Assembly: GCA_032622095.1 (NCBI GenBank)
Contig: CP136067.1
Span: forward strand, 78,084,705 to 78,148,704
Source of the DNA: Siphonodentalium dalli
Taxonomy: Eukaryota > Mollusca > Scaphopoda > Gadilida > Siphonodentaliidae
DNA: 64,000 nt
Reading direction: 5' to 3'
The notes under the pieces were generated by a model, which was not told the origin of the DNA, did not search any database, and saw only the letters and a list, made by a program, of their open reading frames with translations. Positions 1 to 64,000 of this stretch are shown piece after piece. Numbering within the stretch: position 1 is the stretch's first letter; each line of letters starts with the position of its first letter. Made by a program: the position numbers and the translations under genes.

Positions 1-3000
1 TTCTTCTGCTACATTATACCCATGGGACGCATCATGGACACTCTGTGAAATGAATTTCGATGCTGCTGACAGTAAGATTTATGTGGAAGTCTCAAGAAAG
101 GATCCGGACGGATTTCTGAACGCTTGTCAATAACTCGAGAAATGTTTCCTTGATATAAGGCAATGGATAAGCAGATTTAATTTAATCTTAATGACGACAA
201 GTCGGAGTTCTTATAGTTCTTGGTTCCAAACATTCACTCTATGAACCCCGAAACTCAAGACGATGTGTATCTTTCAGCATTATACTTGGCGAGAGCGACA
301 TACCCTCAACCGATTATTTAAGAAATGGTGGCTTTCTTTAACGGCACAATGTTATAACACCTTACATGTGTCTTATTGTCATCGTCGATGTCGTAGAAGG
401 GTGCGTTGTCGTTTATTGGAAAGTGAAATGACTGATCAATGATCAAGTTAGTAAGTTTCAATGTTAATATAACTATATGCTGATTAATATATTTTAGCAA
501 GTTGATCTACCAACACCATGTTGATCAAGCATGAAGATAAGTTCGTTGATGAAGCTAGATCTTAAGTTGATCAGTAAAGTTGACTAATTTGATGATTCAA
601 GTTGGCTAAGTTTATTAATCAAAGTATGTTAACTAATTAAAGCCACTTCGCGGTTTGCGCTCCAAAATACACCTAATAATATTCGATTTTGAATTTTTTC
701 CCTGTGTCGAATTAGGTCTGTAAATACTTGCACTACCTTCTATATATGATCATTATATATAGCCGAGTTGGTTACTCGAGATAGTTAAGTTGATTAACCA
801 AGTTAATAAGTCGAGTAACGATTAATTAAATCGCATATGCATGGTGGTAGTATCGTGCTGTAGAATATATGGCCTGTCAAGTTAAAAATCCCATGTTGTC
901 CATCACATGGTGAGCGAGATCCATACACAACAGTTGAACATGCAGTTTCTCTTAATCTGTGTGGTGATGAGCTCTAGGGATCAGCGACATTTAAAAAACA
1001 GTTATGGTCGTATATAAATACAGGTCATCAAACTTGGTATAACTCGTGAAATTTGAACCCCTTCTTTACTGAATGAAGTCTCCCCATTAGCTGTATATAC
1101 AAGAATATATTGGAATGGTATATTAGTCACTTGGCTGGGTTGTCCGGAAATATTAGCAGACGACGACAGACAGACACACATAATACAAGAGCAGCATGCC
1201 GTGGATCCACTCCATTGGTGGGAAATGCTCAGATAATAATAAATTTGGCAAACATCATATATGGCCGATTCTTGAACTTATTATATGCACATTTCCTAAG
1301 GGAACCAGTCAGCATTTAGTGAAGAAATTGTTAATGTTGCTGTATGCCAGCCATCTTCCTGGTCTTTATACATTGTATATAAGTTATACGCCGGCCCACT
1401 GAATTAAGATTAGAAACTATACTTTGAGATGTTTTGAGTCCACATATGCAAATATCCATAGACGAGTTAATATGTTGGTCTAACCATGCTTGGTTTATTC
1501 AGATATTTGTTTTTATGTGGGAATACGATGTCCTCTATATATGGTTTCCCAAGATCTTAAGTTATTTTTACCCATATCTGGTTGTTTCCAAAACAAACAA
1601 AAAAACGTCTATTTGATCTCTACAGAAAGTCCGAAGGTCCAAAGCTTCACAACATATTTTATTCGCATTAGTCAGCAATTTCGCATTGCACACGCACCAA
1701 GGGTGCACACTCGCCCAGGATACACCAGCATACTTAATTATTCAAGGTATCGTTGAATAATGTGAATATAAACATTTTATGTGGGACGACTTAATATATT
1801 CGGTCAAATATTGACGCAATGGAGCGACTATCTCGTGAAATAAATCACGAATCACGATAAATAGATAAGGAAACCACGACTATATTTTTCATATTTCTAT
1901 CTCGGCGAAGGAATATCATGGAACAGAGTCATCTAGCGTTATAATCAGTTCCATCCCGACGCTTCATGTCGGCATTTTTTATCAGAAAATCACTTCTATC
2001 GTGTCTAGTGGTGATGGATGTAATCTGTACTGTTATAAAACGATCTCTGGGTTGTAAGAAGATATATTGGGCATAAGAATGAGCTATTTGTTCTCGGAGA
2101 TACAAACGAGAAATACTCATCAAGGGTAATAACTCGTGGGTACTTATCTCTCATCGTGCAGACGATATGATATTCTAATATTGATAGAAGCCCCTTCATT
2201 TCTCGAGTTGACATATGGTCTCAGTTGCCTCCTCCTTGGTATAATTGACGAACCATCATTGCGTAACCAATGCGAAACATATCAGGAACATGCGAACATG
2301 TGTCTCCATGATTTTCCCATTTCTTCTCCGAACTCCTAAATCAAAGTAATGGCACACCATTTATACAGCTAATGCGTTTTTCCAAAATAGATTTAACGGC
2401 TTCAATAGTATGTAATGATTTTCGGCAACGTATAATGGGCCTTGTATACAAAACGTGGTATAATATATTCACAAATTTCAAATTTACTGTCTTTCGGTAG
2501 CTGAGTTTTATACCCGTTTTATTGTATTTTTATGATATTTTACGAGCTGGCGTTTGGCTGGGTGATTGTCGATCGCACCATCACGTGTGCAATTTAATCA
2601 TAGATAGAATCGTCCGGGGTTAACATTTACGAGGTCCTTAAATCATAGTATTAATGGAAATTTGTCCCGACTGCAAAAAGCCATAGACGTTTAAATGTTG
2701 GGCGATTGTTTTGATCGCTGGGTCTGTCAGACTGATGCGGTCTTCGGAAGTGGTAAGACCCTGGTGCAAGATTGTCCCGGATTGGAGTATGTGCTTTGTG
2801 ATAGTTTGATAATTTTCCGCTGTTGGTTTTAATTCCTCCATACGTTAACCGGACTTAATATGTATTCCCGGATGTGGATCACCAAGGTGGAAACGGATAC
2901 GGTACACACCGAACACGGATAAACTTACCCAGAATGAGCTGAAGGGTTTCTAAACGAACATAAGAAGAAACCATTCAAAGACGGATATTCGGAACCACAC

Positions 3001-5105
3001 TCACTCAATTGCGAGAGGATGTAAATGCATATTAATCTTCGAGAAATGGAGTCAGTATTATGGTTGTCATAAGGTTATATAGGTTGTGATCAAAAAGGTT
3101 TGCGTAATTTGGGTCACACTGAACCCCGACAAGGCGATCTCGAACATACTTTCCTATTTCAGCGTCCATGGTTTGAAGGATGAAGTATAGTGGGGACTTG
3201 GTTCTTGTATGCGGAACATGCACGGAACGTTATAGACGGAGATATGGCGCGAAGCCAAAACTTGCCACGAGACGCTACTCGCATCCTATATATATGTAAA
3301 TAAAATGCTGCCGCAATTCAGAGAATAGGTGCCTGATTGAAAATAGCTCTGGTGATGGTAAGATATGGGAGTATGGATTCGCTCTATCCAAAGTGGAGAT
3401 TAGTGATATCGAACAATTCGTAAAAAAAATAATTATCAACGTTTGCATATGATTTAAAAACAAACAATATGTGGACATTTGATAAAAATAAATAGCAATA
3501 AACCTGCATAGTAATAATTATATAGTTATATGTGAAAATAGTGTTGCTATATAGCTATTGTTTAAAATTTGGGAAATAATTGAAATTTCGAGAGTTTCAA
3601 AAAAGTGCACTCCCTCTATATAGCACGTGAGTATAATCAGTTTCAAAAAATTAATAATATACCATACAAGTAATCGTCTTTGAATTCAAACATTATTATA
3701 ACAACGAATATTGCCGAAAATGGCGAGTAGTAAAATTAGTGTTTCTGCACGTGTTATGGTTGTAAACATACTAAATGAACTCAGTAATCATTCATTTAAT
3801 ATTTTCGCTTCCAGATTCCGGCTATAAAAATGGTTAGCTTTGTTGAATACTCGATCATAAAACTCAACCCCTCACATTTCATGAATTGCGTTTATTATTC
3901 CTATTAGTTAACTGTGTTTATTGTTCCCGTAATTGTGTCTATTTTATGTGTACATATTAAGGATATATTGTGGACTTACTTCACTAATTAAACCGACAAG
4001 TTAGTAACCAAACATTACCCCCCCCCCCCTGGAAGATTATATAGCAATAAACTAAGATTATCTAAAATTCCAACCACATCGACCCTGTCCTTTCAGAGAA
4101 CACAATGTTTGAACTTTCCGCACAAATGTAAATATTTACTACTTTATCCTGTACGATTTATAGGGCATAAACATTACAAGGATTCCATCTACAATAGTCA
4201 CTGCATGTAATTCGTTTAGAAGAATTATGATGTGTTCTGCCTATTTTTATATAAAATTTATGAACATATTTTTAATGATTCTTTGTTATTTCGTTCTGAA
4301 CTCGTCGGCGGAGTGTTTCACATCACTTTAAATTTCGATTTGGATTAAGTCACTTAAAGACAGTCGAGTTCATGCTCATCTCCAATCAGGTTGATTCCGT
4401 TGATATGATATTATCGCATTGTCGTCATTAATACAATTCATATCGAAACCGCGGGTCGCTCTAAATCCGGAAATTTGCTTTAAACTTCTCAGATAATTAT
4501 ATACTTTATCTCCTTTAGATATTTGCATTCACTATAAATAAACCTCTAGTTACGACCAAAAAAATACATTTTATAAAGTTTAATAGGTCATCTATGCATA
4601 TTTTGGAATTACATATAAAACAGTATATACGGAGAGAAAAACACCCATAACTAACTAACCTATCGATATTCAGATTGTACATACTCTGATGTAAATATCC
4701 AGCTGTCTTTAGAATTTATTTGAAAATAACTTAGATAAATGCTCTTTATTTTTACCATATCAGGAAATAAAATTATAAATGACGCTCTGCATTGTTCCAC
4801 GCTGTGCATAATTTCATTTTTCAGACTGTCACGAGACTTTTGTTGACATTACTTGTTTGAATTAAAATGTCAGAACTCACACGCGCATTATATTGCAGGC
4901 ATAAATATCAATTAAATTATTTGTCTATAACATTATTGTTATAATTGTTTGGTCCCCTCTAAACTACCGAAATATAAGGATACTTGCTGAAACAGGCTCC
5001 TTTTCCTTGATTCTGAAATAAGCCCATAGTGAGCTTATTGTTTTTTTTTTTTTATTAAAGTTAATTATTTAAATTTTTTAAAAACCGACGCCATGCATCA
5101 TACAT
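1..5105. other. AT-rich DNA with no recognisable gene
   Basis: No frame here is longer than about 90 codons, and none looked like a known family when read. The stretch holds short homopolymers (a run of about 12 C near 4019-4030, a T run near 5040) and a degenerate GTTGA/TTAAC-rich patch near the start. Around 4738-4765 there is a copy of the GCTCTTTATT...CCATATCAGGAAA module that recurs near 50237. I see no tRNA, terminal repeats or clear splice-bounded exon. It is probably intergenic or intronic, but that is inference. Confidence 0.5.
425..830. repeat. Degenerate AAGTTGATTAAC-like short repeats
   Basis: Variants of AAGTTGAT, AGTTGACTAA and AGTTAATAA recur irregularly through this stretch (for example near 443, 500, 555, 575, 600, 765 and 795). 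The spacing is not constant, so this is a decayed simple repeat or low-complexity tract rather than a clean satellite. Nothing else is visible in it. Confidence 0.35.
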
Positions 5106-5268
5106 CCTGTTCTCCTGAAACCAGGCACATTATCTGCTTATAATATAACTTGTTTTAGGTATAAATAATCTGCTTATAATCGCCTCATTTTTAGTCTATA
5201 ATGTGCTGAAAATGTGAACATTTTAGTCACATTACCAACTCATAATGAGGCGATTCTAAGCAGATTAT
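5106..5268 (+). mobile_element. Small TIR element (MITE-like), copy 1
   Basis: The core, 5165-5268 (104 bp), has roughly 24-bp terminal inverted repeats. The left arm reads ATAATCTGCTTATAATCGCC and the right arm reads GGCGATTCTAAGCAGATTAT. The reverse complement of 46702-46805 aligns along the whole core at the same length. Homology extends outward on the left through a second, subterminal GCACATTATCTGCTTATAAT (5125-5144) and a CCTGTT...GAAACC block, matched in copy 2 at 46827-46868. There is no coding capacity. The size, inverted ends and repeated occurrence fit a miniature non-autonomous DNA transposon. The target-site duplication is unclear, so the superfamily is unassigned. Confidence 0.75.
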
Positions 5269-5439
5269 GTGCGAACAATGACACAAATAAGCCAACTCCG
5301 CGCCAGTAACGGGTATGTATACGAGTCCATTATTTGCTTATTTCAGAATCAAATAATCACATTATGTACCTATTTCACATTATATGTGGCTTACGTGCGT
5401 ATTTTCACGAGGATATGTTGCATTATAACCTCCACCAGT

Positions 5440-5539
5440 GTACCCCGGGTCACCATACCGAATTTTGTTGCAATCGGTCGAGGGGTCTGGGAGTAAAATC
5501 ATAACAGACAGACATATCCTACTCTTTTATAAATATAGA
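5440..5539 (-). mobile_element. Helitron-like 5' end fragment
   Basis: Read on the plus strand this is an ATTTTGTTGCAATCGGTCGA block, then an ACAGACAGACA tract, then ACTCTTTTATAAATATAGA followed by T. On the minus strand it therefore begins TCTATATTTATAAAAGAG, the same TC-start, AT-rich design as the complete Helitrons in this window. A related fragment lies at 7660-7786. No hairpin-plus-CTAG end is found upstream, so this is a truncated copy or a different element with a convergent end. Confidence 0.45.
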
Positions 5540-6189
5540 TGACCGAGGATACCCCTCCCCCATATCGCACATTCAACTTGAACTATAAATGGGATGGCCC
5601 AACTATTAGACGACTGTGCTCAAAATGGATATTAAGGCCAGGGTGTAAAGTTCAACAGATAATGTACATCATATATAGGCTCCTAGCTCAATTCTAAATA
5701 TACTGTGCATTTACTGATTTTCGTGCGAAATTATATAATTAGGGCTATATCCGTCCGTCTGTCTGTCCGTCCGAACAAATCACATTGTAACTTGAGTGTT
5801 ATTATCGGATTGTGGTGTCCTTTGGTACAGTGATAGCACAGGTTGCGGAACAGGATACCCACATTTTACGGGTTTCTTCCATTATATATGTTTCTTTTAC
5901 CAGAGTATATACGGTCCTTGACTGGGTGTCGGGGCCATATGTCACGAATGACATTGCACTTGTTATATAACATATTACCATCTTCCACTATAATTTTGCC
6001 ATCTTTCGGATCTAACATGTTATTTTCTACACTAGAATCTATAACTGCAATTTTCGCGTTAAATTCACCGGTAAACGTCCCAAAATCACACCAGACATCC
6101 TAATCTTAACAGATCAAGTTCGAATTTTGGTCATGGTCCGGTGATCTTTGGCGGAGTTGTGTCCCATGTTCTCCCCGAAAAAAAAATGT

Positions 6190-6875
6190 TTTAGTGGACT
6201 ATTGTAATGAGCGGCATGTGTGTCCGTCTTAGTGTCCGTCTTAGTGTCCGTCCGAAACGTTTAAATATCTGGGCTATATCGTGTATTGTATAGTATATAT
6301 CCGACAACATTTTATGAAGCTTGGTATGTGTCATTCGTATGGGTATAGGTCCAGATCGAATTTGGATCCGATCCGAAATTTCTGGCAGATTTGTGCCCCT
6401 TTTCGACTTAGAAGTTGCTGATATCTTGTTGTCTGGATGATAACTCAAGTGATGATTATCCAATATAGCTTTCAAATTACCCAATGGCTTTAAATTTTTT
6501 ATGTGGATTAATCACAATTTCTGACTGAGATATGCCCGTTTTTACTTAGAACTTGCAGATTATTCTGGTATCTAGTTATGTGTTTAATAACAACATAGAC
6601 AGTTGCAAGCAAAGTTTGATTCAATGACTGTTCCCATGGGCATACTTCATTTCTAAAAAAAAGTCACCGGTCGAACAGAGCGAGCTTATTCGCAGGACGT
6701 GTGACCTAGCGACCTTTCGTTCAACTTAGATATATCTAAAGTTGTTGGTTGTCCGGATGATAACTTGAGAGCAATATTGAACAGAATTTCTTGGTTTGGT
6801 TTAATACAATTCAAACATTGAGCAATATTGAACAGAATTTCTTGGTTTGGTCTATTACAATTTAGACTAAATCAT
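6190..6875. repeat. Degenerate interspersed repeat with a 51-bp tandem duplication
   Basis: Similar phrases recur in this stretch: GTTGTC(C/T)GGATGATAACT near 6425 and 6750, and CGACTTAGAAG / ACTTAGAACTTGC near 6405 and 6545. This points to two or more overlapping decayed copies of one repeat. At 6771-6872 a 51-bp unit beginning GCAATATTGAACAGAATTTC occurs twice in tandem (second copy near 6822). A GTGTCCGTCTTA unit is repeated near 6220-6255. No coding function is inferred. Confidence 0.5.
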
Positions 6876-7659
6876 ATGTGCATGATGGCCATCCGACACT
6901 GAATAAAAGGTTGTCGAAGGGTCCTGTTTCGGCAAGTATATATATATATATATAGACTAGATGAAACTGCATGGTTACATTTGGGAGCCTTTATTCAGCG
7001 GCGTAGTTTCCTTCGACGTAAACCATGCATGCAGCTAGATAAATAGGTTGGGATAATGCTGTTTGACGTCGAAGGCCCGTGTATATGTCTTTCTGTATCG
7101 GGGTTTAGCGTTGTTGACCCGCTCACCTAAAATCTCCAATAACTGTAATAAAATGTCATAATTGTGATGTAATGTGAAACATATATTTTATCACATTGTT
7201 TGCATAAATACGAACGTGTGCATTGAATATAAACAAACGTAGGTTACTCGTAATCATGCGGCATATTCTATGCGGAAATGTACATGAATGTTAGATTATA
7301 ATACATCAATATGACCGTAAAAGGTCATCTTTCTGGTATATATACTATAATGTATTGGTTTATATGGTAAAATCCATTAAAACTGACAAAAACGTTCGCC
7401 ACTGGATCTGGGCGCAAAGTCTGCTATAGAAATATATATACACGGAGCTTCGACGTAAAACAGCATTATCCCAACCGATTTCACTTGCTGGTTTGTGTGG
7501 AAGGACACTTGAACTACGTAGGGCCCTGCGACCCCTGCTAAAAGGGGCCCGTGGCCGCACAATTTTTTTTATAGATTGAACTCCTTGCTCAATTTACGAA
7601 AATCATTTAAAAAAAATAAAAATAAATTTATTTTGTTCAAATCAAAGTTTTTAAAAACT

Positions 7660-7786
7660 AACGGCGTTGTTTAACCCCGATCCATCTCAATTAATTTTAT
7701 TGAAATCGGTCAAGGGGTATGGGGGGGGGGAATCGCGAACAGACAGGCCGACATATATATCCTGCTCTTTTATGTAAATATGTATT
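7660..7786 (-). mobile_element. Helitron-like 5' end fragment (second copy)
   Basis: The block shares with 5440-5539 the sequence TTGAAATCGGTCAAGGGGTA, then a GAACAGACAGGCCGACATA tract, then TCCTGCTCTTTTATGTAAAT. A G run near 7722 lies between these parts. The 3' hairpin and CTAG end are missing. It is a decayed, truncated copy of the same family. Confidence 0.4.
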
Positions 7787-7790
7787 TCGT

Positions 7791-10412
7791 GAGTTGAATG
7801 GGGCCGGTATACATATGGCTTATTGTATTTGACGTATCCAGTGGTTACCATATTTCACTTGGACGCGTCATTGTGAATACATACAATAGATATTTTTTGC
7901 ATAGGCGTATCGTGTTTACGGGTGCATGTGTATCCCGATGACCGAGCATGTCGCTGCTTGATATACCGACTATACAGTGTGAAGTTGTGAACATAATCTC
8001 TTGATATTTGGTATGTGGTTCACTTTTGAGAACATGCAGGTCATCGTCAAGTTGGAATAATAATTTGACTTCTTTGTCCTTAAAAAAAGACAACGCCACA
8101 CGTCCTACACCCCTTTTGGAGGACGTGTGATAAGAGACCATTTATTTTTTGCGAATTACAGTTTTTAAAAAAACACTACACCGTGTGCAGCTCGTAACTC
8201 CGAAAATATATTATGAAATCAGTGTCAACAGAGTCAGGATTCATGCAGACGGAGGCCTCTCACTTTGATAGAACATGTTTGTGTAGTTCTGGTTTCTTCT
8301 GAATATTGTACTATATATATGGTTCGGTTTTGAGTGGTTAGCATGCAGTTGTATACAATGATCTTATTTCGTACGTTGTGCATGCCTTCTGAATACCATC
8401 ATGTATATATAGCATTTACAGCATGGGTGTTACTTCAAATCCCGAATAAATCGATTGCGATTCCTCGGACAGGTAGCATCGACAGTTTGCATCATTGGTG
8501 ACGGATTCGTGTCAAATGCTTGAAGGCTACAGACTACAACAATGTACAACAATGTCATCTAAACTGAATTGCCTGGAAATGTACAAGTGTAGCTTAAGTC
8601 GCGCCATTATAACTTTGTATCACACAACGTCGACATATAAATATATACATAAATTGTTGACTTCCCATACTTTAAAGTGCTGTATAATGCATGCATAACA
8701 TAACGCTTTAATTGTAGACATAAGATATTAAAGCTATATCCCCGCCATGTAATATACTTGCCATCGAAGGAAGCCCATGCAAGTCACAATGCTGCGCCGG
8801 TGCTTTTGCGTTGTTGTGCATGGCCATAACAAGGCACGTAGAAATATACGGGCGACCCTCAGGCGACAGTCGTTCACAGTAAAACAAGAGCCTTTGGACT
8901 CGCTGCACATTGCATGCATATAAAGGTTCGCGTTGATGCGAAAAATATTAAAGCTGAGAAATAGTAATAAATATTTAATTACGAAAAATATTCTAAGTGT
9001 TAATTACTCCAGCCGAGGTGCGAATGTGCAAGTTAGTAATTATCTGCTTGGCTCGAGGAAATGAGATCATATTTGATGCACTGAATGCAGAGCAAGCCAG
9101 AAGCAATGGAATACAATAGGGCTTCCCAACACGGTATGTTCTCATGAGAGATGCCCGTTGCGTGTACACAGTTACAAGGCTGACTTCGAGGTTGGGCCAA
9201 TGGCGTTATTGCAGGGTCGTGTCTAGTTGGGTCTCCGCTGTAGTGTCCGATATTGATCGTTGGATAGCGATCACCTGCACGAAGAGCAAGTATATCCCGG
9301 TATCTATCACCTTATCCTCGATTGTCTTCTTGTCTTGTTATTCAGGACTTTTCCTTGTGTTGCTATTCTACATTTATAAATGTCTACCAATTCTGGTCTT
9401 CTCATGTTTTCAAATTCCTCACGCTCTTGGTATCTGCATGTGTCTGCTATTGTTATCATTAACGTGTATGGTATGTGTCACTTTCGATACCTTCATATGA
9501 TTCCGTGCACAGTGCATATATTCACGCACTAGACCGCCTAACCGTTACCGTAGCCCATGCTGGATAGCCATGCTCGTTTATGGCTCATTAACTAAAAATC
9601 GTGTAAATCACAACGTCTTAAAAGGACTTAGCTGAGCATCGCATGTCCCGTCGATCGCGGCCCCTTTACTCCATTGTCTCCGTCCGTTTACACCTGACAA
9701 CTTTTACTAGGAACTTGAATCGGCTCGTGTTGTTTATTGCCCTCCAACACAATGCTCTGACGATTCTTCGTTCACGTGGTTTGTTCGCTGGAGACCATTT
9801 AGTGGCGTTCTTATTGATAGGGGACTTCAAACAAGCCGCCAGTTGCCCTGGTACGATCGTTTAGCGAAAACAATATTTTTATTGGAATATTCAATATACA
9901 TAAAAATCACATCAACTATCGATGTTCTTGGATTCACAGGACGTGATTTATTTCTGGGTTGAGGAAGCATTAATCATAGAATATATAACGCGACATTCGT
10001 GGGATTTTGGGTTTCAAATTCACATCGAGTCACCAGTTTCAACCTGCGTATTTGTCTTGTTTTATTTTGAAATAATCCATATTTCTACGACAATACAATA
10101 AATATGGCCGTATACAATTTTGGTAACAATTTATCGAACAAAACTGTCTTGCTTATGTATGCTCTGTACTTTCTTGATGACCACAAATGCGTTATTCGAA
10201 TACAGTTTATACAAGATTTTCGACAAACGAGAAAATACAATTATTCAATTCTAATATAGTTTATACAAGTCGAATATAGTTTATACAAGATTTCGACAAA
10301 CGAGAAAATACAATTATACAATTCTATTGGCTCAATTCTATTTAACCTATATAATGGGCACATGAATGGTTAACAACATTCTTTTGTCAACGATAAATAA
10401 CTATATATAGAA
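7791..10412. other. Unassigned DNA between repeats
   Basis: No gene is recognised. There is a 10-bp perfect inverted repeat at 8097-8129 (CACACGTCCT / AGGACGTGTG, 13-nt loop). A plus-strand open frame at 9144-9500 is rich in hydrophobic residues but matches no family I recognise. The stretch around 9640-9860 is visibly richer in G and C than its surroundings. Near 10195-10320 the phrase TAGTTTATACAAGATTTTCGACAAACGAG is partly duplicated. Confidence 0.4.
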
Positions 10413-11080
10413 CTAGCCGATGAGCCCGACGTTGTCCGGGCTATTCAAAAAACAAATTTCAAGTCGATAGCTCCACCCGTTTCCGAGATCTCGTCTGCGC
10501 ATGCGCGAAGCTGGCGTCGCACGGGCTCGGCGACCCGATAAAATTCGTATCCGGGGCAAGATACATTCACATACCAAATTTCAAGTCGATAGCTCCACCC
10601 GTTTCCGATATCTCGTCTGCTCATGCGCGAAGCTGGCGTCGCACGGGCTCGGCGACCCGATAAAATTCGTATCCGGGGCAAGATACATATATATACCAAA
10701 TTTCAAGTCGATAGCTCCACCCGTTTCCGAGATCTCGTCTGCGCATGCGCGAAGCTGGCGTCGCACGGGCTCGGCGACCCGATAAAATTCGTATCCGGTG
10801 CAAGATACATTCACATAGCAAATTTCAAGTCGATAGCTCCACCCGTTTCCGATATCTCGTCTGCGCATGCGCGAAGCGGGCGCCGCACGGGCTCGCCAAT
10901 ACGACAACGTCCACCGTCTGGTCAAACTACACACACGTACCAAGTTTCGTCCCGATCGGTCGAGAATCGTAGATTTGTATAAATGACAAACATACAGACA
11001 AACATACAGACAAACATACAGACAAACATACAGACAAACATACAAACAAACAGACAGAGGTCTTCAAAATATATATGAGA
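10413..11080 (-). mobile_element. Non-autonomous Helitron, family A, copy A1
   Basis: On the minus strand the element starts TCTCATATATATTTTGAAGA and ends with the hairpin GCCCGGACAACGTCGGGC, the 7 nt TCATCGG, then CTAG. The flanking bases are A on the plus-strand left and T on the right, as expected for Helitron insertion between A and T with no target-site duplication. Inside are 122-bp tandem units, anchored at 10456, 10578, 10700 and 10822. The last unit diverges into a tail block (ACCAAGTTTCGTCCCGATCG...). A 12-bp microsatellite built on ACAAACATACAG follows at 10984-11055. There is no Rep/helicase coding, so it is non-autonomous. Confidence 0.85.
10984..11055 (+). repeat. (ACAAACATACAG)n microsatellite
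   Basis: About five to six copies of a 12-bp unit lie inside the 5' end (minus-strand sense) of Helitron A1. Equivalent but differently expanded ACAGACA/ACAAACA tracts occur at the same place in every family A copy, so this position expands repeatedly. Confidence 0.85.
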
Positions 11081-11627
11081 TAAACGTTTTTAGTATGTAT
11101 ATCATTATCAGTAAACTATGTCTCATGTCATTCAAGTTGTCCACCATCAATCACCCATCCACATTGTATTGTTGTACAATGTAATATATATTTGATTGGG
11201 AATAAATATTGGAAACTCATCAAAGGCGAACACTTGAACCCGTTTATAATCGGTGGTCGTTTGCTGCATTATGACGGCATCATATCCAAATACTTGGTAG
11301 AACAGCCTTTTTATGGAATAAATATATGAACAAGTGTAACCGAAAGATCCGCTTGAAGGGGATTATAGGTTATTTCTAACAACTGTCGAGCATGGGAAAC
11401 GAATAATTAGTACGTTATATGGTGTTAAGTCTATGTGTATATATATCTTTAGATATGTATTCGGGATACAAAATTACAACACACAATCTCATTCCTCATC
11501 GCATTGGCTTTGTTCTGTTGGAAATTCTAAAACAAAAACAAATATAGCCTACTAAATAGACCAGTATATGCTAAAAATGTCACTTTGTTATTAAAAAATT
11601 AGTAACGCAGCGGTTATTGACCATTTT

Positions 11628-12180
11628 TTAAAGGCACGGATTCGTTAAAGGTTATAATTTAGAATTAACAGTTACCAAATTATGAAATTAATAACAGTAT
11701 ATAATGATAGTATGGATGCGACATTTTCCACAAAACACACTCTGTCTGAGCCGAGCGTTTGTTGATATACAGCACATAAAGAGTGAGCGAAAAGCAAAAC
11801 ATTCAACACCTTGACATTTTTTTAGGAGAGTGATTCACGGTGACCATGCCATTCTACACTGAAATATTGATTGGCGAGCGCTATACCAGTATTTTGTAAA
11901 CAGCTTGGTGGCAATTTTAACAAAATTTCACTTAATGGGGTATCACCGGCGTTGAGTGTTTTGCTTATCGAATACTCTTTGCGTACTGAACTGTGAGATA
12001 TCATGGCTTTTGTTGACATAACACAGCGTCCGAACTTGGCAATACCATACTATTTAAGCGATATATATGATCGGTATAAGAAGTTTGTCTATATTTTAAC
12101 ATTCTCTCCGTTTATGGCGGATTTAACGGATGTGACTATTTTAACACAAATACCCGCCTCGAAGGAATTACTATCTTTAA
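11628..12180. mobile_element. TIR element, family D, copy D1
   Basis: It begins TTTAAAGGCACGGA and ends ...ACTATCTTTAA, giving imperfect inverted ends flanked by TTTAA. Large parts align with 13963-14585 in the same orientation: an AAAGAGT...GCAAAAC block, GTGATTCACGGTGACC versus TTGATTCACGGTGACC, the CAAATTTCACTTA block and a TGTCTATATTTTAA block near the right end. It has no coding capacity. It is probably a non-autonomous DNA transposon. TTAA-type ends suggest a piggyBac-like mechanism, but the terminal bases do not confirm it. Confidence 0.6.
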
Positions 12181-13416
12181 ATACTCGAAACTATACATAA
12201 ATGAATAGAACATTATTCGTGGAGTATTGCACTTGGCGTTTCGTTCCAAACATTTTTTTTTTTTTACACTCAAATGAAATAGAACATACATTGCATACAT
12301 ATATATATAGCTTTGGCAGAAGCGTACGTGTGTTTACCACTTTTAGTTTACTCTCCGCCATGACCATACAAACCGATTGGCTGGTTTAAAGCCCCAAGAA
12401 CTGATAGCAATACGTTATGTGGGACTTATTCCTCACGGAATTTGACATTGTCCCTAAAATGTATGAGGAACAGCCTCGCAAAGACTGCGACGTAATAAAT
12501 GTATCAAAAGTGTCAGATTTATCATTTACCCAGAATTTATTCTCATGGGTAGATAATGCGATTTTTATTATAAACATAGCTAGTTCTTTCCCGTAACGGC
12601 GTGCGACAACAGATAAGCACGGTATAGCGATAAATAAGGATAAACGGAACAAAAAGCTTTTCATTTTGTTTCTAAACATTCAGGGAGGACATATTTCTCG
12701 TGAGTTTTATACGAGCGGTCGTCTTTCTCAAACGGGATCATGCCAAGGATTGGTGTCGGCAGATTATGCTGAAGCGTATTTTATTGAGTTTTACGGTCGA
12801 ACCCATCGACATGACGGTTAAGTATCATCCTAGAGCATTTAAGGTCACACGGCTCATTTCGTAATTAACCCTCACGAACTAGCGCCTTTATACAGAACCC
12901 AGTATGCTATATACTCATATACTCGAAGAATACAAATGTGTCAGGACTGAGCTTGTGGATGGGCACCCGACACCAACAAAATCGAACTCAACACAGATTT
13001 ACTGCAATGATTTAACCTATAGTGTCATTTTAATAATCAAGGAGGAAATTAGTAAACAGGATCCATGATCCGATGATGTTGAGAACTATATATAGGATAT
13101 TGGTATATATATCTTGACTAAAACGTAGTATTCTAGTTATAGCCAGGTGCAGCCATGTATATATTTGTAACGTGTAACGTGTGCTGCCATTTCCAACAAA
13201 ATCCACCTGGCTCTTGTGACTCATGCCTACACGTACACTGTCAAACCGTTTATAAGTTTTGTGTCAACCGCGTAGCATTACGAAACGTGTAGCAAGGAAG
13301 AATAATCAAATATTCTGATAAGATCATATGTAGTGAGAAGTCAACGCTATATTTAGGCATTAGGAGAATATATATAGAACATAATGTGTAGGATTATGTT
13401 GTAAATGAAGCCAATT
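12181..13416. other. Unassigned AT-rich DNA
   Basis: No gene or repeat family is recognised. It holds a T run near 12250 and scattered TATATA tracts. Confidence 0.4.
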
Positions 13417-13763
13417 AAGCATACCGGCGGTCGCTTGTCTACACAACTGGATTATCGTTAAACACTAAGCATACCGGCGGTCGCTTGTCTATACCACTGG
13501 ATTATCGTTAAACGCTAAGCATACCTGTGGTCGCTTGTCTACACCACTGGATTATCGTTAAACACTAAGCATACCGGTGGTCGCTTGTCTATACCACTGG
13601 ATTATCGTTAAACGCTAAGCATACCGGCGGTCGCTTGTCTATACCACTCGATTATCGTTAAACGCTAAGCATACCGGCGGTCGCTTGTCGATATCACTGG
13701 ATTATTGTTAAACCCTAAGCATACCGGCGGTCGCTTGTCTATACCACTGGATTATCGTTAAAC
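13417..13763 (+). repeat. 50-bp minisatellite, seven copies
   Basis: A unit running AAGCATACCGGCGGTCGCTT... ...CTGGATTATCGTTAAACRCT repeats with an exact 50-bp period. ATACCGGCGG or close variants start at 13421, 13471, 13521, 13571, 13621, 13671 and 13721. Copies differ by only a few substitutions (for example CTGTGG at 13521 and GATATCACTGG at 13691), and no indels are visible. The GC content of the unit is above that of the surroundings. No flanking element boundary is evident. Confidence 0.95.
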
Positions 13764-13962
13764 ATGCTTTGCTGAAAGTTGCACCAATATATAAAACCGT
13801 ATATATTTGGTGTCGTTAAATCACATGACCTTTTCCCACCTATTGCATAGCAATACCATAGTAACACACGTTACATTAAGTTACCAGTATACGTGATACT
13901 GAACCTGGCTATAAACGCATGATTTGCCTGTTGGAGATCTGGCTTCTCTTATTCGCTTGCTA

Positions 13963-14585
13963 TTTAAAGGCACGGATGGCCTTGGGTGTAGGTTATCATT
14001 TAGAAATAAAAGTGATTAATTATAAATTTCCTCAATAATATGAAAATATCATAGTACAATGATAATATGAATGCGATATTACCAACAAATAAATGATAAA
14101 AACACAAATTTGTGAAAACAGAGCATTTGTTTATACACATAACGTAAAGAGTTTGCGATAAGCAAAACTCTCAACACCGTGGCGATTGTTTTTGGGGAGA
14201 TTGATTCACGGTGACCCATTCAACACCAAAATCTTGAGTGGCGATGATTAGCGAGTGCAATATCGGTATATTGTAAACAATACGGTGTCAATTTAAACCA
14301 AATTTCACTTATATTGGTGTCTCCATGCACGGTGTTGAGTGTTTTTGCGTATCGCACACTCTTTACTCACACTATACTATATCATAATAAAGGCTTTTGC
14401 TGACTAACAAGGCGTACGATCGTGACAATATATAACATGATACATAATTATGTGATATTTATATATGATTGGTATAAGAACAAAATCTGTCTATATTTTA
14501 ATATTCTTTCTGTTTGTGGCGGTTTCAACGTATTGAACTATTCAAAACAGCAATAACTATCGCGAATGCCATCAGTATCTTTAAA
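13963..14585. mobile_element. TIR element, family D, copy D2
   Basis: Left end TTTAAAGGCACGGATGGC; right end ...GCCATCAGTATCTTTAA. The reverse complement of the right end (TTAAAGATACTGATGGC) matches the left end with few mismatches, giving a roughly 18-bp terminal inverted repeat flanked by TTTAA. The interior is homologous to D1 (11628-12180). No transposase frame remains. Confidence 0.7.
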
Positions 14586-15368
14586 AACAGTCTTCATAAT
14601 TAAGAAATTACTCTTGTTTCGATTAATGTTATGCAGTTATAACCGACAATTTTGAAGACAAATTATATTATGCGCTCGAACTTTTCGGCTATAATTCATT
14701 ACTTTAATCGAACCAAGAGTTATTACTTACAATTTAATCCGTTGTTTCACAAGAGAACCACCATAAGTTCCATAAGTAGAAGGTACAATTAAAAGAGCGT
14801 ATAACTTTGAGATTATTTCCGACGAAAAAAAACACGTATAGGTCTAAAGTTGAAAGTGACACGCTGTCACTCAAACATAGAATTATCAATTTCTCAAATG
14901 GCGTCAAAAATTCGTCTCTTTTGTTGTTTATAGTGGACAGTGTGCGTGCACTGACCATGCATGCAGACGGTCCATGGTAGAAGCACCGTGTGTTCTTGCA
15001 TGGTAGATTCCAACTGTACAGTTGTTATAGTTTCAAATTTCATTTGCAAATGTTAGCACGTCTTGTTAATTTCTCTATATATATATGTGTACATCTCTTA
15101 AATACTGAGTGTTAATTAGCAGTATGATTATTGGCAAGGCGTTCCTACCTAAGTTTAATTTTGATTCAACGCCGTTATTCCTTTACAAATTGTTTGAGCT
15201 ATCGAATAGTTTTAATGAATATTTTGGGAACTCGGTGTAGGCGGGACATATCACTCGATGCTGCTGTCATTTCTATTGCAGAAATTTAGGTTATCGAAAA
15301 ATAACCTTAATGACTAAATGTGTGGCAACCAATGGTTTTATAGTATTCCGTGGATTGACAGCTTAGGA

Positions 15369-15545
15369 TTAAAGGCACGGGCGGCGTTCGTTGCAGAAAT
15401 ATTCTCATTTGTTCATATCGCCATCAACAGAAGGAATATCAAAATATATAGTTTTGTTCATATATGCCAAACATAATCAGCGCGTAAATAGTATATCGTC
15501 GTCAAAACGTACAATGGTGTACGTAAACAAGAGCCTGCTCGGTTA
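15369..15545. mobile_element. Family D fragment
   Basis: It starts TTAAAGGCACGGGCGGCGTT and continues with a CCATCAACAGAAGGAATAT block and a GGTGTACGTAAACAAGAG block. Both blocks also occur in D3 (50030-50517). The rest of the element is absent, and the insertion of a TTTTGTTCATATATGCCAAA block shows it is rearranged relative to D3. Confidence 0.6.
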
Positions 15546-18500
15546 GCTGAACTATTGTGAAATTAACCGCACTTGTTTCACGTGTGTATATAAGTCAGTC
15601 GTTTGGATACATAATCTTAATCTGGCACCACGGGCATAAAGCAGACATTGAACCCGCAATAACACGACGCCATGAAAATCCACGAAGCTTAGACAGACTC
15701 TTTCAGTTTCAAATCCTTACAGTCGGATCTGGAATTTTTATATTTGTGATGGCTGGCACTCGGTTGACATCACTGATTGAGACATTTTCCACGGGATACA
15801 AATTAAAACCCTAATGATAAAATCAAAGATTCCAGCGCGGCCCTAAATTACTTTTCTGTCCGGAGATTTAATTCAGACCCAAATGACGAATGTATTTGTA
15901 TTGGAGTAATGTATTTCGACCAGATATTTCGCGATTAGGCCCCAACTGGTCAAGCCCGTGAATGAACATTTTACATTCATCACCCTGCACGCAGATTCGG
16001 CGGCTTGCGATCTCAAACAACACAAGGTCTGGAATTAAGCACAGCGACTCGGTAGCGGCGCTGGTTCTGGGAGTTTAATCGAATTTTTCGGGATCGTTAT
16101 CACGACTAAATGGGTTCCAGTCAATTCTTGAAATTTATGTCCCTTCGAATAACGGTTGTATTTATTTGTGTGCTACGTAACGTCAGCTTTTATCTTTATC
16201 CCATATCCCTGGCACCTTATGATCAAACTGATTGACCGGAACGCAACACGGGTGAAGAAATCCTCACCAGATGACATCTCCACAATAGATAGTATGCTAA
16301 TCGTGGTTTCGGGATTTTGCCCCACATCTACCATACTTATTCACGTGGTTTAGACCTATTAGCAGCAAACACTATGAGTTGAAATACATATCTAGTATAT
16401 TTACATAACTTGAGCATTGATATCAGCCAGCATAATACCAATTTTGAGTAACCGCCTTCACCGGTCATGCAGAAAAAATTATTTTTGTTTGTTTGTGTGT
16501 GTCCTTTTTTTTAATAGTCACAATAAATGAATGCCACAAATCGTGTGGCCTGTACTATATATATGCAATTAGAAAGGCAGTTATTTGAGCCTCGCTAAAG
16601 TTGTCGAGTACTATAAACCTCGATAATATAATAGTGTAGACTACTTCTTGTAAATCATCAGACTATATATGGGCTGTTCGAGTAAATTACAAATACCTTA
16701 CTCGTATTTAAATTCGCGCAATACTATTTTTCGCTCAGTTTTAAATTCGCGCACCTATCTGCGCGAATTCAAAACTGACAAAAATATTATCGTAAAATTA
16801 AGTCTTGCACATGTATATCTTATGAAAGTTTCAGTTTTTAGTTGTTTCCGAAGACACATGTGTATATTAAACACGATCACGGCAGATTTACATCCTGTTG
16901 ACCATAATTGTATCATTTTGTTGCGTTGATGGGTGTTTATAAGGTGCAAATAGTTATTATATTGGAATTGTTATGAAGTGGACATCAATGAAATGAACTC
17001 GAAAACAGAAACCACAACCGCGAAGGCAACTGACTCAGAAAATTCAACACTTGGCTACGGGTTGTGATGACATAACTATCTCAGGCTGTATGTGCACGTT
17101 GTCAATCCAGGGTGGTGGAAATGAGGACGTGCATTCATGCACATGTTATTCTAGAATATTTGTATTTCTTACAAGCATTACAACATCGTCGACGTTACCA
17201 TAATGTATATATGTCGCTTGTCATTTACAATGGTTTTGAATGTTTTATATTGGTTGATCTGATGTAAATATAGGCCTACATGCATATTGTGTAGGTGGGT
17301 ATTTGTGTGCGTGCGTGCGTGTGTTTTTTTTCTTAGAATGGTGCATGCATTATAATTGTGTGCGTGTGTTGGCAATACATAAATAGATTGATTGACAATA
17401 CCAATATATCATTATCAATGAATATATTATACAGCAAGCATAATTGAAGATGAAATGCTAAAACAGCAGAAGCATTATGATAATGATCATTGTGTCGTAT
17501 ATATAGTGCAGGGACCTTCTATAACAGCCTATTCTTGTATATATAAGCTCACAGCCAGTGTCTTTTTTATTTTTGAAATAGGTCCAACATGATACTATAG
17601 TAAACATAGTAAATTCAAGGTCCAATTTATGTGATAATGTGATTCCTTCGAGTCTCGTATATATCATGACCGGAAACAACAGACATAAGTGATATATGCA
17701 CATTGTATTATTTGCATACCGCCAGCAAATAACTTATAATTTATTCAAGGAAAACAGTATGAACTGCATGGCAATGCAACCTCTGTACAATAGTAATTAT
17801 ATTGTGTGTACTATATATATATATATATATGTACATGTATTACTATGTTATTTCGCAAACAAATTATCTTATTGGTTCATTCGAAAATTATTTGAGTTCA
17901 TTGCGGACCTAAGCGAACAGTTGGTATAAATATGCCCTCAGTTTCATGATTGCAAAATCATTTAAAGCATCAGCACATGTGATGGGTATTTGTTTTTGCC
18001 ATCCGGTATATATACCACGATAAACAAAGCGACAATGTTGAATCCTGAAATATATCACACTCAGGCGTTGAAAACAACAGAGGAGGTTGCAATATTAATA
18101 GGCACGATACAATCGCATGCAATAGAGGGTAGATGCAAGATTGCAGTCCGTGTATTGTATACATCTACTTATTCATTTTAATCTTTTGTGCATACAATTA
18201 AAATCGACGGACTTGCAGGGTTATCATCGGGTCGTGCGGATATGGGCTCCTTGTTGTGGGATGCGGTTTTGATTTTCAACAGCACGGTCTCATTCATAAT
18301 TGAGAATTCGACGATTCCGTCATCCACTGTTTGCTTGAATTTTCCGACCAGTAACTCACGTTACAACATTTAAGCAAAACACAATATAAATGTCGGAAAT
18401 TTTCGAAATGGGATCTTGTGAGTAAACTATATTGAAATATGAACACCATTATATATTATGGAAATGCATCGCGAAATATATGGACAATCTGAGCCTATTT

Positions 18501-18788
18501 TCCAGTCTGCACTGGCCAACTGTTGTTTCAAATATTATATTACTAACTGTTTAGTTTTTGTTCAGGATACGAGGAAGGGTAGATGAGGAATCTGAGCTCC
18601 TGTGCCCCAGGGAAACGTGGTGATTGGCACACATTGATGCGATTCAAACAGCGTATAATACAGACGAAACCACGGAAAAGCTGAATGAGTTATTGAAAAA
18701 CATATATTTCCTGCAGTATAAAAAAAACGGGTTACTATCGTGTCACATGTGACATCACACCACAGATCGCTCTCGGTAACGCTAATAA

Positions 18789-18791
<3 letters not shown>
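15546..18791. other. Unassigned AT-rich DNA
   Basis: No gene is recognised. It contains one clean hairpin (16735-16778), a GTGC-rich microsatellite near 17306-17330 and several TATATATA tracts. Confidence 0.4.
16735..16778. repeat. Short inverted repeat
   Basis: The arms TCAGTTTTAAATTCGCGCA and TGCGCGAATTCAAAACTGA pair over 19 bp with one mismatch around a 6-nt loop. A third partial copy of AAATTCGCGCA lies just upstream near 16710. It could be the core of a small foldback element. No flanking duplication is obvious. Confidence 0.7.

Positions 18792-18830
<39 letters not shown>
18792..18830. repeat. (TA)n microsatellite
   Basis: An uninterrupted TA run is the insertion target of Helitron C1, which begins immediately after it. 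TA-rich sequence resumes after the element at 19444. Confidence 0.95.
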
Positions 18831-18831
<1 letters not shown>

Positions 18832-19443
18832 TAGAAGGTGACCCGACTTCGTCCGGGCTTTGACCTTGAATTGTCCATTTGGAAGGTCAAGGTCAAGTGG
18901 GGTCACGATTTGACCAGTCCAAAACATTGCCCGGACAAAAGTACCCGACAAACGTGCCCGTCGAAATCCACCCGGTTCTACCAGATTTGACCTTTAATTG
19001 ATCATTTTGAAGGTCAAGGTCAGGTCGGGTCACGATTTGACCCGTCCAAAACAATCAGTGGACAAAAGTAACCCCACGTATCAAATTTCGTCGAAATCCC
19101 ATCAAAATTGGCGATTTGACCTTTGAAGTTACCCGATTTCAAGGTCAAGGTCACGTCGCGCGGGCAAATGAATATGCTTATGAGACTCGCCATAAGAAAG
19201 TACCCCCACATACCAAGTTTCATCGAAATCCCGTGATATTCGGGCGTTTGACCTTGAAATGACCCGATTTCAAGGTCAAGGTCACGTCGCACGGACAACT
19301 TAATAGGCCCATGCCACCCGCCGGCCGAAAATCCCCCCACATACCAAGTTTCATCGAAATCGGCTCGACCGTTTTCGAGTTCATCGCGAACACACAGACA
19401 CACACACAGACACACAAACAGATCTTCCAAAATATATAATAGA
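18831..19443 (-). mobile_element. Non-autonomous Helitron, family C, copy C1
   Basis: On the minus strand it starts TCTATTATATATTTTGGAAG and ends with a CCCGGAC-GAA-GTCGGG hairpin, 7 nt, and CTAG. It is flanked by A and T within a TA microsatellite. The interior is four diverged tandem modules of roughly 120-130 bp. Each module carries a TTTGACCTT...AAGGTCAAGGTCA palindrome and an ACCAAGTTTCATCGAAATC-type block. The direct repeat AGGTCAAGGTCA occurs at 18884-18895, 19011-19022, 19142-19153 and 19273-19284. A CACACAGACACACA tract precedes the end. There is no coding capacity. Open frames across it are a by-product of the repeats. Confidence 0.82.
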
Positions 19444-22400
19444 TATATATATATAGATATATCATGTACAGCAACATAAACATCAGACCCAAGTACCACA
19501 CATATAGACTCAATCTGACAACAGCAGTATTTTTATTGTATTGAATTGTTTGGTAGTATAGTCAACATCGTAGCTGCAACATGCTGTACAATGTATAATA
19601 TATGCTTTATTCTCTCATCCAAGTTAATACATGTATAACATAAGGATATTGAGACAAATAAACAAAAGTACATCAATAAATTCTTCAATCATATTATACT
19701 GGTATTAATAATAAAGACAAATACTGTTTATTCCTAATGTTTTATAGTGTATATATTTAAATCTCCCTTGTCCATGACGCATGGTTATAATTTGTATATA
19801 AGTCACCAACTGTTATATATGTGGACATGAAAAATCGTTATTATGTTAATTATTGCTATAACTATGCACAGCCACTTCCATTTTTGTATACGGTCTTTTA
19901 GAGAGTTTGGTTGTTCGGCATATATATCATGGTATAGACTCACTGCAAGGCCACGAAAACGTTATCAGGAATTGTTGAAAGTTGTTATAGTGAGCTGTGA
20001 TATGTCGCTGAGAATATATGTGTGTGCGTCAATATAACGAGTTCGACCAGTTGTAACAATCCGTTATATAGACTGAGTTTTATGTCGTTATGATATACGT
20101 TATAACCCACTCTCTGATAATAATGAGCTGCAAGTTGACATTGCATGAGAGTTCTACAAAATGTCTATAATGTATTACAAAGCAATACAATGACTGATCA
20201 GTGTATATAGGACGTTATAATGAATTGTGAAACGTCGCTCTAACAATGTGTATGTCTTTATACATGCAACGGGTTGATAGTGCATGTTATATAAAGTCCA
20301 CAGAGATGCCAGCAATAATTCAAGAACAATAGATACACAATCGAAACGAACAGTGCCATAAAAAGACGTAAAGACCCCTTTTCCAAGAAAACACCCGCAT
20401 TTGATAACGTGAACTTCTGACAGAATGAAACATGTAAAAACAAACTGGGCACCTTCTCCCGTTACAACAAATAAATAGAATCGAAGAACAAAGACGTAAT
20501 AAATGTCTTATTGTCGGGGTGTAATATATTAGTTTTGTGTTTGTTTCGGGAATTCTACAGTTTCTATACATTTTAATAATTCAGCGCTACAAACGCTTCT
20601 TTATCCATAACTTTTGGGCGATATTAATGTATTTCGTGAGAAAGCAGCTTCTCCGCCGGGCGATAAAATATTGCTTTTGTTGCAAATAAACGGAAATTTA
20701 TGTTTTCTACCACTGAAATTGTTGTAAGGTTGCAATTTAGAATTTAAAATGCATTTGTTGTGATAATTGGCCCAGTGTTTCTTTGTGGTCGAAACAGCTT
20801 GTTTTTGGTCTATTGTAATAAAGATTTATATCTAATTTGAACAATTATATTGTGGTACACAGTGACAAATGGATCCACACTTTTCTCGCCACCTGTACGC
20901 TGTGCTCTATTGGCCTTTTCTGACTATCTGTATTTTGTCATTTCAAATTTTCCTTCTTTAATTTTATGTTGATTCTATTTCTATTAAGGCGAGTCGTATA
21001 TAACTAGTTTTGATGAAGATTATTTAAAATGCTCATATTCAGATATATTTTACCAACTTCGTCATTGAGACATGCATGCAAGTATACAGTGCAACCAAAA
21101 CACCCCAATATGGAAATAGACAAAAAATTGGACTAACTTGCAGGAGAGGCTGAACATTACTAGACATGCATTTGATAAATAGTAAATAACACTATACCAT
21201 TGGCAGATGGGAACATGTTGTACTTTCTTCTCAACTGCAATCTTACTTGCTGTGTGCGTATGCATGGTTTTTAGTTTAGTTAAGAAATTTCCACAAATAA
21301 AAGTACATCTTGATTGGGGAATTCCTATCAAAAATACTGTTTTGAAAAACACATACAGTGCACATTATCATTATTTGATTCTAGTGTTTCTGAAATAAGT
21401 GTTTGCATTTTGAAATGAGACAACCAGATAAATGTCACAACTGGTTTTGATAATGACTGTCCAGTCTGCGGTTGGTAGTGGACATTAATTGAATAATTTC
21501 TTGATTAAACCATGCAGAGTGGGATTTGGACCATGGTGGCTATGTTAAACAGTATATGCTATATGTCGGCTGAGTGAACCTGACTCAAAGTATCACCAAG
21601 ACATTATATTCAGTGTCAAACCCAGCTGTCTGCATTCTGGTGATTTAAATTCCAAACGCATACGCTTATTTTTGGAAAAAAATGTGGATTTCTCAAAAAA
21701 AGATTTCTTATGGGCATGGAGTTCTCCCGCATAAATATATCCTTCCATTGATGGAAATGCTATGATTTTAAGTGTGCGCAAATTCAGATTTTGGTTGGTA
21801 AGTAAGTAGGTGCCATATATTTTTTAAACCTACCACCAGTACAGTGTTATTTACTACATATGATATGTTTAGTTATTTTCGGTGCAATTTTTTAAGTTTT
21901 TGAAACTCTCCTTCCAATTTTGAAATTTGCTGAAATTGATTTTATAACCATAAGGAAAAACGTGGCCACATACCTATATTTGGCAAAATACGCTTTACTC
22001 GGAGTTGTATCTATATAGCACCGAGTGCTCATGCACCGTTCATGTCATCTATGGACACAATTGTTCTGGTACCCACAAAGGTTACCGTGAAGTGCAGTAT
22101 TGAAAATAAAAATAATGATTGAAATCTCCAGATTTGTGTTGCTTGTCTCCGTAGAGCTGGAAAAAGCCAACATTTGGTAGGAAGGGCGTGATTTTTCCCA
22201 TTGACGCCGTATTAGTATCTTATATGTTTTGTATTCACATAGCCCCACCCCGTTCTAGATAATTAATATCTGGCTTTTGGTTGATTGCAGATGGGGGGAT
22301 TTGATATAATACAAGTATGCTTGTTGTCTCGATTTCGTTTATCGGAAATACACGACTGAGTGAACCATCAGGGATCCAATGAGATTTACATGGTAAAATA

Positions 22401-25400
22401 TAAAATTCGAAGTATGAATTTACACCTGAATTTTGGAATTTATTGTCTGGCCTTTGAAGCAATATGGTCACCTCTCATAAAGAGCGTTTACGCTTCGTTG
22501 CCCGAGAGAGATACGAATTAAAGGGCGTTATTTCTTCGCTTATTTTTAATGCATTAATAGGAGATGTTTATATGTAAGCAGAGAAACAGTCTTAATAGTA
22601 TCCACCCATTGTCGAATAATACCGCCTGCTAGGTTTTGTGTGCTGTATTGTTTGACCCTGGAGACTGGATGCATAAGAAGTTCTTATTTATGCGTCAAAG
22701 ATTATATTATTACTCGGGCGGTTATGATGTGAAGTAAGAATTGTAGGTATTGTAATGAACTGGTTATTTCGTTTCGTTTCATCTACGAAAGGATTCCGAT
22801 GTTTGTGGAAACCAAACATTCATATCATCTTGCTGACAGCCGCGATATGAAAAAGATCCCATTAAAGTATAACTTATGTGTTTTCCTTGCTCAAATGTAT
22901 CAACTGAACAAAGGGGGGAAATTTATGGAAAACACCGAACGGCGACGCTTCAATATTATTATATCGAAATACCGAAATTTCGTTAATGAATTCCGGGAAA
23001 AGAAAACGAAGTCTTTGGAAGCAGCATTGATCGAGTTTGGCGTCTAACTGGTAAACTAAGATTCGCTATGAAGCGGCGCCGACTCGGGTCGAGGGGTCAC
23101 GATTCCTTAGTGCAATTTCCAGTCGTTCTATAGAAGCATAGAAACAGTTGGAGCGAGCTGTGCCCATAAAACAAATTTTGACAACGAACCGGTCGTAAAC
23201 ATGTCAAAATTCTGAAAGCGAAACGAACCTATTGAGTTTATTCTGAATTCTAGCGCGGTCATGCTACCGTGCCGTTATGCGATTGAAATGCAAAAATAAT
23301 GTATTTTGGGGCGAATATTCACGATCTCAGATAGCGACGAAAAGCTGATGACATTATTTGTACCTACCAGCGATTTATTGAGCAAGAGGTCATGGGGTAA
23401 TATTAATCTCAGAAAGACACTCATTTGTTGAATGTCTCCCTATAGAGTTGAACTGTTGCACGATGATCACATGATGCGTTTTATATTTTACTGCTTGGTG
23501 TGCGCGAAGCGCGGTTCGTGGTTACATTGTATAATTCAAGGCCGGTCAAATTGTCCTGCTTTAATGGTATGTCATGATGACGGTACTTGTTCATTGCTAA
23601 ACCCCAACAACATGTTAGCGGATTTAGACTAAATTTAGATCTTTTAAGATTTTTTATTTGTTCGTGGATTCAATTTTTAGTCAACTCAGTTAACACGAAT
23701 GTTCTCAACAGTTCTCGTGTATAATATGGTGTGTCTGGTATCTCTATAATAGTTTCATGTAAACATTGCCATACATGCAGTCAAATTAAATACCCGCTTG
23801 TGCGAGTTGGGCTAATCTCATGTTAAAATGAGACCACATTGAACAAATATCCGCTATTCTGTAAAATCGCACTATCGATCTATAACTTAAGATGTGTAAT
23901 GAGCTTCTTTTCGCTGAGATCGGGCTGATAATTTAGTAGTCCAAACTTTGTTTTTTTCTGTCTAGCACGTAAATCCTGAAAAGTTACCCTAATTGTGATG
24001 TGGTTAAGAAGTCGATTAATTAGGGCATTACTGTATGTATTGGCCTATTTTGATCACCATGACTTATCAACAGTTGAAAGTACTATGTCAACATTGAGGG
24101 TCTGAATATATGTTACGAGCTTCTATTGGCTATATATATATAATGGACTGATAATGTCGGGGTCCAAAATCCATGCATGCATGGTGAATGCAGTATTTAC
24201 AACCGTATTTCAACAAATGGCTGTAAAATCTGCTCTATTCTCTAACTTCGAGGGGCATATCGACAATATCGTTCACGCTCGATCCGCGTATTGATCTGGC
24301 ATCTCCCACCACACTGTCTTCGTTATTGCGGCACTCTCCCGACCAATGGTAATAAATACAGCTTTCTTCATCCACTCGATATCCAATTAAGAATGCAATC
24401 TTGTAATAATTCGAACAATCCCATTGGCTCATCAATTCGAAGAGAAAATGCGTCGATACAAGGATTCATTGTGGCGACAGAGAGGGCTTCACAAAAACAA
24501 GCGGAAATGGCAAGACTTCGTGCAATCTTTTTTGAATAGCGAGGGGAGGAAATTGGCTTGAATCTAATCAGTTCGAGAACTTCTTTCCTCGTTAGTGATT
24601 CGAGGACATAGGACGTCTTTCGTATGGGAGGAATGCTTTCGTGAAAAAATCGTTCCTTTCAGTCACGTAGGCGCAAGTGCCGTAGTACGTCCACACAAAA
24701 CTCTTCGTTGTAAGGAATTATTTCGAAAAAGTCCCATTTCCGTGTGAGTGATTAAGCATTAATAATGAATGTAGGAATGCAGGCGCCAGGATGCATCCGC
24801 TAAACTCTTGTCAAAATGTTCAACAATAGAAATTTGATGCCTGACAACAACACTTACAACAGCAGTTGTATTCTTCAGATTTTTAAATCGCAATTAAAGT
24901 TTAATTTTCCCCGACATACTTTCTGGTCATTTATATTTAGACCACCATTCGATTTCTTTTCAAATTCTATAGTAAAATATTAACGCGGCAATGCTATATG
25001 TTAGGAAGTAATGGGTATAATTGGTCTTCATGTGCAGGGGGTGGTGCAATAACTGCAATTGAATGGAAATGCAAACATGGACACCTCAACAAAACACCAT
25101 GTCCCTGCACACACGCCTGTGTATATACCGGAGGGCAAGTAATTAATAGCTTCATCGTAACTTTCTTCCAATCAGTGATGTTCTTCACATATCTACATGG
25201 AAATTTCGAGATGAAAGCGAAACGAATGATAGATTCTATACCATATACATGTACGTTGTTTGTATCGAAACAGGATATAGATACATCACGTCGACAAATA
25301 ATTAAATTTCACTGCAAGTTCAATTTTACCTAACAATACCATTCGAAAGTTGCTTCGGATGAACAATTCAGAAATTTCTTTGTGGTTACAAAATAGGTGA

Positions 25401-27838
25401 AATTTGTTTCACCGTATGACATGTAAATAAGGTATCGTGATGAGTATGAGTGAGACCGCGATGCCGATTGAGTTGTCCACAGTCCACAGTCAAACGCAAC
25501 CAATGAATATGCGTAACTTGTGTGGACCGGCGTGACAAGGACATGCCATTGTACGGGTGTCTGCATGTCTGCTATTGAGAGCAGAGCTAACTATGGCAAC
25601 AACTGCTTATTTGAACACGAACAGACATACTCTATACTGCATAGTACTTTGTCTAATTAGGAAGTGAAGCTTACTCTAGACTCTTTTGTTGGGACAGTTT
25701 TCGTACAATTTCTACCAGAACATAAGTTAAATCTAGAGTAGGCCTACGCACCACCCATTATGAATATTTTCGTGGTTGTCATTTTGACAAACGAATTTTC
25801 GCTCAACGTTAATTTTACGACGCTACAGCTGTAACTGTAACCGCTAACTGCATGTGAATTTTCGAAACATCTTTACTACTTGACACTAATTGATAAATCC
25901 CTGTTCAAGGCATCAGATATCTGTGTACGTTCCATGTGGTATAGCTCCGACTCCTACTTGTTCACCTATCTGCTACTGCATTGGAAACTGAGGCTGACAC
26001 ATCACGACCAATCACATGTGCCGTGCGCATTAGGAACGAATTTAATGAACACCTATTGTGGTGTGTGTATATATATAGTTTTCAAACATTCTTTGTGGAT
26101 AATTATCCCCTGATTATCCAGACATTCCGCGTTTCGTACAGTCCGACGCGGTCGATATTTTAAATTGGGATGAATAATTATATCATCCGGCCATAATAAT
26201 GTTAGAAATAATTCGGAACAACAACTGTAATATATATTCATATACGCCATGATAATATGTTTTCTTCTCGCGGTGGCTGTCAATTTTGTGAAAGCACTGT
26301 AACTGCATGTAAACGAAGTTATATTTTAAAATTCCCGCCTCTGCATGTTCGTTATTTTGAGCTTGTGTGTATATATCGTGTGCCGATTGGTCGAAATTGC
26401 ATACGCGTGTTCAGTAAGTTCGCGACGCATATACCGTATCCTGAAATCTTATCAAATGTTCAAAGAAGACGCCCGGAGACATTCGGGCAATTAAGTGCAG
26501 GATTTGCACCAAACAGTAAATCTATAAATACAAACACGACCATTATATTCTTAGTGAGATCTGTGTGTTAGGCAAACCCAAGTGACGCAGATTGTTATAG
26601 CGGATGCTCACGGTTCGCGTCGACTTTAGCAAACTAGCATGTTTTCACGAAATAAACAGAGCGATTCGATTTATTTCGGATAGTCGTCGGAAATTTGACC
26701 CATTTACGAACCAATAATTCCAATTTGCGTTCACATATATAGTCATTACACACAGCAATGTGTTTTAACCGGGGCCCATGTCATTCAGCGAAATACCGGA
26801 GATAAGTTTACTGAAAAATTTGAAAATTAAATTAGTTTAATACTAAGCTATGTATGTTAAAAAGGACTTATCGACAAGGGAATATGTTGTTAATTCAATC
26901 AGACGTGTATAAATTAGATGGCAAACATGACCACAACCAACCTATACCATCCGTTTCGCCTTTTTGGCCATCTTAATTAACTCAGAGACACCCGTTAGAT
27001 TGAATCGGTAATTTTACATTAATTACAGCACGAATGAGCTCCAGGTGCCTTTTTGTATGAAAGTTGGAAGCCATTTAAAAAATTATATCAATTTTGCAAA
27101 TACAAGTTCGCACCTGATTGTTATCTTTGAATCTAGAAAACATACCCTCGAGATGACATAAGAATAAACCGTGTGCATCCATACGTTAGAAGTGAAAACT
27201 CATTTGTTGTTGAGCAAAATAGTTCGCACTTGACGAACTTCAAACCGCATTTCGTTTTGCATTCTACATTTTGCACTGCTCCTGTTAAATATAACTTATA
27301 CTTGTGTGTTCGCGGAATTGATTCATCGCCATGGGTACGCTTGCATAAGACCACACGACCCTACACAGATACAGAATTGGTTTACAATAAATGGTATACA
27401 AAAAAAGTATAAATCTCAATATGTGTGATTTAATGGGATCAGCCTTCGCTTCAGACACTACGACATTTCATGACGTGATCACGCGAATGCATGGAGCCAC
27501 ATGTTCAAACGTTTTAACCCGAACAGCTCATGTATTCAGGTTGTTGTTAATAAGCATGCAGTTGTCGAAAACGACGTCATCAGCTAGTGATCGTTGCTTT
27601 GCTTTAAGCATATTTTAGGATATCTGAAATAAACACAAATGATACAACGGAATTGAGACACAAGTTTCAACAACTTACAAGAAGCCTCACTCATGTTACA
27701 TTCGTTGTAAATACATTAGAAGTATACAATGCAACATAAGTTAACAAGTGACATGAGATAAGAGTGCGTGAGTTGCTTTTTATTGGTGTGTAAAGGTTTC
27801 TCAACTCGCTTTTATTGCTCTCACTCACACACACTCAA

Positions 27839-27840
<2 letters not shown>
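19444..27840. other. Long unassigned stretch
   Basis: Roughly 8.4 kb with no element boundary or clear gene. Two plus-strand frames at 22799-23047 and 23432-23632 have compositions more protein-like than their neighbours and are discussed separately. A CAGTGCAACC block near 21092 resembles a Tc1-type end, but no matching inverted end was found. The rest is AT-rich with short simple repeats. Confidence 0.4.
22799..23047 (+). CDS. Candidate small ORF or terminal exon, unknown function
   Basis: An 82-codon frame starts at ATG and ends TAA. The product is charged and basic, with a run rich in K, E and R in its second half (ENTERRRFNIIISKYRNF, EFREKKTKSLEAALIEF) that would form an amphipathic helix. 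A pyrimidine-rich tract ending in AAAG precedes the ATG at about 22770-22790 and could be a splice acceptor. I do not recognise the family. No polyadenylation signal is obvious nearby, and frames of this length occur by chance in this window. Its amino-acid composition is the only real argument for it. Confidence 0.22.
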   Translation: MFVETKHSYHLADSRDMKKIPLKYNLCVFLAQMYQLNKGGKFMENTERRRFNIIISKYRNFVNEFREKKTKSLEAALIEFGV

Positions 27841-27880
<40 letters not shown>

Positions 27881-27941
27881 ACTCTTTCTGTCTCGCTCTC
27901 TCTGTCCCTCCCTCTCGCTCTCTCTCTCTCTCTCTCGTTCC
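27841..27941 (+). repeat. (CT)n compound microsatellite
   Basis: CT-rich tract with interruptions (ACTCTTTCTGT, CCCTCCCTC). Apparent open frames across it encode only SLSLSL or RERERE runs and are not genes. Confidence 0.95.
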
Positions 27942-30066
27942 CACAAATTATTTGTTTGAAAACGACCCACTTTCCGATCAAAGATACCCATCGACTCATC
28001 ACGCATCGTAGTTGCAACCAGAACCAAAGGAAAGGCTGTGGTCTAATAGAGAATGAGAAAATACAAAATAGCCTCTCATATTCTCCGGGAAACAGACAGA
28101 AGGAAACGTGACATAATCGCTGAAAATATATGTGTTTTCTACGAAAGGTAATCAATTTTCGCTTTCTGCGTGCACCAAATTTCATTACGCCGTGACATTT
28201 AAATGGTATCAGAGACTCTGATCACAGAAATTTAATTTCAGACGGGGAGCATGAAAAATTCGTTACTGTCCAACCAGTTTGTTATTCTCGCGGCATTTCG
28301 CTGTAACCATGTGTGCACGAGACCTGACGCGATTGATTATCGGCCCTGGAATAACAGACTTGTCCAAAATGAAAAATCAGTTTTTATGTTTCATCTCATT
28401 AAGTACCAGATTCCGTACTCTCGGAAATTCGTTCCCGCTCCTGTACACTGATTATACCACGACAGTGAGAAATGTGAAATCCACGCTCGGCTCTCGGCGA
28501 AAGTGAAATTTAATGGTGGGTATTGTGTTGGCGGAGACCTCGCTTAATTGCCCGGGATTTGGTTCGCCTTTCGTTTCGTTTAGTTTACAACGTTTGTGAA
28601 TTCAAAGAGTTCCATCTTCGTTTAACGAACAACGTCATATTAATACACTTTCGATGTAATATTATTAATAGGGATAACACTGAAATCTGTGACATTCTCA
28701 GCGGTCCGTTGGTTTGTGAGAAATTATAAATTTCATTCTTCTTTCGTTGAACCCAACTCGATCAATCACCCGCGCGGGGGACTAAAACAATTTCCTGTGA
28801 CCACAATAGGAGTATGTAATTGATGTATTTTCTTGACATGGTCTCGTCTGAGATCTCGCGTGCCCCGAGAATGCCGCCTGCTGGAAAGTTCGCTCAATTT
28901 ACTTAAATAATCTGCATTACGCGTGAAAACAACGATCGTAAAAGTAAAAAAAAGAGCAAAGAAAACGAATATAAATCACAGTAAAGATAAATGTGTTATT
29001 AATTCGTTGCTCTTCCTAGTTGGTTACAGCAAGGCAATTGAAAACCTCTATCTCCCTAGCACCCTGCCTGTTTGTATTCATCTCCCCACATTCACCATAT
29101 TTCGGGTATGTGTGCATATCCCACACTGCACGCCACTCTCCCATTTATCTTTGAGTCTACTTTATGGGTGAACGATGGAATGGTAAAATCTCGCTCTACC
29201 TCGCATCATACACGCGTATCGCTTCAATTATATGGCGACATATTTACAAGGCTGTTCGTTTTTATTCACTCCCACAATGAACCTATTTTATTTCGACATA
29301 GACGTGTAGTATGGAATCTTCTCAGATCTTAATTAATTAAATATAGTATATAGTTAGAATAAATATCTATACGATAATTAGATTGTGTGGTAATTTGTTT
29401 CAACGGGCCCACATCATCGAACAGATTAATGTGCATTCGTAGACAATCGACATAGAATAAATAACAATAAAATTGTAATGCGAATATTCAGAATATATTT
29501 AGCTGTGTGGTTATCATTAACGATAGAAGTATATTGTATGGAATGGTAGATTGTTTGCACAGCACGTTAAAATAATGCGTCATTAAATTCACAGTAGACA
29601 TAAATGGCATTAGTTTTTATTGAATACGAGTATATGCACATGTGAACTGAATACGATGACTGCATGAGATGCTAGGAGATTAATACCAGTATTAGATGTT
29701 AACAATTCCGATGCCTGACAAGCCAGATAAGACTTGAGAAGGATGAGGTAAATCGTGTGACTCTCGTGAGCAAGGGAACCTGAATAAATTCGAATTGGGT
29801 TTTGTCTGTTTTGTTGTTGCCTGAAGATGAATATAGCGTCTTTCGATAAAGATAGACAAAATTGCACAACACATGTGTGAATCGAAGAGCTTTCGTTACC
29901 CATAACGAGTGTTAATGGACACCTTTCGCATATATAGTGAACTATAATCCTGATCAGAATTACGAATATATAGGGTACTACGTCACTAGAATTTGTGTTA
30001 TTTATATCAGTTGTCGGTATCGAGAATCCAAGCATTGGCACTCGAGCTTTTGATGCAATCATCGAG
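27942..30066. other. Unassigned DNA
   Basis: No gene is recognised. The longest non-repeat frame of the window is here on the minus strand (29610-30074, 154 codons). It has no recognisable motif and no supporting splice or polyadenylation context. Confidence 0.4.
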
Positions 30067-30162
30067 CTAACCATGCACTCACTGTGACATCATAGCAACA
30101 TAATTATGTACACTCTAACCATGCACTCAATGTGACATCATAGCAACATAATTATGTACACT
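30067..30162 (+). repeat. 48-bp tandem duplication
   Basis: The unit beginning CTAACCATGCACTCACTGTG occurs at 30067 and again at 30115 with one substitution (CACTCACT versus CACTCAAT). A third start (CTAATC) is only a few bases long. Confidence 0.95.
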
Positions 30163-30371
30163 CTAATCAAGCAGACAGATTGGAACGGCATTGTTTTCGG
30201 GGCTATTTGTCCGAAAATGTTCTTTTCTCCGGATCCTTATCTAAGTTACTTGACAACTACCGACTTCAAATGAGCCTTCTCAAGTTAACTTACTGTGTAT
30301 ATATATATGTCAACAGTTACTTGTGTATATATAGTACCATGCACAATGGTCTTCATATTTTGAGGAATAAA

Positions 30372-30373
<2 letters not shown>

Positions 30374-30415
<42 letters not shown>

Positions 30416-30440
30416 TCTCTCTCTCTCTCTCGCTCTCTCT
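30374..30440 (+). repeat. (CT)n microsatellite
   Basis: Nearly pure CT run. The complementary (GA)n run lies about 110 bp downstream, so the two could pair into a long hairpin. Confidence 0.95.
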
Positions 30441-30549
30441 CATATATGACCGAACATTGCTATTGACCAGGTTGCAGACATATACGGCTGACAACTGTTG
30501 CCATAGTTGAGGGCTAATTGCATGCATCTGAAGCGATCCGGAACTATCA

Positions 30550-30578
30550 GGAGAGAGAGAGAGAGAGAGAGCGCGCAC

Positions 30579-30633
<55 letters not shown>
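30550..30633 (+). repeat. (GA)n microsatellite
   Basis: GA run interrupted by GCGCGCAC and ATAG. It is the inverted partner of the CT run at 30374-30440. Confidence 0.95.
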
Positions 30634-30647
30634 ATGATGAGTGAGAC

Positions 30648-30805
30648 AGAGAGAGCAACGAGATCACCCCTCCCAATATACCACGAAACAACACTAAGTA
30701 CCTTGACCTTAGATGATTCTAGCCCCAGATTATCAATCAAGAATAACCCGGATTCGCGTTCCGAAACTGAATATACAGGCGACTGGTACACACGTTCCAC
30801 ACTCT
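30648..30805 (+). repeat. Local ~190-bp repeat, copy 1
   Basis: It begins GAGAGCAACGAGAT, passes through ACCACGAAACAACA and GATTATCAATC, and ends ACACGTTCCACACTC. Related copies are the interrupted one at 30838-30942 plus 33743-33815, and one at 33903-34055. It serves as an internal ruler for the Helitron concatemer between 30943 and 33742. Confidence 0.6.
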
Positions 30806-30837
30806 AAACGATCAGGGACTACTGGAAGAACGCGAGA

Positions 30838-30942
30838 GACAAGAGAGTAACGAGACCTCCCCAACTATATATACCATAAACCAACACGTTTATATATACG
30901 CTCTTCATTATACATGTATGGATGAATAAATATATATATATA
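30838..30942 (+). repeat. Local ~190-bp repeat, copy 2, left part
   Basis: GAGAGTAACGAGACC...CATAAACCAACA matches copy 1, then runs into a TATATATATA stretch ending in A, where the Helitron concatemer begins. The right part of the same copy resumes at 33743 with TTATCAATCGCG. Confidence 0.55.
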
Positions 30943-31515
30943 CTAGCCGATGAGCCCGACGTTGTCCGGGCTATTCAAAAACCAAATTTCAAGTCGATAG
31001 CTCGGCGACCCGATAAAATTCGTATCCGGGGCAAGATACATTCACATAGCAAATTTCAAGTCGATAGCTCCACCCGTTTCCGAGATCTCGTCTGCGCATG
31101 CGCGAAGCTGGTGTCGCACGGGCTCGGCGACCCGATAAAATTCGTATCCGGGGCAAGATACATTCACATAGCAAATTTCAAGTCGATAGCTCCACCAGTT
31201 TCCGAGATCTCGTCTGCGCATGCGCGAAGCGGGCCCCGCACGGGCTCGGCGACCAGATAAAATTCGCATTCGGGGCAAGATACATTCACATAGCAAATTT
31301 CAAGTCGATAGCTCCACCCGTTTCCGAGATCTCGTCTGCGCATGCGCGAAGCGGGCGCCGCACGGGCTCGCCAATACGACAACGACCACCGCCTGGTCAA
31401 ACTACACACACGTACCAAGTTTCGTCCCGATCGGTCGAGAATCGTAGATTTGTATAAATGACAAACAAACATACATACAGACAGACAAACAGAGGTCTTC
31501 AAAATATATATGAGA
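30943..31515 (-). mobile_element. Helitron family A, concatemer unit A2
   Basis: Plus-strand left edge is A then CTAG; right edge is ...ATATATGAGA directly abutting CTAG of the next copy. The first 122-bp unit carries an internal deletion (GATAGCTCGGCGACCCG), followed by further 122-bp units and the standard tail block. The hairpin GCCCG-AC-GTT-GT-C-CGGGC is intact. Confidence 0.85.
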
Positions 31516-32029
31516 CTAGCCGATGAGCCCAACGTTGTCCGGGCTATTCAAAAACCAAATTTCAAGTCGATAGCTCCACCCGTTTCCGAGATCCGGTCTG
31601 CGCATGCGCGAAGCTGGCGTCGCACGGGCTCGGCGACCCGATAAAATTCGTGTCCGGGGCAAGACACATTCACATACCAAATTTCAAGTCGATAGCTCCA
31701 CCCGTTGCCGAGATCTCGTCTGCGCATGCGCGAAGCTGGCGTCGCACGGGCTCGGCGACCCGATAAAATTCGCACCCGGGGCAAGATACATTCACATACC
31801 AAATATCAAGTCGATAGCTCCACCCGTTTCCGAGATCTCGTCTGCGCATGCGCGAAGCGGGCGCCGCACGGGCTCGCCAATACGACAACGTTCACCGCCT
31901 GGTCAAACTACACACACGTACCAAGTTTCGTCCCGATCGGTCGAGAATCGTAGATTTGTATAAATGACAGACAAACAAACAAACAAACAAACATACATAC
32001 AGACAGAGGTCTTCAAAATATATATGAGA
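31516..32029 (-). mobile_element. Helitron family A, concatemer unit A3
   Basis: Complete copy of 514 bp with three 122-bp units. The hairpin has one change (GCCCAACGTTG). It abuts A2 and A4 with no intervening base: the plus-strand GAGA end is followed at once by CTAG. Confidence 0.87.
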
Positions 32030-32488
32030 CTAGCCGATGAGCCCGACGTTGTCCGGGCTATTCAAAAACAAAATTTCAAGTCGATAGCTCTACCCGTTTC
32101 CGAGATCTGGTCTGCGCATGCGCGAAGCTGGCGTCGCACGGACTCGGCGACCCGATAAAATTCGTATCCGGGGCAAGATACATTCACATAGCAAATTTCA
32201 AGTCGATAGCTCCACCCGTTTCCGAGATCTCGTCTGCGCATGCGCGAAGCTGGTGTCGCACGGGCTCGGCGACCCGATAAAATTCGTATCCGGGGCAAGA
32301 TACATTCACATAGCAAATTTCAAGTCGATAGCTCCACCCGTTTCCGAGATCTCGTCTGCGCATGCGCGAAGCGGGCGCCGCACGGGCTCGCCAATACGAC
32401 AACGTCCACCGCCTGGTCAAACTACACACACGTACCAAGTTTCGTCACGATCGGTCGAGAATCGTAGATTTGTATTAATGACAGACAT

Positions 32489-32519
<31 letters not shown>

Positions 32520-32547
32520 AACAGAGGTCTTCAAAATATATATGAGA
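32030..32547 (-). mobile_element. Helitron family A, concatemer unit A4
   Basis: Complete copy of 518 bp with three 122-bp units and a longer ACAGACAG tract. Both ends are intact, and both neighbours are joined directly. Confidence 0.87.
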
Positions 32548-33477
32548 CTAGCCGATGAGCCCGACGTTGTCCGGGCTATTCAAAAACCAAATTTCAAGTC
32601 CGGGCTATTCAAAAACCAAATTTCAAGTCGATAGCTCTACCCGTTTCCGAGATCTGGTCTGCGGATGCGCGAAGCTGGCGTCACACGGGCTCGGCGACCC
32701 GATAACAATCGTATCCGGAGCAAGATACATTCAAAAACCAAATTTCAAGTCGATAGCTCTACCCGTTTCCGAGATCTGGTCTGAGCATGCGCGAAGCTGG
32801 CGTCGCACCGGCTCGGCGACCCGATAAAATTCGTATCCGGGGCAAGATACATTCACATAGCAAATTTCAAGTCGATAGCTCCACCCGTTTCGAATATCTG
32901 GTCTGCGCATGCGCGAAGCTTGCGTCGCACGGGCACGGCGACCAGATAAAATTCGTATCCGAGGCAAGATACATTCACATAGCAAATTTCAAGTCGATAG
33001 CTCCACCCGTTTCCGAGATCTCGTCTGCGCATGCGCGAAGCTGGCGTCGCACGGGCTCGGCGACCCGATAACATTTCAAGTCGATAGCTCTACCCAGCCC
33101 GACGTTGTCCGGGCTATTCAAAAACCAAATTTCAAGTCGGTAGCTCTACCCGTTTCCGAGATCTGGTCTGCGCATGCGCGAAGCTGGCGTCGCACGGGCT
33201 CGGCGACCCGATAAAATTCGTATCCGGGGCAAGATACATTCACATACCAAATTTCAAGTCGATAGCTCCACCCGTTCCCGAGATCTCGTCTGCGCATGCG
33301 CGAAGCGGGCGCCGCACGGGCTCGCCAATACGACAACGTTCACCGCCTGGTCAAACTACACACACGTACCAAGTTTCGTCCCGATCGGTCGAGAATCGTA
33401 GATTTGTATAAATGACAGACAGACAAACAAACAAACAAACATACATACAGACAGAGGTCTTCAAAATATATATGAGA
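32548..33477 (-). mobile_element. Helitron family A, concatemer unit A5 (internally rearranged)
   Basis: The left hairpin and CTAG are intact, then about 29 bp around CGGGCTATTCAAAAACCAAA is duplicated (32573-32630). The 122-bp units continue to about 33095, where a second, end-truncated hairpin (GCCCGACGTTGTCCGGGC without CTAG) starts mid-unit. This indicates a junction between two copies that lost about 10 bp of the 3' terminus and the whole intervening tail. The right end GAGA then T is intact. Confidence 0.75.
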
Positions 33478-33742
33478 TTAGTATCCGGGGCAAGATACAT
33501 TCACATACCAAATATCAAGTCGATAGCTCCACCCGTTTCCGAGATCTCGTCTGCGCATGCGCGAAGCGGGCGCCGCACGGACTCGCCAATACGACAACGT
33601 TCACCGCCTGGTCAAACTGCACACACGTACCAAGTTTCGTCCCGATCGGTCGAGAATCGTAGATTTGTATAAATGACAGACAGACAGACAAACAAACAAA
33701 CATACATACATACAGACAGAGGTCTTCAAAATATATATGAGA
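33478..33742 (-). mobile_element. Helitron family A, concatemer unit A6 (3'-truncated)
   Basis: It begins inside a 122-bp unit (TATCCGGGGCAAGATACATT), so the hairpin and CTAG end are missing. The tail block, the ACAGACA tract and the minus-strand TCTCATATATATTTTG start are intact and followed by T. Confidence 0.8.
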
Positions 33743-33815
33743 TTATCAATCGCGAAAAATACGAATTTCTGTCCGGGAACCAAAGGAAGGTGTCGTGTAC
33801 ATCCGTTCCGCATTC
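33743..33815 (+). repeat. Local ~190-bp repeat, copy 2, right part
   Basis: TTATCAATCGCGAAAAATAC...CATCCGTTCCGCATTC continues the repeat broken at 30942. This fits the whole concatemer having entered at one AT site. Confidence 0.55.
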
Positions 33816-33902
33816 TTTTCGTTATGATGAACGAGCGGATGGGACGGAGGGAGTAATACGGTGATATTCAGGACGATAAAGATGTGTAGGGTGAGATGGA
33901 TA

Positions 33903-34055
33903 GTATAGCGAGACTACCACAATGTATCGTGAATCAACACATTGCCGTGAACCTGGACCCAATGCATGCAGTCGCCGATTATAAATCGAGAAAAACCCGG
34001 ATTCATATCCGGAAATTCAAGCCATGCAGATGTCTTGTAAACACGTTCGACATTC
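33903..34055 (+). repeat. Local ~190-bp repeat, copy 3
   Basis: GCGAGACTACCAC...GAATCAACAC, then GATTATAAATCGAGAAAAACC and ACACGTTCGACATTC, parallel copies 1 and 2 at lower identity. An inverted relative of the GGTTGCAGAC...AACTGTTGCC block of copy 1's left flank (about 30468-30520) occurs at about 34145-34195. Confidence 0.5.
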
Positions 34056-34823
34056 ATCTCAATATATACATGTGTGCTATATATAATAATAAGTATAGCC
34101 ACTATACTACACACTACCGCATAACAGGCGTTTTTCTTCAGACGAAACTCGCCCTCAACCGTGGCAACAGTTGTCTGCAACCTGCATGGTCAATAGCAAT
34201 AGAGACCTTTAGCAAAATCACGAATACGATTACGGATATGGAAATATCCTGCCAGTATACGGCCAAAATTCGACCTTTACGCACGGGGGTTCTTATGTGA
34301 GACGAAATATACCCCACGCAGTTTAGTAATGTGCAGATGTGTCAATAATGTGACACCGGTCCTGTTTGGGGACGCTCCAACATTAACCGTGTGGTATATT
34401 ACACACGGATACGAACATGGGATCTGAAAGAGACACACATTACTTTTTCCGTGAGATATATGTGTAACTGAATACAGTGAGGCATATGCCGTCCTATAAA
34501 TTAGCCATCGTATACAGGTAAATGTGATGGTGTCAACCTTACTAGGACAGTATATCCTATATATCCGTAATCGTAATAGTGATTTTTTGCGAAAGGTCTC
34601 TATTGTTGTGTTTTAGCGGTAAGATAATGCGAAAATCCCACAGAATAGTAATATAGAGTAGTTTTAAAAAGTTGGTCGAATCCTGATGCGGGAAAAAGAA
34701 AATTTTCGGACAAATCGGATCCCGAATCCGGGTTAAAGATAGTTATTAGATGCTTTATTGATAACTCAATCGTACTATTATACACATACTATAGAGTCAT
34801 GTAACATATTTACAGTGTATGTA

Positions 34824-37350
34824 CACTGCAAAAATAAGTGTTCTAAAATGAACGCGTTCATACCACCGAAGTGTTTAAATCGTATATAACGCTATGTGTT
34901 AACTCTAAACATCAGCGTTAGAGTGCCAGTCGTCTAAAGACATAGATCTAAAACGGCAGTGTTCAAACGTTGAACAGTGGTATTCAGTCTTTGACTAGTG
35001 GTGTTCAGTCGATGAACAGTGATGTTCATCTGAAGTATAATAACTGTCGTGCAGTACCGGTATCAACAGGTAAATTTAGTTTAGTATTTCCCGTTGATCG
35101 GTTCGGAGTGGAATTATATAACATATTTTCAATTATATATATGGCACAAAAAATACCACTAATCATAACAAACTATGCATTTAGCTGAACACCAGTGTTC
35201 AATTGTGCGTTCAGGATGACTTAACATCGGCGTTCAAATTGCCGTCCGTTCCGTTGCCGATTCCGTTAATTGCAGGAATCAACGCAAGTGTTGTCATGCG
35301 CAGAAGTATTATTTTGACAACCTACCGTTTCGTGCTCTTGTATTTTTTGGAGGGAAATACGTTGTTGTGTTGTGGTTGATTCTAATTCTAGATAATTGCA
35401 CAGGCATACGTTGTTTTTCTTGTGCTCGCGTATCTGTTTGTATATATAGAACAAATGGCCGAAGGAGTTTGTCTGTCGTTCGGCTTTCAAAGTGTGATTT
35501 CTTGATTGAAAAATACCATGACTCGAGAAAACACGTGTATCGGCATCGGCCATGGCGCCGATTTCAAATTAACAACAATTTATGCTGAATGTTGGTTTCG
35601 GAGGACATACATGTAGCTGTCAAATCTGCGCATAAAGTGACCAACAGTGATAATGGATGGCCTGTTACATGGACTAGTGTACACCGATACGTGATCTAAT
35701 GCCGTGATAGAGTGGACACAACGATTCTAGGAGAACGCTCGATGTACATGACCAGGAGAACATTATCATTCGATCTCTCGGCTCGATATCACCGTCAGAT
35801 GACGACGCTTTTTGTGAGACCGCTGTCCCACCATGCACACACCAACATGCATGTACAGTTTCGGTGATATTGACCATACTGTTACCATCTTGTTATATTT
35901 GCATACTGAGTGTGATCATCACTAAATCCAGCATTCCGATTGGTTGGCGCCCACGTGGCTAGTTGCAATTATTTATCGGTGAATGCGCTCATAACTGCAA
36001 GCTCATAACAACATCGATACGTCATTTGGGTTTGGAAAGACAAACGCGTAATGTTTTGGGAGCATTTGGATTCGCGCAGGATTGACTTAATAAATCATCG
36101 GGTTTCAATTGTTCCTGTTAACTTTTGCCAAGGGTGCTATCGGATATTTTGGGCTGGTTTTGTCACGATACACTTTTCGATTTAAATACATTTACAAAAG
36201 TGGCCTTTTCGCTAAATGTATATAAATATAAGGATTAACTGTCATGTGGACTGTTTTTTATGGAGATGTAACCGTGAGGTAAGTGGTCATAACTTGTATG
36301 TAAAACTCTTCGGGTTTTACACAAGTTATGAACACTTACCTCAAGGTTACATCTCCATAAAAACAGTCCACATGATAGTTAATCCTTATATCATTAAACA
36401 ACTAATTTACGGTGATATTGACCATATTGTTACCATCTTGTCATCATTAAACGACTCATGATTTTAAAACCTCACTGTCACTTCCACGAGTTGACTCCCA
36501 AATTACCACAGTTAGAACTAGAGCAACGTCCTAACAAATTACAAGCCTAGAAAGTTACAAATAATTCATCAGATTATCGCTTGTACATAACATGTGGAAA
36601 CTATCCTTGGACCATTCAAATTTGAATGCACACCTCAATTCGAATGTATACGCATTACTGTAGTCTGCACATCCATTGCACATGTTCATAAAGTCCACAG
36701 AGAGCATCGCATATATAAGAGCATGCACTCGATTGGGCATACAAGGTGAAGGTAAATAGTACTATAGGCCAATATGTTATCTTATATATGAAAGGCTCCC
36801 TATGGGGAACTCGCATATATAAGAGAATACATTGACACAAGGAGACTCCCATATATAAGAGAATGCATTGACACAGGGTTTTCGCAAAATTTCAGGAAGC
36901 TCCAGTCATGAAAAGGGTATACGGTTATTCCCCTTGGGGTACATTTAAGGTAATAAAATATATTCTATTCTAGTTTATGGTTGCGTTGAACATCAGTATT
37001 TACCTCCTTCTAACGTCAGTGTTCACAATTATTACCAAAATCTTAACACTATAGTGTTCAACATTGCCCATTTTAACGCCAATTTAGCGTTTAATTTCTG
37101 TTGCATGTGTTCTGAACACCGTAAGGCGTTCAAATGTTGAACACTAGTGTTAACTTTATTAAACACTTGTGTGTTGAACACTAGTGTTATAAGTTGGACA
37201 CCGGCGTTACAATCTGAACACCAGTGTTAAAGACAATTTGAACGCTTGTGTAAACATATCTGAACACAAGTGTTTAAGATTGAACACATGAACGCGTTCA
37301 ATATCTGTTGCAATTTTAGTGTTCAAAAACGAACATTTATTTTTACAGTG
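34824..37350. mobile_element. 2.5-kb TIR element with palindrome-rich arms
   Basis: Left terminus CACTGCAAAAATAAGTGTTC (34824-34843); right terminus is its near-exact inverse, GAACATTTATTTTTACAGTG (37331-37350). Two of 20 positions differ, and each end is flanked by TA. The arms (34824 to about 35245, and about 36985 to 37350) are filled with variants of GAACAC/GTGTTC, often as palindromes such as TGAACACTAGTGTTAAC. Both arms contain GAACGCGTTC (34849 and 37290). The centre, about 35250-36980, lacks the motif and may be an insertion or the original cargo. No transposase frame is visible. TA flanks and CACTG ends would suit a Tc1/mariner-like mechanism; that is inference. Confidence 0.65.
36226..36391. 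repeat. 166-bp near-perfect foldback (long hairpin)
   Basis: Two arms of about 78 bp pair around the loop TCTTCGG. The outer ends are ATATAAGGATTAAC and GTTAATCCTTATAT. The arms differ by about three substitutions and two small indels, so the inverted duplication is young. A 33-bp direct repeat (CGGTGATATTGACCATA...) occurs at 35862-35894 and again at 36410-36442, so about 515 bp including the hairpin may have been added between them. It could be a foldback transposon or a dsRNA-forming locus. Confidence 0.85.
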
Positions 37351-37402
37351 TACATAAAGTGACGTTTGGCCATCGAATTCGGGGTCCTTTGTTTGTGTAA
37401 TC

Positions 37403-37466
37403 ATCACCATCATCATCATCATTGTCGTCGTCGTCGTCATCATCGTCGTCGTCGTCATCATCACCA
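37403..37466 (+). repeat. (ATC)n/(GTC)n trinucleotide microsatellite
   Basis: Compound CATCAT / GTCGTC tract. It generates poly-serine and poly-methionine/threonine open frames that are not genes. Confidence 0.95.
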
Positions 37467-37469
37467 TGT

Positions 37470-39202
37470 TCACCGTCCTACAACCACATTGTTATCGCCA
37501 TCGAATCCGGGTTAAAGATAGTCCCACTATTTTCTCACAAACGGACACGTATAGTCGTCAATTCTGCGAAAATGTTTAAGAAAAAATTACGACTCCTATA
37601 CATTAGCTATTCGTAGTTCTTATCAGTAGTAGTTTATTACGCGAAATGTATCAAAAGACTCAGGGATGCACGACTGTGCCATTCACAACGACTCCGATAC
37701 AGTGTTCTCGATTACGATGCTTTCTGGAAGCTGTATCCACAACATACATCCGAGTTAAGGACAGTCGTGATAAAATCAACCTAAAAGCAGCGGATCTTTT
37801 AATTATTTATCATTTTCTGGTGGGAAATAACATACAAATAAGGAGCAAAATGTTAACGCCACAACTCTTAACACCGACACCAACATAAAGCGGACTACAT
37901 ACCATGCAAGTTGGAATCTTACAATTATACTGTAGTCTGAAATCCTTTGTTTTCCAAATGTTAGTGGTACTGGGACATGTGCATGTAGAACACAGTTGTT
38001 TTTCGCTCAATTAACAAGTTGCGTTTTGAATTATACTGCACGATTTAACGCACGCCTAGGCTACACAGGGAGTGATGTCATATCGCTACGGTGACACCAA
38101 GATTAATCGGTATGCATTAATGAAGTACGAAAAGCTAAACGGGGTGCACTTAATTTACCTGCTATACAATACTGGCTGCCTTGTTAGCAACATCCGGCCG
38201 AGGGTACAGTTACGTTAAATTCCTTCCCCTCGCGAAATATCGGACAGGTGTTATAAGGTAGATTAATAGAAAATAACAACAATGTCAGAAGTCCAAGTGA
38301 GATCGCATTCAAGCTGTGAAGATTGTATTTCTGGAATAAATAAATCCGTTTTTCGTTCAATGTCCTTTCGTGTTTGTGTCGTAATATGCACGTGTCAAGC
38401 TGAATCCCATCCCAAGAAATTAAAACGTAATTACATTTCTATATATTTCCTAATTATATCCTTCCATGTCAAAAGTTAAATGATGAACGAGACAGAAATG
38501 CCCAACTGATGCCTGGTCGGGTGTACACATTTGGAGTTCTTTCTTTTTTGAAGTTTGACTTGATTTGCATTTCGCTACGCAACGAGGGAGGACGTGTCGT
38601 TTAAAGCCCCGGGTCTGTTTGAAGCCTGAAATTGTGCTCGTATTTGTTACATGCCGGTCCGGTTCCGGGGTTTAGTGTAGGTTAATTAATACGTGTACAT
38701 TAAATACTTGTATGTGGACTTTATATGTTTCCGATGAACTAATTATGTCACTGCATGAAAAACACTCGGTCCCAATTCTGTTTCTGCAAGGAACAATAAC
38801 GATCTGTTTGAGTGTATATATAATGCATGTATATCTGTAGTTCGTGTATTTATCAACATGTATATATCTGAATTATTACTTGTGGCACCTAATGGACCTA
38901 CATGCATACCTGGAAAGTGTTGACGACGCAGCCGACCTCGGCAAAAGAGCAACAAGACGGCATATATAAAGTGGAGAATAGAAGACTATAACTCACAATC
39001 AGTATTGGGACTCAACCACTTACTGCAGTGCAGAATATCGATTACTCGACGGGCTACACGATCCCACATCAGAATTGAACAATTTGAAAATTAGAACACG
39101 AATTCTCACTATGTTGTGTATTATTGTACTGTGGTGATAGTATTTTCGATTCCATAGGTTTTGTTTTGGGAGTGGGCTAACAGCAAATAACTGTTTATGT
39201 CT
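37470..39202. other. Unassigned DNA
   Basis: No gene or repeat family recognised. The phrase GAATCCGGGTTAAAGATAG near 37503 also occurs near 34720, suggesting a scattered short repeat. Confidence 0.4.
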
Positions 39203-39432
39203 TTCGGAATAAAGGAACTTCATAGTTGAGTAGTAGAGAACATTCGGAATAAAGAACCTTCGGAATAAAGAACCCTCCTGATATTTTCGGTCTCGGAGTA
39301 AAGCACCATCGGAATACAGAACCGTCGGAACACAGAACCTGCATGTGGAATAGAAAGCCTTTGGAATAGAAAACCTTCGAAATAGAGAACCTTCGTATAT
39401 GTAATACAGAACTTCCGGAATAAAGAACCCTA
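39203..39432 (+). repeat. Degenerate 16-bp minisatellite
   Basis: About eleven imperfect copies of GGAATAAAGAACCTTC, some separated by a few extra bases (near 39275, 39345 and 39400). Individual copies vary to GGAATAGAAAGCCTTT or GGAATACAGAACCGTC. The first copy near 39204 is separated from the rest by about 30 bp. Confidence 0.85.
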
Positions 39433-41388
39433 CCCGTTTGGCTTGCCCTTCGTCATGACAGGCGTTTACAACAAACTGTTAAGTCTACACCATTCAATTC
39501 AGTTCAATTAATAATCATGAAGATTATCTAAGGCGCTTTTCTCTCTAACATAATGGACAATAAGAGCTTCATATTATGTTCCCAATCGTAATGCAATGTC
39601 TATGTTAGCTGTAATTTTACAGGTTCTTCACTAGAGCGGCTTACGCTTTCTCACCACGCCATGTAGGTCCCTATTTAGCGTCTATGTATGACGAAATTAG
39701 TTCATTCTGTCTCACGTCTCACATAAAGCAAAACAGGTATTGAGACATCACATGGCACAATATATGCACCTACTATATATGCAGAAACATGATCCCAAAA
39801 GTTTTCAATATTAACAATAAGTGGGTTTGTTTCACATTATTTACGAAGGCTTTATTCTAGCCAGGAGACTGTTCCATTATAATTATGTTAATAAATATTT
39901 CATGTCACAAATTACTTAATTGGGGCGTGCCACACAAAGCATGCACTCGACAAGAGACAATACCAACATGCTGACATCCAAGCTGTTGTCTACTAAAAGT
40001 CATTATGGGAGAAACACATATTTCTCTGACCCGAAAAGGCATCATCGATGTAACACGAGAGATGAATCCAGATAGATAGGGCGAACATCTTGTTTGGAAG
40101 TTCTATTATGGAAATATGGAATGCCTGTCGGTATCGCCGATGTCATATTCTCTTTGATATATGTTAAAATTATTTTATTAGTTATGATGATGTGTCAGAT
40201 AAATGTATACATACAGGTTAATTCGTTCCACAGCTTGTCATCTTAAATTTGTTGCGTGACTGGTAGAACGATTGACAATAGTAGCATTTGTATTGTCCTT
40301 GTGGTACTATTCTACCACACGAGGGAGACTGTGGCCGTGTTAATATCATACGGAGGCGGATCGTTACAGAGGACGGAAAAAGTCTAAACTCGTTATACCA
40401 CACGAATCATCACTGATAACAAAAACGACCATAAAATTGTGATATATTTAATAAATAGATCATGGCTTGGGGTTGACAGTGCGCGGGTGAACTATACCCA
40501 CCACTATACCAGAGTAGTCAACGACAAGACATGTTCTATTTATTAAATTTCACTGGACAATTCAAACTTGTAGCATATATACTAAATAGTGTATCCTATA
40601 CCAACTGCTGAAATTCCCGTCATACGACGTTAACAGACATCATGCATGTATAACTCGTTTTTACTGAGAAACAATGTTTTTATCCACTTAGACGATCAAG
40701 AGTTTATGAAAAACATAATCGTCGCAAGAATGTGTCGAAATCTATATATAGTTAGTTCAATAAACCGAAATGCGCAATATTTGGTTTTGTTTTGAATGCA
40801 CGAAAACAAGAAATTATACCACAAGGTGAATTGAACCGGACGTTAAAAGTTTTCACAGTATAGTGTTTTAATTTCATTTGGATACGCCTTAGTAAGGTGC
40901 TGGACACATTTATCTCAAGATTGGTTCCCCTGCTCATTGCTTTTTTTGCGTACGAGTTTGGTATAGTATATTGTGCTAAATTTAACACGATATACATGTA
41001 ATCGATATTGGTTATCGTTGTGGCCTGGAAGACAATACATATATAATTAATCAGATTTATGTGTGGGTTGGAGGTTTGCGCATTGTGAAATAACTATACC
41101 ACCAAATAATTTGTCCTATCGGCCGATCGAATTTTTTTTTGGACTTCTAGCCTAAACCGGCCAAAGTGCGGATTTCAGGCTTTTTCGTCCGCCGGTTCTT
41201 TTTTCGATTCCCGCCTCTACGGGGGAAAAACTCCGAAGGCAATTTCAATCAAAAGTATAATAAATTTGATCAGTTAGGGATTTAATTGCTTAGTCATATA
41301 TAGCAAGTACAATAGTTTCATTTTGTTTTGGGATGAGATATATGGTATTCCACACATGAGTTCTGCAATAATGCTTAGTCGGAGATTT
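39433..41388. other. Unassigned AT-rich DNA
   Basis: Nothing recognised beyond short simple repeats. It immediately precedes the LINE fragment at 41389, which is read on the minus strand, so part of 41300-41388 may be that element's 3' untranslated region. Confidence 0.4.
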
Positions 41389-41508
41389 TCACGAGGTCAG
41401 TTTTTCAGAAAATTCTGCGCGCTCACTTTGGTACAACGGGCACATGAAGAAATAATGATAGGTGTATTCTGATCGGTTTCCACATGAACATGTGCTGTCG
41501 GCGATGTG
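41389..41508 (-). pseudogene. LINE reverse transcriptase C-terminal fragment
   Basis: Translating the minus strand to the stop at 41389-41391 gives about 39 residues with the motif ADSTCSCGNRSEY...HYFFMCPLYQSERAEF. This is the CxCG...E...H..F.CP.Y...R signature that closes the reverse transcriptase ORF of many non-LTR retrotransposons, after the catalytic and thumb regions. The upstream part is replaced by an AT microsatellite (near 41521-41532), so no catalytic domain survives. The motif spacing is intact and the piece has no internal stop. The clade cannot be assigned from so short a piece. Confidence 0.72.
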
Positions 41509-42777
41509 TATAGTTGTTGAATATATATATATCGTAGCATCGTAAACTATTTTCTTCGCCCGTCGTATATATATAGGAGAGCTGGACCCGGGATCTATAA
41601 TTGTAAGTTGGTTTTAAAGGTATAGATAATTGATCAATGTCAATAAATATTGATTGATTGATTGACAGGAAAGCTGTCATAATGTTGCATGATACGATAG
41701 GGCGAATTGTATAGTATATATGTCGTTAAAAATGAAATCTCAACCCACACTGCAGGGATGTATCCAAAAATGCGTCTTTAGGTCAAGTCCCTTTCGTATC
41801 GTCTTTGCATGTCAGCGAGTGGCATCGCTTTTGAGGCATATATAGTGGAAAGGGAGAAGCTCCACACATTTACTCTCCCATAATAACATGCACGCTTTAC
41901 ATGGGTGATGCACATGTATACAGACAATACAAGTTGTGTACATGTCTGAATATTAAGTTGTCTGCTTGTGTTAAAGCGTGCTGATTATATGCGTATAAAT
42001 AGTGGGACATTTCAATTGAGCAGTGGCAGTCACCTATCTGGTGACACACGACACAGATCCTACCCGATCCGGATTCGTGATGCATTAACAATGTTGCTTG
42101 AACATTAAGCATGACATATTGTTTTACGTCGCATCGACCAAATCAGTCGCGATCTCAGATGATAAATTTCTCTTATTCCTATTAACAGAAACACATTATT
42201 CATAATTAAAAGTTAATTACTCAGATCCTAATTATTTGGTTTTGATTAGGTTAATAATTCCTGTCTTCTACGTGATTGGATACGAACTCTCTGTTGTTCC
42301 CAGGCGCACGCGTTGCGGTCTCAGATTGGACGAAAATAGCATTTATCCCCTACCGCGTTATCAATTGTCCAAAGAAATTATGAAATTCGATTAATGTATG
42401 TCATACATTACGAGACGGTTGGGTGCAAACGAGCAAGCTGCTTATGACGGTTAATTTGTGCATGAGATTCAATAGGTAGCACAACGCTACAACGATGCCA
42501 TTGTCATATATATGTGAATACCCCTGTGAATATAATATTTCTTATCCGGAATTACTCTATATTTTATCCCTTATATATGTTTAAAAATAGAACCTTATTA
42601 GAACCACTTTAACATGCACCACGCCACAATTTCCATTGAAAGCGCAGAGCGACACCCACCCCTCCCCGACCCGCGCATGCGTCTAGTATTTTATGTATTA
42701 TCATATTCTGTATTGTATAGCTTCACTATCATTATAATCATGACCACATGAGCTAATAAATCGTATCGTATCTCACC

Positions 42778-42779
<2 letters not shown>

Positions 42780-42811
<32 letters not shown>
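42780..42811. repeat. (TA)n microsatellite
   Basis: Uninterrupted TA run of about 31 bp. No element abuts it. Confidence 0.95.
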
Positions 42812-42813
<2 letters not shown>

Positions 42814-43136
42814 TATAGCATGCACATATACAATCCACGACTGGAACATCACATATGCGTGTTAACGATAACCTGGACCTCAACATTCGACTTATACACA
42901 CCTATTTGACTGGGATGAATGTCATCATATGATAATGCCAAAAACAAAAGATGAAGTAGCAACATAAAACATTTGTTATTTCGCCATAAAGGCACGTTGA
43001 TACACTGGCAATCTTTATAAAGTCAGGTGGTCGCCTATTTAGTTGGTATTTTAGCCTGCTGTCGACCAGGGGCCAACTACTACAATATATGAAACTTAGT
43101 AAGTTTCAAGTACATAAGTCGGATATAATATACACG

Positions 43137-43162
43137 TATATATATATATATATATATATATA
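43137..43162. repeat. (TA)n microsatellite
   Basis: Uninterrupted TA run of about 25 bp, no element abutting. Confidence 0.95.
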
Positions 43163-43498
43163 GCGTGTGCTTTCTTGTGATAATGTATTCGGATAATATC
43201 AATAAAAGCGGCATATATGTTACAAACAGCTGACTTTCATTCTACCGTCTTCTGAATTGCAGTTTTATAGTATGGCACCAACGCATACGCTCTCGTAAAC
43301 ATTTCCAACATATAAAAAGCTTAAGGTGGCAGCTGAATAATTCGTCTGATCAGAAGCTGGATCCGAGAATGTGGATTCACTATCCACTCTTCCTGGAGTA
43401 TTTGAGTAAATCTATTGAATTCTATGTAATCATCTACTCTTTTACTTTACAGACTGTCCGTCCACTTCGCCTGCTCGCACGGGTTCCAACTGCTCACC

Positions 43499-43745
43499 AA
43501 GGAGGTTACCTGCACGCAGTCACCCAGATAGTTATATCACTAGAGATGGTCTCAACTTCTCGTGTCAATAATACATGGACATGTCCGACATGATCATTGT
43601 GACTGAGCACAAAAAGTGTGTTATGGCGAGTGGCTTTCCAATAAATATGCCAGTAATTTCCCGTTCCTTTAGCCAGATGTCTGCCATCGAAGTCCCAGTA
43701 ACGAAACGCATGCATGGTCACCGATTGCAAATACAATGTACAAAT
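43499..43745 (-). CDS. Candidate internal exon, unknown function
   Basis: On the minus strand a T-rich tract ending in AAAG (43746) precedes an 82-codon open stretch that ends at CAG|GTAACC (donor at about 43498). The reading includes HAFRYWDFDGRHLAKGTGNY and NDHVGHVHVLLTREVE, a mixed, tryptophan-rich, non-repetitive composition typical of a folded extracellular beta-rich domain. I do not recognise a family. Both splice-like ends and the open frame could coincide by chance. There is no partner exon I can defend. Confidence 0.22.
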
Positions 43746-46701
43746 CTTTAAAAAAACAAAACATAATCATAACGATATAAACAAGTGCAACGCCAAGCGT
43801 GGCATTCGCCCGGGCGCTTGTTTAGAGAGTGTGCAATTCTATAAATGTTTGCTTGAAGAAAAGGGAAAAGTGTCCAAGTTTCGACGTCCAAGCAGGTCCA
43901 TAACACTGGTAAAAAGCAACCGATGAAACCCATCGTATAATGAGCGTATCCTTTCACTCATATATAATTGGTCTATCAATATACCAACATATAATGAAAT
44001 CAGACAGTTGGAATACTTAAGAGTAACAATGCTGAATGTGTGTAAAATAACTTATCATCCAAGTCCATCAAGGCATATATATATAACTATGACAAATACC
44101 TATAGTATGGTCGTTATGCGGTTAGACCAGGAATAAAGTGGCCGTTTTGGTCTCAAAATGTGGGTACTGGATTTCTAAACAACATTATACAAAATCCGCT
44201 AAAATCAGATATGGAGAAAAATTCCCAATTCAACATTGAATTTCTGCGGTTGGTGCACCAATTAGTGCCAAATTTGTAATAAATTGAAGTATACAATAGA
44301 AATGCTTAGTCGTGAACCATATCTGCAGAATGTCTATCCCAAAATTGACAAAATCCAATGAAATTTACATTTTGTGCAAAATTGAATAGCCAGTCCTATA
44401 AGAGTGAACAAACACTCGAATTATGCGAAGAAGAATGATTGCAGAGTGTATAAGAGAAACTTTTGATCAGAGTCGTACGAGTTCTCTTTAATATATATTT
44501 CATGAGAGGGAAATCGAAAGCATGCAGGGTATCATACAAGGTAAATCTGAACTTTTGAGCGCCTAGAAACGGAATAATAATGGATTTGTTTCTGCACTGT
44601 TATCTTGAATCGTGTGATTAATCAGTTAAATGTGATTTAAGAGCGATGTATTGATTCCGCGACATATTATAGAAGTGGAGATATATGTACTCATAGCCGT
44701 CTCACGAATGCGAGAGATCATCATTTATTTTGATATCTAGAAAACCAAACATTTCAAAACTCACTTCAATAGAACAGTTTGAGCTATATACATTCATATA
44801 TAGAGTACTGGTTAAAATGTTTAGATCCTTTTGCCCGTGTCTCAAAATTGTAGTCATATAGCTGCATCAGATCGATTGACGAATAACGAATATTTCGCTT
44901 GTATCACAATAATGCACGGTGGTATACTATGAACGCAATTTATCAAAACACAAAGGAGTACCATATACATGTATATAGTATCTTCAATAAATTATTAACT
45001 TTAACAAAATTGCCTACATACCCTGTAGCAGAGACTGTTTATTATATACCTGGAAATTATATTTGGTTATATCACCATGAGGCCACATATACGGGAAGCT
45101 GAAATAACAACTTTAAACGATAACCTGATATTTAGCACGTTTGTGTGTGGTATTGGTAAGATGTTTTCAAACAACAAGATGCTGAAAACTAATATTGTGC
45201 ATTTCGTGGTAGCATATTCCAATTGTATAAATATATATAGAGTGCCGACTGAAGTAATTTGAACAAAATGGTCTACTATAAGAAACCGGGTTGATAGCAG
45301 CACAAACGTATATAGTTTTATACAGAATGTACGATGTACCGTCTCTTTGATCTGGTCAGATGTGGTGCTGATATATTAAATAGATGAGTGTTTCTTTACA
45401 GGTTAACAAACATTGCGACGTACGCGTGTATGGTTTATTATCACGGAAAGTGTTGAAAAAACCAGTATTTATATCGCAAGGCTATATATGCACTTCAGTT
45501 TCTGCGTTAAATTCAATAATTAATTATCATGCTGAATTAAACTACCACGCCCTGTATGGCGAAACATTACTTCGTGTGTTGCATGATCAAAATTATTATT
45601 TTTGGCCCGACTGTTGGATGTATTCTAAACAGAAACCCAGAACATTCTAGACGTAAATCATTGGTTTGACTTTGCGTTGCAGTGACCGATAAATCCTTCA
45701 GATGGATCTGTTTTAATGATATGTGTAACTGTACAGATATTTAACAACATATATGTATATTACCAACTATTTTCAGTCGTATGTGGTTATCAAATATGTT
45801 GCTTTCGTCGGGGCGTGGTTTGGAGTTACGGCCATTTTGACACTCAGCTTATGTCCGCGATTGTATTATTTGCTGTCTGTGTTACGCTTTAGCTTCAGTA
45901 CTCTAATTGCACACAAACTGGTATTACTGCGTAATTCCTATATATGCCACAATATGGACGAAGCTGAACTGAATGTTCATGCCACTATAGGCCCCGGTGT
46001 AAGAAATATCTATCCGTTTTCGTAAGATAAGATTGTTTCATGACAGCATATGGTAACATCCTCGGACAGTACCTATAAATGCTTCATATATATATATTTC
46101 CGCTATAATACCAAATTGTTTTTAAATAATGAGGTTCAATAATGGTCAAAAGGGTGCACGCAAATCACAAGTAAATTGTGCAATAGTCATACAGTGGAGG
46201 ACAGTGCATTATTACTCAACAGTCTAAACCACACTACTATTGGAACGAAACTATATTTATATTATACGGATATATTCCTTTGAACTATTAAACACCTATA
46301 CTATATATTGATATCTTCCTGTTGATAACTTTACTTTAGCCTGTGTGGTAATTTCAACAAAATGCACTGAAGCGATCCCCATAGCCTGTTTGGTGTAAAC
46401 TACGTATAATGCACGAAAAACACAACCAGTACTACAATCATAATTCAACGTTTTGTTTTGAGTAGATACTTTATTACACACATATTGCTATTTTTCGGTT
46501 GATTCAACATATCCCCGCGAATATAATCGACCTATATTAATATTAAATATGTACATATTGTGATTATCTGATTATGAAATAAGCATATAATGGATTCGTG
46601 TTTGTTATTTCGTTTTATGGCACGGGCCACAGTAAAAACATATGTTAAAGAGAATACACCTGAAAAGTCGGGAGTAGGCTAAAATGTGTCGATGTGCTCA
46701 C

Positions 46702-46868
46702 ATAATCTGCTTAGAATCGCCTCATTGTGAGTAGATAGTGTGACTAAACGATCTCATTTTCAGTACATTATCGACTAAAAAATGAGGCGATTCTCAGCAG
46801 ATTATCACCCTTCTATCACAACTTCTATTGTAAGCAGATAATGTGCGGATTTTCGGGAAAACAGGCTG
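46702..46868 (-). mobile_element. Small TIR element (MITE-like), copy 2
   Basis: Core 46702-46805, 104 bp, with ends ATAATCTGCTTAGAATCGCC and GGCGATTCTCAGCAGATTAT. In reverse complement it aligns with copy 1 at 5165-5268, including the interior TTTAGTC...ATAATGT.CTGAAAATG. The subterminal ATTGTAAGCAGATAATGTGC (46827-46846) and the following block match copy 1's left flank, so the element extends to about 46868 on this side. Non-coding. Confidence 0.75.
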
Positions 46869-47709
46869 GTTGGTTACATTACTTCAGCCTGTATGGTAAT
46901 TTCACACAAATGCATTACAGCGAGACGGATAGCTTGCATGACGTAAAATGACGGGGGGGGGGGAAACAACTGGTACTAGAATAAAGATTCAAATTCGTAG
47001 ATCGGACCATGCAATAGTTGATGACCATGCAACTATAGTGTGGAAATCAAACCAAATCAATTTGTTGATACTAAAACAAATTGGTTGCTGGTGTGTAATA
47101 GATACAGAATCATACAGACGTGTGCAGTACATGTATGTGAACTCTATAGCACTAGTTGTTATGCCGCAAATTATAACTCAAGCGTGTCGGCTCTCGGTGT
47201 AACATTGCGCCATAACAAATAACGTCCACCGCGTCAATAACTAGCATGGGTACTAACGATAAACAGTAAGATGGTGCTAAGGAATATTGACTGTTCGTGT
47301 GTACTAAACACAGAACCGCATATATGTGTATATAAGGTGAACTTTGTCGCACTTTTTTGTTACAACTGGAGCCTGATGGACCCTCGTAACATTGTGTCGT
47401 ACCAAACGCATGAGATAGCTTTCGCCTCCTTCGCACGCCTGTGTGGTTCTGTCTATTTGTACCTAATTTGAAAGCAAGGATGAGATAGACCCAATTCAAA
47501 GTGGTTGAATTAACCCCAGAAAGAGTTAGGTTTAAATACGGTATGTAAATATTCATTCCGCTACCCTGGAGGTTATGTTGTGGTAGATACAAAAAAAGTT
47601 ATATATCACATGGTGGGATCTAAAGCATCACCGGAATGACGCGTTATATTATTACTATAAAAAGTTGCTCCAGGTGAATGAAATTCATTCAGCCCACGAA
47701 ACATATAAC

Positions 47710-48267
47710 TCACTGTTGTACAATTAGATGTGATTTAATGTTTCTTATCTCCATCCTCGTCAGCCCAGTTTGAGTATCCCATCGGGACATCACACCTAGC
47801 TCACTCATGGTAATTTTTATATACTCAAACCACTTAAGCTTTCCGGAATATTTTCTGTCATTGTTATAAACTTCATTCAATATACAAGACAACTATGCCT
47901 TGCTGATTCAGACCAGTCAGAAGAGTTTAACTTTGACCAGTATGACAACGCCCTATATTTTATATTAATTATCAGTGGGTGTCTATCAAGCTCACCGTAA
48001 ACCAGAATACGCAAAGGTTTCAGCACAATGCCATGTGCAATTTCGCTAAAATGTCATATTTTTGAAGCACCAAACTTCACTACCGTAAAGAGCTATTGGA
48101 GTTATTGTGGAATGTGCTTCCCATAAACCAGTTTGAAATTTGCTTATGAAAAAGAGGTCAACAGTATATTCAAGATTGGTAAGAAAAACTTCAGACAAAC
48201 AGATCAAGGGCGTTATGCCTCGAAATGAATCAGTCTTATTTTTTATAGAATGGCCGTACCATGCCAA
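47710..48267 (-). pseudogene. Decayed LINE reverse transcriptase (post-catalytic region)
   Basis: Three minus-strand segments, in the correct family order but in different frames, recall the region after the RT domain of non-LTR retrotransposons. First comes PIALYGSEVW (48070-48099). Next is a segment with LVYGELDRHPLIINIKYRAL...YWSKL (47877-48023). Last is KLKWFEYIKITMSELGVMSRW...Q (within 47710-47892). The motifs YGSEVW, YGELGR.PL, YWxKL and W..ik..l..lG...W..Q are characteristic of this region. At least two frameshifts and one stop separate them. The endonuclease, the RT palm and the terminal CxCG motif are not present, so it is a dead fragment. It probably belongs to a different element from the fragment at 41389. 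Confidence 0.75.
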
Positions 48268-48910
48268 CTGTCCAATCAGATGAGTGATATGATATGTGTA
48301 GCATATTGCTGTCGGCTGTAATTCCGACCCAACAATTCGTCAACCAAGTAACTCAAGTTACGGAAATGCATCACTCGTGTCCAGTATGAAAACGCCATCA
48401 GCAACTGGTATAAGGGAAATAACTCTACTCTTGCACTGCTTGGGAATTACTGGATACACGCATGATACGCAACACCTGAAACAAATAATTTACACTCTGA
48501 AGCAGAACGTTTTCAACGTGCGTTTAATGAAACAGTTCTGTCGGGCTAGCAAGCAGTCATGTAGATCGAACACTAGTGATATCGAAAACCACAAGACAGT
48601 TCCGGCATGTGGCATCATGTCCTGACTTCAGCGGCAACTAAAATTGTTCCTTATTTTCACGCACAGGTCGGCATGCAGTCATGCATGTATACTCCAGATT
48701 GTACCCCACCACCAACCACACCAGGATATTGCATACCACAGAGCCGTCCTTCATGCCAAAACTATTTCTATAAGTTTGTACATATTTAAGCCGTATTGGA
48801 TCCACATGATGTATATTTTGAAGATAAAAGAGAAAGAAAATTGCTAACAGTTTCTCATGTATCGCCCGTGTCTTAGGAATCAAAGTCTACTAGCATATTA
48901 CTTATGATGC
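48268..48910. other. Unassigned DNA before the duplication
   Basis: No gene or repeat recognised. The left duplication breakpoint is at 48910/48911, with only a single shared base at the junction. Confidence 0.4.
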
Positions 48911-50029
48911 AGTCATTATAGCGAGTCTAATATCAAGCCTAAACTCATTTATCTTGTAGGAAAAAACTGAAGTATGTCTCTCTAGCATTTACAGGCCTTC
49001 TAATCACTCGGTAATTAAATGTAAGGCGATATACCGTAAATATATTGCACTGGCTGCGACGAGGCGTTCGTTTGGTTGGCTAATACGATGTCAAACAAAA
49101 AAATGAACATCAATCAACGTGGATAACTGAGTTTGGAACAGGATGGCATGATAACTACTCAGCAGGCGATTGCAAGATTCACAGCACCCGCCAAATTCAA
49201 AGCACGTGAAAAAGGCGGTTGTATGTAACGTTATATAGCAGAGATATTAATCTGGAGCTATTGCGTGCTTTTTCTGGCACTTCCATGATAAATTGTAACC
49301 AGTTCATCCCAGAATTGCTCGTGACGAGGCAACTAACGTAAGTATATATTTCCAGAGTAAACGAGGTGATTGGGGGACTATTCTGGAAAAAGGTAACAAC
49401 ATATTTGGCCGCTTCCTCAAAACGTTAATGCGTATACATTGCTCACATATTGTGGAGAACACTTGTTCGTGTATTGCCCCTTTATTCAGCGAACTGATAC
49501 ATGTCATGAGATCCTTCCAAAGTCGTATCACACGAAGTTCTTTTAACAGTCTTTAACAGTCAACGACAAGAAACCATAGCCAGCAAAGGTAACGCCCTCA
49601 AGATCACATTATTGGGCATATATATAAACTACAGCTGGGCGTTGCTCGGGTGAGTAATGCGTAAAATATTAGTGGCATTTAAGTCATTTAAATTTTTAAC
49701 CATCTAGTGTAAACAGCATCTATTACATAACTCTACAGATACATCTATCTTTTAAGTTTACAATAAATGCTCTTTATCTTTTAGGTAAAAAAAAAAACAC
49801 CTATCCCGTGATATTCTCCTCGTCAGTTTACTTTTTCTCCGTATATCAGTTTGGCTGAGAATAAATGCTCTTTATTGATCACATAATGTTTTAGCCCCCC
49901 CCCTTAAGTCATATGAGGTCAAAAGAGCCTATCCCATTACATTCCCTGGTCAGATGGCCCATATGTACCAATTTCCATACATATCTTCTAAGCTAACAAG
50001 GAATGCTCTTTATTGATAACATTTGTCTC

Positions 50030-50517
50030 TTTAAAGGCACGGGCGGTGTTCATTTCAGAAATATTCATATTTGTTCAAATCGCCATCAACAGAAGGAATA
50101 TTAAAATTAGTATATTGTCGTCAAGATGTACGATGGTGTACGTAAACAAGAGAATGCTCGTGTTACAGAAGTTTTGCTTCTGTTTACATAACACAGCGCA
50201 ATTCTATTGGTTAATCACACACACAAATGATATAAACGCTCTTTATTATTTCCATATCAGGAAAACACGGTAACAAATATCGCTCTTTATGTTTACCATA
50301 TCCGGATCTAAACAAATGCCAGGTTCTGTAACGTTTTTTGCTTTTGTTTACATAATAAAGGAGAAACATTTGACAGTAACATACTGTTTATGTCATATTT
50401 CTAATTGGTATAAGAACAAATTCTGTCTATATTTTACTATTATTACTGTTTATGGCGGTTTTTGTCGGAGGTGAATATTTTAACAGCATATCCACCGCCA
50501 ACGCCGCCCGTATCTTT
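50030..50517. mobile_element. TIR element, family D, copy D3
   Basis: Left end TTTAAAGGCACGGGCGGTGTT; right end ...AACGCCGCCCGTATCTTTG, whose reverse complement CAAAGATACGGGCGGCGTT matches the left end at most positions. The interior carries TGCTCGTGTTACAGAAGTTT and the CGCTCTTTATTATTTCCATA module. It has no coding capacity. Repeated in copy 2 at 55789-56276. Confidence 0.65.
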
Positions 50518-50527
50518 GTTTATTTGT

Positions 50528-50690
50528 GATTAACCAATAGAATTGAGCTGTGTTATGTAAACAGAAGCAAAACTTCTGTAACACGAGCAGGCTCTTGCTT
50601 ACGTACACCATCGAACGTCTCTACGACAATATACTATTTACGAGCTTATTATGTTTGGCATATGAACAAAACTATATATATATACCGGCA
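50528..50690 (-). repeat. Inverted partner of the D3 interior
   Basis: The reverse complement of about 50528-50640 matches 50106-50215 for about 110 bp (TTACAGAAGTTTTGCTTCTG core, GGTGTACGTAA block), and continues into the TTTTGTTCATATGCCAAACA block seen in the 15369 fragment. So a second, opposite-facing piece of family D lies next to D3. Confidence 0.7.
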
Positions 50691-50953
50691 CTAGCTGGTG
50701 GGCCCGACTTCATCCGGACTGTTCCCCTCTGCTTGCATCCGGATCTAACACCAAAATCCGTCAAAAGGTGCGATTTGACCTTGAATTGACAATTTTGAAG
50801 GTCAAGGTCAAGTCGGGGTCACGATTTGACCCGTCCAAAACACTCCCCGGACAAAAGTAGCCCTATGTATCAAATTTCGTCGAAATCCGTCCGGCAGTTT
50901 TCCCGGCCATTGCAAATAAACAGACATACAGAAGTCCCAAAATATAAAGTAGA
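50691..50953 (-). mobile_element. Minimal Helitron, family C, copy C2
   Basis: Only 263 bp. The plus-strand left edge is A then CTAG, 7 nt (CTGGTGG), and a GCCCGAC-TTC-ATCCGG hairpin. One TTTGACCTT...AGGTCAAGGTCA module follows (direct repeat at 50799-50810), then ATCAAATTTCGTCGAAATCC, an ACAGACATACAG tract, and AAGTAGA abutting the next CTAG. Copy 2 lies at 56450-56712. Confidence 0.78.
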
Positions 50954-52095
50954 CTAGCATATTAGCCCGCCACTGGCGGGATTGGTCCCATGGCTTTGGT
51001 CGATCCATTAATTTTTGTTTTTCAAGGTAACCCCGTACAGGCACTTCGACAGCCGACAAAAATATTCCCCTGCTGAGTTGACCATACATAACAAATTTCA
51101 CGTCGATGTCACCGCTGACGACCGATATATCGCCCAAGGTCATTTGTGGGTACCCGTTTCAAGGTGAAGGTCAACTTAGGCGGACAAACAGACCTAACGA
51201 AAATATCCCCCGTCCATTGGAAGCCCTAAATTGGAAATTTCGTCTCGATATCCCCAATTTCAGAGACGGTCGATTGAGCCGTATTTATACTCGTGTATAT
51301 AAACGCTCTTTAACAACGACACCGCAGATACGAAAGCTCTTTAATCATTAACCCATCAATTCCAACGACGGTAGCAGGGCGAAGTGTGAAGGAGTGCTGC
51401 ATAATATTTCGAGCGACAGACTACAATCAGACTCCCGTCATACAGATAGGTATATAGTGAAAACGACGCTCTTTATATAGACACTGCGGAAAACGAACGC
51501 TCTTTATATATCAACGCTATTAACCCCGAAGTGCCGATTGCGGTGATTTTGATGATTGGGAAGGGAGAAACGGTGCTCTGAGCTTCTCTAAAACGCGACC
51601 ACGGCGGTGTCCGTGGGATTTTACACTTATATACGAAATTTGAGCTCGATCCGTCAACGTGTTTTCGATTCTATGAAGTACACACACACACACGCACACA
51701 CCCTCACACACACCCTCTCACACACACACACACACCCCCCACACACACACCCTCACACACACCCTTGTTTGTATTACATACGTTGTGGGGACATTTCTTT
51801 AGAAATTCAAACAATACCGTAGTTGTGAGGACCTCGTTATTTCGTAAATATATCCAAACTCGGAGGGTACCTTTAACGAAATAACGGCAATCTTTGTAAC
51901 GCATGCGTAGTATCATTTCCGCCTACTGCGGACGAAAAAATATCAAAAATTTCAAAAAATACAAATTTCCGTCGCCTTAAGGGAAACAACTGTTAACATT
52001 GTGAGGACATTGTTTTACTATATGAATGTCCTCACAGAGATGGGTTAACACACTCACACACACTTATATATACGGAAGTCGCAAAATATATAGTA
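50954..52095 (-). mobile_element. Helitron, family B, copy B1
   Basis: The 3' end (minus strand) is the perfect hairpin CCCGCC-AGT-GGCGGG, 7 nt, CTAG. The 5' end reads TACTATATATTTTGCGACTTCC and abuts the CTAG of the next element. Inside are several CGCTCTTTA motifs (51302, 51331, 51466, 51497), a TTTGAGCTCGATCCGT block and a long CA/CCCTCACA microsatellite (51680-51764). There is no Rep/helicase frame. Confidence 0.75.
51680..51764 (+). repeat. (CA)n/(CCCTCACA)n microsatellite
   Basis: Located just inside the 5' end of Helitron B1, at the position where family A carries its ACAGACA tract. The duplicate copy is at 57439-57523. Confidence 0.95.
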
Positions 52096-52999
52096 CTAGC
52101 AGGTTATCCCGCTACTGGCGGCATTCGTCTCATGGCTTTGTTTCAGAAACATGACATTTTATAAATTTAACCAAATTTCAAGTCGATAGCTCCACCCGTT
52201 TCCGAGATCTGGTCTGCGCATGCGCGAAGCTTGCGTCGCACGGGCTCGGCGACCCGATAAAATTCGTATCCGCGGCAAGATACATTCACATAGCAAATTT
52301 CAAGTCGATGGCTCCACCCGTTTCTGAGATCTCGTCTGCGCACGCGCTGCACGGGCGTCGCACGGGCTCGGCGACCCGATAAAATTCGTACCTGGGGCAA
52401 GATACATTCACATACCAAATTTCAAGTCGATAGCTCCACCCGTTTCCGAGATCTCGTCTGCGCATGCGCGAAGCTGGCGTCGCACGGGCTCGGCGACCCG
52501 ATAAAATTCGTATCCGGGGCAAGATACATTGACATACCAAATTTCAAGTCGATAGCTCCACCCGTTTCCGATATCTCGTCTGCGCATGCGCGAAATTGGT
52601 GTCGCACGGGCTCGGCGACCCGATAAAATTCGTATCCGGGGCAAGATACATTCACATAGCAAATTTCAAGTCGATAGCTCCACCCGTTTCCGAGATCTCG
52701 TCTGCGCATGCGTGAATCTGGCGTCGCACGGGCTCGGCGACCCGATAAAATTCGTATTCGGGGCAAGACACATTCACATACCAAATTTCAAGTCGATAGC
52801 TCCTCCCATTTCCGAGATCTCGTCTGCGCATGCGCTACACGGGAGTCGCATGGGCTCGTCAATACGACAACGACCACCCCCTGGTCAAACTACACACACG
52901 TACCAAGTTTCGTCCCGATCGGTCGAGAATCGTAGATTTGTATTAATGACAGACAGACAGACAAACAGACAGACAGAGGTCTTCAAAATATATATGAGA
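52096..52999 (-). mobile_element. Chimeric Helitron: B-type 3' end, A-type repeats and 5' end
   Basis: Plus-strand left: CTAG, CAGGTTA and a TCCCGCTACTGGCGGC hairpin, a slightly decayed B-type terminus. After a short link come six 122-bp family A units (anchors 52175, 52297, 52419, 52541, 52663, 52785), the family A tail and the GAGA end followed by T. It joins two family modules in one element with intact boundaries. The counterpart in copy 2 has nine units. Confidence 0.78.
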
Positions 53000-53003
53000 T
53001 AGA

Positions 53004-54160
53004 CTAGCAGGTTAGCCCGCCACCGGCGGCGTTTGTCCGAAACATTTTGAATTATTTTGTTTTTATTTAAATATTTTTAATATTTTTATTTTTTTTATTA
53101 TATTTAATTTATGTTTCTTTGAATTTGTATTTTATGTTTTGTTTGTGTTTTTCAATGAGTTAATATTGGGTTTTTCAATATTTTACCCGATTTTACCTTG
53201 AATTGATCATTTTAAAGGTCAATGTCATGTCGGGGTCACAATATATAATTTGTGGGTACCCGTTTGAAGGTTAAGACTGACCCGATGAAAAAATCCCCCG
53301 TTCCTAGGAACGACAGACATAATAATGTTTCACACGTCGACGATCCCTGTGTGTTTTTACACTTATATACGAAGTTTGAGCTCACCTAGGGCGGAACAAC
53401 TTACCCGATCCGCGTTCTTAGGAACACAACACGCTCATGTCTATACACGCCCAGACCCAGATGAGGTATGATTTTTTTTATCCTGCCCGTGTCCATTGAG
53501 CAGCCGCTGACAGAGGTTGTCCACCCTTACGAGATGGTCAATAGTCCCCGCAAAGTTAATCCCGTCGTGAAACCCATCCTCGCAAAGAGCGGACAGTCAA
53601 TTAATCCCGTCGTGAACGCCATCAGCAACGCGACGTAATTTTGTTTGGTATCATGTGTTGCGTTCTAAAAATAGGAAAGCACTTGCCCCGTATACCTTTG
53701 CGTAAATACGAAATTGTGAGTGTTGGTTTGTAACCGGGATTTCTGAGAAGCATTATGCCTATAACTACGCCCTTAAGCCCTGACCTAAGTGTCATACATA
53801 CTATAACAATGATGTTGTAAGAGTACTATGGCATCCAATAAATCTCCCCGCATAGGAAACCACTCAATGTTCCCGTATATCTCTCTGCAGATGCTAATAA
53901 CGTTAAATGGTAAACAGACGCTCTTTATAGCGATGCGTCAAAAACAAACGCTCATTAAATAATCACTTGATTAACACACGCCGTGCCTTTGCGGTAATTT
54001 TGGGAGCGGAGAACGCGTGCTCTGAGGTTCTCCAAAACGCATGCGACGACGATTCCCGTGGGTTTTTACATTTAGATGGGAAGTTTGAACTCAATCGAGC
54101 CAACCGTTTTAGATTCTATGAAGTACACATATATATACGGAAGTCTCAAAATATATAGTA
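53004..54160 (-). mobile_element. Helitron, family B, copy B2
   Basis: Left: CTAG, CAGGTTA, GCCCGCCACCGGCGGC hairpin. The next 300 bp is A/T-homopolymer rich (TTTTTATTTAAATATTTTTA), with a decayed AAAGGTCAATGTCA motif. Blocks ATCCCGTCGTGAA and ATACTATAACAATGATGTTG and the CGCTCTTTATAGCGATGCG motif follow. The right end is GGAAGTCTCAAAATATATAG. Copy 2 lies at 59129-60285. Confidence 0.72.
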
Positions 54161-54670
54161 CTACCAGGTTAGCCCGCCACTGGCGGCATTCGTCTCATGG
54201 CTTTGTTTCAGAAACATGACATTTTTCAAGTCGATAGCTCCACCCGTTTCCGAGATCTGGTCTGCGCAAGCGCGAAGCTGGCGTCGCACGGGCTCGGCGA
54301 CCCGATAAAATTCGTATCCGGGGCAAGATACATTCACATAGCAAATTTCAAGTCGATAGCTCCATCCGTTTCCGAGATCTCGTCTGCGCACGCGCTGCAC
54401 GGGCGTCGCACGGGCTCGGCGACCCGATAAAATTCGTACCCGGGGCAAGATACATTCACATACCAAATTTCAAGTCGATAGCTCCACCCGTTTCCGATAT
54501 CTCGTCTGCGCATGCGCGAAGCTGGCGTCGCACGGGCTCGGCGACCCGATAAAATTTGTATCCGGGGCAAGATACATTCACATAGCAAAGGTCGATAGCT
54601 CCACCCGTTTCCGAGATAACGCATTCTTTGTTTTTCAATAAGTTAATTCATGGTACCCGTCCTCCCCGTC
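54161..54670 (-). mobile_element. Helitron with mutated terminus, cut by the duplication junction
   Basis: Starts CTACCAGGTTA (CTAG changed to CTAC), then the B-type hairpin GCCCGCCACTGGCGGC. Four 122-bp-type units follow, the last one truncated, then a link into GTACCCGTCCTCCCCGTC. The duplication junction removes the rest. The equivalent element in copy 2 (60286 onward) continues to its 5' end at 61276, so that is the intact original. Confidence 0.7.
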
Positions 54671-55788
54671 AGTCATTATAGCGAGTCTAATATCAAGCCT
54701 AAACTCATTTATCTTGTAGGAAAAAACTGAAGTATGTCTCTCTAGCATTTACAGGCCTTCTAATCACTCGGTAATTAAATGTAAGGCGATATACCGTAAA
54801 TATATTGCACTGGCTGCGACGAGGCGTTCGTTTGGTTGGCTAATACGATGTCAAACAAAAAAATGAACATCAATCAACGTGGATAACTGAGTTTGGAACA
54901 GGATGGCATGATAACTACTCAGCAGGCGATTGCAAGATTCACAGCACCCGCCAAATTCAAAGCACGTGAAAAAGGCGGTTGTATGTAACGTTATATAGCA
55001 GAGATATTAATCTGGAGCTATTGCGTGCTTTTTCTGGCACTTCCATGATAAATTGTAACCAGTTCATCCCAGAATTGCTCGTGACGAGGCAACTAACGTA
55101 AGTATATATTTCCAGAGTAAACGAGGTGATTGGGGGACTATTCTGGAAAAAGGTAACAACATATTTGGCCGCTTCCTCAAAACGTTAATGCGTATACATT
55201 GCTCACATATTGTGGAGAACACTTGTTCGTGTATTGCCCCTTTATTCAGCGAACTGATACATGTCATGAGATCCTTCCAAAGTCGTATCACACGAAGTTC
55301 TTTTAACAGTCTTTAACAGTCAACGACAAGAAACCATAGCCAGCAAAGGTAACGCCCTCAAGATCACATTATTGGGCATATATATAAACTACAGCTGGGC
55401 GTTGCTCGGGTGAGTAATGCGTAAAATATTAGTGGCATTTAAGTCATTTAAATTTTTAACCATCTAGTGTAAACAGCATCTATTACATAACTCTACAGAT
55501 ACATCTATCTTTTAAGTTTACAATAAATGCTCTTTATCTTTTAGGTAAAAAAAAAACACCTATCCCGTGATATTCTCCTCGTCAGTTTACTTTTTCTCCG
55601 TATATCAGTTTGGCTGAGAATAAATGCTCTTTATTGATCACATAATGTTTTAGCCCCCCCCCTTAAGTCATATGAGGTCAAAAGAGCCTATCCCATTACA
55701 TTCCCTGGTCAGATGGCCCATATGTACCAATTTCCATACATATCTTCTAAGCTAACAAGGAATGCTCTTTATTGATAACATTTGTCTC

Positions 55789-56276
55789 TTTAAAGGCACG
55801 GGCGGTGTTCATTTCAGAAATATTCATATTTGTTCAAATCGCCATCAACAGAAGGAATATTAAAATTAGTATATTGTCGTCAAGATGTACGATGGTGTAC
55901 GTAAACAAGAGAATGCTCGTGTTACAGAAGTTTTGCTTCTGTTTACATAACACAGCGCAATTCTATTGGTTAATCACACACACAAATGATATAAACGCTC
56001 TTTATTATTTCCATATCAGGAAAACACGGTAACAAATATCGCTCTTTATGTTTACCATATCCGGATCTAAACAAATGCCAGGTTCTGTAACGTTTTTTGC
56101 TTTTGTTTACATAATAAAGGAGAAACATTTGACAGTAACATACTGTTTATGTCATATTTCTAATTGGTATAAGAACAAATTCTGTCTATATTTTACTATT
56201 ATTACTGTTTATGGCGGTTTTTGTCGGAGGTGAATATTTTAACAGCATATCCACCGCCAACGCCGCCCGTATCTTT
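55789..56276. mobile_element. Family D element inside duplication copy 2
   Basis: Same element as 50030-50517, with no differences seen. Confidence 0.65.
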
Positions 56277-56449
56277 GTTTATTTGTGATTAACCAATAGA
56301 ATTGAGCTGTGTTATGTAAACAGAAGCAAAACTTCTGTAACACGAGCAGGCTCTTGCTTACGTACACCATCGAACGTCTCTACGACAATATACTATTTAC
56401 GAGCTTATTATGTTTGGCATATGAACAAAACTATATATATATACCGGCA

Positions 56450-56712
56450 CTAGCTGGTGGGCCCGACTTCATCCGGACTGTTCCCCTCTGCTTGCATCCG
56501 GATCTAACACCAAAATCCGTCAAAAGGTGCGATTTGACCTTGAATTGACAATTTTGAAGGTCAAGGTCAAGTCGGGGTCACGATTTGACCCGTCCAAAAC
56601 ACTCCCCGGACAAAAGTAGCCCTATGTATCAAATTTCGTCGAAATCCGTCCGGCAGTTTTCCCGGCCATTGCAAATAAACAGACATACAGAAGTCCCAAA
56701 ATATAAAGTAGA
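56450..56712 (-). mobile_element. Minimal Helitron C, duplication copy 2
   Basis: Identical counterpart of 50691-50953. The AGGTCAAGGTCA repeat is at 56558-56569. Confidence 0.78.
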
Positions 56713-57854
56713 CTAGCATATTAGCCCGCCACTGGCGGGATTGGTCCCATGGCTTTGGTCGATCCATTAATTTTTGTTTTTCAAGGTAACCCCGTACAGG
56801 CACTTCGACAGCCGACAAAAATATTCCCCTGCTGAGTTGACCATACATAACAAATTTCACGTCGATGTCACCGCTGACGACCGATATATCGCCCAAGGTC
56901 ATTTGTGGGTACCCGTTTCAAGGTGAAGGTCAACTTAGGCGGACAAACAGACCTAACGAAAATATCCCCCGTCCATTGGAAGCCCTAAATTGGAAATTTC
57001 GTCTCGATATCCCCAATTTCAGAGACGGTCGATTGAGCCGTATTTATACTCGTGTATATAAACGCTCTTTAACAACGACACCGCAGATACGAAAGCTCTT
57101 TAATCATTAACCCATCAATTCCAACGACGGTAGCAGGGCGAAGTGTGAAGGAGTGCTGCATAATATTTCGAGCGACAGACTACAATCAGACTCCCGTCAT
57201 ACAGATAGGTATATAGTGAAAACGACGCTCTTTATATAGACACTGCGGAAAACGAACGCTCTTTATATATCAACGCTATTAACCCCGAAGTGCCGATTGC
57301 GGTGATTTTGATGATTGGGAAGGGAGAAACGGTGCTCTGAGCTTCTCTAAAACGCGACCACGGCGGTGTCCGTGGGATTTTACACTTATATACGAAATTT
57401 GAGCTCGATCCGTCAACGTGTTTTCGATTCTATGAAGTACACACACACACACGCACACACCCTCACACACACCCTCTCACACACACACACACACCCCCCA
57501 CACACACACCCTCACACACACCCTTGTTTGTATTACATACGTTGTGGGGACATTTCTTTAGAAATTCAAACAATACCGTAGTTGTGAGGACCTTGTTATT
57601 TCGTAAATATATCCAAACTCGGAGGGTACCTTTAACGAAATAACGGCAATCTTTGTAACGCATGCGTAGTATCATTTCCGCCTAGTGCGGACGAAAAAAT
57701 ATCAAAAATTTCAAAAAATACAAATTTCCGTCGCCTTAAGGGAAACAACTGTTAACATTGTGAGGACATTGTTTTACTATATGAATGTCCTCACAGAGAT
57801 GGGTTAACACACTCACACACACTTATATATACGGAAGTCGCAAAATATATAGTA
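56713..57854 (-). mobile_element. Helitron B1, duplication copy 2
   Basis: Counterpart of 50954-52095, with two substitutions (57594 and 57685). Confidence 0.75.
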
Positions 57855-59124
57855 CTAGCAGGTTATCCCGCTACTGGCGGCATTCGTCTCATGGCTTTGT
57901 TTCAGAAACATGACATTTTATAAATTTAACCAAATTTCAAGTCGATAGCTCCACCCGTTTCCGAGATCTGGTCTGCGCATGCGCGAAGCTTGCGTCGCAC
58001 GGGCTCGGCGACCCGATAAAATTCGTATCCGCGGCAAGATACATTCACATAGCAAATTTCAAGTCGATGGCTCCACCCGTTTCTGAGATCTCGTCTGCGC
58101 ACGCGCTGCACGGGCGTCGCACGGGCTCGGCGACCCGATAAAATTCGTACCTGGGGCAAGATACATTCACATACCAAATTTCAAGTCGATAGCTCCACCC
58201 GTTTCCGAGATCTCGTCTGCGCATGCGCGAAGCTGGCGTCGCACGGGCTCGGCGACCCGATAAAATTCGTATCCGGGGCAAGATACATTGACATACCAAA
58301 TTTCAAGTCGATAGCTCCACCCGTTTCCGATATCTCGTCTGCGCATGCGCGAAATTGGTGTCGCACGGGCTCGGCGACCCGATAAAATTCGTATCCGGGG
58401 CAAGATACATTCACATAGCAAATTTCAAGTCGATGGCTCCACCCGTTTCTGAGATCTCGTCTGCGCACGCGCTGCACGGGCGTCGCACGGGCTCGGCGAC
58501 CCGATAAAATTCGTACCTGGGGCAAGATACATTCACATACCAAATTTCAAGTCGATAGCTCCACCCGTTTCCGAGATCTCGTCTGCGCATGCGCGAAGCT
58601 GGCGTCGCACGGGCTCGGCGACCCGATAAAATTCGTATCCGGGGCAAGATACATTGACATACCAAATTTCAAGTCGATAGCTCCACCCGTTTCCGATATC
58701 TCGTCTGCGCATGCGCGAAATTGGTGTCGCACGGGCTCGGCGACCCGATAAAATTCGTATCCGGGGCAAGATACATTCACATAGCAAATTTCAAGTCGAT
58801 AGCTCCACCCGTTTCCGAGATCTCGTCTGCGCATGCGTGAATCTGGCGTCGCACGGGCTCGGCGACCCGATAAAATTCGTATTCGGGGCAAGACACATTC
58901 ACATACCAAATTTCAAGTCGATAGCTCCTCCCATTTCCGAGATCTCGTCTGCGCATGCGCTACACGGGAGTCGCATGGGCTCGTCAATACGACAACGACC
59001 ACCCCCTGGTCAAACTACACACACGTACCAAGTTTCGTCCCGATCGGTCGAGAATCGTAGATTTGTATTAATGACAGACAGACAGACAAACAGACAGACA
59101 GAGGTCTTCAAAATATATATGAGA
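57855..59124 (-). mobile_element. Chimeric Helitron with nine 122-bp units
   Basis: Counterpart of 52096-52999, enlarged by 366 bp. Unit anchors fall at 57934, 58056, 58178, 58300, 58422, 58544, 58666, 58788 and 58910. Diagnostic variants (GATGGCTCC with CACGCGCTGCACGG, GTACCTGGGG, GAAATTGGTG) recur with a 366-bp period, showing the three-unit block was copied as a whole. The tail and GAGA then T end are unchanged. Confidence 0.82.
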
Positions 59125-59128
59125 TAGA

Positions 59129-60285
59129 CTAGCAGGTTAGCCCGCCACAGGCGGCGTTTGTCCGAAACATTTTGAATTATTTTGTTTTTATTTAAATATT
59201 TTTAATATTTTTATTTTTTTTATTATATTTAATTTATGTTTCTTTGAATTTGTATTTTATGTTTTGTTTGTGTTTTTCAATGAGTTAATATTGGGTTTTT
59301 CAATATTTTACCCGATTTTACCTTGAATTGATCATTTTCAAGGTCAATGTCATGTCGGGGTCACAATATATAATTTGTGGGTACCCGTTTGAAGGTTAAG
59401 ACTGACCCGATGAAAAAATCCCCCGTTCCTAGGAACGACAGACATAATAATGTTTCACACGTCGACGATCCCTGTGTGTTTTTACACTTATATACGAAGT
59501 TTGAGCTCACCTAGGGCGGAACAACTTACCCGATCCGCGTTCTTAGGAACACAACACGCTCATGTCTATACACGCCCAGACCCAGATGAGGTATGATTTT
59601 TTTTAACCTGCCCGTGTCCATTGAGCAGCCGCTGACAGAGGTTGTCCACCCTTACGAGATGGTCAATAGTCCCCGCAAAGTTAATCCCGTCGTGAAACCC
59701 ATCCTCGCAAAGAGCGGACAGTCAATTAATCCCGTCGTGAACGCCATCAGCAACGCGACGTAATTTTGTTTGGTATCATGTGTTGCGTTCTAAAAATAGG
59801 AAAGCACTTGCCCCGTATACCTTTGCGTAAATACGAAATTGTGAGTGTTGGTTTGTAACCGGGATTTCTGAGAAGCATTATGCCTATAACTACGCCCTTA
59901 AGCCCTGACCTAAGTGTCATACATACTATAACAATGATGTTGTAAGAGTACTATGGCATCCAATAAATCTCCCCGCATAGGAAACCACTCAATGTTCCCG
60001 TATATCTCTCTGCAGATGCTAATAACGTTAAATGGTAAACAGACGCTCTTTATAGCGATGCGTCAAAAACAAACGCTCATTAAATAATCACTTGATTAAC
60101 ACACGCCGTGCCTTTGCGGTAATTTTGGGAGCGGAGAACGCGTGCTCTGAGGTTCTCCAAAACGCATGCGACGACGATTCCCGTGGGTTTTTACATTTAG
60201 ATGGGAAGTTTGAACTCAATCGAGCCAACCGTTTTAGATTCTATGAAGTACACATATATATACGGAAGTCTCAAAATATATAGTA
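59129..60285 (-). mobile_element. Helitron B2, duplication copy 2
   Basis: Counterpart of 53004-54160, with substitutions at 59149 (in the hairpin, CACAGGCGGC), 59339 and 59606. Confidence 0.72.
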
Positions 60286-61276
60286 CTACCAGGTTAGCCC
60301 GCCACTGGCGGCATTCGTCTCATGGCTTTGTTTCAGAAACATGACATTTTTCAAGTCGATAGCTCCACCCGTTTCCGAGATCTGGTCTGCGCAAGCGCGA
60401 AGCTGGCGTCGCACGGGCTCGGCGACCCGATAAAATTCGTATCCGGGGCAAGATACATTCACATAGCAAATTTCAAGTCGATAGCTCCATCCGTTTCCGA
60501 GATCTCGTCTGCGCACGCGCTGCACGGGCGTCGCACGGGCTCGGCGACCCGATAAAATTCGTACCCGGGGCAAGATACATTCACATACCAAATTTCAAGT
60601 CGATAGCTCCACCCGTTTCCGATATCTCGTCTGCGCATGCGCGAAGCTGGCGTCGCACGGGCTCGGCGACCCGATAAAATTTGTATCCGGGGCAAGATAC
60701 ATTCACATAGCAAAGGTCGATAGCTCCACCCGTTTCCGAGATAACGCATTCTTTGTTTTTCAATAAGTTAATTCATGGTACCCGTCCTCCCCGTCCTAAA
60801 CTTCAGAGCGGACAGTCAATTAATCCCGTCGTGAAATCCCTCTGCATAATATATCGAGCTCTTAGATCAATTCTGCCTTTTTAGTCGAGATAATTGCATT
60901 TCGTCCGCATCCGTATTTCGGACGCATGGGGACAGTCGTTTAGCCACGTCCATTGGAATCCGCATCCGTATTTCGGACGCATGGGGTCAGTCGTTTTGCC
61001 ACGTCCATTGCAATAAAGAGCGTTGATTGTTAACACCTCCGTATAAGGTCAATATAAAGATCGTTGATGTCTTAACCACCGCAGTGCCGTTTTTTGTGAC
61101 TGATATTGGAGAACGGATGCTCCGAGCTTCTCCAAAACGCGACCACGGTCGTGTCGGTGGGATTTTACACTTACATACGAAATTTGAGCTCAATCTGTAC
61201 ACGCGTTTTAGATTCTATGAAGTACACACACACACACACATATATATATACGGAAGTCTCAAAATATATAGTATAG
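60286..61276 (-). mobile_element. Helitron B with A-type units, complete 5' end
   Basis: The plus-strand left edge is the mutated CTACCAGG terminus and B hairpin. Family A-type units follow, then non-array B sequence including two copies of a CGGACGCATGGGG...CACGTCCATTG block (60910-61010), a reverse-oriented AATAAAGAGCGTTGAT motif near 61011, a CA tract and GGAAGTCTCAAAATATATAG. It ends TATAGA then T, the canonical TC...A|T boundary on the minus strand. Confidence 0.7.
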
Positions 61277-62343
61277 ATAGATGTGTCAACAGTAGTAACA
61301 GAATCGTTCACTTTATTGTGAAGCAAAGCATGCAATTTGACATTAATGGTCAATGTGAACTGCGAAGACTGATTTTTCCACAACAAACCAATCATAATGG
61401 TGGACTGATTCAAAATGCCTGCCACTTTTCTTCAATATGACCAAAATGACCCTCACTATGCAGGTTAGGGCTGTGCTATCATAAACTATGCCAAGAACTA
61501 TATCGAGATAATTGCATTCCGCGTTTCGTTTTGCATCCGTATTTTACGCATGGGTAGCCGTTTAGCAGCTTCGATTGTTATCTGGCGGAAAAACTGACCC
61601 GATGAAATCCCCCCTTCCTATGAACGACAGCACAACACGCATGTTTTTGTTTTTCATGAATTAATTCATGGTACCCGTCCCTCAAAGACTGACCCGATGA
61701 AAAATTCCCCTGTTCCTAGGACATATATGACACAACAACCCATTCTGCCTTTTTAATCGAGATAATTGCATTCCGCGTTTCGTTTTGCATCCGTATTTTA
61801 CGCATGGGTAGCCGTTTAGCAGCTTCGACTGACCCGATGAAATCCCCCTTCCCTTCCTATGAAAGACAGCACAACACGCATTTTTTGTTTTTCATGAATT
61901 AATTCATGGTACCCGTCCCTCAAAGACTGACCCGATGAAAAATTCCCCTGTTTCTAGGACATATATGACACAACAACCCATTCTGCCTTTTTAATCGCGA
62001 TAATTGCATTCCGCGTTTCGTTTTGCATCCGTATTTTACGCATGGGTAGCCGTTTAGCAGCTTCGGTTGTAATAAAGAGCGTTGATCATTAACACCTCCG
62101 AATATGGTCAATATAAAGATCGTTGATGCCTTAACCCCCGAAGTGGCGTTTGCGGTGATTTTGATGATTGTGAGTGGAGAAAGGGTGCTCAGAGCTTCTC
62201 CAAAACGCGACAACTACGGTGTCCGTGGATTTTCACCCTTAGATGGGAAGTTTGAACTCAATCGAGCCAGCCGTTTTCGATTCTATAAAGTACACATATA
62301 CACACACATATATATATACGGAAGTCTCAAAATATATAGTAGA
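61277..62343 (-). mobile_element. Helitron B fragment with ~240-bp tandem repeats
   Basis: The first 180 bp after the previous element looks like unrelated host sequence. From about 61503 to 62067 a unit containing AGATAATTGCATTCCGCGTT and GCATGGGTAGCCGTTTAGCA repeats at about 240-bp spacing (61503, 61757, 61995). The standard B end follows: GAGCTTCTCCAAAACGCGAC, a TTTGAACTCAATCGAGCC block, GGAAGTCTCAAAATATATAG, TAGA. The 3' hairpin is missing, so the element is truncated on that side. Confidence 0.65.
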
Positions 62344-63193
62344 CTAGCATGTTAGCCCGCCACTGGCGGCGTTGGTCAGAAACATGATATTTTTTTGGCT
62401 TTTCAACGAGTTAATTGTGCCTTTTTAATCAAGAGAAATTATGGTACCCGTCCCTAAAAGATTTAAGGTACATCGGGCGGAAAGAACTGACCCGATGAAA
62501 AATTGTTGTGCCCGACGTTGTCCGGGATATTCAAAAACCAAATTTCAAGTCGATAGCTCCATCCGTTTCCGAGATCTGGTGTGCGCATGCGCTGCACGGG
62601 CGTCGCACGGGCTCGCCAATACGACAACGACGACCACCTGGTCAAACTACACTCACGTACCAAGTTTCGTCCCGATCGGTCGAGGTGTTGGTATCTGATG
62701 CAAAAGACGAAATTGTGAGTGTTGGTTTGTAACCGGGATTTCTGAGAAGCATTATGCCTATATCCACTTTAACTACCCCCTCCTAAGCCCTGACCTAAGT
62801 GTCATACATACTATAACAATGATGTTGTAAGAGTACTATGGCATCCAATAAATCTCCCCGCATAGCTAACCACTCAAAAGTATTGTTCCCGTATATCTCT
62901 CTGCAGATGCTAATAACGTTGAATGGTAAACAGACGCTCTTTATAGCGATGCGTCAAAAACAAACGCTCATTAAATTATCACTTGATTAACCACCGCAGT
63001 GCCGTTTTTTTGTGATTGACATTGGAGAACGGGTGCTCTGATCTTCTTCAAAACGCGACAACTACGGTGTCCGTGGTATTTTACACTTATATACGAAGTT
63101 TGAGCTCAATCTGTCCACGCGTTTTCGATTCCATGAAGTACAAACACACATATATACATATATATACGGAGTTCACAAAATATATAGTATAGA
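62344..63193 (-). mobile_element. Helitron B with nested family A remnant
   Basis: Left: CTAG, CATGTTA, GCCCGCCACTGGCGGC hairpin. At about 62510-62685 it contains a hairpin-plus-unit-plus-tail piece of family A (GCCCGACGTTGTCCGGG, then ACCAAGTTTCGTCCCGATCG) lacking the terminal CTAG and the AT-rich 5' end. B sequence follows, with ATACTATAACAATGATGTTG and CGCTCTTTATAGCGATGCG, and the end AGTATAGA abuts the next CTAG. Confidence 0.72.
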
Positions 63194-64000
63194 CTAGCAG
63201 GTTAGCCCGCCACTGGCGTGGTTGGTCAGAAACATGACATTTTTTTTAATTATTTTGGTTTTATTTATTTATTTATTTTGAATTTTTTAATATTAATTTA
63301 ATGTTTTTTTAAATTTAATTAATTATTTTTAATTTTTTTTAATTTTAAATTGTTTTAATTAATTTTTTTAATGAATTTTTTGTTTCTGGCGGAAAAATTG
63401 ACCCGATGAAATCCCCCCTTCCTAGGAACGACAGACAACGCATTGTTTGTTTTTCAATGAGATAATTCATGGTACCCGTCCTAAACACCCCTGTCCCCGA
63501 ATTGACCCGATGAAATCCCCCCTTCCTAGGAACGACAGACAACGCATTGTTTGTTTTTCAATGAGTTAATTCGGGTAATCCCGTCGTGAAATCTCTCTGC
63601 ATAATATTTCGAGCGATAGCGTTGCGTTGAATTGTAATCAAACGCTGCTTAGATCAATTCTGCCTTTTTAATCGAGATAATTGCATTTAGTCGCGCATCC
63701 GTTTTTCGGACGCATGGGGTCAGTCGTTTAGCCACGTCCATTGCAATAAAGAGCGTTAATCCTTAACACCTCCGAATATGGTCAATATATCGTTGATGCC
63801 TTAACCCCCGAAGTGGCGTTTGCGGTGATTTTGATGATTGGGAAGGGAGAAGAGGTGCTCTGAGCTTCTCCAAAACGCGACCACGGCGGTGTTCGTGGGA
63901 TTTTAAACTTATATACGAAATTTGAGCTCAATCTGTACACGCGTTTTCGATTCTATGAAGTACCCACATACACACACATATATATACGGAAGTCTCAAAT
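63194..64000 (-). mobile_element. Helitron, family B, partial at window end
   Basis: Left: CTAG, CAGGTTA and a GCCCGCCACTGGCGTGG hairpin with one change. A long A/T-homopolymer stretch follows (63240-63390), then a tandemly repeated GACCCGATGAAATCCCCCCT block (near 63410 and 63500) and the usual B right-end blocks. The window stops within the 5' terminus (GGAAGTCTCAAAT). Confidence 0.7.

Follow-up and report, generated by a model that had tools for sequence, protein, structure and literature searches.

The window, by which we mean the whole 64,000-nucleotide stretch analysed here, contains an array of directly abutting copies of a Helitron family that we call family A, the units being designated u0 to u4 (table 1; within motifs, a slash marks a join or an insertion point). 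On the minus strand, each ...CATCGGCTAG runs directly into TCTCATATATATTTTGAAGACC, with a spacer of 0, at 31515/31516, 32029/32030, and 32547/32548, so that the description given in the initial annotation, that of family-A copies joined without spacer from a CTAG end to the next 5' start, proved exact at all three joints. The 22-nt 5' end of family A occurs eight times in the window, always with 0 mismatches (shuffle mean 0.01), and a chance origin of the joints is ruled out by the shuffles and by the genome-wide junction counts reported below. The array units carry 122-bp internal repeats, whose number differs from one unit to the next, and a GACA/ACAA-type microsatellite near their 5' end. 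The truncated fifth unit, u0, goes beyond the initial annotation, and its border with u1 is the exception among the array joints, as it reads GGATACTAA/TCTC instead of CTAG/TC. The TAA found between the truncated u0 and u1 (33475-33478) is the same as the three host-flank bases that precede u0 (33743-33745), and this border with its repeated TAA possibly reflects an aborted or repaired insertion.

Table 1. Features of the family-A array, its flanks, and a further insertion in the window
Feature	Position	Strand	Description
Whole array	30943-33742	minus	Five units of a Helitron family with TC...CTAG ends (family A), four of them complete and one truncated at its 3' end
u4	30943..31515	minus	573 bp, complete, 3'-most; CTAG adjoins host T (A30942 on the plus strand)
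u3	31516..32029	minus	514 bp, complete, adjoins u4 without spacer; based on ends and boundaries
u2	32030..32547	minus	518 bp, complete, adjoins u3 without spacer; based on ends and boundaries
u1	32548..33477	minus	930 bp, complete, adjoins u2 without spacer; more 122-bp internal repeats
u0	33478..33742	minus	265 bp, 5'-most, 3' end missing; ends GGATACTAA before u1
3' hairpin of u4	30953..30972	minus	AGCCCGGACAACGTCGGGCT, ten bases upstream of the CTAG end; read directly, not folded
Left host flank	30920..30942		On the minus strand, CTAG then TATATATATATATTTATTC, a TA box as at other target sites
Right host flank	33743..33815		Local repeat resumes at A/T
Unit with family-A start and family-C-type 3' end	52096..52999	minus	Inserted within the start of a family-C resident (TCTA/TACTATATATTTTG)

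At the outermost edges of the array, the host A and T announced by the initial annotation are indeed seen, as A30942 and T33743. Flank alignments were scored against the maximum of 300 shuffles. The left flank (30815-30942) aligned with the local copy at 30648-30810 with a score of 40 (shuffle maximum 28), the right flank (33743-33815) with the local copy at 33903-34060 with a score of 39 (25), and the two flanks joined with this same copy at 33903-34060 with a score of 41 (27), the alignment beginning at A30942 itself. The two local copies reached 55 against each other (30), and the other two flank-copy pairs did not rise above their shuffles (20 vs 21 and 19 vs 26). The proposal that the array interrupts a local repeat thus stands insofar as the flanks fit one empty site at A30942/T33743, although the best copy differs for each flank and neither local copy aligns with the TA-rich end on the left. 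The array occupies a single A/T site inside the local repeat.

Family ends, autonomous partner, and target site

Canonical Helitrons (Helitron1) are marked by a 5' TC, a 3' CTRR, and a hairpin some 10-15 bases upstream of the 3' end; they insert between A and T without target duplication, they have a circular intermediate, and their autonomous partners combine Rep and Pif1-like helicase domains. Here, TC and CTAG ends are present in u1-u4 and in the sampled loci, the hairpin AGCCCGGACAACGTCGGGCT is followed by ten bases and then by CTAG, which is the canonical spacing (read, not folded), and the A/T target is found at A30942/T33743 as well as in the host flanks of sampled copies. Family A is therefore a canonical Helitron, and the identity given in the initial annotation fits in its ends, its hairpin, and its target. 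In the available passages, the oyster Helentrons with satellite-like cores resemble family A in being non-autonomous, endowed with internal tandem repeats, and scattered across the genome (PMC7492417, PMC12628747), but Helentrons insert at TT (PMC5148889), whereas family A has TC and CTAG ends and an A/T target. On these same features, an assignment of family A to Helentrons or HINEs, with their TT target and ends other than TC and CTAG, was rejected.

PF14214 has 151 matches in the genome. One locus (L112, C2:141791001-141800900) contains a 1,649-aa open reading frame with Helitron_like_N, REP_ORF2-G2P, PIF1, and Pif1_2B matches, and this element closes with a family-A 3' end altered by one change, directly after which a second copy opens with the family-A 5' end. 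The two form a head-to-tail dimer with a period of 8,571 bp, in which the second copy differs from the first by 1 mismatch in 1,329 bp, the 5' edge of the first copy lying ~37 bp beyond the stretch examined. As judged from these domain matches, the genome includes an autonomous RepHel partner with family-A ends. PF14214 matches also follow each other on one strand at steps of ~8-12 kb in three places (C1:179793298-179817598, C6:36914596-36934946, and C1:114628540-114639087), which suggests further tandem autonomous Helitrons.

With regard to the target, 26 of 27 distinct host 3' flanks begin with T, and TATATA starts within +0..+6 in 81% of 26 host 3' flanks, against 4.1% of 13,010 A/T sites of the window. 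In a stricter set, TATATA was found within 12 bases in 73% of 15 3'-side flanks and in 6.7% of 45 5'-side flanks. The starts of the families themselves (TCTCATATATATTTT, TCTATTATATATTTT, and TCTATACTATATATTTT) have the same layout as this target box, and every insertion therefore creates a new A/T with a TA box. According to the passages available, Helraiser forms circles with a CTAG/TC joint and prefers AT-rich sites, most strongly beside the transposon 3' end (PMC4778049, PMC5876387), and an A/T preference and circles are also described for wheat Helitrons (PMC13286980). Helraiser and the bat Helibat family resemble family A in their TC and CTAG ends, hairpin, A/T target, and 3'-side AT preference (PMC4778049, PMC5876387).

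Junctions within and between families

The genome-wide screen for CTAG-TC junctions that had been proposed in the initial annotation (2.23 Gb, nine contigs) returned 10,817 A-A head-to-tail junctions and 0 head-to-head A counterparts, both with up to 3 mismatches, this zero being an imperfect proof in view of the possible instability of long inverted repeats. Family A has 16,426 exact 22-nt 5' ends, of which 7,593 (46%) come after an A and 8,833 after something else, and 17,443 exact 20-nt 3' ends. A second family, B, starts with TCTATTATATATTTTGGAAGAT and has CTAG ends, a related hairpin, and a length of about 0.5-1.1 kb in the copies read, but little in common with A beyond the ends; 4,299 of its 9,954 exact 5' ends (43%) come after an A and 5,655 after something else. 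The 3' end of A is joined to the 5' end of the different, more diverged B in 7,033 A-B junctions (up to 3 mismatches), about ten times the number of B-A junctions, of which 717 were counted more strictly (up to 2 mismatches, one B 3' variant). Such an excess would follow if A, the younger family, were added on the 5' side. One stretch, C1:188850289-188868837, holds at least 17 B-A joints spaced about 1.06 or 1.19 kb apart, that is, a satellite-like array of A+B composites.

What lies behind family-A copies was read on contig C1, from the 100 exact A 3' ends that come first; 22 of them fall in a dense cluster (13.751-13.79 Mb), and the remaining 78 were all covered. Outside the cluster, 56 of the 78 ends run directly into the start of a Helitron (40 into A, 11 into a B-like start, 3 into C, and 2 into other Helitron-like starts) and 22 abut host DNA, a few of these host flanks duplicating one another; within the cluster, 3 abut A, 1 abuts host DNA, and 18 lie outside the DNA examined. 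On the minus strand, C1:13751880-13787159 is dense in family-A and family-B ends and lies beside a PF14214 match at 13743912.

To put the 56 of 78 in perspective, 4.5e8 A/T sites in the genome (scaled from the window, whose base composition is assumed to be typical) at a rate of 4.1% give ~1.9e7 expected oriented box sites, of which the 26,380 exact A and B starts represent 0.14%. A model in which only the TA box guides serial insertion was thus rejected, as it would make such joins more than two orders of magnitude too rare. Likewise, a search for A inserted at the inner A/T of B (TCTA/TT) gave 0 matches with up to 2 mismatches, which favours the edge itself, though the spacing of the TA box also differs there. 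The unit at 52096..52999 does use the inner A/T of a family-C start and not its edge, the joined flanks restoring the C start with 1 mismatch in 28 bases.

Mixed joints were also compared with one another. Forty short loci were taken, 31 from the A 3'-end list and 9 chosen from the A-B list. The A-B test set comprised 36 junctions with both sides readable, 15 rows lacking the B anchor (among them several from other families or repeating one locus) and rows that were too short having been dropped. Over these 36 junctions, the mean difference was 0.063 for A and 0.207 for B, the A and B distance tables were uncorrelated (Mantel r 0.08, p 0.18), and two pairs were local duplicates. A and B hence vary independently, and family A therefore landed many times, separately, at the first base of different, more diverged B elements.

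Similarity between units

The units of the window array were compared with 126 complete outside units filtered by length, u1 having only 3 length-matched counterparts, none from its own array, and u0 being truncated. The mutual identity of u2, u3, and u4 is 95.1-96.1%, and u3, which is 95.1-95.3% identical to u2 and u4, matches a unit on contig C1 (L005) at 99.8% over 505 bp. Neighbours from the same array rank 37th and 73rd of 105 for u2, 37th and 39th of 105 for u3, and 6th and 27th of 83 for u4, whose identity with u2 (96.05%, rank 6 of 83) is nearly equal to its best outside match (96.9%). Given their mutual identity and the near-identical relative of u3 on C1, u2-u4 were not copies of one template at insertion. 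The claim that the array entered as one rolling-circle multimer is hence not supported, while the alternative offered alongside it, growth in place after one insertion, is. Whole-array copying was rejected as well: two other arrays (L002 and L003) resembled this one at first but, unit by unit, are not copies of it.

We then extended the comparison to 137 units over a 235-bp stretch, among which L001-L008 had been picked by their likeness to the window array and the others were mostly the first listed on C1. Mean difference was 0.059 for 72 abutting A-A pairs and 0.072 for units more than 50 kb apart or on other contigs; a difference below 2% was seen in 6 of the 72 abutting pairs and in 0.55% of distant pairs, the other 66 abutting pairs being at least 2% apart. 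In 28 chains, the distances between first units were uncorrelated with those between second units (r -0.07, p 0.67). At the other end of the range, three units of L002 are 0 to 0.9% apart over these 235 bp. Common variants agree at 0.73 within arrays and 0.60 between them (largest shuffle 0.68), and for 30 of 105 units the closest relative in the sample belongs to the same array (shuffle mean 4.9, maximum 13); some neighbours therefore have a recent source in common.

Origin of the arrays

On the whole, the array is probably a stack that results from successive insertions at the A/TC edge of a resident Helitron. A first Helitron would enter a host A/T with a TA-rich box behind it, and the left edge of this resident, in which the host A meets TC..TATATAT of the element, would again present an A/T with a box, while also being the sort of place where RepHel would nick to begin transposition. 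A Helitron arriving later, from this family or a related one, would then join exactly at this A/TC edge and in the same orientation, giving CTAG/TC without spacer, and because the A/TC edge of each newcomer would be the next acceptor, the stack would grow at its 5' side, with the newest unit upstream. Most simply, the RepHel nick at the A/TC of the resident would itself be the acceptor, which would account for orientation, exactness, the mixing of families with related ends, and 5'-side growth. For Helraiser, cleavage in vitro precisely before the 5' TC and the nicking of a resident copy by RepHel to start transposition are both in print (PMC4778049).

On the side of observation, the joints are exact and head-to-tail only, the units are heterogeneous, mixed joints vary independently, the target has its box, and the autonomous RepHel element has family-A ends; against stacking, units are more alike within arrays than between them, u4 is nearly as close to u2 as to its best outside match, u0 does not fit a clean CTAG/TC insertion, and the in-window insertion at 52096..52999 is at an inner A/T, not at the resident edge. 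The order of arrival would be expected to leave an age gradient. In the A stacks, age order went in the expected direction but was not significant (37 vs 29 pairs, p 0.26), nor was the comparison of first and last units (14 to 10, p 0.22; 15 to 10, p 0.10 in another comparison). Within the window array, u1 to u4 diverge from the sample majority by 0.017, 0.017, 0.026, and 0.034, respectively, which fits the 3'-most unit being the oldest but, with four values only, proves nothing. It is about an even question whether a more general principle holds, under which a RepHel nick at the A/TC of any related resident would be an acceptor favoured far above host A/T, so that several families could build one-way, 5'-growing stacks whose self-renewing landing site would keep copies together, spare host DNA, and seed satellite-like mixed arrays.

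The array could also be a rolling-circle concatemer, produced when replication of one circle runs past the 3' terminator and inserted as a multimer in a single event at A/T. Exact CTAG/TC joints with no host bases between them and a single A/T site for the array are what this process would give, Helraiser circles with a CTAG/TC joint have been described (PMC4778049), and near-identical neighbours do exist, as in the 6 of 72 pairs below 2%, the L002 units, and the autonomous dimer. Yet u2-u4 differ by 4-5%, u3 has its 99.8% relative elsewhere, 66 of the 72 abutting pairs are at least 2% apart, and one circle cannot yield 7,033 A-B joints, which makes this origin unlikely. The missed 3' terminator invoked in the initial annotation as a maker of multimers is thus not supported for this array but may hold for a minority of cases: some neighbours may be rolling-circle or tandem duplicates, and rolling-circle multimers remain the natural explanation of the near-identical autonomous dimer and of arrays such as L002. 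Growth in place through unequal crossing-over or gene conversion after one insertion seems a rather poor prospect, for it creates neither the first CTAG/TC joint nor the mixed-family joints, and the similarity of units within arrays is barely above background, even though the many repeats of the array could mispair, the 122-bp repeat number varies between units, and some neighbours are near-identical.

Homologous integration, whereby a monomer circle with a CTAG/TC joint recombines with a resident copy into a head-to-tail pair, would yield exact joints, head-to-tail order only, and units of different source, all as observed, and such circles are reported for Helraiser (PMC4778049); however, A and B share little beyond their ends and nevertheless form 7,033 exact A-B joints, and we hold it to be very improbable. 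Finally, a formed stack (A-A or A-B) might be copied whole by end bypass, a few original joins thereby becoming thousands. Helraiser is known to read through its 3' end (PMC4778049), and both the two locally duplicated pairs among the 36 A-B junctions and the regular C1 run of at least 17 B-A joints agree with composite transposition, but A and B vary independently across these junctions, as do first and second A units in the 28 chains, which leaves it with hardly any probability.

Tandem head-to-tail Helitrons have been described in maize and bats (PMC2267711, also describing Pritham and Feschotte 2007) and are mentioned for bats, plants, Drosophila, and fungi (PMC5148889, PMC5876387). For one maize pair, both models were already stated, namely rolling-circle repeats and insertion at the A/T formed by the host A and the first T of the resident (PMC2267711). 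As far as the available passages go, the bat and maize cases show exact CTAG/TC joints, as here, but are single or several, whereas the present genome offers 10,817 same-family and 7,033 mixed joints and a test between the models (PMC2267711). Arrays of truncated Helitrons in plant centromeres, attributed to rolling-circle amplification (Xiong et al. 2016, as summarised in PMC12628747), are alike in their tandem Helitrons, with 5' ends often repeated, but consist of truncated copies, whereas most units seen here have both ends and differ in sequence; the same summary has Drosophila Helitron dimers forming through insertion-site preference (PMC12628747). The Helraiser and Helibat passages mention Helitrons right beside another one and do not state the resident 5' edge as a favoured target (PMC4778049, PMC5876387). 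Tandem Helitrons and both models are thus known, while the scale, the mixed-family joints, and the test between models were not met in our limited literature search (mainly titles and the beginnings of abstracts), which likewise returned no report of genome-wide mixed-family stacking at A/TC. Head-to-tail Helitrons have been cited as support for rolling-circle transposition (PMC5876387); since most sampled tandem joints here are not like single-template multimers, such joints alone are weak support for it. The old choice between the two models hereby becomes directly testable, and a landing site that every insertion renews would account for the accumulation of Helitrons with no fresh break in host DNA and for the beginnings of mixed-family satellites.

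A few minor observations complete this picture. Four sampled loci (L043, L044, L048, and L068) have A-A joints without the last G (CGGCTA/TCTC), in which the joint itself is A/T; L043 and L044 represent a single place, which has part of its 3' flank in common with L048. In the window, a ~6-kb segment is tandemly duplicated (50691-53020 and 56450-59145), with flanking ends common to both duplicates and a 122-bp repeat block of 5.7 copies in one and 8.6 in the other. Family C stacks too, with spacer-less CTAG/TCTA..TATATATTTTG joints on the minus strand at 62343 and 63193 (window 61277-63193).
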